54,093 nucleotides of DNA, taken from positions 1 through 54,093 of the IMG/VR virus record IMGVR_UViG_3300012931_000024; one strand, written 5' to 3'. Position numbers and translations under genes: made by a program. Below are positions 1-54,093 of this stretch, piece after piece (the stretch's first letter is position 1; every line of letters begins with the position of its first letter). This stretch comes from a virus. The notes under the pieces were generated by a model. It was not told the DNA's origin and did no database searches. It saw only the letters and a program-made list of their open reading frames with translations.

Positions 1-22
1 ACTTGATAAAAGGGGCGACCAT

Positions 23-2203
23 ATGCAAATAATAATTAAATCTATATCAGGTAAGGGTTTTTTAACTTTTAAAAATACCTTTAATCAGGATTTTGAAAAG
101 TTTGGAAATACACCGGTGTTGATAGTAGGGGAAAATAAAGTTGATGCCAAATCTATTTCCAATGGTTCAGGAAAATCCTCTTTAATTGAAGCCTTGAATT
201 TTGTCCTTTTTGGAGTAACCGCCCGTGCTTTAAAATATTCAGATGAAATAATAAATTGGGATTCGGATGCCTGTGCTGTATCAGTTAAAATTCTTGTGGG
301 TGAAGAAGAATATGAAATATGGAGAGAAAGAAGCAAAGGAAAAGCCTCAACCTTAACCATATTCCATTCAACTGAATATCCAAAATCAGTGGATATTCTC
401 CCCCAAGCTGATAATAAAACTAAACAGGTTTGGCTTGAGAATTTACTTGGTTTTTCTTTTGTTTCTTGGTCTTGTGCAGTAATGTTTCACCAAGATTTTA
501 CTGCTTTTCCTGACTTGAAACCTGCTCAAAGAGCAGAAATCCTAAGTGAAGTGGCAGGCTTAGATATTTATATTCAGGCCGCTGAGGTGGCTAAAAAGAA
601 ATTAATCCTTCTTAATAATAGAGTGAGTCTACTTGAAAATGATATTAATTCTCAAAATGAAGGCATAGACCGTTTAAAATCTGTCAATTATCAAGAAAAA
701 ATTAATGGGTTTGAACTTGATAGGCAACAAAAGATTATCGTTCTTAGGAAAGAGCAAAGAGAGACAAAGGCAAAGGATGAACAAGAAAAGAAACTTGCTC
801 AGAAAAGCCTTTTAATTATCAATCCTAAAATTGAGGAAATCACAAAAAAGATTGAGGATTTAGAGCAAAAGAAAAATCAACCTTTTTCAAGTCCACGAAT
901 TATTGAAATTCAGAAACTTCTTCTTGAATTAAAAGAAGAAAAAGAAAAACCTTTTATTTCTAATCTTGATGGTAGAATTCAAGAGTTGGAGAATGAACTT
1001 AAAGGACTTCCATCTATAGTAACTCTTTTACAGGAACAGATAAAAACCAATACCGAAATTGATGGAGAAATTAATACCCTTATCCGAGATATTTCTAAAT
1101 TAAATAATGAAATGTCAAAATTTCAAACGCTCGGTGTTGGTCAATGTCCTACTTGTAAACAGGAAGTATCAGCAGAGCATTTAAAAGACCATTTAACTGA
1201 TATGGAAGCTGAATTATTAGTCTTAGAAACCAAAAGACAAGGAAAGAATGAAAGAAAAAAAGCCAGTTCCAAACTTTTAATGGACATTCAACACCAGTAT
1301 AATGGTTTGAAAGAATTTGAAAAAGAATTGGAAGAGAAAAGAAAGGAAAGACAAAAAGAAGAAATTCAACATTTTGAACGTATTGGGGCAAAAAGACAAA
1401 ATTTGAATGAAGAAAAAGGAAGACTAGAAGCCAGTCATTTCACTAGAATAACAAACCAACTTACAAATTTTCGTCAAGAACTTCACACTTTGACACTTGA
1501 GCAGAAGACCCATGAGTCTGTAATCAATTCTGAGGCAGGTAAGACGCTCGTAGCCACTCTTGAATCTCAAATTGAGTCAACTCGTCAAGAGAAGAATCCT
1601 TATGTGGAATTAAAAGATAGGAATGACCAGCAAATTAAAGAGATAGAAGAAAAAATCAACCAGATGAAATCTGAAATGAATGAAAAAACAGAAACAGGAA
1701 TATATCTTTCTTATTGGGTAGATGGCTATAAAAGATTAAGAATGATGATGTTTGATTCCTTAATAATTCGCTTAGAAGAACTCTCTCAAGACTATCTATC
1801 CGACTATTGCTCAGAGCTTTATGTAACAATTACTGGTGAAAGGGATTTGAAAACAGGCGGAAAAAAGGATGAAATCTATATAGAAGTAAGCGGGGACAAA
1901 GGAAAATCAAGTTTTGAAGCCTATAGCGGCGGTGAGAAACAAAAAATCAAGATGGCGGTTAGTTTGGCCCTTGCTGAAGTCATTAAAGAAAAATGTGGAA
2001 AGGATTTTAATCTCATAGCTTTTGATGAGCCGAATGATTCCTTGGATGATATTGGCAAAGATACTAATTTCCAGGTATTCAAATCAATCGCAGAAAAGAA
2101 AACTGTATTGGTGGTCGACCATGATGGCTATTTCAAAGACAGATTTGATAATTCCATCATAATAAGAAAAGAGATTGATGGTTCAAGAATAGTTGCACAA
2201 TGA
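23..2203 (+). CDS. SbcC/Rad50-like recombination nuclease ATPase subunit (T4 gp46-like)
   Basis: This 726-residue protein has the SMC/Rad50 architecture. A Walker A motif NGSGKSS lies at about 47-53. A long charged coiled coil is interrupted by a zinc-hook CPTC at 375-378. The ABC signature YSGGEKQK starts at about 634, Walker B ends in FDE near 668-669, and a conserved VVDHD follows. Family members pair with an SbcD/Mre11/gp47 nuclease to process DNA ends in recombination-dependent phage replication; the partner is not in the window and probably lies just to the left. The start is supported by AAGGGGCG about ten bases upstream. Its stop codon overlaps the start of the next small ORF (ATGA). 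Confidence 0.93.
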   Translation: MQIIIKSISGKGFLTFKNTFNQDFEKFGNTPVLIVGENKVDAKSISNGSGKSSLIEALNFVLFGVTARALKYSDEIINWDSDACAVSVKILVGEEEYEIWRERSKGKASTLTIFHSTEYPKSVDILPQADNKTKQVWLENLLGFSFVSWSCAVMFHQDFTAFPDLKPAQRAEILSEVAGLDIYIQAAEVAKKKLILLNNRVSLLENDINSQNEGIDRLKSVNYQEKINGFELDRQQKIIVLRKEQRETKAKDEQEKKLAQKSLLIINPKIEEITKKIEDLEQKKNQPFSSPRIIEIQKLLLELKEEKEKPFISNLDGRIQELENELKGLPSIVTLLQEQIKTNTEIDGEINTLIRDISKLNNEMSKFQTLGVGQCPTCKQEVSAEHLKDHLTDMEAELLVLETKRQGKNERKKASSKLLMDIQHQYNGLKEFEKELEEKRKERQKEEIQHFERIGAKRQNLNEEKGRLEASHFTRITNQLTNFRQELHTLTLEQKTHESVINSEAGKTLVATLESQIESTRQEKNPYVELKDRNDQQIKEIEEKINQMKSEMNEKTETGIYLSYWVDGYKRLRMMMFDSLIIRLEELSQDYLSDYCSELYVTITGERDLKTGGKKDEIYIEVSGDKGKSSFEAYSGGEKQKIKMAVSLALAEVIKEKCGKDFNLIAFDEPNDSLDDIGKDTNFQVFKSIAEKKTVLVVDHDGYFKDRFDNSIIIRKEIDGSRIVAQ

Positions 2204-2286
2204 GAAATTGGATATTAATAATTTGTTTTCTACTGGCGGTAGGGGCTTGGTGTTATATGGCAATTAATAGTAAAAGTTTTCCATAA
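2200..2286 (+). CDS. 28-residue putative membrane peptide
   Basis: The start codon overlaps the stop of the SbcC-like gene in an ATGA arrangement, which suggests translational coupling. The peptide is one hydrophobic helix (about residues 4-21, ILIICFLLAVGAWCYM) with a short polar tail. A strong ribosome binding site for the next gene follows its stop. No family is recognised. Support is the overlap and the continuous hydrophobic segment only. Confidence 0.45.
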   Translation: MRNWILIICFLLAVGAWCYMAINSKSFP

Positions 2287-2299
2287 GGAGGGAAATTTT

Positions 2300-2494
2300 A
2301 TGTTAGACCGAAATGATGCAATTCTTTTATTAACTTTGGTATTGGATAATCTCGAATCCTGTCCTTCGGGAGACCAACCCTCAAATCGGTTGACTTTGTT
2401 AGAGCTTCCCGAGAACTTATTTGATGCTGAAATAGATGCAAATAGATTCCAAAGTGTAGGGAGAAAATTACGGGATGATTACAATTTAATATGA
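2300..2494 (+). CDS. 64-residue hypothetical protein
   Basis: The start is set by AAGGAGGG eight bases upstream. The sequence is acidic and leucine-rich (LLLTLVLDNLESC near the N terminus) with no transmembrane segment and no recognised family. It lies in the same plus-strand run as the SbcC-like gene, so an early or DNA-metabolism role is inferred only from position. Confidence 0.7.
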   Translation: MLDRNDAILLLTLVLDNLESCPSGDQPSNRLTLLELPENLFDAEIDANRFQSVGRKLRDDYNLI

Positions 2495-2509
2495 TAGGAG
2501 AGATAGAAA

Positions 2510-2968
2510 TTGCAATCTAATAGATATAAAATTATAATCATAAGAGATGGTAGAATTATCCTGGAAGAAGCCTTGGATTTTGTTAATTGTGTGGATATTC
2601 CTTTGTTTATTTCTCATAAAGCTGTTTTGGATATGCATAAACTATATGCAATAGAACAGGATTCAGCCAATTGTAAATTGATTGGTCATATTGCCCCATT
2701 TCCTTTTGATTTTGGTATTTATATTGATGAAGTTCTTATGAAACCGGAACAGAAATCTTTTCTTACTTACTTAACCAATTCCATAATTGAATGTATCGGC
2801 ACTCATCCACAAGAAATGATGATGTCATTTGGAAAATTAATGGATTTGGCTGGAAAATCAAATGATAGGATAAAGACTAACTTTTTTATAAGAAGTATTT
2901 TCAGACCTTCATCTGAAAAACAATTACCTAAAAAAGAAGGATATTTGCGTGTGGTGGATTTGGATTAA
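2510..2968 (+). CDS. 152-residue hypothetical protein (TTG start)
   Basis: The predicted start is TTG, preceded by GGAGAGAT at suitable spacing; no in-frame ATG lies close to that site. The protein is mixed alpha/beta in appearance with a basic C terminus and has no motif I recognise. It is the last gene before the tRNA-like element. Confidence 0.7.
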   Translation: MQSNRYKIIIIRDGRIILEEALDFVNCVDIPLFISHKAVLDMHKLYAIEQDSANCKLIGHIAPFPFDFGIYIDEVLMKPEQKSFLTYLTNSIIECIGTHPQEMMMSFGKLMDLAGKSNDRIKTNFFIRSIFRPSSEKQLPKKEGYLRVVDLD

Positions 2969-3006
2969 AAGTTTATTTAAGAATATAAAAGGATTATAGA
3001 TTAAAT

Positions 3007-3104
3007 GGGGCGGGTAGTGGTAAAGCAGAGGCGATTAAGACCATGAGGAAGTTCTGGAACATCATAGTCATAGAGCAAAGCAGGTGCGAATCCTGCCCCG
3101 CCCC
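3007..3104 (+). ncRNA. tRNA-like structure, non-canonical or degenerate
   Basis: GGGGCGGG (3007-3014) pairs perfectly with CCCGCCCC (3097-3104), giving an 8-bp acceptor-like stem. It is preceded on its 3' side by a T-arm-like hairpin, GCAGG/CCTGC (3080-3084 and 3092-3096), with a 7-nt loop TGCGAAT. GTGGTAAAGCAG (3017-3028) resembles the D-loop side of tRNAs, but the 5' D-stem strand is missing. No 5-bp/7-nt anticodon arm can be drawn. Instead GACCATGA (3039-3046) pairs with TCATAGTC (3062-3069) apart from one mismatch, making a longer central arm. CCA is not encoded. It could be a decayed tRNA or a genuine tRNA-like RNA. Confidence 0.5.
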
Positions 3105-3164
3105 ATCCCGAATCGAAGAATACACTCAACATAGTTGAGTTAAATAAAATGGAGGAGAAATCAA

Positions 3165-3437
3165 ATGGCTGAATTGGGTGATTTGGTAAAAGACAAAATC
3201 ACTGGATTTGTAGGTTGTATAGAGATTGTCTCTAACTATTTGAATGGTTGCAGACGTATGGGAATAAAACCAATAGAATTGAGAGAAGGTAAACCTATTG
3301 AATCTCAATTCTATGATGAACCCCAACTTGAAATTGTCGAAGCCGGTTGGTACTTCAAAAGACAGACTATAGAGGCTAAGGAACCTCCTGGCGGTTCGGC
3401 TTATCTTAATATCGACCCTGGAAAGGACCCTAAGTAA
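3165..3437 (+). CDS. 90-residue hypothetical phage protein
   Basis: A strong GGAGGAG site precedes the ATG. The N terminus (GDLVKDKITGFVG) reads like a small beta-barrel protein of the kind common in phage early regions; the C terminus is glycine- and proline-rich. Function is unknown. The stop lies two bases before the methyltransferase start, so the two are probably translated together. Confidence 0.75.
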   Translation: MAELGDLVKDKITGFVGCIEIVSNYLNGCRRMGIKPIELREGKPIESQFYDEPQLEIVEAGWYFKRQTIEAKEPPGGSAYLNIDPGKDPK

Positions 3438-3439
3438 CT

Positions 3440-4393
3440 ATGTCAAAGGTCATCATTTACCATTCAGATATTGATAGGCTTCTTGATTACTATGTTGAGC
3501 CTGGTTCAATTGATTGTGCTGTATTTTCTCCACCTTACTACCGCCTTCGAGATTATAAAGTAGAAGGCCAGATAGGTTGGGAAAAGACACCAGAGTTGTA
3601 TATCGGAAGAATGAGAGAGGTATTCTATAAACTCTGGAACTCCTTGAAGGATGAAGGCACAATCTGGATGGTAATTGGTGATTCTTATTCATCCGGCGGT
3701 AAGGGGAAGTGGCTTGGCTATTCAAAAGAAATGGGTGAAGGACTTCCCCCTTTAAAGACTCCAAAAGGTTATAAACCGAAGGATTTACTTGGAATCCCTT
3801 GGCGGTTAGCCCTGGCATTACAAGGTTTTTCTTCAATCTCTTCCCGAAATATTTGGGATTTAAGAAGGAAATTGATTGATGCTATGACTGAAAAAAATTG
3901 GGACAAAGTAACTAATATAACAGATGAACTTTCTGAATGGGCAATAATGTCAGAAGTAGAACACCCATTATGGATTAGGACAGATATAATTTGGAATAAA
4001 ACAAATTCTACGCCAGAAATGGCAAAGGATAGACCACATCGTTCCCACGAATATATTTTCTTGTTTTCCAAAAAGAAAAATTATTATTATGATCAAGCAT
4101 TGGCTACTCATAAAAACCACAATAAGACAGTTTGGACAATACCAACAGATTCTAAAAAAGGACATCATGCAACTTATCCAGTAGATTTAGCGACTGGTTG
4201 TATTCTTGCAGGTTGTCCACCAAATGGTACTGTACTTGACCCTTTTTGTGGTTTGGGAACCACTGGATTAGCTGCTCTCAGAGTTGGAAGGAATGCAATT
4301 TTGGGGGACATTAGCTTAAAATATTGCAAAATGAGTTATAATCGCATAAAATTAGAAAATCCAATTTTTTACCAGGTAGAATTATTAAAATAA
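3440..4393 (+). CDS. DNA methyltransferase, N4-cytosine/N6-adenine type
   Basis: This 317-residue protein carries the catalytic motif SPPY at residues 30-33 and the AdoMet-binding motif DPFCGLGTT starting at 267. The catalytic motif coming first is the beta-class order. SPPY, rather than DPPY, is more typical of N4-cytosine enzymes, though substrate cannot be fixed from sequence. About 100 residues between the motifs probably hold target recognition. No cognate restriction endonuclease is adjacent, so a solitary phage methylase that protects or marks phage DNA is the likely role. Confidence 0.88.
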   Translation: MSKVIIYHSDIDRLLDYYVEPGSIDCAVFSPPYYRLRDYKVEGQIGWEKTPELYIGRMREVFYKLWNSLKDEGTIWMVIGDSYSSGGKGKWLGYSKEMGEGLPPLKTPKGYKPKDLLGIPWRLALALQGFSSISSRNIWDLRRKLIDAMTEKNWDKVTNITDELSEWAIMSEVEHPLWIRTDIIWNKTNSTPEMAKDRPHRSHEYIFLFSKKKNYYYDQALATHKNHNKTVWTIPTDSKKGHHATYPVDLATGCILAGCPPNGTVLDPFCGLGTTGLAALRVGRNAILGDISLKYCKMSYNRIKLENPIFYQVELLK

Positions 4394-4414
4394 ATTATTC
4401 ATGGAGGACCAATA

Positions 4415-4612
4415 GTGCAAAAAGTTAATGTAAAATTCAAAGAAACAGTTACGGAAAGATTTAGAGAAGTTGACCCGGAGGCTGAAATCAAGGTTCGTTT
4501 GGTTTATATGGTAGAGGTTACTGCCAGCAAAAAATTTGCGGATAAAAAAAGCGACAGGAACTTTTTGATGTGGAATATGGGCTACTTAGGAAGTTTCCAA
4601 AGATTAATATGA
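4415..4612 (+). CDS. 65-residue hypothetical protein (GTG start)
   Basis: The start is GTG, set by GGAGGACC seven bases upstream. The protein is charged and beta-rich in appearance (VNVKFKETVTERF), with no recognised domain or membrane segment. It follows the methyltransferase by about 20 bases and may be cotranscribed. Confidence 0.65.
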   Translation: MQKVNVKFKETVTERFREVDPEAEIKVRLVYMVEVTASKKFADKKSDRNFLMWNMGYLGSFQRLI

Positions 4613-4694
4613 ATTTTCATATCTGGAATAAATGATAAAGCTGGTTGACATTATCCGGATTTACTAAATGGGTAACTGATGGCTTTAAATAAAA

Positions 4695-5384
4695 ATGAAA
4701 AATAAATACACCGAACCCAATTATAATAAATATGAATCACCATTTATTATTAGACTTGAAGCTGTCATTTTAAAAGATGGGTATGATAGTGTAAAATCTT
4801 TTGTAAGACACCAACTCAATGAAGGAAAAAACTTTCGTGAAATACAATCCTTTATTGAGGAGAAATATAATTTAAAAGTTCATTGGGCGACAATCCAAAG
4901 GAATCTTCGGCATTTAGCACAACCTAATTATAACCGCAAAACCGCAGGACATTATAAAAGAAGGGCTATTGTCCGTAGACAAGGAGATGATTCAGTTACC
5001 CATTTCATTAAAGCTCGATTAAAAGAAGGATTTACTATAAAAAAACTTGCCAGGATATTTAAAATTTCTCATCCAGAGAATATTTATAATCTTGAAAAAA
5101 TTTATCCAATTAAATTTGATGGCAGCCAAAATCAAGATAAGGTCAATATGGGATTCAAAAGTCAAGCAGCTTATAGAAGATGGCTGCTCATAGCAAGGAA
5201 ATTAGGTTTTAATTCGGTAACGGAAGCTGTCAGATACCTTTTTGTGGACAAAGGTCTTTCACTTAGAGATGTTGGATGGATATTCAGGGTTACTCCTTAT
5301 CGAATGTTTCAAAGGGTTAAAATCTCCATACGAGCTTGTGGAGAAGACAAACTAAGAAAAAAGGAGAAAGTAAATGGCAATTGA
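4695..5384 (+). CDS. Putative DNA-binding protein with three tandem helix-turn-helix repeats
   Basis: The 229 residues contain three related segments that begin GYDSVKSFV (about 30), GDDSVTHFI (about 97) and GFNSVTEAV (about 174). Each continues into a basic pattern like a recognition helix, of the form L-x-E-G-x-x-[FIL]-[RK]-[EKD]-[IL]. This looks like internal triplication of a roughly 40-residue helix-turn-helix module, joined by basic linkers. No exact family is recognised. The last 11 bases overlap the HU-like gene. A sequence-specific DNA-binding or genome-organising role is inferred. Confidence 0.72.
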   Translation: MKNKYTEPNYNKYESPFIIRLEAVILKDGYDSVKSFVRHQLNEGKNFREIQSFIEEKYNLKVHWATIQRNLRHLAQPNYNRKTAGHYKRRAIVRRQGDDSVTHFIKARLKEGFTIKKLARIFKISHPENIYNLEKIYPIKFDGSQNQDKVNMGFKSQAAYRRWLLIARKLGFNSVTEAVRYLFVDKGLSLRDVGWIFRVTPYRMFQRVKISIRACGEDKLRKKEKVNGN

Positions 5385-5658
5385 CCAACTTATCGAACCG
5401 ATGTTTGAACTAACCGGTTATCAAAAGTCAAACCTTCGTTACATTCTGGGGAAATTCGGGGATTGTCTTCTCAAGGCTTTGGAGAAGGACAAAGAAGTAA
5501 GAATCCAAGGGGTTGGCACCTTCTATTTGAGGGTAAGGGAAAGCAGACCCGGAAGAAATCCTGCAACTGGAGAAACTGTTCAAGTTCCGGAAAGAACTTT
5601 TGTGCAGTTCAGAATGCACAATAGTTTTAAAAGGGCTTTTCAGAAGGATGGTAAATAA
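5374..5658 (+). CDS. HU/IHF-family DNA-binding protein
   Basis: This 94-residue protein matches the length and layout of HU/IHF: N-terminal helices, then GVGTFYLR, then the DNA-arm signature GRNPATGE near residue 70, then an F-rich C-terminal helix. HU proteins bend and compact DNA as dimers. A strong AAGGAG site lies inside the end of the upstream helix-turn-helix gene. It is the last plus-strand gene before the convergent terminator. Confidence 0.93.
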   Translation: MAIDQLIEPMFELTGYQKSNLRYILGKFGDCLLKALEKDKEVRIQGVGTFYLRVRESRPGRNPATGETVQVPERTFVQFRMHNSFKRAFQKDGK

Positions 5659-5672
5659 TGTAACTGACAATA

Positions 5673-5713
5673 AAATAGGGGACAAACATTCATTCTCAGT
5701 TTGTCCCCTATTT
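5673..5713. terminator. Bidirectional intrinsic terminator between convergent operons
   Basis: AAATAGGGGACAAAC (5673-5687) and GTTTGTCCCCTATTT (5699-5713) form a perfect 15-bp stem with an 11-nt loop. The stem is flanked by A- and T-rich tracts, so it can terminate both the plus-strand early operon (HU) and the minus-strand late operon. Confidence 0.9.
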
Positions 5714-5721
5714 CCATTCGG

Positions 5722-5892
5722 TTAATAAGTGTCTGGATTATGGTCATCAATCCTTTTTTGAAGTTTGGCCCAATCTTCAGCAGTGGGTTCACCACTGACA
5801 TCCTTATTCCAATCATTGTAAACTTCCATGGCTTTGGGACCATAGGTTGAGACCAGACTGAAAATCAATGCCGCAATTTCAAGACCTCCCAT
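5722..5892 (-). CDS. 56-residue protein at the end of the late operon
   Basis: The start is set by AAGGAGGG. The N-terminal helix is hydrophobic (GLEIAALIFSLVSTYG) and the C terminus is acidic and tryptophan-containing (EDWAKLQKRIDDHNPDTY). It begins almost immediately after the lipoprotein stop and closes the lysis cluster. Function is unknown; small proteins of this style occur next to phage endolysins. Confidence 0.75.
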   Translation of the reverse strand: MGGLEIAALIFSLVSTYGPKAMEVYNDWNKDVSGEPTAEDWAKLQKRIDDHNPDTY

Positions 5893-5894
5893 GA

Positions 5895-6320
5895 TTATTT
5901 CCCTCCTTGAAGCTGTGTAACTTGAGTATTCAATAGTTTCTGGACATCATACATAGCGGTAAAAGCTGCATTCATTTTGTCATAATTGCTGGCATTCTTG
6001 GATGATACCCAAGCATTAGCCGCAATATCAGCCGCCTTAATAGCTTTCCAACAAGGCCAGCCAAATTTATCTTTAATTTCAGTATATTTGGCTGTGGTAA
6101 TAACCTTTTGTTGTTCCAATGTCCTTAATGAAGACATTGCCAAATCGTAAGCGTCAAATGCCATTGTCACCGTTTTAAGTGCTACCGCTTCAGCCGACTG
6201 GACCTGGGGTTGGCTTCCCGGCTGTTGACTTGCTTTCGGGGGACAACCCAGTACCAACACCAATAACAGTAGGAACCACAGGTACCTCAACAGATGCATT
6301 TGGCGGACTTTCTGTAACAT
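5895..6320 (-). CDS. Lipoprotein of the lysis cassette (possible outer-membrane spanin)
   Basis: This 141-residue protein has an N-terminal signal (WFLLLLVLVLGC) with a lipobox ending at Cys26, then a Pro/Gln-rich linker and a helical domain. GGAGG eight bases before the ATG fixes the start inside the upstream membrane gene, giving a 131-nt out-of-frame overlap. Overlapping reading frames are known for Rz/Rz1 spanins. By context it could act in outer-membrane disruption, but it is longer than a typical Rz1, so this is inference. Confidence 0.75.
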   Translation of the reverse strand: MLQKVRQMHLLRYLWFLLLLVLVLGCPPKASQQPGSQPQVQSAEAVALKTVTMAFDAYDLAMSSLRTLEQQKVITTAKYTEIKDKFGWPCWKAIKAADIAANAWVSSKNASNYDKMNAAFTAMYDVQKLLNTQVTQLQGGK

Positions 6321-6636
6321 TAGGCGTTCCTCCTCTTGTTTGGGTTAAAGCTTGCTGTACCGCTGACCGCATGGCCCCTCCAAAATACCAGGTACAAATG
6401 CCAGTTGCCAAGCCACCAAGATAACCGATGACCAGCAACATTATATTCATCTTATCATCCGGTGGAGCCATTTCCACAAATTTATATAATAGGTAGATTA
6501 TGCCTGGAACTGTAACCAACCCTATAAGATTTCGGGTTATTTCCCTGGCTATATCTACCCAAAGCAATCTATGGGTCATTTTAGCCATTTCATCTGCTAT
6601 TGAACATTCCTTATCCATAGCACATTTGGGAGACAT
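6190..6636 (-). CDS. Two-transmembrane protein, holin-like
   Basis: The 148 residues contain two hydrophobic helices (about 34-52, LIGLVTVPGIIYLLYKFVE, and about 65-86, MLLVIGYLGGLATGICTWY) joined by a short acidic loop. A proline/valine-rich tail follows. Topology and location directly after the endolysin fit a holin or inner-membrane spanin partner. The C-terminal 43 codons overlap the lipoprotein gene in another frame, so the low-complexity tail may be shaped by that overlap. Confidence 0.75.
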   Translation of the reverse strand: MSPKCAMDKECSIADEMAKMTHRLLWVDIAREITRNLIGLVTVPGIIYLLYKFVEMAPPDDKMNIMLLVIGYLGGLATGICTWYFGGAMRSAVQQALTQTRGGTPNVTESPPNASVEVPVVPTVIGVGTGLSPESKSTAGKPTPGPVG

Positions 6637-6658
6637 AATCTCACCATCTTCCTAACTA

Positions 6659-7297
6659 TCAGTTATATGATACTCCAGGAATAAGTGCCCCTGCGGTCCA
6701 ATCCCGCCCGGCTGTGGAGAAGACTCCTACACCATAATACTTACCCTTGGCTTCGATGGTACTGCCATCACCACGGCTAATGACAACATGGTTGCCATCA
6801 GGTGTGATTCTGAACAGCAAGGCCCCCGGGGTTCTCACGGCCTCGTCGATTGGAATTATGGTGTTATATTTCTTACAGTGTTCGTATTGATTGGCTGCTC
6901 CATCTGGCATCTCCGGAGAAATTTCAAGCTGGTGGCAGTCCCACTGCACAAGTTCCGAACAGTCGAATGCGTCTGGGTTGGGGTCATCCAGGTCCACCTC
7001 ATATCCAAAGATATAAGGATCTTTGTTCTGAGTCATGGCTTTACTGACAACCTTTTTCCCGGTGATAGCAGCACCTGGTTTTTCGGCAGGCTCAGGAACA
7101 TCTGGCCCAGCTTCACGCAAATACTTCCTGCTTATCCAGCCAATGGTATTGTCCTCCATTTCTATAGGACACCATTCTACTGGAATCTCGGCCTCGTCCA
7201 CGATTCTGCCTGCTACCAGTGTCTCGTAGACCTCGCTGTCAGTGGTTGGACCACTTCTGACATTCAGATTTGCGGTTACCTCAAACCTTGCTGACAT
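6659..7297 (-). CDS. Endolysin: SH3b domain plus NlpC/P60 peptidase
   Basis: The start is placed at the ATG preceded by TAGGAGG, giving 212 residues rather than the longer upstream reading. An N-terminal bacterial SH3 domain (TANLNVRSGP, then GWISRKYL) binds cell wall. The NlpC/P60 domain follows with the nucleophile in DCSELVQW and the histidine in GNHVVISRGDG. Family members cleave peptide stems of peptidoglycan. Membrane proteins on both sides complete a lysis cassette. There is no signal peptide, so export would depend on a holin. Confidence 0.9.
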   Translation of the reverse strand: MSARFEVTANLNVRSGPTTDSEVYETLVAGRIVDEAEIPVEWCPIEMEDNTIGWISRKYLREAGPDVPEPAEKPGAAITGKKVVSKAMTQNKDPYIFGYEVDLDDPNPDAFDCSELVQWDCHQLEISPEMPDGAANQYEHCKKYNTIIPIDEAVRTPGALLFRITPDGNHVVISRGDGSTIEAKGKYYGVGVFSTAGRDWTAGALIPGVSYN

Positions 7298-7325
7298 AAA
7301 ACCTCCTACTGAGTAGTCTCTTGTT

Positions 7326-7796
7326 CTACTCCTTCGTTGAATATAACTTATGAAGTGCCGTAACCAAACCTTTAATCTCTCCAAGTTGCCCTTTTACCAC
7401 CCCAAATTCTACTGGGATTGCGTCCAGTTTCTCCCACATCTTACCCTGCTGTCTCTTGAATTCCGCAATTACTTCCTCATTGGCCGATTGGTGAAGTCTA
7501 AGCTCAGTCAAAGCAGAAATATTCGCTTTCTGCTGTGCCTGTATCTCCACCACAAACTTATGGAATGCCTCGTGTGCTGGGCAGGGATACAGACATGCTG
7601 GGCCATCTAAATCCAATGGCTCTTTGTGAGCAGGTGAAGTACCCACATTTACATTCACCTGCCTAAACATTTTTGACAACATAGGAAAAATCATTTTAAT
7701 TCCTAATCCGATTCCAAATCCTGCCAGCACGAATAATGCCAAGACAAACCAGGCCAGGTTCTGATGATCGGCACATAGATGATAAATATGTTCCAT
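7326..7796 (-). CDS. Membrane-anchored coiled-coil protein of the lysis cassette
   Basis: The start is placed at the ATG preceded by GGGGAGG at good spacing; an ATG five codons upstream sits too close to that site. The 156 residues have one strong transmembrane helix (about 13-38, WFVLALFVLAGFGIGLGI). A segment with HKEPLD and CLYPCP follows, then a long amphipathic coiled coil to the C terminus. It resembles holin or inner-membrane spanin-type proteins by position and topology only. Confidence 0.75.
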   Translation of the reverse strand: MEHIYHLCADHQNLAWFVLALFVLAGFGIGLGIKMIFPMLSKMFRQVNVNVGTSPAHKEPLDLDGPACLYPCPAHEAFHKFVVEIQAQQKANISALTELRLHQSANEEVIAEFKRQQGKMWEKLDAIPVEFGVVKGQLGEIKGLVTALHKLYSTKE

Positions 7797-7853
7797 CCCA
7801 TTCCTCCCCAAAACTTATAAAAGTATCCAATACAGATAAATTGATTCCATTAA

Positions 7854-8291
7854 TCATTTTAAACCTCCTACTACCATTTTGCCTCGTTCTTTTGTTAGAA
7901 TTTCCTCTACTGTTTTTGGATTTCGTGGAAACTCCAATCCTCTATCAAGAAGGTTACTTTCATAGTGACCGATATTAAATAAGTTTTTAATATAATCTGT
8001 TATCTTAAGGGTATCAAATAGTTTACATGAAAAAATATCTAAACTAAGGTAAGTTTTTTCTGGAAATGTATGAATACTAATATGGGATTCAGCTATGAGA
8101 ACAAAACCAGAAAGTCCCCAATCTTCAGGTACTTTTCCACTATACTTAAAAACATAAGGTGGCATAATCTTGGTCATTCCTATTATATCAGGACCTTCAT
8201 CTAAAAAAGAATAAATCAAATCCAAGTCCGTAATTTTTTGATAATTACAGTTATAACCATCTAAAGTAAGGTGAAGTCCAAATGCCTCCAT
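7854..8291 (-). CDS. speD: S-adenosylmethionine decarboxylase-like proenzyme (SpeD family)
   Basis: The 145-residue protein carries the class 1B AdoMet decarboxylase core. The self-cleavage site falls between Glu68 and Ser69 in AESHISIHTFPE, the conserved histidine is His74, and the active-site cysteine is Cys89 in LDIFSC. Cleavage would leave a pyruvoyl cofactor on Ser69. The family makes decarboxylated AdoMet for spermidine synthesis; some SpeD homologues, including phage ones, are reported to have shifted to amino-acid decarboxylation, so substrate is uncertain. No spermidine synthase gene is nearby. It lies between a small helix-turn-helix gene and the lysis genes, behind an AGGAGG site. 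Confidence 0.88.
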   Translation of the reverse strand: MEAFGLHLTLDGYNCNYQKITDLDLIYSFLDEGPDIIGMTKIMPPYVFKYSGKVPEDWGLSGFVLIAESHISIHTFPEKTYLSLDIFSCKLFDTLKITDYIKNLFNIGHYESNLLDRGLEFPRNPKTVEEILTKERGKMVVGGLK

Positions 8292-8306
8292 GATTTTATG
8301 TCCTCC

Positions 8307-8588
8307 TTACTTTATATTAGATAAACTTTTTTTCTTAACCCGAAGTATCCCAAAAAAAAGTCTAAATGATTCAACTTTCCCTCTATTTATCCAACCGTAA
8401 ACAACATTTATAGAGACATTAAATTTATTTGCGACAACTGATGGTTTTAATAAAGTATCACTTCCTGCTTCTCTCATTTTATTTTCTATTTCAGATAAAG
8501 ATATTCCACTTTCAATCCATCTATATATAGTTCTCCTAGTTATTGAAAATTTTTTTGCTGCATAAAAGGTTAATTTACTTTTTTCCAT
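8307..8588 (-). CDS. Small protein with two helix-turn-helix / excisionase-like modules
   Basis: The longer open frame begins inside the upstream gene, so the ATG at 8588 is preferred, giving 93 residues. Two similar segments occur: YAAKKFSITRRTIYRWIESG near the N terminus and VVANKFNVSINVVYGWINRG in the second half. The second is followed by a basic strand (FFGILRVKKKSL), as in MerR/excisionase-type DNA-binding wings. It probably regulates transcription within the late operon or the AdoMet decarboxylase gene. The ribosome binding site is weak. Confidence 0.65.
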   Translation of the reverse strand: MEKSKLTFYAAKKFSITRRTIYRWIESGISLSEIENKMREAGSDTLLKPSVVANKFNVSINVVYGWINRGKVESFRLFFGILRVKKKSLSNIK

Positions 8589-8593
8589 TTCAT

Positions 8594-8842
8594 TTATATA
8601 ACCACTGGAAATGTTCTTTTCCCGGCCTGACTCTGAAGTTGCCTTTGTTGAGGAGGAACAGGGAAAATACGGAAACTGACAAATTCTTCCCATTCTACCT
8701 GAACAATATTTTGATAAACATACATCCCTTCAGGATTTGGAGTTAATTCCACCTGTGCAATAACTTGGGTGGATTTCATCAAAGGTGGATCATCAAACTC
8801 CACCTGAGAATGTGATTGGTAAACATCTATTTGGTTTGCCAT
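8594..8842 (-). CDS. 82-residue hypothetical protein of the tail-fibre cluster
   Basis: It starts two bases after the stop of the LamG-like tail protein and lies in the same transcript. It is rich in valine, glutamine and proline (QVEFDDPPLMKSTQVIAQVEL) and looks beta-stranded; the C terminus is basic. No family is recognised. A small virion or fibre-accessory role is inferred from position. Confidence 0.65.
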   Translation of the reverse strand: MANQIDVYQSHSQVEFDDPPLMKSTQVIAQVELTPNPEGMYVYQNIVQVEWEEFVSFRIFPVPPQQRQLQSQAGKRTFPVVI

Positions 8843-8843
8843 T

Positions 8844-9833
8844 TTAGGTCACCGATTTAATTCCAGCTTCCATATCATCTACCCCGGATTGGGTCCAAGG
8901 ATTGCTGGTATTAGGATTAACAGCCCATAAATTGCATACAGCACCAACAACAGTAGGTACTGCTTTATTACCACTGAAATAATTTGTACCACCAGACCTA
9001 ACTGCCAACTGAATATTCTGTGGTGTAGGGGTTCCTTCTTTTACACATCTGGCTTGTACTTGTACACATTGGATAGAACCTATTGAACCAACAAGACTAC
9101 CCATTCCATAAAGGTCAACTTGGTCTACGGAATTTATAGATACATAATCTGTATCTGAAGGCGGAACTTCTTCTACACAGTCCCAGTTACTTCCAGCAGA
9201 TGGTGTCCATTGGGTAAGATTTCCAGCTCCAGTTGGAACAATTCCTTGAATCCTGGTATTTCCAGGATAAGCAGCATCATCTATAACAAGATTATCAAAA
9301 TAACAATAAGGGGCCATAGCGGGAACACCCCCGAGATATACAGAATTCATAGTAGTATCAGCCCCGGGTTTGGTATCTCCAGTAAAATCAATATCTATTA
9401 CACCGTTTATCTTAACTACAATACGCCCACCTGAATCAGCAATTTTATAATAAAGTTCAATTCTATGAGTAGTATTTATTGACATGGGAATGGTACCTGA
9501 AGCCACAAGTGAAGAGGTACCAACATAAGCTTGAACTACTCCTGTAACCGTATAACGGCGTAGATGACCAATACAGGTAGCATCTTTATAAACCCAAATT
9601 AAAATGCCAGCAGAAGAATTTGCTGGGCGATACCTAAAAGCAAAATATTTTTCTGATGCAGCCACCATTCCTCTTTGTAGATATGCACTACTACCTGTAT
9701 TCATATCAACACAATAACTTCCGTCCATATCAAGTCCGGACGTAGAAATTATTACTGGTTTGCCTCCGGCAATAGTAACATTCCATAAACCAAGTCCACC
9801 TGATTCAAAACCATCTATAAATTCTCTGGCCAT
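8844..9833 (-). CDS. Tail-associated protein with concanavalin/LamG-like fold
   Basis: This 329-residue protein begins with FIDGFESGGLGLWN, typical of phage jelly-roll domains that start with a buried aromatic patch. Strands in SAGILIWVYKD, HRIELYYKI and CYFDNLVIDD cover about residues 1-180. The second half, from TQWTPSAGSNWDCVEE onward, is a repeat type often seen in tail appendage proteins of environmental phages. It is likely an adsorption or carbohydrate-binding component at the tail tip. Confidence 0.75.
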   Translation of the reverse strand: MAREFIDGFESGGLGLWNVTIAGGKPVIISTSGLDMDGSYCVDMNTGSSAYLQRGMVAASEKYFAFRYRPANSSAGILIWVYKDATCIGHLRRYTVTGVVQAYVGTSSLVASGTIPMSINTTHRIELYYKIADSGGRIVVKINGVIDIDFTGDTKPGADTTMNSVYLGGVPAMAPYCYFDNLVIDDAAYPGNTRIQGIVPTGAGNLTQWTPSAGSNWDCVEEVPPSDTDYVSINSVDQVDLYGMGSLVGSIGSIQCVQVQARCVKEGTPTPQNIQLAVRSGGTNYFSGNKAVPTVVGAVCNLWAVNPNTSNPWTQSGVDDMEAGIKSVT

Positions 9834-9845
9834 CGTCCTTCTCCT

Positions 9846-11687
9846 TTAAGCGAATTGCTCACATTTGAGTGTTACAGTATATGTACCTTGATTACCTGTA
9901 TCGTTATTCGTAATCTTGACGTGCAACTCACTGGTTTCATCAGCATCATTGACCCAAAAAGGCAACCAATCCTCAAAGTCTTCGGCCGGATTTATTAATT
10001 CAGCCTTATAAAGCAAATCCGCAGCTAGAAATGTATCTTTGGCAAAAATCTCAATGTTATAAGTCCCAGTTACTAAACCCCCAGTCTCTTCCACTTTCAA
10101 ATAATGACAAAGACCACGATTTAGAAAATCAATAGCATTAGTTTGGGTATTACCACTCGCAGCAACAATTATTCCAGATTTAACAAAAGTTCTATCTTGA
10201 GTTCCAACTCCGGTAACCTTCTTATAATATCCTTGTAACCAAACTCTAACATTGGCAGTTCCAACCCCACTGGCAAAAACAAAAAATTGACCAATTACAT
10301 CATCATCCACTGGTAAGATAATAGTTTCTAAATTGTCATCATCCGACCAAATTGTGAAAGCCATTGGCGGGGAACTGAATGAGCCTTTCTTTTTGAACAG
10401 GATTTTAACGCTAGAACCTGGAGCAGAATCCCAAAATTGTACTCTGAGAGCAACGGCTTCAACTCCTAATGGAGCTTCTACATAGGAACTAAAGTCAATA
10501 TCCTCATAATCGCTTGAGGAATCACGGGCCAAATCTTCAAGAACTAAATCTGGGTCTTCTTTTCCAATATATTGAGTTAGGGCTTGAACACCAAGGTCAA
10601 CAATACCTTCGTCAATATCATGCCAAGTTGTACCACCATCGTCTGTCCACCGCCACTTACCAGTGTCTCTATCCCATTCAAATTTCGCATTCGGGTCGTC
10701 TCCATTCTCTACTACAATACCTGCTTTTCCAGTAGGAGAACCGGTTGCATCAGAATCAATGACAAATTCGGGATAAGTTGTTCCTTGGTCGGTACCCTGA
10801 GTATGACCACCTCCCCCACCTGTCCCAGCAATTGCAGGAGTGCGATAATCAACAACGGTAGTAATTGCACCACTGGCAGCAACCGCCGTGTAGAGACCAA
10901 TTTGACCAGAAGTAAAGCCAGTAGTATTTGCTGAGATGGTTCCATCAGTTGGGTCAAGTTCTATGTAATTCAAAAGGTCATCAGTCAGAGCAACCTGACC
11001 ATCTGGTGTAGTATAAAAATCAGAATCATTACGAACTTTCCCACCCTTATACTTAAAATTTAATCCACTATGAGGCAAATCTTGAGCATAGTAACCACCA
11101 AACATGTCCTGGCCTTCTTCAAGTTCCTCAAAGCGGTCTGCAACCTTCTCAAAAGTTTTAGCCTTGGCCGCAGAGGTAAGCATATCTGCATAATCATCGC
11201 CATCAAAAAGAATGTTTACTCCGGTATAAAGGGCTTTATCATCCACTATATGAGTTACAGAGTCCCATGAGAATTGACGAGTGGTGGTTGTATCAGCACT
11301 AGCACTAATAATCGGAACCCCAGAACCATCTAAATTAACATAGTAAGTTCCGGTAGACTTTCCTGCCATACTAAGTTGAACAGTACCTGAGCTATAATAG
11401 AAAGTCCCCCGAAATCCAGAGATATAGGCCCCACCTGCTACTGCCAAATTATATGAAGGACCAGTTAATGTACCTTCACTAAAATCATAAGAGCCTTTTC
11501 CAATAATTCCACGACGGTCTAAAATTTCTGCTAGACCATAAGGAACTGCAAGTCCTCCAGATTGTCCGGTTACTTGCCCTAGCAATTGTTCCAGATAAGT
11601 TTTTATCATGGAATAATTTGCATTATGACGGGTAATGTAATCTGACATTCCTACCGCAAAAGAAGTATATAGCGGGACCTCTTCCAT
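9846..11687 (-). CDS. Putative tail fibre / receptor-binding structural protein
   Basis: This 613-residue acidic protein has an N-terminal region typical of virion attachment, a glycine-rich hinge (GTGGGGGHTQG, about 290-300), a WRWTDDGGTTWHD segment, and beta-rich C-terminal domains. GGAG precedes the start. Position downstream of hub genes and upstream of the LamG-like protein supports a tail-fibre role. No enzymatic motif is visible. Confidence 0.7.
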   Translation of the reverse strand: MEEVPLYTSFAVGMSDYITRHNANYSMIKTYLEQLLGQVTGQSGGLAVPYGLAEILDRRGIIGKGSYDFSEGTLTGPSYNLAVAGGAYISGFRGTFYYSSGTVQLSMAGKSTGTYYVNLDGSGVPIISASADTTTTRQFSWDSVTHIVDDKALYTGVNILFDGDDYADMLTSAAKAKTFEKVADRFEELEEGQDMFGGYYAQDLPHSGLNFKYKGGKVRNDSDFYTTPDGQVALTDDLLNYIELDPTDGTISANTTGFTSGQIGLYTAVAASGAITTVVDYRTPAIAGTGGGGGHTQGTDQGTTYPEFVIDSDATGSPTGKAGIVVENGDDPNAKFEWDRDTGKWRWTDDGGTTWHDIDEGIVDLGVQALTQYIGKEDPDLVLEDLARDSSSDYEDIDFSSYVEAPLGVEAVALRVQFWDSAPGSSVKILFKKKGSFSSPPMAFTIWSDDDNLETIILPVDDDVIGQFFVFASGVGTANVRVWLQGYYKKVTGVGTQDRTFVKSGIIVAASGNTQTNAIDFLNRGLCHYLKVEETGGLVTGTYNIEIFAKDTFLAADLLYKAELINPAEDFEDWLPFWVNDADETSELHVKITNNDTGNQGTYTVTLKCEQFA

Positions 11688-11692
11688 GACTT

Positions 11693-12175
11693 TTACTCCG
11701 TCTCTAATGGAATCAATTCAACAAATGACCCTGAAGCTGTAAATCTACCTTGTGATCCATAAGGTAGAATACCATAACCTTCTCCACACAGTGAACCAAG
11801 TTCGCCATAAGTTAATGGACGAACCAAAAGACCGGACCAAGCTTCCCTAACTTTACGAACTAAGTCCTCTTCAAAAGTCACATATATAATATGACCAAAA
11901 CCCCTTGATGTTTTTGATAAACCAGAAATTACATACCGACCATCATTAACTTTTCTAAGAGCAACTGCCTTTCCTTGTTCTGCATAAATAAGTTCCCGAT
12001 TATTAGAAGCTACTGGAACCATCCGAAGGACTTGTTCTTCGCCAATATCAACATCACAAGCCCACATCCAATTGGAACCATCAGCATAGAACTGATAAAA
12101 TGGTGAAGCAATAAGACCAACAAGGTCTCCAGATGCTTGAGCAATACTCCAATCAATGATTCTTCTAAGGCTCAT
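11693..12175 (-). CDS. 160-residue hypothetical tail-region protein
   Basis: Its start overlaps the stop of the 76-residue gene by four bases (ATGA), indicating translational coupling. It contains aromatic-rich strands (FYQFYADGSNWMWACDVDIG) and a Gly/Leu-rich C terminus. No family is recognised. Position between the hub cluster and the tail fibre suggests a baseplate or fibre-attachment part. Confidence 0.7.
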   Translation of the reverse strand: MSLRRIIDWSIAQASGDLVGLIASPFYQFYADGSNWMWACDVDIGEEQVLRMVPVASNNRELIYAEQGKAVALRKVNDGRYVISGLSKTSRGFGHIIYVTFEEDLVRKVREAWSGLLVRPLTYGELGSLCGEGYGILPYGSQGRFTASGSFVELIPLETE

Positions 12176-12402
12176 ATTAATAATGCCTTTACAAACTCAA
12201 GATAGACTTTTTCTGCAATTCGCATCCCTTCAACTTGTGTTCTCACCGGAATTGTTTTATTTCCGGGAAATTTTGGAGATACAAAGTACCTTTTCTCTCC
12301 TGTATGATAAGCCACTGTTATTAAAATTGCTGGGAATCCTTCAATTCTACCATTAAGAACCCCAGATTTCATTCTACTCCATTTGAGTGGTTTTATTTTC
12401 AC
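12172..12402 (-). CDS. 76-residue hypothetical protein (GTG start)
   Basis: The start is GTG, with AAAGGTG upstream inside the LuxR-like gene. The protein is basic and beta-rich (AILITVAYHTGEKRYFVSPKF) with no membrane helix. It overlaps its neighbours on both sides, as is typical for this operon. Function is unknown. Confidence 0.65.
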   Translation of the reverse strand: MKIKPLKWSRMKSGVLNGRIEGFPAILITVAYHTGEKRYFVSPKFPGNKTIPVRTQVEGMRIAEKVYLEFVKALLI

Positions 12403-12703
12403 AATTCAAAACACCTTTCTCCAACCCCCACCTAAATAATTCTCCTATGTCTCTACAACCAACCTTTCGTTTAAGATTAGTCATGTGACTTTCTATGGTT
12501 TTTACCGATAAAAATTGAGATTCAGCAATTTCTTTAATTGAATTTCCTTTCCATCGGAGACGCAATATTTCAATTTCTTGCATTGTTGGTATTATAAATT
12601 TCATCAATGACCCACAATTAGGACAAACAAAGGTTCCTTTCTTTAATTTCCCATTTTCTGCAAATTCTACTTTATCAGCACATATAAATTCATTTTTCTT
12701 CAT
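12374..12703 (-). CDS. LuxR/GerE-type helix-turn-helix protein with N-terminal Cys cluster
   Basis: The 109 residues combine a short N-terminal region with three cysteines (ICADKV, then CPNCGS), which may bind zinc, and a LuxR-type DNA-binding domain at about 40-95. Diagnostic features are EIEILRLRWKGNSIKEIAES, the turn, and KTIESHMTNLKRKV. There is no receiver or autoinducer domain. Its start overlaps the hub gene stop (ATGA), so it is translated with virion proteins. It may regulate phage or host late transcription. Confidence 0.82.
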   Translation of the reverse strand: MKKNEFICADKVEFAENGKLKKGTFVCPNCGSLMKFIIPTMQEIEILRLRWKGNSIKEIAESQFLSVKTIESHMTNLKRKVGCRDIGELFRWGLEKGVLNCENKTTQME

Positions 12704-14343
12704 GCGGTCAACACCTTACAACCAGTAAGAGTAAGGATTGGTATCTCCCCTCTTTTAATTGTTTTACTCATATCAGTAACAATGAATTTACGATTGTCTG
12801 GAAGACCAAGAATGTCTCCGATTTCTATAGCTAAATCATCATCCAAAAGTAATTGTCTTGGTAGAGTATTACTCTTTTCCCAAATCAATTCCGTTATTGC
12901 TAAAGTATCTGCTTGTTCATAACTTCCAATCAAATCATTCTTTATCTCTTTCTCATTTTCTTCCCAATAATTAAGACCATCTTCAATAGCAATAGATTGA
13001 CGTTCTAAATAAACATAATCAAAAGGTGTCCCCCATATTTCGTATTGGGCTGACCCCATTGACATTGTAATAGCAAATATTCCAGCCATAGCAGCCATTT
13101 GTAAAATACTACCAGGTCCTGGAATTGTCCATGCTGTGCCCGGAACTTCGCCAACCATAATTGAACCAGAAGGCATAACGACAGCCCCAAGTACAACTTC
13201 CCCAAAACAAGGCATAATATTTGTACTATTTGATTCAGTTTTATCCGGTGTATAAAAAGCCGCTGCCAGATAAATTAAGACAAGAACTGAATAGAGGATA
13301 GGTACCCATATAGCAATATCTACATGGATTTCACCATGAAATACATCTACCTCAACGTAACGTTCTGTTCCTACTGGCAGAATTCCAGAATTTACAGATT
13401 TGATGATTTTCATCCAAGTATTATATGCCCTTTGTTTATGGTCTTCAGACCACCAACATTCGAGTTTCTCATGCATAGAAAAGAAGCCAGTTGTTACCTG
13501 TGCTTCACCAAGTTTCTGGACTGGTCCATCAACTCTTTCCAATTCTGCATCTAAAAATGTTACTTTTACTTTATTAATACCATCAGCATTGTATTCAGGA
13601 ATTTCATAATTATATATTCTGATATAATCGGGTAGATAACGGTCTACAGACCTATTCATATTTTTATTGAGGCTATAAAGTTTTCCTTCACCATCAAAAT
13701 ATGGTATTTTACTTACTGTTCCTAATATAATAGTTATAGATTCCCAAGGAGTCATCAATACCAATTGATTAACCCGATGGCGTAATTGAAGACCTAATAC
13801 TGGTGGAACCCGTAATTCCGATGCCTGAATATCCACAAATATTTGACAAATATCTTGTAACATGACACCTAATTCTGAACCAACTGTATATTCTCTTGTT
13901 GTTATTTTACGTCTTTGCAAGGATTGAGCATTTTCTCTAGAAAAGACACTTATTTGGGTTTGTAGGGTTTTGCTAGAACGAATCTTCTTCCACCCCACTT
14001 GACCTCGGATTTGTCCAGTAAAAGTCCACATCCATTCACTTTCATTGACTCTAGAATCTCCTTCTTTCAATCTAATAATTGCTTTATCAGCTATATAGTT
14101 CTTATATTCTCCGGTATCTGGATGGAATTGTTTTTCTGGGTCTGAAAGAGTAAATTTGAACATCTTTGGAGTCCAGGAAATATTAGTACAATAAGGAGTA
14201 AGGTCTAAAGGACCTTGAGTAAATTCACCACGTACAATTTGACCAATGGTATTGACTTTTCCATCATAAGCATAAATCTTATAAGCAGGTCGTCTTGGGA
14301 AGGTTCCTTGCGCTTCCTCTAAATTATTAGGTAATTCTCTCAT
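12700..14343 (-). CDS. Tail hub/baseplate-like protein with internal hydrophobic segments
   Basis: This 547-residue protein has an N-terminal region like distal tail or hub proteins and a C-terminal domain ending in a pattern (IEIGDILGLPDNRKFIVTDM) seen in baseplate hub proteins. Unusually, there are two hydrophobic segments, about 338-362 (VPILYSVLVLIYLAAAFY) and about 410-430 (ILQMAAMAGIFAITMSMG). These could insert in a host membrane during DNA delivery. Gene order, downstream of tape measure and propeller genes, supports a tail-tip location. Confidence 0.65.
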   Translation of the reverse strand: MRELPNNLEEAQGTFPRRPAYKIYAYDGKVNTIGQIVRGEFTQGPLDLTPYCTNISWTPKMFKFTLSDPEKQFHPDTGEYKNYIADKAIIRLKEGDSRVNESEWMWTFTGQIRGQVGWKKIRSSKTLQTQISVFSRENAQSLQRRKITTREYTVGSELGVMLQDICQIFVDIQASELRVPPVLGLQLRHRVNQLVLMTPWESITIILGTVSKIPYFDGEGKLYSLNKNMNRSVDRYLPDYIRIYNYEIPEYNADGINKVKVTFLDAELERVDGPVQKLGEAQVTTGFFSMHEKLECWWSEDHKQRAYNTWMKIIKSVNSGILPVGTERYVEVDVFHGEIHVDIAIWVPILYSVLVLIYLAAAFYTPDKTESNSTNIMPCFGEVVLGAVVMPSGSIMVGEVPGTAWTIPGPGSILQMAAMAGIFAITMSMGSAQYEIWGTPFDYVYLERQSIAIEDGLNYWEENEKEIKNDLIGSYEQADTLAITELIWEKSNTLPRQLLLDDDLAIEIGDILGLPDNRKFIVTDMSKTIKRGEIPILTLTGCKVLTA

Positions 14344-14897
14344 TACGGAATTTCTCCCATAATTCTCATGGTTAAAACAACTTCAGCGGGAATATAACCA
14401 CTGTGCATAGCATAATAATCAAATATTACTGTATCACTTCCTCCCACCTGAAGTCCTTCTATTACTACATAATAACCCTTTGTAGTACGGTCTTTAGGAT
14501 ACCATTCAATATAACCAGTAGTTGGCGGGTTAATAAAATACTCCCATAAACGCCGAAAGAAATAAGCAGACATTCTGGAAACTTTATCTCTACCAGACCA
14601 AGTCTCTTTCACAGGACGGTCTTTCAAATAACCTGGCCACTTGGAAGTTAAACTATCTTCAATAGTCATTTCCGTCTGATAAAGTGGACGGGCTGTTAAG
14701 GGAATTGTATCAAAATTTTCATATTTATCCGGGAAACTCTCATAAATAATTGGAGGAAAAATATCTGATGGATAATGTAATTCTCTAGAAGCTTCCGTAC
14801 CAGTATTCTCCGGAAGAAGAATCAGGTCGGCGGTTTCTTCAAAGGTTTCAATTGGTTCTTGCACTTCAAAAGTCGTTTGGGAAGTTAATTCAGCCAT
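14343..14897 (-). CDS. 184-residue tail-region protein
   Basis: The start is set at the ATG overlapping the previous stop (TAATG) with GGGGGAA just upstream; the longer reading would need a TTG start. The N-terminal half is acidic and extended; the C-terminal half is aromatic (YFRRLWEYFINPPTTGYIEWYPKD) and beta-rich. It may be a distal tail or fibre-base protein. No family is firmly recognised. Confidence 0.65.
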   Translation of the reverse strand: MAELTSQTTFEVQEPIETFEETADLILLPENTGTEASRELHYPSDIFPPIIYESFPDKYENFDTIPLTARPLYQTEMTIEDSLTSKWPGYLKDRPVKETWSGRDKVSRMSAYFFRRLWEYFINPPTTGYIEWYPKDRTTKGYYVVIEGLQVGGSDTVIFDYYAMHSGYIPAEVVLTMRIMGEIP

Positions 14898-15994
14898 TAT
14901 TCCCCCCAAGTAATAGTGCTTTCTAGTACTAAAGTTTCTTCACATCCTTGGTCATCAGGAGTCTGATAACGAAAAGAGGTAGAGCCATTCAATTCAGAAG
15001 TAGAAAAAGGATTTAACAAAACTCCTTCCACAGGTGGGGTCATTTCAGCATCAATAACAAATGGAGTAACTCCCTCCCCATTATCTCCATATAAATGTGC
15101 TACAAAAGAGGCTTTATCTCCTGCTCTAATCCGTGATACCGGAACAGGGTCTGTAAGACCAACTACCTTATACATGGGATAATAAATTTCAAATTGACTT
15201 CGACAAGCCCCGTCTACAGCATCAGGTAATTGCCTTAATACTATTACTCGTTTGCGTCGGGTATCAAAAGTTATAAGATAATTTATAGCATCAGGAGTAG
15301 GATCTTGAACCGTACTGAACATTTCCCAACGGGGAGGATCCCGTCGGTAATTGGCTTTAGAAATCTCTCCTGTACTGGTAATTATCCAACAATAATCTCG
15401 GTTCTCATAAGTTAAATATCCTAAATAAGGACCTGATATTCGTAAACGGGACCGTCTAGTGGGAGTACCAGAAATATCCCAAACATCCAACATTCCTCCA
15501 GCAATCCCTACAAAAAGTCTATCCTCTCTATTTACTACAGCATAAATATAGGTCGATGGGGGAGTCCAAGTATATGGATCAACTTTCCACATTCCAGAAA
15601 GCCACCATAATGAATTCCATGGAACTTCCTGAACTTCAGTAGATACTTTTTGGGTTGTATAAATTTTATTGTAACTACCTACACCAGCATGATTGGCCCA
15701 TTGTCCAGCAATATAACCTGCTGTAGCTCTTCCTACAAAAGAAAAATCAGAAGCCCTCCATACTAAACATTCAAATGTAAAACCAGGCCATTCAATACAA
15801 TTAAACCAAATATAGGCCACTATATAATCATTTGATGGCTCATAAAAGAAATGGGGAATACTAAGAACATTTTCAGGATAAATACGTGGTGGGGTAATCA
15901 ACCATGGATTCCAAACAATTCCAAGATATCCAGAACCAGTATATGGCCGATATTGAAAAATTGGAGATATTGTGTCTTGTAACCATAAAGCCAT
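14897..15994 (-). CDS. Putative beta-propeller tail-tip protein with C-terminal Ig-like domain
   Basis: The 365 residues show repeated four-strand patterns with aromatic and glycine turns (YIYAVVNREDRLFVGIAGG, then LDVWDISGTPTRRSRLRI), as in WD-like propellers, over about 1-285. The last 75 residues (AGDKASFVAHLYGDNGEG, then ESTITWGE) read as an invasin/Big-1-type Ig domain. The next upstream gene has the same plan. Overlaps of one base at both ends indicate coupled translation. A host-surface binding role is inferred. Confidence 0.65.
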   Translation of the reverse strand: MALWLQDTISPIFQYRPYTGSGYLGIVWNPWLITPPRIYPENVLSIPHFFYEPSNDYIVAYIWFNCIEWPGFTFECLVWRASDFSFVGRATAGYIAGQWANHAGVGSYNKIYTTQKVSTEVQEVPWNSLWWLSGMWKVDPYTWTPPSTYIYAVVNREDRLFVGIAGGMLDVWDISGTPTRRSRLRISGPYLGYLTYENRDYCWIITSTGEISKANYRRDPPRWEMFSTVQDPTPDAINYLITFDTRRKRVIVLRQLPDAVDGACRSQFEIYYPMYKVVGLTDPVPVSRIRAGDKASFVAHLYGDNGEGVTPFVIDAEMTPPVEGVLLNPFSTSELNGSTSFRYQTPDDQGCEETLVLESTITWGE

Positions 15995-16941
15995 TAGATT
16001 ACCACTCTTACCTTAATTGTATCAGATCCTAAACCAACTTCAGGACCGAAATAATAATTTTCAGCATAACCATTTTCATCTGTTTTAGAACGCTCCTTCT
16101 CTAAACTTCCAATGGGAGTTCCAAGGAGAGACCAATGAATCCAATAATTTGGAATAACTTCCCCTTGGTCGCCAGTTAATCTTGTTTTAACCACTGTTCC
16201 CGTCAAACGATGAAGATGGGTTTCAGTTGGAACTAAATAAGGTGCTTGCAAAGTATAAGGAACTGCCTCCATAATATATACTCTAACTTTATGGTCTGAT
16301 TGAATAGTAATTACTAGGTTATGAACACAATCATAAGCGGCCAGAATGCAAGGACTAATACTAGTTTGCCATATAATTATCCGTGCAATATAATCCAATA
16401 AAACTACCTTGCCAGTAGTATAATCAATAGCTACTATTCTATGATAACCAGCCCAAGCTAAATGGTCATATTGAATCCCTGTTCCGGTACCCAAATTTAA
16501 TTCTGCAATCATATTACCAGTGGACAAATCCCAAAAACGTAAAATACTACTATAATAACAAGTAATGGCTATCCCGGCCTCATCATCAATAAAATTTCCT
16601 GGTCTCCGGGAATAAGTGTCAGCTTCCCAACTTCCACTTATTACTTCCTCTATATTATATCCCATTATTTCATCCGCTGCCAAAACTGCAATTCTATTCA
16701 TAGAGGCTTCTAGCCAAGCATGACGTCCATAAACTCGGCTAAAAAGAAAATAGGTAGATGGAGGATTAATAATCATTTTTGCCAAAGAACCGTCTCGAAA
16801 TAATTTACTAGTATATCTTAGCATATAACTCTCATGGAATAACATAGCATCCCATGTCTTTAAATAACAAATATGAGTATTGTTCCAATAACCACTAAAA
16901 GGAGTAATAGTTTTGGAAGATGTATAAATTAAATTAAGCAT
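15994..16941 (-). CDS. Second propeller plus Ig-like tail-tip protein
   Basis: The 315 residues carry WD-like blades (LRFWDLSTGNMIAELNLG; VVLLDYIARIIIWQ) followed by a C-terminal Big-1-like domain (TGTVVKTRLTGDQGEVIP, then SKTDENGYAENYY and DTIKVRVVI). It looks paralogous in plan to the adjacent 365-residue protein. An eight-base overlap with the small Ig-like gene upstream shows they are one translational block. Tail-tip adsorption is inferred. Confidence 0.65.
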   Translation of the reverse strand: MLNLIYTSSKTITPFSGYWNNTHICYLKTWDAMLFHESYMLRYTSKLFRDGSLAKMIINPPSTYFLFSRVYGRHAWLEASMNRIAVLAADEIMGYNIEEVISGSWEADTYSRRPGNFIDDEAGIAITCYYSSILRFWDLSTGNMIAELNLGTGTGIQYDHLAWAGYHRIVAIDYTTGKVVLLDYIARIIIWQTSISPCILAAYDCVHNLVITIQSDHKVRVYIMEAVPYTLQAPYLVPTETHLHRLTGTVVKTRLTGDQGEVIPNYWIHWSLLGTPIGSLEKERSKTDENGYAENYYFGPEVGLGSDTIKVRVVI

Positions 16942-17197
16942 TTCCCCATCGCACCTTTACTCTATCATGCCAACCTTCTTCTACTGTCTGTGGAGCAAAA
17001 TAAGGATTAACACTTAATCCCGCACCATCAGTTTTGGTTTTATCCCATTTTAAAGTTCCTAGAGGAGCACCCTCAAAACCAGTTGCAGGATCTATCGAAA
17101 CTAACTCCCAATATACCGCCTGGTCTGGATTGTCTCCAACAAAGGTAATCATACAGCCTCCACCTACATGAGGCATTTTAGGAATTAAAATACTCAT
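16934..17197 (-). CDS. Single Ig-like (Big-1-type) domain protein
   Basis: The 87 residues are essentially one domain with the pattern CMITFVGDNPDQAVYWELVS, then LKWDKTKTDGAGLSVNPYF, then HDRVKVRWG. This matches the C-terminal domains of the next two genes (TDENGYAENYYF; DTIKVRV). It therefore looks like a free-standing copy of the same module. It follows the 110-residue tail gene with a four-base overlap. Confidence 0.65.
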   Translation of the reverse strand: MSILIPKMPHVGGGCMITFVGDNPDQAVYWELVSIDPATGFEGAPLGTLKWDKTKTDGAGLSVNPYFAPQTVEEGWHDRVKVRWGNA

Positions 17198-17526
17198 AAA
17201 GGAATTCCATATTTTTTAAGAAATAAATCCAAATCTGGTTCATCAACTGAAATAGTCTCTACTATATGACCAGAAATCCCATCAATTATTTCATATTGTT
17301 CATAATTTCGCCTAATAGTATATTCCCAAACACCTTGTTGTTCCAATTGTTCAATCAACCAATCTAACATTTCATGTGGTTTGTCCAATTGAAACATTCC
17401 AGGCATCATAAAAGGAACTACTAATGGCGGCAACGAGATAGGTTTAGCTAATATTTCCGCAGTTTGTGTAAGCCACAAATCAAATTTTTCCGGTCCACCG
17501 AACATTTTGAAAAATTGATTTTTCAT
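17194..17526 (-). CDS. 110-residue tail protein following the tape measure
   Basis: The start overlaps the tape-measure stop by one base and the end overlaps the Ig-like gene by four. The sequence is helical and proline-containing (LPPLVVPFMMPGMFQLDKP), followed by a compact acidic C terminus. Genes at this position in siphophages usually encode tail-tip assembly proteins. No named family is recognised. Confidence 0.65.
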   Translation of the reverse strand: MKNQFFKMFGGPEKFDLWLTQTAEILAKPISLPPLVVPFMMPGMFQLDKPHEMLDWLIEQLEQQGVWEYTIRRNYEQYEIIDGISGHIVETISVDEPDLDLFLKKYGIPL

Positions 17527-20500
17527 TAATGGGCACCCAACATTAAATAATCCCTCATATATTGTTCAATTGCTTGATTTACTGCTTCCTCAATACCTTT
17601 AATAGTTACATTAATATTGGCACCACCAGTACCAAATAAACCACCACGGGTATTTTCTTCAATTCGTAAAAGAATTCCATTAGTTGAAACTAAAGCATCT
17701 TGAAGACTTACCCCAATTTCAGCAATTGCAACAGAGGTTTCCCCAGCAACAACTCCCCTTACCGCTTCATGGGCAGTTACTGGAGATTGAACTCCAGATG
17801 GAGTAAAAGAAGATGTTCCTCCAGAGAAAAGGGCCATTCCTATTAAGCCAACCACTGTTATTAATGCACTCGCAACAGCACCCCCTACTGTTTCAAACAA
17901 AGACCTTAAAGCATTGGTCAGTAATTGAGTAAGTTCTTTTATGCCAGGTTCTATACCTGCTTTAAAAATAGCTTTAAACATATTCTTAGCTGAAGTTTTA
18001 AGGTCTTGTCCTCCTTCCAACATAGCATCAATAATATCAGTTATCCCGCTTGTAATGCCCTTGACCACATTATCTATCTGCTCTTTATACTTAATTTGTA
18101 AATCTATCTCTGCCTTAACTTGTGGAACAATTTGAAATTGCAATTGGTTTCTAATTTCAAGGAATCTATCTGGTGATACACCATTAACAAGTTCTTGAAC
18201 TATATCAGCTAAAGGTTGGGCCCAAGGACTCCCTAACATCTGGGCAGCTTGTTGAAATTCCTTCATCATATTCAACATAGTTGGGTCAGCTTCAAGGGGC
18301 TTTATAAGTCCACCAGGACCAAGTTCTTTTGGAACTTCCATCTTGCCAATTCTGGCACCAAGGTCAGAAAATTCCTTAGCATTCCTTAGTAAACTGGCAA
18401 AGCGTTCTTGTATGGGGCCCCAAGCAGTTTTGCCAACCAAATCAACCCCAATTCCGACCAATTCCCTCCTATATTCCACCGCCTTCTGAAGCCATTTCTC
18501 TTGTGCCAATCTATTTTTATCAAGCAATATTGCAATATCATCTAAATCCTTCTTTTCTTGTAGTCTAGCCTTCTCCCTGGATTGAGCTAATTGGGCATTA
18601 GTAATTTCTTCTACTTGTGATTTCCTCTTAGCTTCAATTATTTTTTCTTCCAATTCAGCCGTTAATCTGTCAAGTTCCAATTTTCTGTTAAGGTTTGCTA
18701 ATTGTTCCTCATAAAGTCTATTTTGTATTCTGATGGCTTCGGTTGCATATTCAGCACCTGTTTTAGCTCCCGTTGCTAATTGAGTAGACAAAATTTCCCT
18801 TTGAGTATCGGCCTGTGCCTCATGTAATTTAAAAGTGCTTTCAGCCGCAGATAATTCATTTTTAGCTGCGGTGATTCTTAATTCAAGTTCTGCAATTGTC
18901 AACTGTGACCTTTCTTTAGCAGCCTCTAAATTAAATTCCCTTATTTTCTTTTCACCAGCCATTCTAACATTATCAAGAGCATCTTGAGCTTTTCTAATTT
19001 CTAAATCAGAATACATAGTTGCAGGGGCCCTTTTAATCCTTTCTAAGGCTGCCTCTTTTTCCATCCTTTCAGCATATACTTCTCTTTGTAAAGCTGCGCT
19101 TCTTGCAGCAATAGATTCCTCAGTTGCAATTGCTCCAGATTGCCTCATAGTATTGACTTTCTGAAAGGTATCCTTGGCAATTGCAACTTCTTTCCTGGCC
19201 TTTTCCTCATCATATAATTCAAATCCAACTCCTTTGGACATTCTATTCATAAGTTCTATAACGGCTGGAACATACTTTTGTGTCTCAGTTTTAAATTTTG
19301 TTAAATCTAGAGGACCAAGCAAAGGCACCTTTCCTGGACCGGCATTATAAGCTGCAAGGGCTTTGGCAATCTGGTCTATTTGATTGGGATAGTTAGCCAA
19401 TTGTTGACTAAAATATTTTGTCCCTGCCACAATATTAGTAGTAACATCAAAAGCTGGAGCCATAACTTGTCTATATTTTTCCAAACCTGCATTAAATTCT
19501 TCCAGACTTACTGTACCATTTTTATATCCTTTAGAAAGTTTCTGAAATTCTGTGGTATATGCTTCTAATTCTGCCCTTGTTTTTCCAAATTCAACTCCCA
19601 TTAGTTGAGCAGTTGTAGGCATTAATTGCATATAGCCAAGAGCACCGGCGGAACTAACTGCATATTGTTTAAAACTGCTTTCCTGTGCTATAATAGCGGC
19701 AACCATATTTGGAGTGGTATTAGTAAACTTCCCAACCGCTATATTGACAGCGGTCATTACACTAGACATCTTATCTCCGGAAACACTAAACCTTTCCGCT
19801 GATTTATCCCACTCAACACCTCCAAGATTTTTTGGATAATTCATAATAGGAACATTTTTACTCATTTCCGCTACTATATCATTCCATTTACTAGCAATAA
19901 CTTGTAGTCTAATTAATAAATCCCCAAAAGAAGCATCAGAAGCAGACCCAACTTTCTTTACCTCCGCTAAAAGTTTCAAAAAGGAATCAATTACTTCTTT
20001 TCTAACTTTAGGTCCAAGTTCAGCCAGGGGAATAATCATGGATTCTACTGTATTTTCCATCTGCTTTTTTACTTCATCCGGTACATCAGCAGGTAAGTTT
20101 GCATTAAGTTGTCCAAGAAGAAATTTAATTGTATTTTGGGCTTCTTGGAAGTCCTTAATATCAATTGGCTTCTCTTTGATTTTTTCCTGTTCCCGAAGTT
20201 CTGCTGTAACCTTCATTAACAAATCAAGTTGATCCTTAACTGTTCTATTCTGACTTGCCCAAAGGTCAGTAATTCTCCTAACACTATCCTCACTACTGGA
20301 AAATAATTTTTCAAATTCTCCTCTGGTGGAAGTTACTATATCAAGGGGTTTTTGACCAAGGGCTTTCCAATCTATTGAATCAAGTTCTCTTTGAATAATA
20401 ACTCTGGTAGTTGCCCAATCAGCACGAATTTTATCGTTTGTTTCCTTTTGTTCTCTTATAACTTCTGGTCTCCTCATAGCTTGAATAGCTGGACCTATAT

Positions 20501-22445
20501 CAATTTCAGTCAGAGGTACTTCTTGTGGAGCTTCTGCCTCCCTTCTAAGTGCTGCCTGTTTTTTCTCAAGCCTATCCAATTGAATTATAAGTAGGGTTAT
20601 TGCTTTTACTCCCTTTTCTAATTCATCCACTAATAATTTTGTTCTAAAATTATTAAGAATATCTTGTTGTTCCTTCCAACTCTGGTTAGCAAGTCTGAGT
20701 TGACCTGATAATTCTGGATATTTTCCAATTAATTCAACAATTAACCTTTCATGTTCAGACGTACCAACTTGAGTCTTCCCAAGACTTTTAGTAAGTTCAT
20801 CAAATTCTTTTATATTTTTAGTAGATTCAGTTGATAGTTTTACAGCCGATTCACGGGCCCTATCGGAAGCGGTAGCAAGAATATAAAGTACATAAGCAAG
20901 GGCGGTAATTGCTGCCACAATCCCAGTAAATACTAAGCCTCCACCAAGGGCTGTTACCAAAGCAAGAAATGGTGCTTTAACTACATTAATTAAACTACCA
21001 AGCGGTGTCATTGCTAATTTTAAAGCAGTAGCACTAGCCGCAGCTTTAATAGCTGCACCTGAAAAATATTCCCATCCTCCAGCTAAATAACCTACAAGTC
21101 TCATTAAACCCGATATGGCAATCCCTAATCCGCCTATCCCTAAAATAAATGCACCAACCACACTTATTACTGATAAAATACCAGCGGATAAAAATTGAAG
21201 TGGTGCAACAGCACCTATAATTATTGCTCCAAGATTAACAAGCCAAGACGCAAGGTCTACTAATGTCTTAAAAAATGGAAGAAATTTTGCGGTTAGAGAG
21301 ATAAATAAAGCATCAAGGGAGGATTTTAAATATGCTAATGAACCAACTAAATTATTTAATACCACATCAGCAAGTCGTTTAGCTTCCCCGGCTGCATTTT
21401 GATTCTCATAAGCAAATCTTTTCAAATCATTCAAACCAGCTGCTAAGGCTACAGCACCGGCGGCGGAACGAGCAGTAAAAACTCCCCCAGCTTGGGTTAT
21501 GGTCATATTAACTCTGGCCATATCAGATAAAATATCTATGAAGGGACGCATTTTCCCTGTTGTATCTGTTACCAATACCCCCATTTGTCTAAAATTATCA
21601 ATAAATGTTTTGGAATCATCTGTTAAACGAAGTAATATAGCTCTCAAGGTAGTACCGGCCATCGAACCTCTTATGCCAGCATTAGCAAGTACCTGTATAG
21701 CTGCCGCTGTCTCGTCAACACTCATTCCTGCGGACCGAGCCATAGGTGCTACATAACGCATAGCATTTGAAAAATCACTTATCCCCATATTAGCAGAAGT
21801 GGAAGCTTTGGCCATCACATCTGTAAAATGGGCAAAATCAACGGCCGACAAATTAAAAGCATGGATTGATTCTGTAGCTACCCTGGCGGCATCAGCAATA
21901 GTTAATTGACCAGCAGCAGCCATATACATAACTGAAGGTAGAACACCTACTATTTGACTTACCGTAAGACCTGACCTGGCAAGAATCTGCATAGCTTCTG
22001 ATGCTTGGGTGGCAGAAAAAACAGTTTCTCTACCCATCTGGAGAGCAGCTTCCCTAAGTTCATTCATTTGTGATGAAGTAGCTTTAGTTATACCTGCAAC
22101 TAAGGACATTTGCTTTTCAAATTCGGCACCTTCTTTGGTAGGAAAAAAAGCCAAAGCTAAAATTGCACCACCGGCCAATATAGACCTCATAGAAGTCATC
22201 ATTAATTGGTTAGAGGAATGGACAATGTTTTGGATAGCACTTTGAGCCGTTTTAATACTCTCACTATATTGTGCCCATGCTTGGGAAGTTCCAGTAATTG
22301 CACCACTAATGGAAGTCCCAACATTCTTCATTTCATTGCCAAAGGCAGTTACTTTTCCTTTTGCTGTATCTAAACCTGCTACTAAGGGAGCCAGGTTTAT
22401 CCCTAAATCAATTAACATTTGACCAAATGTACCAGCAGCCGGCAT
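17526..22445 (-). CDS. Tail tape measure protein with lytic transglycosylase domain
   Basis: At 1639 residues this is the largest gene in the window. About 105-330 match the TP901-type tape-measure core (EFEKQMSLVAGIT; MQILARSGLTVSQI). Hydrophobic segments lie at about 385-465 and 500-530. A Slt-type transglycosylase domain around 890-1060 has its catalytic glutamate near 922 in AQESSF, followed by GALGYMQLMPTTA and ALAAYNAGPGKV. The rest is mostly coiled coil. The tape measure sets tail length; at 0.15 nm per residue the tail would be about 245 nm. The enzyme domain probably opens peptidoglycan on entry. Confidence 0.95.
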   Translation of the reverse strand: MPAAGTFGQMLIDLGINLAPLVAGLDTAKGKVTAFGNEMKNVGTSISGAITGTSQAWAQYSESIKTAQSAIQNIVHSSNQLMMTSMRSILAGGAILALAFFPTKEGAEFEKQMSLVAGITKATSSQMNELREAALQMGRETVFSATQASEAMQILARSGLTVSQIVGVLPSVMYMAAAGQLTIADAARVATESIHAFNLSAVDFAHFTDVMAKASTSANMGISDFSNAMRYVAPMARSAGMSVDETAAAIQVLANAGIRGSMAGTTLRAILLRLTDDSKTFIDNFRQMGVLVTDTTGKMRPFIDILSDMARVNMTITQAGGVFTARSAAGAVALAAGLNDLKRFAYENQNAAGEAKRLADVVLNNLVGSLAYLKSSLDALFISLTAKFLPFFKTLVDLASWLVNLGAIIIGAVAPLQFLSAGILSVISVVGAFILGIGGLGIAISGLMRLVGYLAGGWEYFSGAAIKAAASATALKLAMTPLGSLINVVKAPFLALVTALGGGLVFTGIVAAITALAYVLYILATASDRARESAVKLSTESTKNIKEFDELTKSLGKTQVGTSEHERLIVELIGKYPELSGQLRLANQSWKEQQDILNNFRTKLLVDELEKGVKAITLLIIQLDRLEKKQAALRREAEAPQEVPLTEIDIGPAIQAMRRPEVIREQKETNDKIRADWATTRVIIQRELDSIDWKALGQKPLDIVTSTRGEFEKLFSSSEDSVRRITDLWASQNRTVKDQLDLLMKVTAELREQEKIKEKPIDIKDFQEAQNTIKFLLGQLNANLPADVPDEVKKQMENTVESMIIPLAELGPKVRKEVIDSFLKLLAEVKKVGSASDASFGDLLIRLQVIASKWNDIVAEMSKNVPIMNYPKNLGGVEWDKSAERFSVSGDKMSSVMTAVNIAVGKFTNTTPNMVAAIIAQESSFKQYAVSSAGALGYMQLMPTTAQLMGVEFGKTRAELEAYTTEFQKLSKGYKNGTVSLEEFNAGLEKYRQVMAPAFDVTTNIVAGTKYFSQQLANYPNQIDQIAKALAAYNAGPGKVPLLGPLDLTKFKTETQKYVPAVIELMNRMSKGVGFELYDEEKARKEVAIAKDTFQKVNTMRQSGAIATEESIAARSAALQREVYAERMEKEAALERIKRAPATMYSDLEIRKAQDALDNVRMAGEKKIREFNLEAAKERSQLTIAELELRITAAKNELSAAESTFKLHEAQADTQREILSTQLATGAKTGAEYATEAIRIQNRLYEEQLANLNRKLELDRLTAELEEKIIEAKRKSQVEEITNAQLAQSREKARLQEKKDLDDIAILLDKNRLAQEKWLQKAVEYRRELVGIGVDLVGKTAWGPIQERFASLLRNAKEFSDLGARIGKMEVPKELGPGGLIKPLEADPTMLNMMKEFQQAAQMLGSPWAQPLADIVQELVNGVSPDRFLEIRNQLQFQIVPQVKAEIDLQIKYKEQIDNVVKGITSGITDIIDAMLEGGQDLKTSAKNMFKAIFKAGIEPGIKELTQLLTNALRSLFETVGGAVASALITVVGLIGMALFSGGTSSFTPSGVQSPVTAHEAVRGVVAGETSVAIAEIGVSLQDALVSTNGILLRIEENTRGGLFGTGGANINVTIKGIEEAVNQAIEQYMRDYLMLGAH

Positions 22446-22864
22446 TAATTTTCTTTCCTTGGCATAGAATGTAAAAAGTTTTCAAATCTTTCAGACATTA
22501 ATTTTTTCCCTGATTTAGAAAAAGAAGAAGTTGCTACAGGTGTCTCCCCAAGCAACTTCTTTTGCCATGTTTCAAATATTTTCCCCTTTCCTCTGTTAAA
22601 TGATAAATCTAGAGCATGACTGACAGCTATCAGCACACCCATTGCATGGTCAAGAGCCTCCAGTTTTTTGTTATTTAAAACAGCCTTTACTAAGAGGACA
22701 AGAAATTCATAAGAATACCCATCAACTATATCCTCATAGTTATGACCCTCTTTAATAAGTAAGGCTATTGTAGGGGTGATGGAGAAGTCGCTGTTTTTTC
22801 GGCCATCTTCAAGGTCTCCACCCCTCCAAGAATCTGGCCGAAAAAGTTTTTTATGTGATTCCAA
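22445..22864 (-). CDS. Tail assembly chaperone, frameshift extension (gpT-like part of gpGT)
   Basis: This frame overlaps the end of the upstream gpG-like gene and is in its -1 frame. Its first residues have no good ribosome binding site, and it is best read as the downstream part of a frameshift fusion of about 253 residues (22445-23205). It sits directly before the tape measure gene, where lambda-type chaperones are encoded. The short upstream ATG at 22864 is probably not used. Confidence 0.85.
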   Translation of the reverse strand: MESHKKLFRPDSWRGGDLEDGRKNSDFSITPTIALLIKEGHNYEDIVDGYSYEFLVLLVKAVLNNKKLEALDHAMGVLIAVSHALDLSFNRGKGKIFETWQKKLLGETPVATSSFSKSGKKLMSERFENFLHSMPRKEN

Positions 22865-23205
22865 TTAAGAACAAATATCTGCACCCCAATAGCCGTTGCT
22901 TTACCCCATTCCATATCCTCAGCTTCAGTTATACTTTCAAGACGAAGGGTTACTGCAATAAGCTCAGGAAGGACTGGAGCAATACCCTCAAGCAAGTCAA
23001 CAATAAGGTCTGGTGTTAATTTTCGGTCTAGTTCCGCAAAATCTACACCATTAGCCTGAAGATTTTTAACCATTATCTTCAGAGTAGAAGTAAGTCGAAT
23101 GACTTGCTTGAGGGTCCAGGGTTTTATGGTTAAATCACCAATTTTTATTTCCGAAAAAATTGCCATTCCTTCTTGCACTTCAGTTTTATTGCCGCCTTTT
23201 GCCAT
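22765..23205 (-). CDS. Tail assembly chaperone gpG-like
   Basis: The 146-residue zero-frame product is helical and follows the major tail protein gene. AAGGGATAAGG precedes the ATG. Codons 119-120 (AAA AAC) form the slip site, after which the zero frame ends about 26 codons later, while the -1 frame continues into the T extension. In lambda-like tails both products coat the tape measure during tail assembly. Confidence 0.87.
   Translation of the reverse strand: MAKGGNKTEVQEGMAIFSEIKIGDLTIKPWTLKQVIRLTSTLKIMVKNLQANGVDFAELDRKLTPDLIVDLLEGIAPVLPELIAVTLRLESITEAEDMEWGKATAIGVQIFVLNWNHIKNFFGQILGGVETLKMAEKTATSPSPLQ
22846..22852 (-). promoter_or_regulatory. Programmed -1 ribosomal frameshift slippery heptamer
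   Basis: On the minus strand the heptamer is A AAA AAC in the X XXY YYZ register of the gpG frame; re-pairing by -1 leads exactly into the T frame. Six bases downstream, CGGCCA (22835-22840) pairs with TGGCCG (22800-22805), and the flanking T5/A5 tracts can extend the stem to 11 bp. Slippery site, spacer, stem and gene position all agree. Confidence 0.9.
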
Positions 23206-23225
23206 GACCTTATCCCTTCATTTAA

Positions 23226-23244
23226 TGGCATTAAACTAATGCCA
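23226..23244 (-). terminator. Small hairpin after the major tail protein gene
   Basis: TGGCATTA and TAATGCCA form a perfect 8-bp stem with a 3-nt loop, followed on the minus strand by TTAAATG. There is no long U tract, so it may be an attenuator or an mRNA-end stabiliser rather than a full terminator. It would lower chaperone expression relative to the tube protein. Confidence 0.5.
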
Positions 23245-23255
23245 AAATAGTCCTA

Positions 23256-23309
23256 TCAAGTCCCCGGTTTAGGCGGACAGGGAGCAGGACGAGTAATTAT
23301 CGGTCCCAT
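23256..23309 (-). CDS. Possible 17-residue proline-rich peptide
   Basis: A short frame starts at an ATG preceded by GAGGGGAATAAA, the same style of ribosome binding site used elsewhere in this operon. It encodes a proline-rich peptide (MGPIITRPAPCPPKPGT). It lies between the tail tube and chaperone genes. Too short for any family call; it could be chance. Confidence 0.3.
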   Translation of the reverse strand: MGPIITRPAPCPPKPGT

Positions 23310-23325
23310 TTTATTCCCCTCTTAC

Positions 23326-24501
23326 TTATGTAGCATCCTCATAGTTCCTGAAATAACCAAAGGGATAAGTGGGATCCACATTGGTATTGTCCAGAACTTC
23401 AATGGACATTGGAACTGGAAGCCAAGTTTTGTCATCCAGTTTCATTGCCCCTTTCGATTTAATGGAAGCTTTCCCGAAGTATGCTTCCCACTGGATACCA
23501 CGACCAGTTGATGGGAAACATTCAAGACGAACCTCGCCTTCAATGGCAGCCTGGGCGGCAATAGCCATCTTTTGAGAAGCCCAGGTCACGTAGGTAAAAG
23601 AAACTTTGACTTCCTCTTCAGGACCGAAGAAACCGGCTGCAATTCGAGAAACCCGACCATCCTGACGGCTACTAGGAGAAGCTACCCCAGGGTCAAGGAC
23701 ATAATCAGTATTAGCCACACCATTTTGACGGACGCAGTTACAAGTGGCAGGAGTGGTAACCGAAGCCGCTGCCACCCGAATCCAGTACGCAGTATGACCA
23801 TTTACTTCATACAATGCCCAATCAACCGGGATAGTCCAGTTAACCTTGCCATCAGTATCGAGGCCATCACCAGCCCCTGCTGTGGTCAATGTTGCCCAGG
23901 TATTGTCATTCTTACGATACTGCCAAGTAAGAGCACCGTAACTACCATTGACCGCCAGGTCAATATACATTTCTTGGAATTTGGTAAGTTTACCAAAGTA
24001 GAGGAAGTCGGTGCTTTCAGCAAGCAATTCAAAAGGAGAACCGGCCAAAGAATCAGCCTCAATTGAATTGTCCACATAGCCAACAATTGAATTATCATAC
24101 AACAGACAATAATCCAAGAACTGGCGGACTGTCACAGCGGTAAGACCATAATAAGCCCCAACAGATATGAATGAAGTACCTGACAGGGAAAGTTTTTGGT
24201 CAACCTTATTAGCAGTTCCAGCCCCCTCCAAAACCGTGTCCCCACCTCTGAAGAATAGTCTCATATTCTCAAAGTTGGGTTCATCCATGGTAAAGTTAAT
24301 GGTGAGTTTGTCTTCCAGAATGATTTCTTTATCCTTCATTCTTTTTCCAGAACGGTTGGTAAAGTGTTCCAGAAGGTCTTGCCCGGGCTCCAAATCAATT
24401 TCAACAATGTTGCCCAGGTCCCTCTCACCATCGCCCAGGTTTACAAACAACTTAATTCCACCTGGAACAGTATAATTGTCAGTACTCGGAGCCTCCGGCA
24501 T
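23326..24501 (-). CDS. Major tail tube protein
   Basis: This 391-residue protein starts behind GGAGGGAAGG. The N terminus (GIKLFVNLGDGERDLGNIVE) and the C terminus (SIKSKGAMKLDDKTWLPVPMS) carry the beta-sandwich patterns of phage tail tube proteins. A middle insert (about 160-270, LTWQYRKNDNTWATL, then HTAYWIRV) looks like an extra surface domain. Location between the tail terminator and chaperone genes fits. A sheath is unlikely given the rest of the tail gene set. Confidence 0.85.
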   Translation of the reverse strand: MPEAPSTDNYTVPGGIKLFVNLGDGERDLGNIVEIDLEPGQDLLEHFTNRSGKRMKDKEIILEDKLTINFTMDEPNFENMRLFFRGGDTVLEGAGTANKVDQKLSLSGTSFISVGAYYGLTAVTVRQFLDYCLLYDNSIVGYVDNSIEADSLAGSPFELLAESTDFLYFGKLTKFQEMYIDLAVNGSYGALTWQYRKNDNTWATLTTAGAGDGLDTDGKVNWTIPVDWALYEVNGHTAYWIRVAAASVTTPATCNCVRQNGVANTDYVLDPGVASPSSRQDGRVSRIAAGFFGPEEEVKVSFTYVTWASQKMAIAAQAAIEGEVRLECFPSTGRGIQWEAYFGKASIKSKGAMKLDDKTWLPVPMSIEVLDNTNVDPTYPFGYFRNYEDAT

Positions 24502-24518
24502 TTTCCTTCCCTCCTACC

Positions 24519-24977
24519 TTAGTAATTTACATGAGAAAAAGCATTTCCCATGTTATGTCCATAAATTATGAAAAACTCCATCCTCAACAAAGCATTAATG
24601 TCATTTGGATATTCTTTTTTCGTTGGTCCTTGTTGACATTCAAGAATCAAACCTTTTAATACATCCTTATTTTGAGAAGAAAATATTGCATTATGGATTC
24701 TAGCTTGCAAAATGTCCATTTCATCGGAAAAATCTTCATATCCATGTGCAGGAACATCTACATAAGTATCCACTATTAAACGTATTTCATTCATCATTAA
24801 ACGATTTCGGGGATTTGGAACCTCCCCTAATTCATAAAAAAATAAACAAGGAAAGGATTTTCCATCTAAATCTACTGGAGCATTCCTCCAACGATTCACT
24901 TCTTTAATTTCAGAAATTGTAGAAAGGGCTTGACCAACTACTTGTAATGCCAAAGTTTTTACCGGAACATCTGCCAT
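24519..24977 (-). CDS. Putative tail terminator protein
   Basis: The 152 residues lie just upstream of the tube gene, the usual place for tail terminator or tail completion proteins. The layout is an N-terminal helix, a strand region (RLIVDTYVDVPAHG), a helix, and a strand (ALLRMEFFIIYGHN). Its start overlaps the previous gene by one base. Assigned mainly by position and size. Confidence 0.65.
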   Translation of the reverse strand: MADVPVKTLALQVVGQALSTISEIKEVNRWRNAPVDLDGKSFPCLFFYELGEVPNPRNRLMMNEIRLIVDTYVDVPAHGYEDFSDEMDILQARIHNAIFSSQNKDVLKGLILECQQGPTKKEYPNDINALLRMEFFIIYGHNMGNAFSHVNY

Positions 24978-25549
24978 TATTTTCCTCTAAATTTCATACA
25001 AACTTCAGCTATATCAGCTTGTATTCTCGGAATAATATAAGGATAAATTAATGTTTCTATATCTATCCTTCTCGGATAAGAGACACTTTTTTTCAAAATT
25101 GCAACCGGTGTAAAATCAAAAGGATCGGAAGAATTTCTGACAAAAAGCATTCCTTTTCGTGAGAAAGTAGTCCCACCATAAGTCTTTCCTGCACCTTCAA
25201 TTGGTATTGCCAAAGCCTGTTTATTTCTTGGTAATATTAATACCGTTGCAGATTGACCAGGTAATCTAAAATGGGAATAAGCATAATTGTAACCTGTTAC
25301 TGGATTTCGAGCATCATATTTCACACCGCCAAATATTACCCATCCTACACGGCGAGGTTCAACAACACTTCCGCTATCTGCTAATCTCCCTGACCTACTT
25401 CTAACACTAACAGGACCTTTATGGGACAAAAATCTCCCTTTTATCCAACCTAATAATTCATTACTACGTCCACGCACAATGTTTTTTATCTGAGGCCATA
25501 ACTGCATCTCAAATTCAACCATGTTGGTTATGACCCTTTGATAACTCAT
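24977..25549 (-). CDS. Head-tail joining / neck protein, HK97 gp10-like
   Basis: The 190-residue basic protein has SGRLADSGSV followed by GGVKYDARNPVTGYNYAYSH, a pattern of HK97 gp10-type neck proteins. It lies between the gp6-like connector and the tail terminator, as in other HK97-like phages. It overlaps the connector gene by four bases. Confidence 0.65.
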   Translation of the reverse strand: MSYQRVITNMVEFEMQLWPQIKNIVRGRSNELLGWIKGRFLSHKGPVSVRSRSGRLADSGSVVEPRRVGWVIFGGVKYDARNPVTGYNYAYSHFRLPGQSATVLILPRNKQALAIPIEGAGKTYGGTTFSRKGMLFVRNSSDPFDFTPVAILKKSVSYPRRIDIETLIYPYIIPRIQADIAEVCMKFRGK

Positions 25550-26145
25550 GAAGTCAATTCCGTTAAGTCATAAGGAGCTAAATAACCTTTTACTTCCGAT
25601 AGTAAAGGACCTACTTCAAATTTTTGAATATTGCCATCCGGAAAAGAGACAGTTTGAAGTCCTAAGTCTTTTCTCCGTTTAAAATCATAAGCTGCTTGTA
25701 AGGTAGCCGCATATCTAATATCAACTGGAAGTTCTATATGTGACCCTGGGGGAACCGGCATTGGATAAGTATAGCCCCCGATATACTGAATCTTAATTGA
25801 ACGAAAGGCGTAGGGCCATTTCCCGCTCTTATAACCGACAGAATTGACAAAGTTCATATACTCTGAAGCATCAATCAAATTATCACTTAACCATTCCCAA
25901 TCTTCATCTTGATAAATTGAAGTAATAGAAACAATCGGTGGATTTTTTACATAAAATACTTCTACTCCACCACCATGATATTCTGTATAAGTCCCCTCTC
26001 CAAAAATCCGTGAACAAAACTTCTCAATTCCTGAACTAATAGCTGGAATAATAGTTAATTGGATTAAATCATCAAAATCTGTTGAAATAGGAGTACCGGT
26101 AGTCCGCAAATATTCTTTAACTTCCTCTAAAGTTGTTAAATTCAT
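25546..26145 (-). CDS. Head-tail connector, gp6-like
   Basis: The 199 residues begin TTLEEVKEYLRTTGTP, typical of gp6-like connectors, with a helical bundle and a tyrosine-rich strand region (YIGGYTYPMPVPPGSHIELP) followed by YAATLQAAYDFKRR. These proteins form a ring under the portal. The gene begins twelve bases after the zinc-ribbon gene. Confidence 0.85.
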   Translation of the reverse strand: MNLTTLEEVKEYLRTTGTPISTDFDDLIQLTIIPAISSGIEKFCSRIFGEGTYTEYHGGGVEVFYVKNPPIVSITSIYQDEDWEWLSDNLIDASEYMNFVNSVGYKSGKWPYAFRSIKIQYIGGYTYPMPVPPGSHIELPVDIRYAATLQAAYDFKRRKDLGLQTVSFPDGNIQKFEVGPLLSEVKGYLAPYDLTELTS

Positions 26146-26157
26146 TTAAAGATTTCC

Positions 26158-26574
26158 TTACTCTTTCTTTGCGTTATCCGGATTATTCCTGTGAAGTCTC
26201 CTATGCAACGGATTTTTTGGTAATTTTTCTTTTTTAGGTTTTTCCTCGAGTTTTTCTTCAAATTGAGCTATGGATTCAGGGGACTTTACTTCAGATACAT
26301 CCTTTACATCTTCTGAGATAAATCTTTCTATCTCATAAACTCTGGAAAGGATTGTACCTTCATGAAAGCCGGTTTCCACTGGGAGAAGGGCAGGACATAC
26401 TTCCCAAGCTTTTGAATTGTGTGGACGACGCCTTATATCCACATTAAAAATAACTTTTTTTCCTTTACAACCCACCACAGGACAAACTATATTAGCAAGT
26501 CCTTTACCACTGATTACTACTTCACTTCCACATCTCTCACATGTATAAGAAATTTTTTGAACATTTTCATTCAT
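26158..26574 (-). CDS. Zinc-ribbon protein with charged tail, in the connector cluster
   Basis: The 138 residues carry an N-terminal zinc ribbon (CERCGS, then CPVVGCKGK) and a lysine/glutamate-rich C terminus ending in RRLHRNNPDNAKKE. The start overlaps the preceding zinc-ribbon micro-gene (ATGA). It could be a head-accessory or regulatory protein; no specific family is recognised. Confidence 0.7.
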   Translation of the reverse strand: MNENVQKISYTCERCGSEVVISGKGLANIVCPVVGCKGKKVIFNVDIRRRPHNSKAWEVCPALLPVETGFHEGTILSRVYEIERFISEDVKDVSEVKSPESIAQFEEKLEEKPKKEKLPKNPLHRRLHRNNPDNAKKE

Positions 26575-26735
26575 TTTCGGATTACTCCTTCTGTTTTAAG
26601 TAAATTTTCCCCACAAATTGGGCATCTTGGTGTTCCTTCAGAAATTTGAGAAATGGGAAAATTACCGTGTCCTTTGGGACAATAAAGAATGTATTTTTTA
26701 TCAGGAAAAACCATCTTACATTCTTTCCTTAACAT
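26571..26735 (-). CDS. 54-residue zinc-ribbon microprotein
   Basis: The start is set by AAGGAGACA nine bases upstream. The sequence has LYCPKGHGN followed by RCPICGEN, a compact C-x(3)-H ... CPxC zinc-binding layout. Its stop overlaps the start of the next zinc-ribbon gene. It is the first gene after the hairpin that separates it from the decoration-protein genes. Confidence 0.72.
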   Translation of the reverse strand: MLRKECKMVFPDKKYILYCPKGHGNFPISQISEGTPRCPICGENLLKTEGVIRK

Positions 26736-26762
26736 CTTTATTGTCTCCTTGCCAAAGGGTTG

Positions 26763-26788
26763 CTCCCGGGGAACGGTGCCCCCGGGAG
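26763..26788 (-). terminator. GC-rich hairpin between decoration and connector genes
   Basis: CTCCCGGGG (26763-26771) and CCCCGGGAG (26780-26788) form a perfect 9-bp stem with an 8-nt loop. No U tract follows on the minus strand. It probably acts as a transcription attenuator or mRNA processing/stability element that separates abundant capsid and decoration messages from connector genes. Confidence 0.6.
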
Positions 26789-26827
26789 ACTTTTCAAGAA
26801 GGTTAACCAGGCGGCAGAGACAATTCT

Positions 26828-27853
26828 TTATAGTCTAACGGCCTGATAACTAATGATGGCATCGTTTTGAGGGTCTGCATTAAAGGTGAAGGTAATAAAA
26901 CCTGCACCGGCGACCGCAGACACCCCAGTAACATTCCCAGTACCATCATTAATAATTGACCAATAGACTAAATCATTAGCGGCTATCTTGCTGTCATAAA
27001 CCTTGATAGCCGCACCGTAAGCAGCATTATCCGCTGCAACTTCATCACCAGTTACTGTCCCAACACTATCATGACCAGTCGTTTCTGCTTCATGCAGATT
27101 GTACTTGGCTTTCAAGTCATTGAGACGGGTAACAGCTTCCTGCAAGGTGATAGGGGTTACTGCGCTCACTAGTGCATGAGTAGTATCCTGTGCAGAGTGA
27201 TAAGCCCAACCACTTGCCAGAATAACATCAGCATTATGAGCAGCATATAACGTTAGCAATGTCCCAGCAGTTGCCAGCAGAGTGGCTAAAGTAGTGGGAA
27301 TGGCACCAATACTCGTAGTTGGATGGGGGGCGGTAGTGTGCCTGGTCTCATTAGCAAAGTGACTGATAATGTCAGCCCGAATCTCAGTACACAAAGCAAT
27401 GGCAGAAGCCAAACCAGCAACATTTTCCTCTCTGCTGGTTGTATGGGCATCTTCCGCAGAGACAGCTTTGACAAGACCCCCAAGGCCAATATAAATCCAA
27501 CCAAGAGTAGTAGAAATTACTTTGACAAGAGTACCGCAAGCAATGAGGTTGGAAGAAGTATTGTCGAAGGTATTCTTATCGACAACATACATCGTTGTAC
27601 CAACCATTGCCTGAGTGATAGAGGTGGCTGCCATACTGATAACGCCAGTACGGTAGACTTCCACCTCTTTCGCCCCATTAGCACCCGAGTTCACTACTCC
27701 TTTAGCACAGACACCAACAAACCTTAAGCCTGCGGTATCAGTAGCTGGAATAGCATAACCAGAAGCATCTATGGCAACCAAGTCATCCTTGGCGATGGTG
27801 GTAGATGCCTTAACCGGGTACTTAATTTTGCTACCTGTAAATTTCCGAACCAT
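26828..27853 (-). CDS. Head decoration-like protein with long C-terminal extension
   Basis: The first 125 of 341 residues (SKIKYPVKASTTIAKDDLVA, then GYAIPATDTAGLRFVGV) are clearly related to the adjacent 136-residue decoration protein. The remainder is alanine- and threonine-rich, with segments such as HFANETRHTTAPH and KYNLHEAETTGHDSVG, and a C-terminal beta domain (GFITFTFNADPQNDAIISY). It is probably a virion-surface fibre or spike built on a decoration base. Confidence 0.75.
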   Translation of the reverse strand: MVRKFTGSKIKYPVKASTTIAKDDLVAIDASGYAIPATDTAGLRFVGVCAKGVVNSGANGAKEVEVYRTGVISMAATSITQAMVGTTMYVVDKNTFDNTSSNLIACGTLVKVISTTLGWIYIGLGGLVKAVSAEDAHTTSREENVAGLASAIALCTEIRADIISHFANETRHTTAPHPTTSIGAIPTTLATLLATAGTLLTLYAAHNADVILASGWAYHSAQDTTHALVSAVTPITLQEAVTRLNDLKAKYNLHEAETTGHDSVGTVTGDEVAADNAAYGAAIKVYDSKIAANDLVYWSIINDGTGNVTGVSAVAGAGFITFTFNADPQNDAIISYQAVRL

Positions 27854-27885
27854 TCAACCACCCCTTCCTTTTACTTAATTAGAGG

Positions 27886-28296
27886 TTAGGAAACCCGAGT
27901 AATGTCTACCCAACAAGAGGTAGCGGAAACATACTCAACGATTTCACCGACTTTGATGTTGTTGGAACCGGCCCCGGCAGCCACAACAGTCATATCATCA
28001 CTGACTTCAGCAATGTCACCGACATTGGCCTGAGACAAACCTGAAGCGGCGAAAAGATGAATGCCATCCCGACGGACTCGAATCTTCTGGGCGCCGGAAG
28101 CACCGGGATTGTTATCCACAGAACCTTCGGCAACACCAACGACCCGAAAACCAGATGTACCGGCAGCAGGTTGAGCATAGCCGTTAGCATCAACAGCAAC
28201 CAAAGTGCCGCCGTAGATAACGGTGTTGGCAAGGACGGGATATTCGACAATATCTCCGACTTTCTTTTTGGTGTAAATATCAGCCGTTGCAGCCAT
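27886..28296 (-). CDS. Head decoration protein (DUF2190-like)
   Basis: The 136-residue beta-rich protein has the pattern VGDIVEYPVLANTVIYGGTL then VAVDANGYAQPAAGTSGFRV, typical of DUF2190-like decoration proteins encoded next to capsid genes. CAGGAGG precedes the ATG. It would trim or stabilise capsid threefold or local symmetry sites. It is paralogous to the next downstream gene's N terminus. Confidence 0.82.
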   Translation of the reverse strand: MAATADIYTKKKVGDIVEYPVLANTVIYGGTLVAVDANGYAQPAAGTSGFRVVGVAEGSVDNNPGASGAQKIRVRRDGIHLFAASGLSQANVGDIAEVSDDMTVVAAGAGSNNIKVGEIVEYVSATSCWVDITRVS

Positions 28297-28324
28297 TTCA
28301 AATTTCCTCCTGAATTAAACTTAA

Positions 28325-28341
28325 GGGCTCCGGAGAGTCCC
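28325..28341 (-). terminator. Short hairpin after the major capsid gene
   Basis: On the minus strand GGG-A-CTC, loop TCCG, then GAG-CCC forms a compact stem with one bulge, followed by TTAAGTTTAATTC. It may partly terminate or stabilise the capsid message. Weak evidence. Confidence 0.35.
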
Positions 28342-28347
28342 GATTAA

Positions 28348-29592
28348 TTAGGCAGCGGTAAGAACCCGAACAAAATTATCAGCAAGGGCAATCTTCATAC
28401 CCCATCTCTGATAAATTTTGAACAATGTGCGATTCTTCTTCCACTCTGCATAAGGGTTGACCATCAGAGCAGTGGTGTTCAAACGCCGACCTACCACAAA
28501 GTTCAACAGGTTGCCAAAGATGATGAACGGAGTGGCTGATGCTGAAGTGGTAGGCATATTGGTGACTTCATTCCAGGGATAACCAAGAATCCGACCAGTC
28601 TGACCAGCAGCGGTCGGGTCACCGGCCTGAACACTATCCAAGAAGATAGGACGGTCATTCAGGTCTTTCAAAACCCGAACATAATGGAAGACTTCCCCAG
28701 ACATGAACCACTGAGCACCAATCTTCCGGCGTCCAGGAAGTTGGGCAAGAACCTGAGAAAGATAGTCAAAGGAAATGTCATCAAAGCCAGTTTCACCAGC
28801 CCCGAACTGAACATATTTGCCAGCATTCAGCAGCAAGCCGGCAAAGGGGGTTCCACTGCCATTGAATGCCTGGTTGTCAATTTCCAACCCGGCAGCATTG
28901 GCCATCACTTCAGCAATCCATGAAACGATGTCCGACACAGAATCAGCAAGAGTGGTATTCTTGACGGTAGCATAGCTGGAAAGCTCTTCCGCCGAGAGTT
29001 CCACTTCACTGATGGTCGGGCCACCCTCCATCGTTTCATTGCCCCAGTTCACAGAAGCTCCGCCAGTCTCAACGGGGAATTCCTGTTTATCTGAGGTCAT
29101 ATTCCACATGCGGGCCTTTTGCAAGACCACGCTCATTTCTCTGGCATAGGCCAAAATCTCAGTGGCCAGAGGTTCCGGAAGAGGAAAAGCATTGCCAGGG
29201 TCACCAATATCAATGGTAGACCCTTTGAGTTCTCCATAAATTTCCCGGAACTTGTCCTTAGCCTTGTAATCGCCCATGGCCCCTGCTTTAATCAGCAGGA
29301 TAAAATACTTGGCCAATTCCTGACGTTTAGGCTCACTAATCCTGTATCTCGGATGAGCAATAACGTCAGTAAGACGTTTGCCTTGTTCCAGAAGGTCGTA
29401 AGGAGCATAAATGCTCAGGTCATCAGCATTTTCCTTACCTTTTTCAGGATCATTCGGAAGCTGAAAACCCTTGGCCGCTGCTTCTTTATAAGCCTCCACC
29501 GAAGCAGTATTTTTCTCCACTACTTCCTTCAAACCAGTAACACTGGAAACCAAACCAGTGACAAGGTCCGTCAATTCCTTAATGTGTGGCAT
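28348..29592 (-). CDS. Major capsid protein, HK97 fold
   Basis: The start is taken at the ATG preceded by GAGGAGG, giving 414 residues. The N-terminal coiled-coil delta domain (HIKELTDLVTGLVSSVTGLK) precedes a mature part with hallmark HK97 sections. These are LPEPLATEILAYAREMS, FPVETGGASVNWGNE, AEELSSYATVKNTTLADS and a C-terminal NPYAEWKKNRTLFKIYQRWG. It follows the protease directly, overlapping it by 14 bases, and precedes decoration genes. Confidence 0.95.
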   Translation of the reverse strand: MPHIKELTDLVTGLVSSVTGLKEVVEKNTASVEAYKEAAAKGFQLPNDPEKGKENADDLSIYAPYDLLEQGKRLTDVIAHPRYRISEPKRQELAKYFILLIKAGAMGDYKAKDKFREIYGELKGSTIDIGDPGNAFPLPEPLATEILAYAREMSVVLQKARMWNMTSDKQEFPVETGGASVNWGNETMEGGPTISEVELSAEELSSYATVKNTTLADSVSDIVSWIAEVMANAAGLEIDNQAFNGSGTPFAGLLLNAGKYVQFGAGETGFDDISFDYLSQVLAQLPGRRKIGAQWFMSGEVFHYVRVLKDLNDRPIFLDSVQAGDPTAAGQTGRILGYPWNEVTNMPTTSASATPFIIFGNLLNFVVGRRLNTTALMVNPYAEWKKNRTLFKIYQRWGMKIALADNFVRVLTAA

Positions 29593-31603
29593 TTTTAACA
29601 ACCTCCTCAATTTCATTAGCGATTTTTTTGAGTTTCAACATTTCCTCTCGAAATTTCACCATTCCGAGAGAATCTTCTTGGGGCGATTCAACTTCAATTT
29701 CAAGGGGAGCCTTAGCCAAAAATTCTTGGATTTTGGCAAGCATGGACTTGACTTCCTCTTTAATAGTCCCAGCTAACCATTCTTTATCTTGTTGACTCAG
29801 AATTAACTCAAACTTGGTCTCCCTTTCACCAACCTCAAGTTTATTATCGGAGTCAAATGTTTCCTCTTTTGTTTTAACTAATCTTCCTTCTTTGAAAGTG
29901 AAAGAAGAAATAACTACTTTTCCTTCATCTTCACCCTCAATCCATCTCTTTTCTTTGAGATTAAAATCCTTCTCAGAGAGGTCCAAATTAAATGTATTTG
30001 AATAAAATTCCCTTATTCTCTTTTCAGCATCCCCTTCTTCCTCTAGGGTACAGCCTCTTGTTATTTGGGAAATTACAATTCCATCCTCCTCATTGTAATC
30101 CCCATGCAAATGTACCTGTACTCCTTGGGGAACTGAATTTAACATTTCCTGAGCTTCACAGGTAAAAGATATTTCAATAGAAGTAGTTCCGGTAGCCGCT
30201 TCAAAACTGCCATTATGGTCCTTACAATGTTTTCGAGCTTCGGAGGCAGTCCAAGTATCCTTATTATAGCGATAAGCCTGTTCTGCCCAACTATCTTCCC
30301 CTTTCTTCTTACCAAAAATGATGGAATATTCTTTTCCATCATGTTCACGCTTACCACGGCGGAACTTTTCAAAATCATCAGGATTTCTTAATCTGCAAGA
30401 ATGTTCATTGGGATATGGTTTCAAACCCTCTTCAGGGAGTTCTTCCGTAATTTCTTTAAGAAATTCCTCATCATACTCCGCTTCTGCATTGTAAGTCGGG
30501 GGTTCTTTGTCAAATTTCTTGTAATAGGCTACTAAGAAACTATAACAAGATTTTCTATCATCTCCCAAGTCAGCCCCACCACGAGCCCCATTAACAGAAC
30601 CCATTGCCTTATTGACGCCCCCCCAAACCGCGGTAAGAGTTCCATCAATGACTTTAGCAAATGGCAGAATATATGCCCCTTTAGTATCGGCATTAACTCC
30701 AGATTTTTGATAAACAAAACCTTTCTTATATTTGGAGAAGTCGATTTTTCCATCAGTGGTTGCCCAATTTTCAATTGAAGTCCGAGCAGCAGCCCCATCC
30801 CATTCCCCCGAATCATTAGTCGGGAGGTTTCTTGAACCACATACTGCCTTTATTTCATCCTCTTCATTTTCAAGTTTTTCTGGAACTTGAACTTGGACAG
30901 GTCTTTCTTCATCAATTACTTCAATTTCACCTTTAACTCTGAGTTCCTCCAGAATATCATCCTTCGTCTTTAAATCCTCCAATCCACCAGCATTAAAACA
31001 ATTAAGAAGGTTTTGAGTTAGTAATTCATCACCAGCAAAACCTTTAATTGCATTTTGGAGAGCAGAAGGATTAGAAGGAACAGGACAACCTGAAAGTTCA
31101 AGTAATTCCTGTTTGATATATTCCCGACCATATTGCCACATCCAAGGCTCATCCTTGGGAGGATCTTCTCCTTCAGGCTTTTCTAACTTATTCCATTTAT
31201 AAGGCAAAAACCCAACACTACTAGCATTGATAATTTGTTGCTCATAGAGTTGGAGAATCATGTCAGCAAAAGGATTAAGCCCTTCAGTGGGAAAACGAAT
31301 GTCTTTAAACTCAAGTCGGTTAGGATTACGTCGGCGGATAAGTTGGGAAGTTGCGCCGAGAGGAACTGAAGAATAATTATGCGCCCAAAGAAAAACAGGA
31401 TTTTTCAGATAATTTTCCAAAATCCAACCGCTAACCCTAATAATATCACCATCTCGGTCTCTGGTTTCATCTGAACCGATAATAGTCAGGGTTCGCTTTT
31501 CTAAATTGACCCCTTTTACAATACTGGTAAAATCCTGTACATATACTTCCTTATTGTTTCGGAGAATTGGTTTCTCATCTGGACCTACCAATACATAACT
31601 CAT
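29579..31603 (-). CDS. Prohead protease fused to extra domains and a scaffold-like tail
   Basis: The first about 140 of 674 residues are an HK97-type (S78) prohead protease, with the histidine in WAHNYSS (His75) and the serine in NASSVGF (about 128-129). Two inserted segments follow: one around CGSRNLPTNDSGEWDGAAAR, then one with NEHSCRLRNPDDFEKFRRGK and SEARKHCKDHNGSFE. The last about 110 residues are coiled coil, like a scaffold. The product is about three times the usual protease length. It overlaps portal and capsid genes by a few bases. Confidence 0.88.
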   Translation of the reverse strand: MSYVLVGPDEKPILRNNKEVYVQDFTSIVKGVNLEKRTLTIIGSDETRDRDGDIIRVSGWILENYLKNPVFLWAHNYSSVPLGATSQLIRRRNPNRLEFKDIRFPTEGLNPFADMILQLYEQQIINASSVGFLPYKWNKLEKPEGEDPPKDEPWMWQYGREYIKQELLELSGCPVPSNPSALQNAIKGFAGDELLTQNLLNCFNAGGLEDLKTKDDILEELRVKGEIEVIDEERPVQVQVPEKLENEEDEIKAVCGSRNLPTNDSGEWDGAAARTSIENWATTDGKIDFSKYKKGFVYQKSGVNADTKGAYILPFAKVIDGTLTAVWGGVNKAMGSVNGARGGADLGDDRKSCYSFLVAYYKKFDKEPPTYNAEAEYDEEFLKEITEELPEEGLKPYPNEHSCRLRNPDDFEKFRRGKREHDGKEYSIIFGKKKGEDSWAEQAYRYNKDTWTASEARKHCKDHNGSFEAATGTTSIEISFTCEAQEMLNSVPQGVQVHLHGDYNEEDGIVISQITRGCTLEEEGDAEKRIREFYSNTFNLDLSEKDFNLKEKRWIEGEDEGKVVISSFTFKEGRLVKTKEETFDSDNKLEVGERETKFELILSQQDKEWLAGTIKEEVKSMLAKIQEFLAKAPLEIEVESPQEDSLGMVKFREEMLKLKKIANEIEEVVKNATH

Positions 31604-33423
31604 GAATCGTCTCCTTCTTTTTTAGGCTCCTCAATTGCTCTAAGGCAATTTATGGAAGCAAAGTCAAAAGCACTCAAAACTTCGGCTTTCACCAGATTTT
31701 TTACTTCCTTATCAGCCAAGTTAAAAAGTTGACGGATTTTCTTATCAATCTTTTCTTTATCAGTTTCCCTCTGAATTGAATTAAGAACTTCCCTGTGTAT
31801 TTCTGCTACTATTCCAGTAAAAACCGTTTTCCGTTCTTGGATAAATCTTTCCTTTGCTTCTTCTGATATTATAAAGGAATGAACATTGTCAAGCGTAAAA
31901 TCGAATGAATCCGAAAAAAATTGACGACCATTATCTATCAAACTTTCCACCTCATAATCAATTGTTCGATGGAAACGCAAAATATCTTCATCAAAACTCA
32001 CATTTAAAAAGGATTCAATCCCATCGTTCCTAAAAATCCTCAAACATTTCGACCTCATATCGAAAAAGAATTTTCGATATTTATCCACAAAACGATTCAT
32101 ATTTGGATTACATAAATTGAGAAAGTTTGGAATTCCCTTAGACAATAGCCTTTGTATATTCTGAAATTGATTATTAACTGGAGCATCTACCCCAGGAGGG
32201 GAAGGAACATGCTGTCCTGGATTAATAATAGCACCTTGATTAACTGGCATCATATTTACCGGAACAAATGCCACATCACCCCAATCTTTCTCATCAAATC
32301 CCATATGAAAACGGCGGTTAAGTTCATTTCGGGTAAATCCCATCCGAAATAATCTTTCCATCGTTTTAACAGCGGTATCGGTATCATCATGCAAAGCTTC
32401 AATAGTGGTTATATCAAATTCATACCGTAAATTTTGTCCACTCGGAATAAGTCCAAAGGATAAAGCATCTGCAATCATCCTCATTAATGGTAGACAAGTG
32501 CCCATCCACCATTCTTTTCTTTCTTCTTTAGCAATTGCATAATTTAAATTTTCTGCTTTTGAGAGAATGGTTCTTTTCATTCCCCAAATACGCATGATTG
32601 CATCTTCATCGGATTTCCGAAGTTCAATAAAATCCATGTCTTTATGAGAAGGTGAAACTCCTTGGTAAGTCATACCCTGTTGCAAAATAGCGATTTCATG
32701 CGCTTTTCTATAGCCTTGATGCTTTTCTCTCCATTGAGCCCTAGTCTTCTCAATTACATCATTATGAACCTTTCCAGGAGCACTTAAAACACCTCCAGGC
32801 ATTGCTCCAGAATCAAAGAAAGCATGATTGTAACGAGAGGATTTATAAAATTCTAAAATAGGAAGACGACCAGCAGTAGCCGGAGCAAGTCCTTCTATTG
32901 TATGGTTAGGATTATGAAATTTCAAATGTAAAACATCTTCCGATTTTAATTTTATTGGGCTTTGATTATCGCTAGGCCGATATTCCCAACCGATTAAATG
33001 ACCTGTTTTTGAATCAGTTACATAATCCATATATTTCCATCTAGCTATCCAAAGAGAATCAGGAATAGTAGGAGTCGGAAAAGGAATAATACAAACATTC
33101 CCATCTATAAGCCAATTGACAATCACCCCCTCAAGAAATAAAATTCTATTGGTCATATAATTAGGACGAGTAATCACCTTTTGCAAAGGATGATTATCCG
33201 GAGCTGGGTCACTTCCAGTTCTAGAGAACTTCATCAAACGTAAAGGGGTTTGAGCAATGGCTTTTGCAGTATAACTAATACAAGAGTAAGCCAATTCTAC
33301 CCCTGTATAAACATCATTCATTACTCCTTCTTCATCAGGTGGTTCACCCTTTACATATAACCAATTTTGAGGAAAATCAATAACGGATTTTACCGTAGTC
33401 AGAAGTCTACCTAACCGATTCAT
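31600..33423 (-). CDS. Portal protein, HK97-type, with extended C terminus
   Basis: The 607 residues begin with the usual portal N terminus and contain LAYSCISYTAKAIAQTPLRL, HLKFHNPNHTIEGLAPAT and a conserved FTRNELNRRFHMGFDEKDWG. After about residue 430 an extra helical region follows, ending VKAEVLSAFDFASINCLRAI, which vaguely resembles a truncated MuF domain. The portal is the dodecameric DNA gate at the capsid vertex. Its start overlaps a small membrane protein stop. Confidence 0.92.
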   Translation of the reverse strand: MNRLGRLLTTVKSVIDFPQNWLYVKGEPPDEEGVMNDVYTGVELAYSCISYTAKAIAQTPLRLMKFSRTGSDPAPDNHPLQKVITRPNYMTNRILFLEGVIVNWLIDGNVCIIPFPTPTIPDSLWIARWKYMDYVTDSKTGHLIGWEYRPSDNQSPIKLKSEDVLHLKFHNPNHTIEGLAPATAGRLPILEFYKSSRYNHAFFDSGAMPGGVLSAPGKVHNDVIEKTRAQWREKHQGYRKAHEIAILQQGMTYQGVSPSHKDMDFIELRKSDEDAIMRIWGMKRTILSKAENLNYAIAKEERKEWWMGTCLPLMRMIADALSFGLIPSGQNLRYEFDITTIEALHDDTDTAVKTMERLFRMGFTRNELNRRFHMGFDEKDWGDVAFVPVNMMPVNQGAIINPGQHVPSPPGVDAPVNNQFQNIQRLLSKGIPNFLNLCNPNMNRFVDKYRKFFFDMRSKCLRIFRNDGIESFLNVSFDEDILRFHRTIDYEVESLIDNGRQFFSDSFDFTLDNVHSFIISEEAKERFIQERKTVFTGIVAEIHREVLNSIQRETDKEKIDKKIRQLFNLADKEVKNLVKAEVLSAFDFASINCLRAIEEPKKEGDDS

Positions 33424-33575
33424 TTTTTCACCTTTTTAGCAATCCCTTCTTTAGTCTCTTCCTTGATAAGATAGTGGACAAACCAGGCCGCACATCCAAA
33501 AAATGACCCGAAAATGATTGCCCACTTGAGACCGATAAAGAGATGCTCCACTAAATTTAACCACGATGGTGTCAT
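33420..33575 (-). CDS. 51-residue membrane protein between terminase and portal
   Basis: The start is preceded by AAGGGGAATAAA. One transmembrane helix (about 17-36, KWAIIFGSFFGCAAWFVHYL) is followed by a lysine-rich tail. The stop overlaps the portal start (ATGA). A membrane peptide inside the head operon is unusual; it may be a late accessory or superinfection factor. No family is recognised. Confidence 0.65.
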   Translation of the reverse strand: MTPSWLNLVEHLFIGLKWAIIFGSFFGCAAWFVHYLIKEETKEGIAKKVKK

Positions 33576-33585
33576 TTTATTCCCC

Positions 33586-35190
33586 TTATGCCCAAGCTAT
33601 TAAATCCTGACCAGAGATTAGTTCGTCTTCAGCAAAAGATAGCATTAGACAATCTGCTCTATCAGGAGAACGTCCTATTTTTTTCTTCAGGGTATCTTTA
33701 TCTGAAATTTTCATTTTTCCTTCACTCATGAATTTATCTGTGGTAATCTTAGACAATTCATGACCAAGTTCCCAATCATTAATAAATATCTTATTTTCAT
33801 GAAACATGGTTCTTAATTTCCAATAATTTTGTGCCCTTTTATTAATGAATCTCACCCTATCATCACCAGGAACCTCATCTGCACCTTCCTGAGAAATAAT
33901 GCTATTTACAGGATATCCCCTTTCCCAAAGCATATCCACTACACCACCACCAAGTCCTGTATCATCTACATTGATACAACTTGGTTCTTGTTTCAAAGAT
34001 TTAAAATTTTCATAATGGAAAATAATTCTTCCTACGGTCTCAGTTTCTCTTTCCTTTTCAGTTACTTCTAAAATATCAAAACGTCCTGACCTTCTACGGG
34101 CACCAATTACTGTACTATCATCTCCGAAACGAGCCACATCACAACCAAGAGTAAGAACAGGGTCATTCTTTTCCTCTATTATTTCCTCATAGAAATCAAA
34201 AGCCCTTTGGATATATTTGAATGGAATTAAAACATCTCCGCCATCAATCGGAAATTGACCTAAAACCTTTATCCGAAATAAATTAGAATCCCTCCCCCAC
34301 TTTTCTGCCATCTTATCAGGCCAATCCTTATCACATAATTTTGGATAAAAATTTATACCATGTCTGACATTGGGAGTATCATAACAAGAGATTGATATAC
34401 AATAATACCCAGATTTAGGATTGAAACCATCTGTATCTTCCATTCCTTCAAAAATTTCAGCAAATTTACTAGTTTCATCCAATGGGTTTCCAATAAGAAG
34501 GACAAAAGTAACTGGGGAAGAAAGAATACCTTCTATTACATCAAAAACAAGATTCTCAACCCCACCAGCCTCATCAATTATTACAAAAATGTTTTCTTCA
34601 TGGAAACCAGCAATATTGGCAGCCGGGTCTTTAGTGCTAAATCCTTCAACAAACCATTTTTCTCCAAGTTCTAAAGAAGTCTGAGTAAGCTTTCCACCAA
34701 GTTTTCTTGGGGCATTATTATAAGCATCATGAATTTCACCCCAAAGAACCCTTTTAACTTGTCGAAAAGTAGGAGCAGTAGTGATTCCTAAGGCGTGCCA
34801 GCCATAAGCTAAATATAATACAAGCCTAGCAGCTAAAAATGATTTTCCTGTTGAATGTCCAGATTTTACAGCAACCTTCCTATATTTAATCAAAGCCTCA
34901 CTAATCTTCTTCTGTTTGCTCCAAAGGGGAGGATTTCTTCTATCTTGATTAGGACGGGGAGCATCATTAGGCCATTTTTCTACATTAATTCCAAGTTCAT
35001 GCCAGAAAAAATCCAATGGATTCTTTTTGTAATTTTTAAAAAAATTGATTTGCTCCTTCAAAGCTTGTTCAGTTAATTGGTCTGGAATAAGACTATCAAA
35101 ATTAATATTACCAAGGTCAAGGGAAGGCTTAAAAAGTCTCCCTGTTTTCATTTTTATTTCCTGGTGTTGTCTTTTTTTCAAACGTGTCAT
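33586..35190 (-). CDS. terL: Terminase large subunit
   Basis: This 534-residue packaging motor has a Walker A motif SGHSTGKS (110-117), Walker B IFVIIDEAGG (Asp206-Glu207), a coupling motif around LLIGNP, and an RNase H-like nuclease. Nuclease acidic residues are Asp351 in GCDVARFGDD, a DDTGLGGG segment near 408, and PDRADCLML near the C terminus. It cuts and translocates phage DNA into proheads through the portal. The annotated ATG has a weak binding site; an ATG 13 codons later, after CAGGAAAT, is a credible alternative. Confidence 0.95.
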   Translation of the reverse strand: MTRLKKRQHQEIKMKTGRLFKPSLDLGNINFDSLIPDQLTEQALKEQINFFKNYKKNPLDFFWHELGINVEKWPNDAPRPNQDRRNPPLWSKQKKISEALIKYRKVAVKSGHSTGKSFLAARLVLYLAYGWHALGITTAPTFRQVKRVLWGEIHDAYNNAPRKLGGKLTQTSLELGEKWFVEGFSTKDPAANIAGFHEENIFVIIDEAGGVENLVFDVIEGILSSPVTFVLLIGNPLDETSKFAEIFEGMEDTDGFNPKSGYYCISISCYDTPNVRHGINFYPKLCDKDWPDKMAEKWGRDSNLFRIKVLGQFPIDGGDVLIPFKYIQRAFDFYEEIIEEKNDPVLTLGCDVARFGDDSTVIGARRRSGRFDILEVTEKERETETVGRIIFHYENFKSLKQEPSCINVDDTGLGGGVVDMLWERGYPVNSIISQEGADEVPGDDRVRFINKRAQNYWKLRTMFHENKIFINDWELGHELSKITTDKFMSEGKMKISDKDTLKKKIGRSPDRADCLMLSFAEDELISGQDLIAWA

Positions 35191-35194
35191 AAAT

Positions 35195-35434
35195 TCATGC
35201 CATCATTCTTAATAAAAGATTCTTTATCCAACATAAAGTCCAATATACAAAGGTAATTGAACCTAAAATTGTCATAAAAAGAAGAGGTTTATTACTCACC
35301 CACAACTTTTCCAAATCCCATTTCATTATCAAAATTTTTCTTTCACACCAACGTAGAAACCGTTCATGCAAAAGCATTTTTGCATCCAAATAATAAAATT
35401 CCTTTTCAGGATAATCTGATTTCTTTTGTTCCAT
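35195..35434 (-). CDS. 79-residue C-terminally anchored membrane protein
   Basis: The ATG start at 35434 is preferred over an upstream TTG. The N-terminal part is charged (EQKKSDYPEKEFYYLDAKML); a single hydrophobic segment near the end (PLLFMTILGSITFVYWTLCW) would anchor it. It overlaps the zinc-binding gene by 29 bases. Function is unknown; the binding site is weak. Confidence 0.5.
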   Translation of the reverse strand: MEQKKSDYPEKEFYYLDAKMLLHERFLRWCERKILIMKWDLEKLWVSNKPLLFMTILGSITFVYWTLCWIKNLLLRMMA

Positions 35435-35594
35435 GGCAAATGTGGTTTTCAGTAAGAATTTCTTTTGCTTTTTCGAGATAATCTCCGGTCTCTTTATTAA
35501 AATCCTCAAAATTCATAAAAGAGGATAATTCTGTTCCACATTCTGAGCATTTTCCAGTAATTACTATCCTAACTCTAGGCCAATCAATAACCAC
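35406..35594 (-). CDS. 62-residue putative zinc-binding protein (GTG start)
   Basis: GTG start with GGAGATTAATAC upstream. CSECG near residue 16 and NHICHG near residue 51 could form a zinc site. It overlaps both neighbours. No family is recognised. Confidence 0.55.
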   Translation of the reverse strand: MVIDWPRVRIVITGKCSECGTELSSFMNFEDFNKETGDYLEKAKEILTENHICHGTKEIRLS

Positions 35595-35742
35595 GTATTA
35601 ATCTCCATCTTCCAACTTTCATCCAACCTTCTTTCATTAACTTTGCTTTTTCTTCTACTACTAAAACTATTCCGAAAAGGATTCCTTTAGTTACTAAACT
35701 TAAACCATCTCCCAAAATACCTCTAGTAGTTAAATGAATCAT
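35584..35742 (-). CDS. 52-residue basic small protein
   Basis: The ATG lies two bases after the upstream stop. The protein has a hydrophobic centre (GILFGIVLVVEE) and a basic C terminus (KVGRWRLIRGY), and overlaps the next gene by 11 bases. Such tight overlaps support translation, but the ribosome binding site is poor. Confidence 0.5.
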   Translation of the reverse strand: MIHLTTRGILGDGLSLVTKGILFGIVLVVEEKAKLMKEGWMKVGRWRLIRGY

Positions 35743-35743
35743 T

Positions 35744-36916
35744 TTAAATCGCTTTCATTAGATAACTAGTGCATTTTGCAGCATCAAAGGTCGCTGCCAT
35801 TAAATATTCAGCAATTGGGTTGACATCATCCTGAGCATTTGAACCGTTCCCATAAATTCTAACTGTAGCGGAAATTAAATTACCATTATCATCATAAACC
35901 TGGTCTTTTAATCGAAAATTTTCATGAGCCAATCCTAATAATCTAAACATAGCAAAACCAAAAGAACCAGAAATTTGATGTCCTGATAAAGGTTCATCCA
36001 TTACTGCACCAGCTATTTCAGATGGAGGGGGAACATCAATACTAGGAATAATATCTAAATAGCCTGCCCTTTCTTCAGTAAGACGACTTTCAAGACTATC
36101 TATTTCAGCTAATTCTGGGGTAAGTTCTGTTCTGACTATTGGACCAATATCTTCCAGATTCGGAGCCAGATACTTCCGGGGAGTAATTAAAATAAATTGG
36201 TCGTTTCTTGCTGGGGCATAACTAAATGGAGTCTCAACAGTCACTTCCTTGGTATTACCATTATAGTTTTTAATGCCCCGAATCTGCCCTTTACATTGGC
36301 CAGAGAACATTAAAATTCCGCATCGATCCCAAAAGCCATTGGCTGTCTCGTTCAAATCAGTAAGGAATTTCATCACAGTAGCACCATCGTCCTGAACTGT
36401 TCCTCTTTTGACCTCGACAGCGTTCAGGATTCGACTTACTAAGTCTCCATAAGAGCCAGGAATTACATGACCAGATGCAAGTTCATCCCAAACAGCATTA
36501 GCCACCTCCTCTGCCGTTACTCCTCCAGAACCTTCCAATAAAGCAGCGGAAGTATCTGATTCATATCCCACATTCACGAAAGTAGTTGGTTGAATAGGAG
36601 ATATGGGAGAACCACCAGCATCGAAGGCAACCAGGTTTCCCCCGACGAGAGAACAATAGGTCCATTCGGCCCTTGCCTCAAACCCCACTTTGGCATTGAG
36701 CAGGGTAATGGTCAACCCGGTATAGCGACCCGGCCCCAATAGAGATTTGCCAACACCCTCAATGATTTCCGGCTCATCTATGGCATCAACTTCAGCAGCC
36801 AAAGACCGTAGGGTGTCATAAAGGTCTTGCATGGTTAATTCAATTGATGGAGCAGCCACCGTAATAATCCTTGGGGAAGCTATCCAATCAATGCTTATGT
36901 CGTCCCTGATGGGCAT
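35744..36916 (-). CDS. 390-residue structural appendage protein
   Basis: The protein mixes an N-terminal helical part (TMQDLYDTLRSLAAEVDAID), a beta domain, linker segments with a repeated VxNAVWDE / IAGAVMDE-like pattern followed by SGHxIxGS, and a C-terminal domain ending FDAAKCTSYLMKAI. The duplicated pattern (around 138 and 308) is typical of virion appendage proteins in environmental phages. It follows two large appendage genes upstream of TerL. A neck or capsid fibre role is inferred. Confidence 0.62.
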   Translation of the reverse strand: MPIRDDISIDWIASPRIITVAAPSIELTMQDLYDTLRSLAAEVDAIDEPEIIEGVGKSLLGPGRYTGLTITLLNAKVGFEARAEWTYCSLVGGNLVAFDAGGSPISPIQPTTFVNVGYESDTSAALLEGSGGVTAEEVANAVWDELASGHVIPGSYGDLVSRILNAVEVKRGTVQDDGATVMKFLTDLNETANGFWDRCGILMFSGQCKGQIRGIKNYNGNTKEVTVETPFSYAPARNDQFILITPRKYLAPNLEDIGPIVRTELTPELAEIDSLESRLTEERAGYLDIIPSIDVPPPSEIAGAVMDEPLSGHQISGSFGFAMFRLLGLAHENFRLKDQVYDDNGNLISATVRIYGNGSNAQDDVNPIAEYLMAATFDAAKCTSYLMKAI

Positions 36917-37073
36917 TTGGTGGCCTCAATCCCTCGCAATTTTTGTCTATTTGGTCTGCGAGTTCTCGTAACTGAGAAGCATCAAAGGTGCCATGAAGCT
37001 CCACCCACGCCTGGCCCCGGTAAAGAGAGCCAATCTTTGGTTTAAGATGGTAGCCATCCAGTTCGTCAGCCAT
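36888..37073 (-). CDS. 61-residue hypothetical protein
   Basis: Start overlaps the 532-residue gene stop (TAATG); the end overlaps the next gene by 29 bases. Sequence (GSLYRGQAWVELHGTFDASQ, then LRELADQIDKN) looks folded, with a histidine-rich C terminus. Perhaps a small assembly factor for the appendage proteins on each side. Confidence 0.6.
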   Translation of the reverse strand: MADELDGYHLKPKIGSLYRGQAWVELHGTFDASQLRELADQIDKNCEGLRPPNAHQGRHKH

Positions 37074-38671
37074 TAGGTCGCCTGTGGGTCGGTCTGGAGA
37101 ATCGGGGTTACTGCCAAGCCAGAAGCCCCGAAGGAAGTATCGAGGGTGAAATCTTTGTACCCATACTTCCGAACCCGGGCTTTAACATCGAAGGCTCCGG
37201 TATAGATAACATTGTCAGACAATTCTTGAGTGGCGTCCGCCAGGACATCCAACAGGGGTACATAGAGGTCTCCAGACTGGCCGGTCGGATCCGGAGTCAC
37301 GCCAGTAAAGGTCGAACCGGAGAAACCAGTGTAGGCAAACACAGTATCTCCAACCCGCAAGGAACCACTCTGGGGAACTTTGTTGGCGTTAATTGCGCCG
37401 GTGCAGACGATGGTATTGGAAGTCACATGGTCGATGGTGTATTGATTTTTGATGATTGAAGTACCACTTCTCTCAGCTACCAGAATGCGGCACCCAGACA
37501 GATCGGCATGGGCCACAGAGACCTTCTGAAGGCTGGGCGGAATCTGCTGATCGCCGTCAGCATCAATCAACTGGAAGGTGGCCGCAGCATAATTGGTGAC
37601 CCACACGCCCCTGGCACCAAAGAATGTGCCACCAGCAAAGGTACCAAACGGTGCCTGTTTGACATCGGTGTAAGTTCCTTCAATGCAGGAACGATATTCC
37701 TCACCAGCATCAGCGTTAAGGGTAATCTCGGAATTATGCCTGGCAGCATATTTCAGAAATTGGTACACCTGTTGCATGGTGCGTCCGGCACAGTTGATCT
37801 CCACTTTGTAAGGCTGAGGTCCGGCGCCGTTGTTCAAATCCCGGCTGATGTCCCCAAAGGCGATGGTAATATCATCGTATGCAGCGATAACCTCGGTGAA
37901 CGCCGTAACTGCATCATTGGTGGTCGTGGTGCCGGTGTCACCTGCGGTGCGGCTGGTCCGCTCTTTGATGGTTTCAGAAACTTCAAAGATACCCTCAACC
38001 TGACAGAGGTAGAGCCTGCTGTTGGCCACATCCACATACTGGATACGACCACTGGCTGTGGAAGTATTGCCGTAGGCATAATTGCCAGCGTCGAATCCAG
38101 TCACAGAGGCCACATGCAGATAAATATCGCCGGTCAGGAGATAGTTCAGGTCTTGGAAGGTGTTGATACCAACCGGGTTTCGACCGCCTCCAGAAAGGTC
38201 CACGAAATTATGGTCATAAAGGCAATCAGAATCTCGGGACATGACCAGGACGTTGCCGCTGTCTATCAGGACACCTCCGGTCTTGACCAGTATGAGAATA
38301 TCTATATTGCCAGGCTCCCACCAGGGAGTCACCTCAGCATCGCTCTGTATCAGATAAATCATGCTGGAACGGTACTGATCACCGATGGAATACAAGTTGG
38401 CCCAAAGTTCGTCCCCATCAGCGGACTCAATGGACCCACCTTTCAAAAACTTAAAATCTGTAGTGGGGGCACCAAACGCCCAGCCGTTAATAAACCTGAA
38501 CACGGTCGGGGTATCAGATACGAAAGCATAATCATCATCCATCTGAGCTTGAGCCGCAAACTTCGCAGCCAGCCATTGGAAGAAAGCCAATACTGTAAAG
38601 ACTTCAGTTCCACTTGTATGTGAAACAGTCTTGGCAGTATAATTAACAGTCCAGTTGGTTTCGAGTGACAT
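37073..38671 (-). CDS. Structural appendage protein with C-terminal beta domain
   Basis: The 532-residue protein is beta-rich throughout, with strong GGAGGG initiation. Its C-terminal segment (VRKYGYKDFTLDTSF, then LQTDPQAT) is clearly related to the end of the next upstream protein (VRKYGYKNFKMLID, then LVVDPQQT). GC content is higher than in neighbouring genes. It is probably a virion fibre or spike, encoded unusually between small and large terminase genes. Confidence 0.65.
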   Translation of the reverse strand: MSLETNWTVNYTAKTVSHTSGTEVFTVLAFFQWLAAKFAAQAQMDDDYAFVSDTPTVFRFINGWAFGAPTTDFKFLKGGSIESADGDELWANLYSIGDQYRSSMIYLIQSDAEVTPWWEPGNIDILILVKTGGVLIDSGNVLVMSRDSDCLYDHNFVDLSGGGRNPVGINTFQDLNYLLTGDIYLHVASVTGFDAGNYAYGNTSTASGRIQYVDVANSRLYLCQVEGIFEVSETIKERTSRTAGDTGTTTTNDAVTAFTEVIAAYDDITIAFGDISRDLNNGAGPQPYKVEINCAGRTMQQVYQFLKYAARHNSEITLNADAGEEYRSCIEGTYTDVKQAPFGTFAGGTFFGARGVWVTNYAAATFQLIDADGDQQIPPSLQKVSVAHADLSGCRILVAERSGTSIIKNQYTIDHVTSNTIVCTGAINANKVPQSGSLRVGDTVFAYTGFSGSTFTGVTPDPTGQSGDLYVPLLDVLADATQELSDNVIYTGAFDVKARVRKYGYKDFTLDTSFGASGLAVTPILQTDPQAT

Positions 38672-38686
38672 AAGCCATTCCCTCCA

Positions 38687-40234
38687 TTAAGTTTGCTGTG
38701 GGTCAACCACCAAAGTAACTGGCAACAAAATATTAACTGAGCTAATATCAATTAGCATTTTAAAGTTTTTGTAACCATATTTTCTAACTCTCCACCTAGC
38801 TCCAGAAACTGCCGACCCGGTATAACTTGTGGAAATATATCCATCTCCATAAGTCGGGTCATAAGCTGTCTGCCCATTCAGAATAAAAGGTGATTGGTCA
38901 TTATCATCTATGTAAGCATAACAACCATTAATACCATTACCAGCTTCGTCCTTAACCAGCATTGCTAAGGTGATGGAAGCTTGAAGGGTAGTTGTCCCTG
39001 GAGGAACGCCAGTCTCCTCATGAGTTGTTGGGTCAGCACCATTAACTTTATTAACTACAACGGCAGCACTACTTCCAGAGTTTCTAACATCTTTGGTATT
39101 GTTATAAAACCGCATATTGTCAAAAGTGTATGTCCCAGCAGCTGGAATATGAGTTGCAGCAGGATTATTAATAAAATTGCAATTTTTAACCTTATGGGAT
39201 TCACTTGAAATCCTCAAACCTTTATCATCAGCCTGCACAATATTAGAGTTCTCAAAAACACAAGTATCAGGTAGGATTTCCCCACACTGGTTAAAAGTAC
39301 AGTTTAAAACTTCCCGCCCTGATGCGTCAGCAGGCAAATAAACATCGCCAGCATTGTTAAAGATACTTCCATACAATTTGAGAATATCAATATTGGTATC
39401 ATCTAAATCCAAGAGATATGACTGGACCCCTTTGACAATTACACCGCCATAGCCTTGAGTTCCAGCCTTATTCCCAAATTGAAAATTAATAGTACCTGTA
39501 GCATTCCCTTCTATTTTAATTTTGTACAGAGTTGAAGCAACCTTAGGATTATCCACAAACATCATAACCTGGTTAATATCTTTAAAATCTATATTTACCC
39601 CAGCTGTGGTGTTGCCAAAAATTAACTCACCTTGAATAAAATAAATACCATTAACCTTACTGACAATTCCATACTTGGCAGCCACATCCGCCGTATAGAT
39701 ATTTTCCCAGGTGATTTGGTCGGCAGCACCAGACGTAATCCTGAGGCCCGAACCATAATGTAAGAAGTCCCAAAAACAGTTGTTGACTGTAGACTTGCCA
39801 GTGGTATAAAAGTTTACGCCAATATATCTATGAACTGTGGGGTCATAGGTGCCACTCGAAGGACCATCATTTGTCGCTTCAGCCGAACAGCAATATCGTT
39901 GCCAGCCACCAGGATAATTATCAGAACCGCCAATGTAGATGGTCTTATAAGCTCCATTTTTGTCCTCCAGATAAATCCTGAGACCGCCATTGGCCTTGGT
40001 ATTCAGGGTTGACGTACACATGAACCAGACATAAAAATGCTGTCCTGACATGTTTACGCCATTAACCCCCCCTTGGTCAAACTTGGCAACTGTACCGAGA
40101 GTCGCAGAAATCTTAAGGGCTAAACACCCTACACCCTCAAGCATTTTCTCAGTATCAACGGCTCCGCTTGACCATCCAGTTGTGGCGTCGCAGTTGCTAA
40201 TGGGAGTCAAAAGAGCGGTGAGGGAGATTGCCAT
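38687..40234 (-). CDS. Beta-helix structural protein (spike-like)
   Basis: In this 515-residue protein, about residues 230-400 have successive short N-rich coils (NCTFNQCGEILPD, VFENSNIVQADD, KNCNFINNPAAT, MRFYNNTKDV). That is the pattern of right-handed parallel beta-helix spikes. An N-terminal carbohydrate-binding-like jelly roll precedes it, and a C-terminal domain shared with the 532-residue neighbour follows. It probably binds or degrades a surface polysaccharide. Confidence 0.7.
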   Translation of the reverse strand: MAISLTALLTPISNCDATTGWSSGAVDTEKMLEGVGCLALKISATLGTVAKFDQGGVNGVNMSGQHFYVWFMCTSTLNTKANGGLRIYLEDKNGAYKTIYIGGSDNYPGGWQRYCCSAEATNDGPSSGTYDPTVHRYIGVNFYTTGKSTVNNCFWDFLHYGSGLRITSGAADQITWENIYTADVAAKYGIVSKVNGIYFIQGELIFGNTTAGVNIDFKDINQVMMFVDNPKVASTLYKIKIEGNATGTINFQFGNKAGTQGYGGVIVKGVQSYLLDLDDTNIDILKLYGSIFNNAGDVYLPADASGREVLNCTFNQCGEILPDTCVFENSNIVQADDKGLRISSESHKVKNCNFINNPAATHIPAAGTYTFDNMRFYNNTKDVRNSGSSAAVVVNKVNGADPTTHEETGVPPGTTTLQASITLAMLVKDEAGNGINGCYAYIDDNDQSPFILNGQTAYDPTYGDGYISTSYTGSAVSGARWRVRKYGYKNFKMLIDISSVNILLPVTLVVDPQQT

Positions 40235-40237
40235 GAA

Positions 40238-40717
40238 CTATCCTTGTTTGACAAGCCTATCATAAAGACAGGCATAAGCAACAGCATCAGCCCAGAGATT
40301 TTCTACTTTTGGAATTGTTACCCAGGTTTTGTTTTCTCTGCCAGGGGTTATCTTAGGGCCAAAATCTCCACCAAAAACATAAACCACATCTTCAGGATGC
40401 TGAAATTTCGGAAGTTCTATTCCTTTAACCCCAATTTCTTCTAAAGATTTAGCATTTTCCAGATAGACAAATTGAACAGTTGGATAAGTCCTCTCAATTT
40501 CTTCCAAACTATTATATGCCTCAAAGATAATCCCAGAGTCAGCATTCTGGAAATATTGAAGAATATGGAATCTAGTGCGGTCAACTACAAAAAGAATGGT
40601 AACTCCAAGATTTCGTAAGTTGAATATCCAACGGTCAAGGACATTCTCAATAGCGCCTGTTCGTAATGACATGGCATTTGATACTGTATCATCCAGAAAG
40701 AAAACAACTGCAATCAT
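40238..40717 (-). CDS. SPOUT-methyltransferase-like protein
   Basis: The 159 residues have a Rossmann-like start (GVTILFVVDRTRFHILQYF) and a C terminus that mirrors SpoU/SPOUT motifs. VVYVFGGDFGPKI corresponds to the usual FGxExxG loop, and WVTIPKVENLWADAVAYACL to the IPM...SLNVSVA knot helix. Canonical residues are altered, so it may be a divergent RNA methyltransferase or an inactive relative. It sits between small terminase and spike genes, behind CGGAGG. Confidence 0.5.
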   Translation of the reverse strand: MIAVVFFLDDTVSNAMSLRTGAIENVLDRWIFNLRNLGVTILFVVDRTRFHILQYFQNADSGIIFEAYNSLEEIERTYPTVQFVYLENAKSLEEIGVKGIELPKFQHPEDVVYVFGGDFGPKITPGRENKTWVTIPKVENLWADAVAYACLYDRLVKQG

Positions 40718-40718
40718 T

Positions 40719-41252
40719 TTAACCTCCGAGCCTATGGGCCATTTCAGCCCTATCCCGTAAAGTGATAGTAGCTTCGACCCTATCCTTCCAGATTTTTGGC
40801 AGTCGATTTTTAAGCCAGAATAGAACAGCAGTTGGATTAGCAGGTTGGTGCTTATTACTTGTCTTGATTTTCTTTCCTATTAAAGTTTCAGCCCTCAAAC
40901 CATTTTTCTCATTTACTAAAAATTCCTCTTCCACCGTAATTTCTTGAAAATTATAACCCAAAGCCAATTGATACAAAGACATTTGTACTTGCTGGTCAGG
41001 TTTCCGTTTTCCCAAAGTCAATGCTTCTCTGAGTTTTGGGTCTCTCTGAAGATGGGTCTCAAAGGTATTTTCATTCATATTGAGACATAAGGCAATCTCA
41101 TGGTTGAACAAACCCATCTCAGCCAATAGCCGGACAAGAAAATACCGACTAATCTTAATTTCTTCCTCAATACCAGCTAAACAAGTAGATGCACCAGGAA
41201 TATTGTAAACTTCTGGAACAACACTATATTCTCGCCGTTTTAATCTACTCAT
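40719..41252 (-). CDS. terS: Terminase small subunit
   Basis: The 177 residues have an N-terminal helix-turn-helix (LLAEMGLFNHEIALCLNMNE, then TFETHLQRDPKLREAL), a central oligomerisation part, and the typical C-terminal pattern NPTAVLFWLKNRLPKIWKDR. Small terminase binds packaging-initiation sites and loads the large subunit. GAAAGGAC precedes the ATG. TerS and TerL are separated here by about 5.5 kb of appendage genes, which is unusual. Confidence 0.85.
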   Translation of the reverse strand: MSRLKRREYSVVPEVYNIPGASTCLAGIEEEIKISRYFLVRLLAEMGLFNHEIALCLNMNENTFETHLQRDPKLREALTLGKRKPDQQVQMSLYQLALGYNFQEITVEEEFLVNEKNGLRAETLIGKKIKTSNKHQPANPTAVLFWLKNRLPKIWKDRVEATITLRDRAEMAHRLGG

Positions 41253-41263
41253 AACTGTCCTTT

Positions 41264-41464
41264 CTAAATGTATCCCATTGATTTGGCAACTGCTTTGGTC
41301 ATTCCTTTCGGAATGGAAACCTTTTCTTTCTTTTTCTCCGCAATTGCAAGAACAACTGCTTGATTACAGGAATAACAAGGAAAATCAGGGAGACAAAAGA
41401 TACTTAATTGATTATCAATGCAATCTTGGGGTTTTAATTCCGTCCTATAGCCGTCACAGAACAT
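41264..41464 (-). CDS. 66-residue cysteine-containing protein, first late gene
   Basis: First frame downstream of the predicted late promoter. Cysteines in CDGYR, DCIDN, FCLPDFPCYSC suggest metal binding; the C terminus (KKKEKVSIPKGMTKAVAKSM) is basic. It may be a late regulator, but no family is recognised and the ribosome binding site is weak. Confidence 0.55.
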   Translation of the reverse strand: MFCDGYRTELKPQDCIDNQLSIFCLPDFPCYSCNQAVVLAIAEKKKEKVSIPKGMTKAVAKSMGYI

Positions 41465-41492
41465 AAGACACCGAGAAGGATAGATTTCCTAC

Positions 41493-41522
41493 TCTATAAA
41501 TGGGCAATTGCATGATTGTCAA
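41493..41522 (-). promoter_or_regulatory. Sigma-70-like promoter for the late operon
   Basis: On the minus strand TTGACA (41517-41522), an 18-bp spacer and TATAGA (41493-41498) stand just upstream of the first late gene. A perfect -35 and a 4/6 -10 make this the best promoter for the 36-kb leftward operon. The 41465-41655 divergent interval is AT-rich; TATAAT at 41593-41598 is a possible rightward -10. Confidence 0.65.
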
Positions 41523-41655
41523 GCGTTTTCTTTCTTCCATCTTAACACATTTCATAATATTTTATTTTCCTATAAAATTACTATTTTCATCGTATAATAA
41601 TAAAGAACAATATCTTTATCTAGTTTTGTAACAAAACTACACAGGTAAGAAGCCC

Positions 41656-41859
41656 GTGGCCATCACTAAATTATTTTCACAGCAGAATCTTCAGCATCAA
41701 GAAGTTTGGTATCAGTTGGACACAGGTTGGGGCTGTGGTGGAATCTGTACAGTAAACAGAGTTATCACAAAAACTGCACCAATCTTCAAAAGATTCAGAG
41801 GCCAAACCCTACTTATGCTTCCTGTGCAATACAGAATAACTAAATTAAAGGAGAATTAA
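41656..41859 (+). CDS. 67-residue hypothetical protein (GTG start)
   Basis: GTG start after an AAGAAG-like site. YQLDTGWGCGGICTVNRVIT suggests a small beta fold; the C terminus is basic. The next gene's AAAGGAG site lies inside its end, so translation is coupled. Function is unknown. Confidence 0.6.
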   Translation: MAITKLFSQQNLQHQEVWYQLDTGWGCGGICTVNRVITKTAPIFKRFRGQTLLMLPVQYRITKLKEN

Positions 41860-42516
41860 ATGGATACTACAGCATGGGATATTTGGGAGAAAGATTTCAA
41901 GAAAGGGGACGAAGTAATCCTAATTGATGATAACACCATGTTTGATTGGGGAATCCTGGACTACAATGACAAAGAAGTAATTCTTTCTTCTGGCAAACGT
42001 CCTGCCCGTCATTATCCACATCACAAGATTGTGTTTATCTGCCATGATGGCTTCCCAGTCAGAAAGTTTCTTGGCCCCTGGCCGCATGAAACCTTTGATG
42101 CCCAACTAATCCCTGAGGTCATGCGGGCTGCCCTCGCCAGCGAAAATGAAGACTATCTGAAAAAAGAATTAAAATCCATCGAAAAAGCTGCCGCCAGTTT
42201 AGGTATTACTGAAAAAGCCTTCTATGACCATCCAACAGTAATATCTGCATTAGAAATCATGAAACAACTATCTAGTCCTTTTGTTACACTTGCAAAAACA
42301 ATCAAAGATACAATCAAAGAAAAAGAACGTAAACGGATATTTTATGGTCATCCAGTTGAGTTCAACCCTATCTCAGTACAATTATTCAACCCAGGCAATT
42401 CAACTACCTGGTTTCATTCCAATCATCCACAAGAAGAAGTCCTCCGGATGGTTGCCCACAATGGACTTATCGGCCAACTTTGGGATTTAGAAGGAGTTTA
42501 TCATTTTGAAATGTAA
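41860..42516 (+). CDS. 218-residue hypothetical early protein
   Basis: AAAGGAG precedes the ATG. Residues 10-65 (FKKGDEVILIDDNTMFDWGI, then KIVFICHDGFPVRKF) look like a small Sm/SH3-type barrel; the rest is mostly helical. It overlaps the HAD gene by 11 bases. No named family is recognised. Confidence 0.7.
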   Translation: MDTTAWDIWEKDFKKGDEVILIDDNTMFDWGILDYNDKEVILSSGKRPARHYPHHKIVFICHDGFPVRKFLGPWPHETFDAQLIPEVMRAALASENEDYLKKELKSIEKAAASLGITEKAFYDHPTVISALEIMKQLSSPFVTLAKTIKDTIKEKERKRIFYGHPVEFNPISVQLFNPGNSTTWFHSNHPQEEVLRMVAHNGLIGQLWDLEGVYHFEM

Positions 42517-43182
42517 AGAATGCAATAATGAAATCACTGAGGAACAAAGGATAACAATTGAAGGAATGGAAGACCTTTGTTATTCCTGTTATAAAAAACG
42601 CCCTAAGAGAATTTGTATTGACTTTGATGGGGTGATTGCTCAATACTCAGGCTGGAAAGGACCAAATCATTTTGGTGAACCATTTCCTGAAACAAAAGAC
42701 TTTCTTGACCAACTACATAATGAAGGTTATGAAATACATATCCATACTACCAGAAGACCTCCTGATGTAATTGCTTGGATTCAAAAATATGGTTTTGCTA
42801 AAAACTATTTCATCCATGTAACCAACACCAAGATACCAGCAGTTGCCTATATTGATGACCGAGCAATTCTTTTTGTGGCAACTTCTCTTATACTTTAATT
42901 CATCTAAAGAATTTCACTCCTTATTGGAAAAAAGATAAAATAACCGAATTTAGAAACCACATAGAACAAATGTATCAACATTGTCCAACTAATTGCGGTT
43001 CTGGCTTTGATGAAATACTTTGTTATGAATTACATACCCAACCAATTAATCCCAGAATGACGCATAAAAGCTTTAATGGGGGATATAATACCGGATTAAC
43101 CTTTAAAGAACTTGCCCAGAAATGGGGAATTACTCTTCCTTTCTTGGGTGAGTTAATTGCTGACCATTGTAAGAAACTATAA
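42506..43182 (+). pseudogene. Zinc-ribbon HAD-family phosphatase, frame-disrupted
   Basis: TTG start after AAGGAG. An N-terminal zinc ribbon (MKCKECNN, then CYSCYKK) is fused to a HAD hydrolase with the DFDGV nucleophile motif, HTTRR, and YIDDRAI. The open frame stops at 42898 directly after that last motif. The -1 frame continues smoothly as GNFSYTLIHLKNFTPYWKKD and on to 43182, as expected for the family's C terminus. One base added in the T5 run at 42870-42874 would restore about 225 residues. It may be a sequencing error, a real mutation, or (less likely) recoding. Confidence 0.7.
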
Positions 43183-43199
43183 AGAAGAATGGAGTTGTT

Positions 43200-43418
43200 A
43201 TGCAGGAGCCTTTAATTATTATGATTCCAGGGTAGCCTACGCCAGATAAGTGTATTAGGATTACAGTTCCTAATCATCTGCGGTTACTTTGGATAAAAGA
43301 TGAAAGAGCCTGGGGTTTTACTCCTGTTCCCGGTTATACATATCGTAGACTTGGTGGTCAAACTGAATGTAAGTTTGAGATTATTGATAATAAACCCCTT
43401 ATGGCTATACCATTTTGA
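43200..43418 (+). pseudogene. 72-codon small gene interrupted by an in-frame TAG
   Basis: GGAG lies six bases before the ATG. Codon 12 is TAG (43233-43235). On both sides the frame is protein-like, MQEPLIIMIPG before it and PTPDKCIRITVPNHLRLLW, then WGFTPVPGYTYRRLGG after it, to a TGA at 43416-43418. It could be a point mutation (CAG to TAG), a sequencing error or suppression. No family is recognised. Confidence 0.55.
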
Positions 43419-43437
43419 ACTATAAAGGACAAACCCA

Positions 43438-43650
43438 ATGCCAAGACTAAGTGATTCCATCACCACTTTGGAAGAATGTAAAAAAGAACTTGACACCCTT
43501 GAACAAGACTACAATAAACAAGCAAAAGCCATCAGCCTGGTTAAAAACCTAATAGCTGAATTTTTCACTTTCAGTTGGTCTAAGAGAGGAAGAAAACAAA
43601 CAATAAGATTCTTATGGAGACTTTATAATATCTTAACCCTTAGTCCCTAA
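43438..43650 (+). CDS. 70-residue hypothetical protein
   Basis: Helical, coiled-coil-like N terminus (TTLEECKKELDTLEQDYNKQ) with a basic, aromatic C terminus (FSWSKRGRKQTIRFLWRLY). No family is recognised; the ribosome binding site is weak (AAAGGAC). Confidence 0.5.
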   Translation: MPRLSDSITTLEECKKELDTLEQDYNKQAKAISLVKNLIAEFFTFSWSKRGRKQTIRFLWRLYNILTLSP

Positions 43651-43724
43651 AATTTCTAAAAAATTTTCTACAGATTTTTCCCCTAATTGTTTTTCCTATT
43701 TCAAATTTCCAGGAGGAAAAATTT

Positions 43725-43919
43725 ATGAGTAAAGTTATTCTTCCAGTTTTAATCAAAGCAAAAGGGCCAGATGATTATTACATGATGGATTCCACTTTAA
43801 CATTATATGAAACAAAAACTATAGGACGTGATGGTAGTAAATTAGTGGTCTTGGAGTTTGAAGGTAAAGTAATTTATGTTCCACTTGAAAAATTACAGAG
43901 AGCATTATCAATCTTTTAA
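43725..43919 (+). CDS. 64-residue hypothetical protein
   Basis: Strong CAGGAGG site. A small beta-rich fold is likely (VILPVLIKAKGPDDYYMMDS, then LVVLEFEGKVIYVPLEKL). Last plus-strand gene before the inverted-repeat cassette. Function is unknown. Confidence 0.7.
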   Translation: MSKVILPVLIKAKGPDDYYMMDSTLTLYETKTIGRDGSKLVVLEFEGKVIYVPLEKLQRALSIF

Positions 43920-44057
43920 TACAGCCAGAAAGAGAAGTAATGGGATGGGGTATCCCAGGTGGTTGGAAAAACTCTAAAAATTGGTCGTGCCGGATACGGG
44001 GACAGTCGACGTTATTTTTCTTTTTTTATGAATTGCTAGGTATATTGGCATAAGACA

Positions 44058-44103
44058 ATAAAAAAAACACGTTACTTGACAAGTAACTATCAAGTAACGT
44101 GTT
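44058..44103 (-). terminator. Strong intrinsic terminator of the minus-strand cassette
   Basis: AACACGTTACTTG (44066-44078) and CAAGTAACGTGTT (44091-44103) form a perfect 13-bp stem, followed on the minus strand by eight Ts. The loop contains a further CAAGTAAC copy (44080-44087), so an alternative hairpin with GTTACTTG is possible. Confidence 0.92.
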
Positions 44104-44113
44104 ATTATTGTTA

Positions 44114-44275
44114 TTACTTGTTGTTGTCATTATTGTTCAATTGTTTTAGTTCGTATTGTAATTGTGCAATGTCGAGCAGATACTTAACTCTCATTGCGTC
44201 GCAAGCAACTTTTGCCAGATATGATAAATCAGATAACTTCTGACTTATCATAAAACGCTTGACTGTGATATGCAT
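44114..44275 (-). CDS. 53-residue hypothetical protein of the hairpin-rich cassette
   Basis: GAGGTAAATTACA precedes the ATG. The protein is helical (MISQKLSDLSYLAKVACDAM, then LDIAQLQYELKQL) with an asparagine-rich tail. The gene carries an internal near-perfect inverted repeat (44220-44233 with 44239-44252, 13 of 14). Last gene before the terminator. No family is recognised. Confidence 0.7.
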   Translation of the reverse strand: MHITVKRFMISQKLSDLSYLAKVACDAMRVKYLLDIAQLQYELKQLNNNDNNK

Positions 44276-44281
44276 TGTAAT

Positions 44282-44386
44282 TTACCTCAGAATAACTTGA
44301 TTGATAACATCACTCAAGTTATTATTAATGTAAGTGTAAATTGCATAGATAACAGAAGCATAAACGCAAGCAAAGACAATTCTCAT
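44282..44386 (-). CDS. 34-residue hydrophobic small protein
   Basis: GAGGTAAACAAAA precedes the ATG, the same leader style as its two neighbours. MRIVFACVYASVIYAIYTYI is a likely membrane helix. An inverted repeat, AATAACTTGA with TCAAGTTATT (44291-44323), lies inside its 3' end, overlapping the next gene's ribosome binding region. Confidence 0.6.
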   Translation of the reverse strand: MRIVFACVYASVIYAIYTYINNNLSDVINQVILR

Positions 44387-44401
44387 TTTTGTTTACCTCA
44401 C

Positions 44402-44447
44402 ATTATTAAGGCAATGTTATCATAATAACTAACATTGCCTTAATAAT
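44402..44447 (-). repeat. Perfect 18-bp inverted repeat between cassette genes
   Basis: Arms at 44402-44419 and 44430-44447 are exactly complementary with a 10-nt loop. The hairpin lies between the 158-residue gene stop and the ribosome binding site of the 34-residue gene, with no U tract. A role in mRNA processing, stability or attenuation is inferred. Confidence 0.9.
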
Positions 44448-44457
44448 TGTTTGATTG

Positions 44458-44934
44458 TTAATTGCCGAAGTTAATATGACACGTTGCGTCATTTATTACT
44501 GAGTAAGTACGCATTGCAACGTACTCACTAAGTAATACTTTGTTGCCATCTTTCTTGACAACATGAGGCAACGTTGTAACGTGTTTGACTTGATAGAAGT
44601 AATAAAGATGATCATACAACAATTGAAAGTCATCTTTATTACTCTTATTCAAGTTACGTTGTAACTTTCTTTCAATATTGCGGCAAACATCTTTGACATT
44701 GACATTCGCTGCAACGTTGACAAGCAAGTTATCTTTTTCAAGTGTAACTTGCTTTTCTTGCTTCTTTGCCTCTGTTGCTTGCTTCTTTTCTTGCTTCTTT
44801 GCTTTGCCAATTAATTTCTCTTTTTCTTTTTCAAGAGAATTAATCTTGTTGTTGATTACTTCTACTTCACGTTGCTTTGACATTGCCTTGCAACGTTGCA
44901 TTACTTCACTTGTTTTCTCTGCATCTTTACTCAT
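44458..44934 (-). CDS. 158-residue coiled-coil protein of the hairpin-rich cassette
   Basis: GAGGTAAATGTA precedes the ATG. The N-terminal half is a highly charged coiled coil (KINSLEKEKEKLIGKAKKQE); the C-terminal half (NIERKLQRNLNKSNKDDFQL, then LYDHLYYFYQVKHV) looks globular. No family is recognised. The coding DNA is unlike its surroundings: words such as CAACGTTG and AAGTTAC recur, and several inverted repeats lie within the gene (44495-44536, 44599-44642, 44722-44754). Confidence 0.75.
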   Translation of the reverse strand: MSKDAEKTSEVMQRCKAMSKQREVEVINNKINSLEKEKEKLIGKAKKQEKKQATEAKKQEKQVTLEKDNLLVNVAANVNVKDVCRNIERKLQRNLNKSNKDDFQLLYDHLYYFYQVKHVTTLPHVVKKDGNKVLLSEYVAMRTYSVINDATCHINFGN

Positions 44935-45053
44935 TACATTTACCTCACATTGTCTTTAGTTTGCTATTGTTATTTGCGTATGTAATAGCATCATACATGC
45001 ACAATGCAAACAACAAGATTTTTTATCTTTTGCATTATCGCTCTTTAATTATC

Positions 45054-45250
45054 AAAGAATTGAACTTCACTATATATATATGCAATACACTTGCCAAAAT
45101 TGCTTGAATAAGTGTTTGATATTATTGATAAAATTAGCTTAATTTTCAAGCTATCTTTTGTTATGTTCAGTCATATAAACATATAATAAGATATGAAAAG
45201 ATATACTCTATTTTATCAGTAATATCAAGCATTTATAAGTTCAATTCTTT
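45054..45250. repeat. Nested AT-rich palindrome, about 200 bp
   Basis: Outer arms AAAGAATTGAACTT (45054-45067) and AAGTTCAATTCTTT (45237-45250) are exactly complementary. Inner arms 45116-45134 and 45210-45228 match in 18 of 19. A further hairpin, TAGCTT/AAGCTA, lies at 45135-45153. This could extrude as a cruciform, or act as an operator array or origin element. The promoter of the cassette lies in the left arm. Confidence 0.85.
45069..45097 (-). promoter_or_regulatory. Promoter of the hairpin-rich cassette
   Basis: Minus strand: TTGGCA (45092-45097), 17-bp spacer, TATAGT (45069-45074), each 5/6 to consensus. The start would fall near the outer palindrome arm at 45054-45067, which could serve as an operator. 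Confidence 0.75.
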
Positions 45251-45392
45251 AAACGTAAAACCGCTCAAAATTCAATTATTTAAACATGTTTTTCACATAA
45301 TCACATAATCAACATGTTTTTACAATTATGTAATATCAAAACGTCAAAACCTTACATAAACGTCTATACTTTATTTTATACAGATAGAGAAA

Positions 45393-45485
45393 AAGTGTAA
45401 AGTAAACCGTAAAATTTGACATTGTGAAAAGAAATATTTGTAAAGGATAAGTGTAAAATTCTTGCTTTACACTTGATTTTACACC
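45393..45485. repeat. Cluster of GTGTAAA repeats in both orientations
   Basis: AAGTGTAAA occurs at 45393-45401 and 45449-45457, its exact inverse TTTACACTT at 45466-45474, and TTTTACAC at 45478-45485. The middle two form a 9-bp inverted repeat with an 8-nt loop. The arrangement resembles operators or replication iterons. It lies in the gene-free stretch 44935-45660, which otherwise holds the palindrome and GC-rich repeats described separately. Confidence 0.7.
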
Positions 45486-45530
45486 TTCTCAAAAAGAGAA
45501 TTTTTCTCATTCTGAGATAACTAACCACCC

Positions 45531-45592
45531 GGGCGGCGGTCCCCGCTTAGAAGGGCGGCGGTCCCGGCTTTAACCTTTAACCTTCCGGTAGG
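45531..45592. repeat. GC-rich direct repeats
   Basis: GGGCGGCGGTCCC occurs at 45531-45543 and 45553-45565, followed by CCTTCCGGTAGG at 45581-45592. The last 12-mer recurs exactly at 46612-46623. These GC-rich islands contrast sharply with the AT-rich DNA beside them. Confidence 0.75.
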
Positions 45593-45660
45593 CTAATAAT
45601 TAATCTTCTTGGCTGGTCGGCGGTGACGGTTCAGAATTGGTAAGGTTGGTTTGGCGGTTT

Positions 45661-45855
45661 TTATTCTATTTCTGTTCTTCCTATTCCGTCTCCATATAAA
45701 GACCGATAATAGTAGTAAGGAATACTTGAACTTACTCTCCACGAATGACATTCCGGGCACCTTTCAGGTGCAGCGTTTCGGTCATTAGAGGGAGTTTCCT
45801 CAGTCCATGTATGATTACATTCAAGGCATTGGTTGTCTCTATAATAGGTTGTCAT
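45661..45855 (-). CDS. 64-residue zinc-ribbon protein
   Basis: CLECNHTW near the N terminus and RCPECHSW about 22 residues later form a classic zinc ribbon; the rest is tyrosine-rich. GAGGGAATAAC precedes the ATG. It is the last gene of a three-gene minus-strand operon with one-base spacers. Confidence 0.75.
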   Translation of the reverse strand: MTTYYRDNQCLECNHTWTEETPSNDRNAAPERCPECHSWRVSSSIPYYYYRSLYGDGIGRTEIE

Positions 45856-45856
45856 G

Positions 45857-46078
45857 TTATTCCCTCTTCAGTTGGTCAATCTGTTCATTTCTTATCTTGA
45901 CTAAAGCCTCTCCCAGAGCCAGCCGCAGCTTCCTAACTTCTAGGAGCGAGGGCTTTTCTCCGATGAACTCGACCAGTTCATCATCAGCGTATTGAACCAT
46001 CTCCCGAGCCTGCAAGAGAAATTTGCAGGCTGTGTCATAATGCCGACTGACTTCGAGACCTTCAAGAGAATATCCCAT
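45857..46078 (-). CDS. 73-residue helical hypothetical protein
   Basis: CGGAGGATAAA precedes the ATG. It is predicted as a helical bundle (HYDTACKFLLQAREMVQYAD; VRKLRLALGEALVKIRNEQI). No family is recognised. It is in an operon with the zinc-ribbon genes on both sides. Confidence 0.72.
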   Translation of the reverse strand: MGYSLEGLEVSRHYDTACKFLLQAREMVQYADDELVEFIGEKPSLLEVRKLRLALGEALVKIRNEQIDQLKRE

Positions 46079-46079
46079 T

Positions 46080-46340
46080 TTATCCTCCGGTTATCTGCTT
46101 TAAGATTAGAGCAGCACCCACATACTTTGATTGCCACTCATGCCGAAATGGGCTTCTGACTAAGAGAGCCCGACGGTTGATAACGATTGTTGGCCTTAAA
46201 GGCAAGTGATAGGTTTCAAGGCCATTGCGATGATTAGCGTGATGATAAATTTCTTTCACAATTTCACCCTGAAAGTTCTGAGCGCAAGCGCACATGAACT
46301 TTGGTTCCTCACACTCTGGGCATCGGCTTACGTCTTGCAT
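46080..46340 (-). CDS. 86-residue putative zinc-binding protein
   Basis: AAGGAGGTCAG precedes the ATG. The N terminus has CPECEEPKFMCAC, a likely metal site; the rest is basic with histidines (IYHHANHRNGLETYHL). First gene of the three-gene minus-strand operon. Confidence 0.72.
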   Translation of the reverse strand: MQDVSRCPECEEPKFMCACAQNFQGEIVKEIYHHANHRNGLETYHLPLRPTIVINRRALLVRSPFRHEWQSKYVGAALILKQITGG

Positions 46341-47066
46341 CTGACCTCCTTGCTTTGTCTTTTTATCTTTATTATATCATATTATATCAATAAAATCAGT
46401 AAGTTCCATCATAATCCTGGTTGTTTTTGACGAATCCTGGATATGATAGAAACCTCCCGGGAGGATGAGAAAAATCATGGCTTCTTTGTAAACTATTTAA
46501 AATAATGGAATGTAGATTTCATGGAGTTAAAAAAATTTTCGGAGCGAAGATAGTTTTTGAGTACGCACTACAAAACTAACCTCCCGGCTGGATAAGGCTT
46601 ATAGCCCAAGTCCTTCCGGTAGGAGAACCTATAGTCCTGGTAGTTGGAAAGTCTATGCGGAAGGTCGGCGGTCCGGTGGGAAAATGGTTAATGGTGGTGG
46701 TAGAGGTGGACTGGAAATGGTAGTGGCTGGTTGGCCGGTTCGGGAATCCTTCCCATGGTGGTTGGCTCGGCGGCTGCTGTGAGATTTTTTGGATTCGGCG
46801 GGCCCGTCATGGAGCCTGGGTCATTTCTGTAAATCCGTGACAACCATCTATCCTATAGTACCCATTCTATATCCAAACAGGCTGATTCTCTTTCTTTGCT
46901 TTTAATTTAATCTGAATGGGAAAGATTTTAAGGTATTTTCTACCTGGGAAACGCTTAAATCCAAAAAAATGAACACCACGTAAAAAACTTCTTTACACCC
47001 TCTTTTGTTTTGTGATAGCATGAAAAATGACCCGAAAATATCAATGTTTCTGGAAGAAACAAGGCT
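46341..47066. other. Gene-free GC-skewed stretch with short repeats
   Basis: No convincing gene in about 725 bases. It holds a perfect CCTCCCGGGAGG palindrome (46453-46464), a related CCTCCCGGCTGG near 46580, the CCTTCCGGTAGG copy at 46612-46623, and a TGG-rich tract around 46680-46790. A weak minus-strand frame (46902-47174) needs a TTG start and has no ribosome binding site. It may be a regulatory or transcribed non-coding region. Confidence 0.5.
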
Positions 47067-47177
47067 GTGAAAACCATCGGGAATATAACCAATAACCAAG
47101 TCACCCTGGATAATGAAAGGAATGCGAAAAAACGCAAGCAATTTATAATGGTCTATGATAGAATAATAGTGCAATGA
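47067..47177 (+). CDS. Possible 36-residue protein (GTG start)
   Basis: A protein-like frame (KTIGNITNNQVTLDNERNAK, then FIMVYDRIIVQ) with no good ribosome binding site. Its stop overlaps an ATG at 47174 that opens a 13-codon frame, whose stop in turn overlaps the ATG at 47212. This chain of ATGA overlaps hints at coupled translation. The true N terminus is unclear. Confidence 0.35.
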   Translation: MKTIGNITNNQVTLDNERNAKKRKQFIMVYDRIIVQ

Positions 47178-47211
47178 AAGAAGAAATTAGACCAACGGCC
47201 AAGAGAAATTT

Positions 47212-47508
47212 ATGAAAATCATTCGTTTCCAACGCCCCAAGCCCGACATGAGAGATGTCAAGAAATGTGACTCATGTGGAGGAGGGGTGAATTTCCATTC
47301 AACCAATCATGCTTTTTATCTGTGTTCTGGCTGTAAGAACACAGTTGACGCTCGGCTTAAAAATGGTGGGATTGATACTAAGGGGTTCTGGAAGACAGTT
47401 AATCCTATAGTTCAGACAGTCCCGAAAGTGTTTAAACCATACAGGCCGAGAAAAACAAGAAAGTGTGTTCACACCGCTTTCGCTTGCAGCATAGCTGCCC
47501 CCAAGTAA
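47212..47508 (+). CDS. 98-residue zinc-ribbon protein
   Basis: KCDSCGGG and LCSGCKNT, about 19 residues apart, form a zinc ribbon; the C terminus is basic (KPYRPRKTRKC). The start overlaps the preceding tiny frame (ATGA). The stop codon lies in a hairpin (47500-47523) at the edge of the structured RNA. Function is unknown. Confidence 0.65.
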   Translation: MKIIRFQRPKPDMRDVKKCDSCGGGVNFHSTNHAFYLCSGCKNTVDARLKNGGIDTKGFWKTVNPIVQTVPKVFKPYRPRKTRKCVHTAFACSIAAPK

Positions 47509-48126
47509 TCTGCTCTATTTGGGAGAGAAAGGTCTTTGACAATTAGGCACAGAGGGAGTTATCACACTCCAGAGAACGTGTAGAGTTACTGGAAGAGAAG
47601 TAACTGACAGGTCTCGTCCAAAAGTGAAAAAAGATAGACTGGGGGTGATAGTCGGAGCTATTGCTGAGGTCTATGACTTGGTGAAACGAAAGGGTTGTGC
47701 TGAGTAGGATTAGCCAGGTTGCTGATTCAAGGCCAGAAAAATTGATGCTTGGGAGAGAAGCAGGAAACTGCGAATCGCCGCACATGCATCTGCAAGGCTT
47801 AGAATCGTTAGGATTGGTAGTGTGGCTGATTACAAGTGTAGGCCAATTCTAACAGTTGCTGGTGCCGAAAAGGTCAACAAATCATCGGGAAAATTAATCG
47901 CAGATGGGTTGACTGAGTAGGGAGAAACTTGCAGGAAGACAAGCGTTAAGGAGATGCCTGATAGGCCGCCCGATGTCGAAGTTTCGCATTGGTTGAGAGC
48001 GCTAGTGAGCCTCCCTAAACAACTAACCCATTTGCGTTAAGCAGATGGTCGGCTTGAGACATGCAAACTAAAGCGGCTGGTGCTGCTGGCGGTAGTCTTG
48101 TCAGCGGTATCAGCCGCTTTCTTGTT
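47500..48126 (+). ncRNA. Long structured non-coding RNA (about 550-620 nt)
   Basis: No frame is open, yet strong helices run throughout. They are 47500-47507/47516-47523, 47555-47559/47566-47570, 47584-47590/47599-47605 (7 bp), 47634-47639/47669-47674, a GCAG-GAAA-CTGC tetraloop near 47760, 47807-47817/47843-47853 (11 bp, one G-U), 47873-47878/47908-47913, 47918-47924/48011-48017 (long-range 7 bp), 48028-48035/48041-48048 (8 bp, one G-U), and a terminator. TTGACA at 47536-47541 may start it near 47571. Size and phage setting recall ROOL or GOLLD RNAs, but I cannot match a consensus. Confidence 0.7.
48071..48126 (+). terminator. Terminator hairpin at the 3' end of the structured RNA
   Basis: AAGCGGCTG (48071-48079) pairs exactly with CAGCCGCTT (48111-48119), with an inner CTGGC/GTCAG helix, and is followed by TTCTTGTTT. 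It closes the non-coding RNA just before the L7/L12-like gene. Confidence 0.8.
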
Positions 48127-48165
48127 TGCCTCAGGTGAACAGAAAAATATCTTAAGGAGGACAAA

Positions 48166-48480
48166 ATGGAACTTGTAAGGGTCAAAAGTTACGATGAGAA
48201 AGAAGGGAAGATTCCACCAATCAGGGCAATTCGAGCAGTTACTGGTTGGGGGCTGAAGGAAGCCAAAGACTTTGTTGAAACTTTACCCCAATCCTTAACT
48301 GTCAAAGGCATCGAGCAGATTGTCACCCTTGCCAAAGGCGGATTGGATGTTGAGGTCACTGAGGTTCAAGAAGCTCTTTGGGATATCCTACTCAAGGCTG
48401 CAAGACAGGCTTTGAATGAAAACCAGGCTGACTTGGCCTATGACATTTTAACCCTTTGCAGAAAGTATGACTTCTTTTAA
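48166..48480 (+). CDS. Ribosomal protein L7/L12 C-terminal-domain-like protein
   Basis: The first about 65 of 104 residues follow the bL12 C-terminal domain: VRVKSYDEKEGKIPPIRAIR, then TGWGLKEAKDFVE (signature GLKEAKxxVE), then a last strand LDVEVTE. The N-terminal dimerisation domain and hinge of bL12 are missing; instead a roughly 38-residue helical tail follows. The domain normally recruits translation factors on the ribosome stalk. AAGGAGG precedes the ATG. It is next to the structured RNA, so a translation-related role is tempting but inferred. Confidence 0.85.
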   Translation: MELVRVKSYDEKEGKIPPIRAIRAVTGWGLKEAKDFVETLPQSLTVKGIEQIVTLAKGGLDVEVTEVQEALWDILLKAARQALNENQADLAYDILTLCRKYDFF

Positions 48481-48492
48481 AAAGGAGGACAA

Positions 48493-48708
48493 ATGACTAA
48501 CAAGGAATTTGCCGTGAAAGACCAGGTTTTCAGGAAGGCTTGTGAGTTGACCATCATCAACAATAAACCCCTACCTGCTCCTGCTCGGCAAGCCTCAAAG
48601 TATCGGCGTGGTCTTGGGGTGGCCTTCAAGATGAAGACTATGGCGGTCAAAACTTTGGCAGAGGAGAAGAAAAAGACAAACAAAAAGGTTGTCAAACCAA
48701 AGGAGTAA
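48493..48708 (+). CDS. 71-residue basic protein
   Basis: AAAGGAGG precedes the ATG. Rich in lysine and alanine with a C-terminal KKKTNKKVVKPKE tail, so nucleic-acid binding is plausible. It lies 12 bases after the L7/L12-like gene. No family is recognised. Confidence 0.72.
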   Translation: MTNKEFAVKDQVFRKACELTIINNKPLPAPARQASKYRRGLGVAFKMKTMAVKTLAEEKKKTNKKVVKPKE

Positions 48709-48710
48709 AG

Positions 48711-48878
48711 ATGAAAGAAGGCAACAAGGTTCACGTTGATACTGACAATAAGGAATGGGGTCGTGTAGCCTCAGATGGGATTATCATAAGGGTTTATAAA
48801 ACTACTTGTCTTGTGCAAGTAGAAACCATTCGAGCCTGTCTCATTATCCCTAAAGAGGATATTAATCCGAAGGAGTAA
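48711..48878 (+). CDS. 55-residue hypothetical protein
   Basis: AAAGGAG precedes the ATG. The sequence is a compact beta pattern (GNKVHVDTDNKEWGRVASDG, then RVYKTTCLVQVETI) like a small SH3/KOW barrel. Flanked by two-base gaps in the same operon. Confidence 0.72.
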   Translation: MKEGNKVHVDTDNKEWGRVASDGIIIRVYKTTCLVQVETIRACLIIPKEDINPKE

Positions 48879-48880
48879 AA

Positions 48881-49324
48881 ATGGAAAATGAGGGCTGGAA
48901 AATCGCTGCCGCCAATGAAGTTGACTATATCATGGAAGAGGCGGCAAAATTAAATCAAGGCTTAACTGCTTATTATCGGCGGAAAGTGCCGAATAAGAAG
49001 CCTTGGTTAACTCGTATGACTTTGGATGAAAGGACAAAGTTACGTCGGATTCTTTCTGGGAATATCCAGAATAACTGGTATCATCTCGGAGAGAAATTAA
49101 CTTTACTTTTCTCTGGCAAGGTTTATGGGCCGGATAAACACAACATGTTTTTAAAATCCTACTGCATTTTGCACAATGACGTGAAGGATGCGGCCTTGAT
49201 TTGCAAAAACCTTGAAGCCCAATTCTTTGGCAAGGTGAAATGCTTCTGCATTCCTTACATTGAACGGCCTTGGACTGATAGGCCGTACACTTGGATTCGG
49301 GTGAAGGTTTTGTTCAATAACTAA
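48881..49324 (+). CDS. 147-residue hypothetical protein
   Basis: AAGGAG precedes the ATG. Helical N terminus (DYIMEEAAKLNQGLTAYYRR) and aromatic C terminus (ERPWTDRPYTWIRVKVLF). No recognised family or membrane segment. In the early-type operon. Confidence 0.72.
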   Translation: MENEGWKIAAANEVDYIMEEAAKLNQGLTAYYRRKVPNKKPWLTRMTLDERTKLRRILSGNIQNNWYHLGEKLTLLFSGKVYGPDKHNMFLKSYCILHNDVKDAALICKNLEAQFFGKVKCFCIPYIERPWTDRPYTWIRVKVLFNN

Positions 49325-49337
49325 AAAGGAGTCCAAC

Positions 49338-49616
49338 ATGGCTAACTCAGAGGAATATTGGGTGGAAAAATACAAGGAAGAAGCTGAAAAGGTAGTTGAA
49401 GCCCATTATATCATTGGCTGGCTATCTGGTCAACTCAAGGTTTGGCATGGGTATTCGGATGAGCAAATTGAAAAGCTCATTTCCGAAGGAATACAATCAT
49501 ACCATAAACTTCGTGAGGAAAGACAACATGGAAAAACATTTGGAGAAGGAGCTGAAGAGGGTAAAGCTGACTTTGGAAAAGCTCCAGAGGAAGCTGAATC
49601 GGGAACAGGAGCGTAA
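49338..49616 (+). CDS. 92-residue hypothetical protein
   Basis: AAAGGAGTCC precedes the ATG. The first 60 residues look folded (YKEEAEKVVEAHYIIGWLSG). The last 30 are low-complexity (GEGAEEGKADFGKAPEEAES) and are read in a different frame over the next gene, so they may be incidental. Confidence 0.65.
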   Translation: MANSEEYWVEKYKEEAEKVVEAHYIIGWLSGQLKVWHGYSDEQIEKLISEGIQSYHKLREERQHGKTFGEGAEEGKADFGKAPEEAESGTGA

Positions 49617-49671
49617 ACTGGATAAAACTCGGCGGCAAGAACGGGAAATTAAGCAGCGGAGGGCTGTGTAA
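49528..49671 (+). CDS. 47-residue coiled-coil protein overlapping its neighbour
   Basis: GAGGAAAGACAAC supports the ATG at 49528 inside the previous gene. The product is a charged helix (EKHLEKELKRVKLTLEKLQR, then basic residues). The out-of-frame overlap is 89 bases. Stop abuts the next ATG. Confidence 0.6.
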   Translation: MEKHLEKELKRVKLTLEKLQRKLNREQERKLDKTRRQEREIKQRRAV

Positions 49672-49881
49672 ATGGCTGAGAATGAATTTCTCCAGGAACT
49701 ACTGGCAATCAAACAGCGGACCGGACATGCCTTCGGCTATGAACGCAAGTTGGCTGAAGAAGAAGGCGGACACGGGTTCTTTCTTTATCGCCTTATCACT
49801 CACAGTGGGGTTGCCCACACAAATTGGGTAACAAAAGAGGCGATGCAGAATTATCTTCGGCGGAGAGCAGCAGGGAAATAA
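49672..49881 (+). CDS. 69-residue hypothetical protein
   Basis: Starts directly after the preceding stop. Contains an alpha/beta pattern (FLYRLITHSGVAHTNWVTKE) with a basic C terminus. No family recognised; coupled to the upstream gene. Confidence 0.68.
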   Translation: MAENEFLQELLAIKQRTGHAFGYERKLAEEEGGHGFFLYRLITHSGVAHTNWVTKEAMQNYLRRRAAGK

Positions 49882-49893
49882 GGAGGGAAAATC

Positions 49894-49971
49894 ATGGAAC
49901 TCACTTATTTGGTTTTCTTTCTGTTCGGGATTTTGCCTTGGGCTGACAATGCCAGGGTAGTGTTTTGCTAA
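49894..49971 (+). CDS. 25-residue putative membrane peptide
   Basis: A strong AAGGAGGG site precedes the ATG. Mostly hydrophobic (YLVFFLFGILPW), like other tiny membrane peptides in phage early regions. The assignment rests on the ribosome binding site. Confidence 0.4.
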   Translation: MELTYLVFFLFGILPWADNARVVFC

Positions 49972-50013
49972 ACAGAGTAGGAAATGCTCTGGAACTAACG
50001 AAAAGGAGGATTC

Positions 50014-50220
50014 ATGGACGCAGAAGGCAGAGTCATTCCAGTGGTTGAAGATGACCAAGGAGAAGGCATGAAAAATGAACTTGCACCAGAAGTGGCGGAA
50101 GAAGTTGGCAGATTCATTCCTGCTGCTAACAAAAATGTAAGTCACCTTCTGAAAAAGAAGGAGAAGAACCGCAAACGCAACAAAATGGCGGCCAAATCTC
50201 GCAAAAGAAACAGGGGATAA
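50014..50220 (+). CDS. 68-residue protein with very basic C terminus
   Basis: AAAGGAGG precedes the ATG. The N-terminal half is acidic, while the C terminus (LKKKEKNRKRNKMAAKSRKR) is strongly basic, suggesting nucleic-acid binding. Two bases before the next gene. Confidence 0.68.
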   Translation: MDAEGRVIPVVEDDQGEGMKNELAPEVAEEVGRFIPAANKNVSHLLKKKEKNRKRNKMAAKSRKRNRG

Positions 50221-50222
50221 AC

Positions 50223-50432
50223 ATGAAAAAACCAAGAAGGATTCGTGAAAAACCATACTGTACAAAATGTATCCACAAAGATGTTTGCGGCATATATGAT
50301 GCCCTTTTCGAGGCCACAGTCTACATGGATAAGTTCGACGATTACCTGGCTGAAGGGTATGAAGATGAACTTTTCTATATGCTGGCAGACAATTGCAATA
50401 AATACAAACCAGAGGAGGTGATTGAGGAATGA
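50223..50432 (+). CDS. 69-residue cysteine-containing protein
   Basis: YCTKCIHKDVC near the N terminus may bind metal; the rest is acidic (MDKFDDYLAEGYEDELFYML). Coupled to the preceding gene. No family recognised. Confidence 0.68.
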   Translation: MKKPRRIREKPYCTKCIHKDVCGIYDALFEATVYMDKFDDYLAEGYEDELFYMLADNCNKYKPEEVIEE

Positions 50433-50500
50433 AAAATTAGTGCAAGGGAGCACCAATTGAATTAGATGCAGGTCCTCACATTGTTTGGCTGTTGAAGGCA

Positions 50501-50535
50501 TGGAGGAGATATTTAATAGGAATATATCTTCTCCA
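50501..50535 (+). other. 12-bp hairpin in an intergenic leader
   Basis: TGGAGGAGATAT (50501-50512) pairs with ATATCTTCTCCA (50524-50535), including one G-U. A second small hairpin, GAGCA/TGCTC, follows. No U tract. Both lie in the 50433-50601 gap before the histone-like gene and may control its message. Confidence 0.6.
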
Positions 50536-50601
50536 TCCTTGAGCAATCAAACTGCTCCTTGAGTAAGTGGTTGCCAATTCCAAAAAGGGAGGTATCACAG
50601 A

Positions 50602-51132
50602 ATGGCTAAGGCTAAAAAGAATGACAAGAAGGCGAAAAAGGCGAAGAAGAACGTGGCGGCCGAGCCGGCAGTGGTGGCGGTAGTCGAAGAGGTCTTCGGT
50701 GCCGAAACTGTCTCTCCGGCAGTTGTGGCCAACAGCATTGGTGAAAGCTCTCCGGCCATGGTGACCTATGCAAACAAAGGCAATGGCGGAAGCCCTGAGG
50801 CCGAGACAAAGAAGGCCGAAACTTTCAATCGTAACGGGGTGGATGCTCTGATGACCGCCGGCTTGCCGGGGAATGACACCCTCGTGATTGACACGACCAA
50901 GCCTGCGAAAAAGTCTCGGATTGCCTTGACTGGCGGTTATCGGGGCACAGTTCGGGAGATGATTCTTGCTGGGAATACCGGCGAGGAAATCATCAAGAAG
51001 ATTGCTGGAATGTATGAGGCCACCGGCCAGTCCCATGAGTACGGCATGAACCGTGGCAAGCGCATTTTGCAGGACATGCTGCGGGATCAAAAGCGGGGAA
51101 TCTTTGGCGTGCAGGAGAATGTCACCGCCTAA
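50602..51132 (+). CDS. Basic-N-terminal protein with C-terminal helical domain
   Basis: AAAAAGGGAGG lies upstream. The first 20 of 176 residues are a lysine/alanine histone-H1-like tail (KKNDKKAKKAKKNVAAE). A valine/alanine linker follows, then a helical C-terminal domain (GTVREMILAGNTGEEIIKKI). The gene is clearly more GC-rich than its neighbours, hinting at recent acquisition. A DNA-binding role is plausible. Confidence 0.72.
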   Translation: MAKAKKNDKKAKKAKKNVAAEPAVVAVVEEVFGAETVSPAVVANSIGESSPAMVTYANKGNGGSPEAETKKAETFNRNGVDALMTAGLPGNDTLVIDTTKPAKKSRIALTGGYRGTVREMILAGNTGEEIIKKIAGMYEATGQSHEYGMNRGKRILQDMLRDQKRGIFGVQENVTA

Positions 51133-51147
51133 TCCAGCTCACTAATT

Positions 51148-51260
51148 CTCTGGGGCTACTCAGTTAGCCCCAGAGAGCTTTCAAGATGGCTACGGGGCAT
51201 TTCCCTTCGTCAGAGATAAGGTTCTCTGAGAGTGCAGGAGCTGATTTTACTCCTGCACTC
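51148..51260 (+). promoter_or_regulatory. Three consecutive stem-loops in an intergenic leader
   Basis: Stem 1 is CTCTGGGGCTA (51148-51158) with TAGCCCCAGAG (51165-51175), 11 bp. Stem 2 is CAGAGA (51211-51216) with TCTCTG (51223-51228). Stem 3 is GAGTGCAGGAG (51230-51240) with CTCCTGCACTC (51250-51260), 11 bp. The first may be the terminator of the upstream gene; the last sits 30 bases before the next gene. Confidence 0.72.
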
Positions 51261-51290
51261 AATTGAGCATCTTATTTTAAAGGAGGAAAG

Positions 51291-51515
51291 ATGGAGAAGG
51301 AACAAAAAGAGTATTGCGCCATCTTTACTGGAAGCCCTGAACCTGGGGACTGGTCTGTTGAAGATCAGGTGAATATCTGGTTGGGGACCACTGGAAAGAA
51401 TGTAGTGGTTGTTGACCGCTTGATGGGTGTAACTTCGGGAATAAACTCTGAAGGACGTCCTTACGTCAATACAACCATTGCCTTATTCTTTCAGCCGCTG
51501 GTCTCACTCAAATAA
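51291..51515 (+). CDS. 74-residue hypothetical protein
   Basis: AAAGGAGG precedes the ATG. Beta-rich (NIWLGTTGKNVVVVDRLMGV, then YVNTTIALFFQPLV). First gene after the three-hairpin leader. No family recognised. Confidence 0.72.
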   Translation: MEKEQKEYCAIFTGSPEPGDWSVEDQVNIWLGTTGKNVVVVDRLMGVTSGINSEGRPYVNTTIALFFQPLVSLK

Positions 51516-51526
51516 GGAGGAATGAA

Positions 51527-51826
51527 ATGGCAGAAAGTCTATGGCCTAAAGAAATTGGAGGCATATCAGCCAGATTGGCTGCGGAGAGAAAAGTGGAACA
51601 CATTCTCGAAATGTCTTTTGACCACACCGCAGCCATGATAAGCCTGCTCAATGCAGAGGCGGATGAACTGGTGGCAATATCTTCTTCACATTCCATCTAT
51701 CATTCAGGCAGGCTTGTTTTGAGGGCAAATATCCAAAAACTGGTTATGAGTTTGGAAAAACTAAAGGAGGGAAAAGGCGACAAACTGGACAAGTTCCAGA
51801 GAAAATGTCAGGAATTTGGCATCTAA
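51527..51826 (+). CDS. 99-residue helical hypothetical protein
   Basis: AAGGAGG precedes the ATG. All-helical pattern (AERKVEHILEMSFDHTAAMI; RANIQKLVMSLEKLKEGK). Followed by a hairpin, AGACCTT (51828-51834) with AAGGTCT (51840-51846). Function unknown. Confidence 0.72.
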   Translation: MAESLWPKEIGGISARLAAERKVEHILEMSFDHTAAMISLLNAEADELVAISSSHSIYHSGRLVLRANIQKLVMSLEKLKEGKGDKLDKFQRKCQEFGI

Positions 51827-51827
51827 A

Positions 51828-51846
51828 AGACCTTAGATAAAGGTCT
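51828..51846 (+). terminator. Short hairpin before the DUF3150-like gene
   Basis: A perfect 7-bp stem (AGACCTT/AAGGTCT) with a 5-nt loop directly after the stop codon, without a clear U tract. Possibly an attenuator or mRNA stabiliser. Confidence 0.45.
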
Positions 51847-51872
51847 GATTAACCCAAAAAGGAGGTTTCACT

Positions 51873-52769
51873 ATGGCAGAAAAGTTACCGATTGTTTGTA
51901 TGCAGGTCAGAACCAAGAAGTGGCCTGGGCAGACAAAACTAAAGGCCGAAGACATCGGGCTGGATGAAGATGATGTGGCTGAAAATGTAGTTCTCGGTCA
52001 TAGAAAGCTTTATCCTGATGAATGGCGGACTCGGTTCAATTCCATTCATCAAAAGGCTGTTGCTTTTCTGAACAAAAACAGCCTGCCTTTCATTCTTGAC
52101 ACAGTTCGGGCGGTGCCAAGAATGAGGATTGATAAAATCGTCGGCGGTCTGGCTGCATTCAAAAACCAATACATGAATGCAGTGGATGAATTTTTGGCCG
52201 ATGTGGATAACATTCGGGTGAAGATGTTAGAAGATTTTCCTGACACCTTTAAACCTGAAGACATTCCAGAAAGGGCCAAACTTCGTGAGAAGTTTAAAAT
52301 GTGGTGGTTAATCTTTGAAGTAAAAGGACCTGATACCACGCAATTGGAACAGGATGAATTGATTTCGGCTTATCATCAAGCCCAACAAGAAATCAATGAA
52401 AAACTGGCCCAATTCGTGGAGGAAAGTGTCATCCTTTTACGGAAAAAGATTTCCCAAGTCGTGGAGGGTTTACGGGACAAGCTGACAGAGGGGAAAATCG
52501 TCAAGAATACCTCTCTGGAAAGTGTCCGTAGTGTTCATGACTGGTTCAAGGAACTCAATGTTTTCGGAGACAAGAGCATTGATTCAGCCTTGGAAAAACT
52601 GAAGGCGGCTTTGCCTGAAGATGCAGCCTTCTTCAAAGGCAACAAAGAATTGCAAACCAAGATTTCTGAGTTGGCGGATGAAGTTGCAAAGAAGGCTGCT
52701 GACTTGGATGACTTGGGAGAAATTACTGGCAAGTATATCAGAGTGGTCGAAGTTGAGGAAGCGGCATAA
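51873..52769 (+). CDS. DUF3150-like helical protein
   Basis: The 298-residue protein resembles DUF3150 phage proteins: a VQVRTKKWPGQTKLK start, a long helical middle (YMNAVDEFLADVDNIRVKML), and a C-terminal coiled coil. Family function is unknown; members occur in phage early operons beside AAA+ ATPases, as here. AAAGGAGG precedes the ATG and its stop overlaps the next start. Confidence 0.6.
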   Translation: MAEKLPIVCMQVRTKKWPGQTKLKAEDIGLDEDDVAENVVLGHRKLYPDEWRTRFNSIHQKAVAFLNKNSLPFILDTVRAVPRMRIDKIVGGLAAFKNQYMNAVDEFLADVDNIRVKMLEDFPDTFKPEDIPERAKLREKFKMWWLIFEVKGPDTTQLEQDELISAYHQAQQEINEKLAQFVEESVILLRKKISQVVEGLRDKLTEGKIVKNTSLESVRSVHDWFKELNVFGDKSIDSALEKLKAALPEDAAFFKGNKELQTKISELADEVAKKAADLDDLGEITGKYIRVVEVEEAA

Positions 52770-52948
52770 TGCCAATCCTTTACTGGTGTATCCGAAACAC
52801 CAAAACAAAAGACTACTGGAGCAACGAAACAGGCTGGACAGAGTTTCCTGAACTCTGTACCCTTTTCACAAACTCCATGAAGGAGAAAATTCCTCATATT
52901 CCTCTTGATGGAAAATGGGAAGAATTTTCTCCCCCAGCTAATCTCTAG
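52769..52948 (+). CDS. 59-residue hypothetical protein
   Basis: Starts in the TAATG overlap with the DUF3150-like gene. Aromatic, compact sequence (ILYWCIRNTKTKDYWSNETG, then WTEFPELCTLF). Probably translated with its neighbour; function unknown. Confidence 0.68.
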   Translation: MPILYWCIRNTKTKDYWSNETGWTEFPELCTLFTNSMKEKIPHIPLDGKWEEFSPPANL

Positions 52949-52967
52949 CGGTCGTTGAGGCAAGGTG

Positions 52968-53016
52968 CAGCCGAAGTATGGGCTGTCACTTTGCTTGAGC
53001 GTAACCCGCTCTATGG
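52968..53016 (+). promoter_or_regulatory. Structured leader of the AAA+ ATPase gene
   Basis: CAAGGTG-CAGCC pairs with GGCTG-T-CACTTTG (5+7 bp with a bulged T and one G-U), and is followed by GAGCG-TAACC-CGCTC. The helices fill most of the gap between the 59-residue gene and the ribosome binding site of the ATPase gene, so they may tune its translation. Confidence 0.5.
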
Positions 53017-53052
53017 GTAATTAAAACCCCAATAAAAAGGAGGTTCGCTATT

Positions 53053-54093
53053 ATGGAAAACGGAGATGGCGGCGGTTTCTTAAAACCTTATGCCAGAGCA
53101 GTTTACCCATGCATTTGGGTAAGAACCGTCGAACCAGAAAGATTTATTGAGTCGGCGGTAGAGGAAATGAAAGGCTTCCGAACTTGTGTCACTTGGGACT
53201 ACAATCGTGGATTCCGTCAAGAACCTCATGATGGAATGGAAAGATTTAACTTTTCTGTGGGAGAATTGAAGCCAAGGCTTTTTGTCAAAGCAAATCCAGA
53301 ACAGGTCTTAACTCGGGCCGCATCTGGGCCGGAAAAAGCTGTTTGGTTTTTGATGAATTATCAATGGGATATTGAGGCCCCAACGGTAATTCAAGAGATT
53401 TTGAATCTCCTTCCCCTTCTCAAAACCAATAAGATAATGCTTTGTGTAGTGTCACCGGTATTGAAATTGCCGGTAGAACTGCAAAGAATCTTTACGGTCC
53501 TTGATTTTTCTTTGCCTAGCAAAGGGGATTTAAAAGTAATCCTCGACCGCTGTTCGCAAGGAAATAAAATTGAGGTCAAAAACGAGAAGGAAATTTTGGA
53601 AGCATCTTCTGGCTTGACTTGGGAAGAGGCTGAAAATGCTTATACTCTTTCCATTGTCAAGTGCAAGGATTTTAATGCTCGGTATATTACTGAGCAAAAG
53701 GCGCAAATGATAAAGAAGTCAGCGGCTTTGCGTCTTGCCCATTTCAAAGAGACCTTTGAAGACATTGGAGGTCTTGATAACCTCAAGAATTGGTTGTTAA
53801 ACAGATTTATTAATCGTCAGGCCGATTTGCCTTGGCGGGGAGTGCTGCTTTTAGGCGTTCCTGGCACAGGGAAATCTACTCTGGCAAAAGCATTAGCCAA
53901 TGAAGTCAAACGGGCTTGTGTGGAATTAAGCATGGCAAGCATGTTTGGTTCACTTGTTGGCGAAAGTGAAGAAAGGATGAGAAATTCTTTGGATGTAATT
54001 GATGCCATGGAACCTCTTATCCTATTCGTGGATGAAGTTGAAAAAGGTCTCGCTGGCGTTGGGTCCGCTCATGAAGGAGACTCCGGCACGACC
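53053..54093 (+). CDS. AAA+ ATPase, Ycf46-like (partial, runs off the window)
   Basis: The 347 codons present start behind AAAGGAGG. The N-terminal about 220 residues resemble the Ycf46-type pre-AAA domain (YPCIWVRTVEPERFIESAVE; AVWFLMNYQWDIEAPTVIQE). Then comes the AAA+ core, with FEDIGGLDNLKNWL, Walker A GVPGTGKST near residues 273-281, and Walker B ILFVDEVEK near 325. Sensor and arginine-finger regions lie beyond the window. Next to a DUF3150-like gene, it probably acts as a remodelling ATPase. Confidence 0.85.
   Translation, partial: MENGDGGGFLKPYARAVYPCIWVRTVEPERFIESAVEEMKGFRTCVTWDYNRGFRQEPHDGMERFNFSVGELKPRLFVKANPEQVLTRAASGPEKAVWFLMNYQWDIEAPTVIQEILNLLPLLKTNKIMLCVVSPVLKLPVELQRIFTVLDFSLPSKGDLKVILDRCSQGNKIEVKNEKEILEASSGLTWEEAENAYTLSIVKCKDFNARYITEQKAQMIKKSAALRLAHFKETFEDIGGLDNLKNWLLNRFINRQADLPWRGVLLLGVPGTGKSTLAKALANEVKRACVELSMASMFGSLVGESEERMRNSLDVIDAMEPLILFVDEVEKGLAGVGSAHEGDSGTT

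Follow-up and report, generated by a model that had tools for sequence, protein, structure and literature searches.

A large structured non-coding RNA conserved between two environmental phages and likely outside the catalogued RNA families

A total of 54,093 bases of an environmental phage (IMG/VR virus record IMGVR_UViG_3300012931_000024, the whole of which is referred to here as the window) were analyzed for the nature of a stretch of ~620 nt on the plus strand (47500-48127). The preliminary description of the locus had proposed a structured non-coding RNA of roughly 600 nt at 47500-48126, without an open frame, ending in a terminator and possibly representing a new class. The locus raises the question whether such an RNA is real, whether it belongs to a known family and what it might do. 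The structural genes of the phage are encoded on the minus strand (terminase, 33586-35190; portal, 31600-33423) and the RNA is flanked by small rightward genes that start near position 47212.

A conserved fold without a conserved reading frame

The minimum free energy of positions 47500-48126 is -226 kcal/mol, compared with -186 ± 7 kcal/mol in dinucleotide shuffles (z = -5.7), whereas the reverse strand reaches a z of only -2.0 and a control non-coding stretch (46500-46900) a z of -0.2. The folding energy is far below that of the shuffles on the plus strand only. The G+C content of the same positions is 47.7%, compared with 39.6% for the whole window.

A terminase search identified a single phage that carries a homologue of the RNA (IMGVR_UViG_3300038679_000131, 98,838 bp, hereafter the sister phage), with a terminase that shares 84% amino acid identity with that of the window phage. 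The sister copy is located on the minus strand (G002:67345-67921), in the same genomic place and in an order that is colinear with the window. The best blocks of the two RNAs are 74-78% identical and include invariant stretches of 16-29 nt. The small genes around the RNA show only about 45-65% protein identity and few matches at the DNA level, and the RNA is therefore conserved beyond its surroundings. The whole comparative sample consists of these two sequences. When viral contigs were searched with exact 17-18-mers taken from the two best-conserved stretches, only the sister phage was recovered, and among the loci returned by a 14-mer scan it was again the only related one. A 20-base pattern had no match in genome contigs, and blastn searches of phages and plasmids yielded no credible hit. 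The zinc-finger-like protein encoded upstream, the terminase and a DUF3150 protein, used as baits, recovered nothing beyond the sister phage and a single fragment of 8 kb that contains no match to the RNA. The L7/L12-like gene downstream served as a further marker and led to 62 viral loci; 48 of these records were searched for the RNA without a credible copy.

Thirteen helices that were checked by hand contain 63 unchanged pairs, 11 pairs with one-sided changes, 23 pairs with two-sided compensatory changes and no broken pair. The ability of both sequences to form a helix was one of the criteria for its selection. The absence of broken pairs therefore does not count as independent evidence, which is provided by the shuffles and controls. 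RNAalifold applied to the pair identified 34 two-sided and 19 one-sided changes, and the two-sided count compares with 14.3 ± 4.0 in column-shuffled alignments (energy z about -12 to -14; -13.6). The excess remains when the terminator is left out (30 two-sided changes vs. 12.3 in shuffles, z = -6.9), and an exhaustive list of stems contains 18 with at least two compensations where 7.2 ± 2.0 are expected. The shuffles preserve gaps and conservation but not dinucleotides, which makes the exact z values generous. However, six coding controls of equal length, analyzed on both strands, display z values of -0.1 to -6.0 and are not enriched in two-sided changes, indicating that the non-preserved dinucleotides do not create the signal. 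The antisense strand of the RNA gives a weaker echo (z = -5.5), as expected. The fold is conserved by compensatory mutation between the two phages.

A protein hidden in the region was considered and rejected. On the sense strand of the window RNA no open stretch exceeds 64 codons, the sense frames contain many stops, and the pairwise alignment contains indels of 1, 2, 5, 7, and 14 nt, which excludes a shared protein. Open stretches of 101-105 codons exist on the antisense strand, at positions that do not correspond between the two phages. A large structured non-coding RNA is generally expected to preserve its helices through compensatory changes and to lack a conserved reading frame, and positions 47500-48127 represent a real, conserved RNA of this kind. 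The extent, the lack of an open frame and the terminator given in the preliminary description thus held, with conserved helices that span 47501-48119, compensatory changes in one homologue and an unrecognized protein excluded.

Architecture of the RNA

The RNA can be divided into a 5′ part (P1-P6), a central domain that is closed by P7 and holds P9, and a 3′ part (P12, P13, and P14). It comprises nine helices that covary and a long-range helix, together with invariant loop motifs that are repeated and a strong terminator of its own (table 1).

Table 1. Features of the RNA and its flanking genes. Two-sided, one-sided and broken refer to base pairs compared between the two phages.
Feature	Position	Strand	Remarks
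Zinc-finger-like protein gene, 98 aa	47212-47508	+	Constant upstream neighbour of the RNA
Structured non-coding RNA	47500-48127	+	Folding z -5.7; sister homologue; consensus fold; 3′ end at the terminator (likely), 5′ end uncertain
Helix P1	47501-47506/47517-47522	+	3 two-sided, 1 one-sided, 0 broken; overlaps stop of upstream gene
Helix P2	47534-47538/47550-47554 (47534-47554)	+	Invariant in both phages; contains TTGACA
Hairpin P3 (GGAGT/ACTCC)	47555-47570	+	Stem invariant, loop variable
Helix P4	47572-47575/47612-47615 (47572-47615)	+	1 two-sided; closes hairpin P4a
Hairpin P4a	47584-47590/47599-47605	+	5 of 7 pairs two-sided, 0 broken
Helix P5	47634-47640/47668-47674	+	2 two-sided, 0 broken; inner loop length varies
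Helix P6	47675-47682/47713-47720	+	1 two-sided, 2 one-sided, 0 broken
Motif CTGAGTAGG, copy 1	47700-47708	+
Long-range helix P7, 9 bp	47743-47751/47940-47948	+	1 two-sided, 2 one-sided, 0 broken
Hairpin P9	47808-47816/47844-47852	+	4 two-sided, 1 one-sided, 0 broken
Motif CTGAGTAGG, copy 2	47913-47921	+
Helix P11	47920-47924/48011-48015	+	Core invariant in both phages, no covariation
Hairpin P12	47970-47976/47986-47992	+	2 two-sided, 0 broken
Hairpin P13	48028-48035/48041-48048	+	Homologue has a hairpin of different sequence and other length in the same place
Intrinsic terminator P14	48071-48127	+	21-bp stem, T-rich tail; 4 two-sided, 5 one-sided, 0 broken
L7/L12 C-terminal-domain-like gene	48166-48480	+	PF00542, E 2e-9; downstream of the RNA

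Helix P6 encloses an invariant stretch of 29 nt (GTGAAACGAAAGGGTTGTGCTGAGTAGGA). The motif CTGAGTAGG occurs twice per RNA in both phages, with a spacing of ~210 nt, and is absent elsewhere in the window. Forcing the formation of P7 costs only 2.3 and 1.4 kcal/mol, and the counts for P9 were obtained after a structure-based alignment of the hairpins. A comparison of the RNA with the phage genome for antisense targets revealed only a few scattered 12-mers without a pattern.

Two details of the preliminary description fared less well. The 7-bp helix 47918-47924/48011-48017 is present in the window but the homologue keeps only its GGGAG/CTCCC core (5 bp, P11), and since this core is unchanged covariation neither supports nor refutes the helix. 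In addition P11 crosses P7, so either the two form a pseudoknot or one of them is wrong. The GNRA hairpin at 47760 (GCAG-GAAA-CTGC) is present in the window, but inspection by eye did not reveal it in the homologue, which makes the loop a probable non-conserved feature, judged on that by-eye comparison.

Comparison with known RNA families

None of the 4227 Rfam families, including the group I and II introns, matched at gathering score, and a search of the window and the sister phage at E ≤ 10 gave nothing credible, only chance matches far below gathering score. The covariance models of ROOL (RF03087) and GOLLD (RF02032), searched alone, matched neither phage at E ≤ 10; the OLE model (RF01071), searched without a positive control, likewise had no match at E ≤ 10, and the model of a group II intron domain (RF01998) had no match. 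As a positive control, the ROOL model finds the ROOL RNA of Ligilactobacillus salivarius pMP118 with 130 bits (E 1e-29).

ROOL and GOLLD are cage-forming RNAs of phages or prophages that are often located near tRNA islands (PMC12286853); the cage of ROOL is octameric. The window RNA resembles ROOL, a phage or prophage RNA of ~550-660 nt without an open reading frame, with an ornate fold and of unknown function (PMC12286853), but differs from it in the lack of a model match and in its location: the 54-kb window contains no tRNA genes, whereas a tRNA neighbourhood is frequent, though not universal, for ROOL. It shares with GOLLD the large size, the complex fold and the phage and prophage setting; GOLLD, however, often exceeds 800 nt and lies near tRNAs (PMC12286853), and its model is not matched. 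The window RNA likewise does not match the model of OLE, an RNA of ~600 nt that is part of a ribonucleoprotein complex (PMC9723947). A diverged ROOL, GOLLD, OLE or group I/II intron that is beyond the reach of its Rfam model would fit the comparable size and ornate fold as well as the terminator and the location in a phage. This explanation is very unlikely given that no family gave a credible match at E ≤ 10 in either phage and that the single ROOL, GOLLD and OLE searches were negative while the ROOL control was detected.

The preliminary description had not asserted membership in any of these families and had left room for a new class; this position is supported, as Rfam rejects membership. 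The RNA is probably outside every catalogued family and represents a new class of large viral RNA, a conclusion that rests on two sequences. It most likely constitutes a separate, new family of ornate, large phage RNAs that resembles ROOL and GOLLD in kind without belonging to either. The literature searched contained no account of it. Very few bacterial or phage RNAs of such size and complexity are known, and the recently solved large RNAs of this kind are RNA-only cages or dimers whose purpose is unknown. Having an independent family from a different phage lineage would make it easier to tell whether RNAs of this kind have a common function, and the RNA is a new target for structure determination. 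Environmental phages still hold uncatalogued large structured RNAs.

Genomic neighbours, transcript ends and possible functions

The placement upstream of an L7/L12-like gene, as the preliminary description had it, is true in the window but the link is not conserved: the sister phage has no counterpart of this gene beside the RNA and carries a 57-aa gene instead. The L7/L12-like gene is thus an accidental neighbour. The constant neighbour is the zinc-finger-like gene (98-101 aa, 48% amino acid identity) that lies directly upstream of the RNA in both phages. The 98-aa protein has a weak match to Pfam ZZ (E 0.002, below the cut-off) and to phrog_10532 (E 6e-4), and an AlphaFold model calculated without an alignment has a pLDDT of 43.

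The conserved 21-bp terminator likely defines a discrete 3′ end of the RNA, although no expression data exist. At the other end, the covariation of P1, which extends over the stop of the upstream gene, suggests that this gene and the RNA are transcribed together. In the sister phage the zinc-finger-like gene is preceded by strong promoter-like sites of the TG-TATAAT type. Alternatively, the TTGACA within P2 might be a promoter -35 box, a possibility based on consensus only. The sequence is located near 47536 and a weak -10 (TATC..) follows 18 nt further on, so that the RNA may instead start near P4, as far as can be inferred from sequence alone.

These observations bear on the idea that the region is a structured 3′ UTR of the zinc-finger-like gene that stabilizes, localizes or regulates the mRNA and perhaps binds its own product. 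In favour of this are the same gene directly upstream in both phages, the strong promoter-like sites upstream of it in the sister phage and the covarying P1 that begins at the stop codon. However, the protein (48% amino acid identity) is less conserved than the RNA, and the size and the many invariant stretches would be unusual for a 3′ UTR. We regard this explanation as unlikely.

The main rival is a cis-acting leader, attenuator or antitermination RNA that sets the passage of polymerase into the downstream cluster. The gene that follows begins ~40 nt past the terminator in both phages (48119-48166 in the window) and has a good ribosome-binding site, and no promoter-like sequence is visible between the two in either phage. 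The downstream operon might therefore be reached by read-through or antitermination, and a cis role is possible. The RNA is moreover flanked by a tightly packed operon on one side and, on the other, by the upstream gene, which in the sister phage is preceded by strong promoter-like sites, and it shares with the phage antitermination RNAs put and EAR a structured RNA upstream of terminators and operons. Those RNAs are short, about 65-125 nt, and no sequence relation to them was found; ~620 nt with invariant stretches of 16-29 nt is far more than known antitermination RNAs such as put or EAR comprise. The first downstream gene differs between the two phages while the RNA stays, which argues against a leader of one particular gene, and the 21-bp terminator stem has no evident competing antiterminator.

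On balance we lean towards a stand-alone, trans-acting large structured phage RNA of an undescribed family, a reading whose functional part is inferred only. It is favoured because the excess of compensatory changes on the sense strand (34 vs. 14.3 ± 4.0) is absent from the controls, because the helices checked by hand contain 23 two-sided changes and not a single broken pair, because the 16-29 nt invariant stretches exceed the needs of a simple leader or terminator, and because the DNA is more conserved than the neighbouring small genes and the conserved terminator marks a 3′ end. The trans-acting RNA would be transcribed within the rightward gene cluster together with the zinc-finger-like gene, or from the weak promoter near 47536, and would be released or processed as a stable species ending near 48125. 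It may then act as a folded particle, either as a homo-oligomer like ROOL and GOLLD or bound to a protein (e.g., the adjacent zinc-finger-like protein), with the conserved purine-rich motifs, above all the two CUGAGUAGG copies, as putative contact sites. Oligomerization and protein binding are inferences only, expression as a discrete RNA is inferred from the conserved terminator alone, and the 5′ end is undetermined. A bolder reading, which can only be called possible, is a new RNA class that resembles ROOL and GOLLD without being related to them and forms an ordered particle, perhaps with the zinc-finger-like protein, that would act on the host during infection.

Several features of the surrounding genomes were noted. 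The region 46560-46800 is G-rich and non-coding, shows no excess folding and has no DNA match in the sister phage. Relatives of PF00542 are common in environmental phages (the 62 loci above). At the right end of the window (51873-54093) a DUF3150 gene, whose protein has no relative found in named phages, is followed by a probable AAA ATPase gene that is cut by the window end; these genes share 68-78% DNA identity with the sister phage. The sister phage also encodes a pentapeptide-repeat-like protein (repeated ANLxxADLxx) near its RNA (L086:7727-8251).
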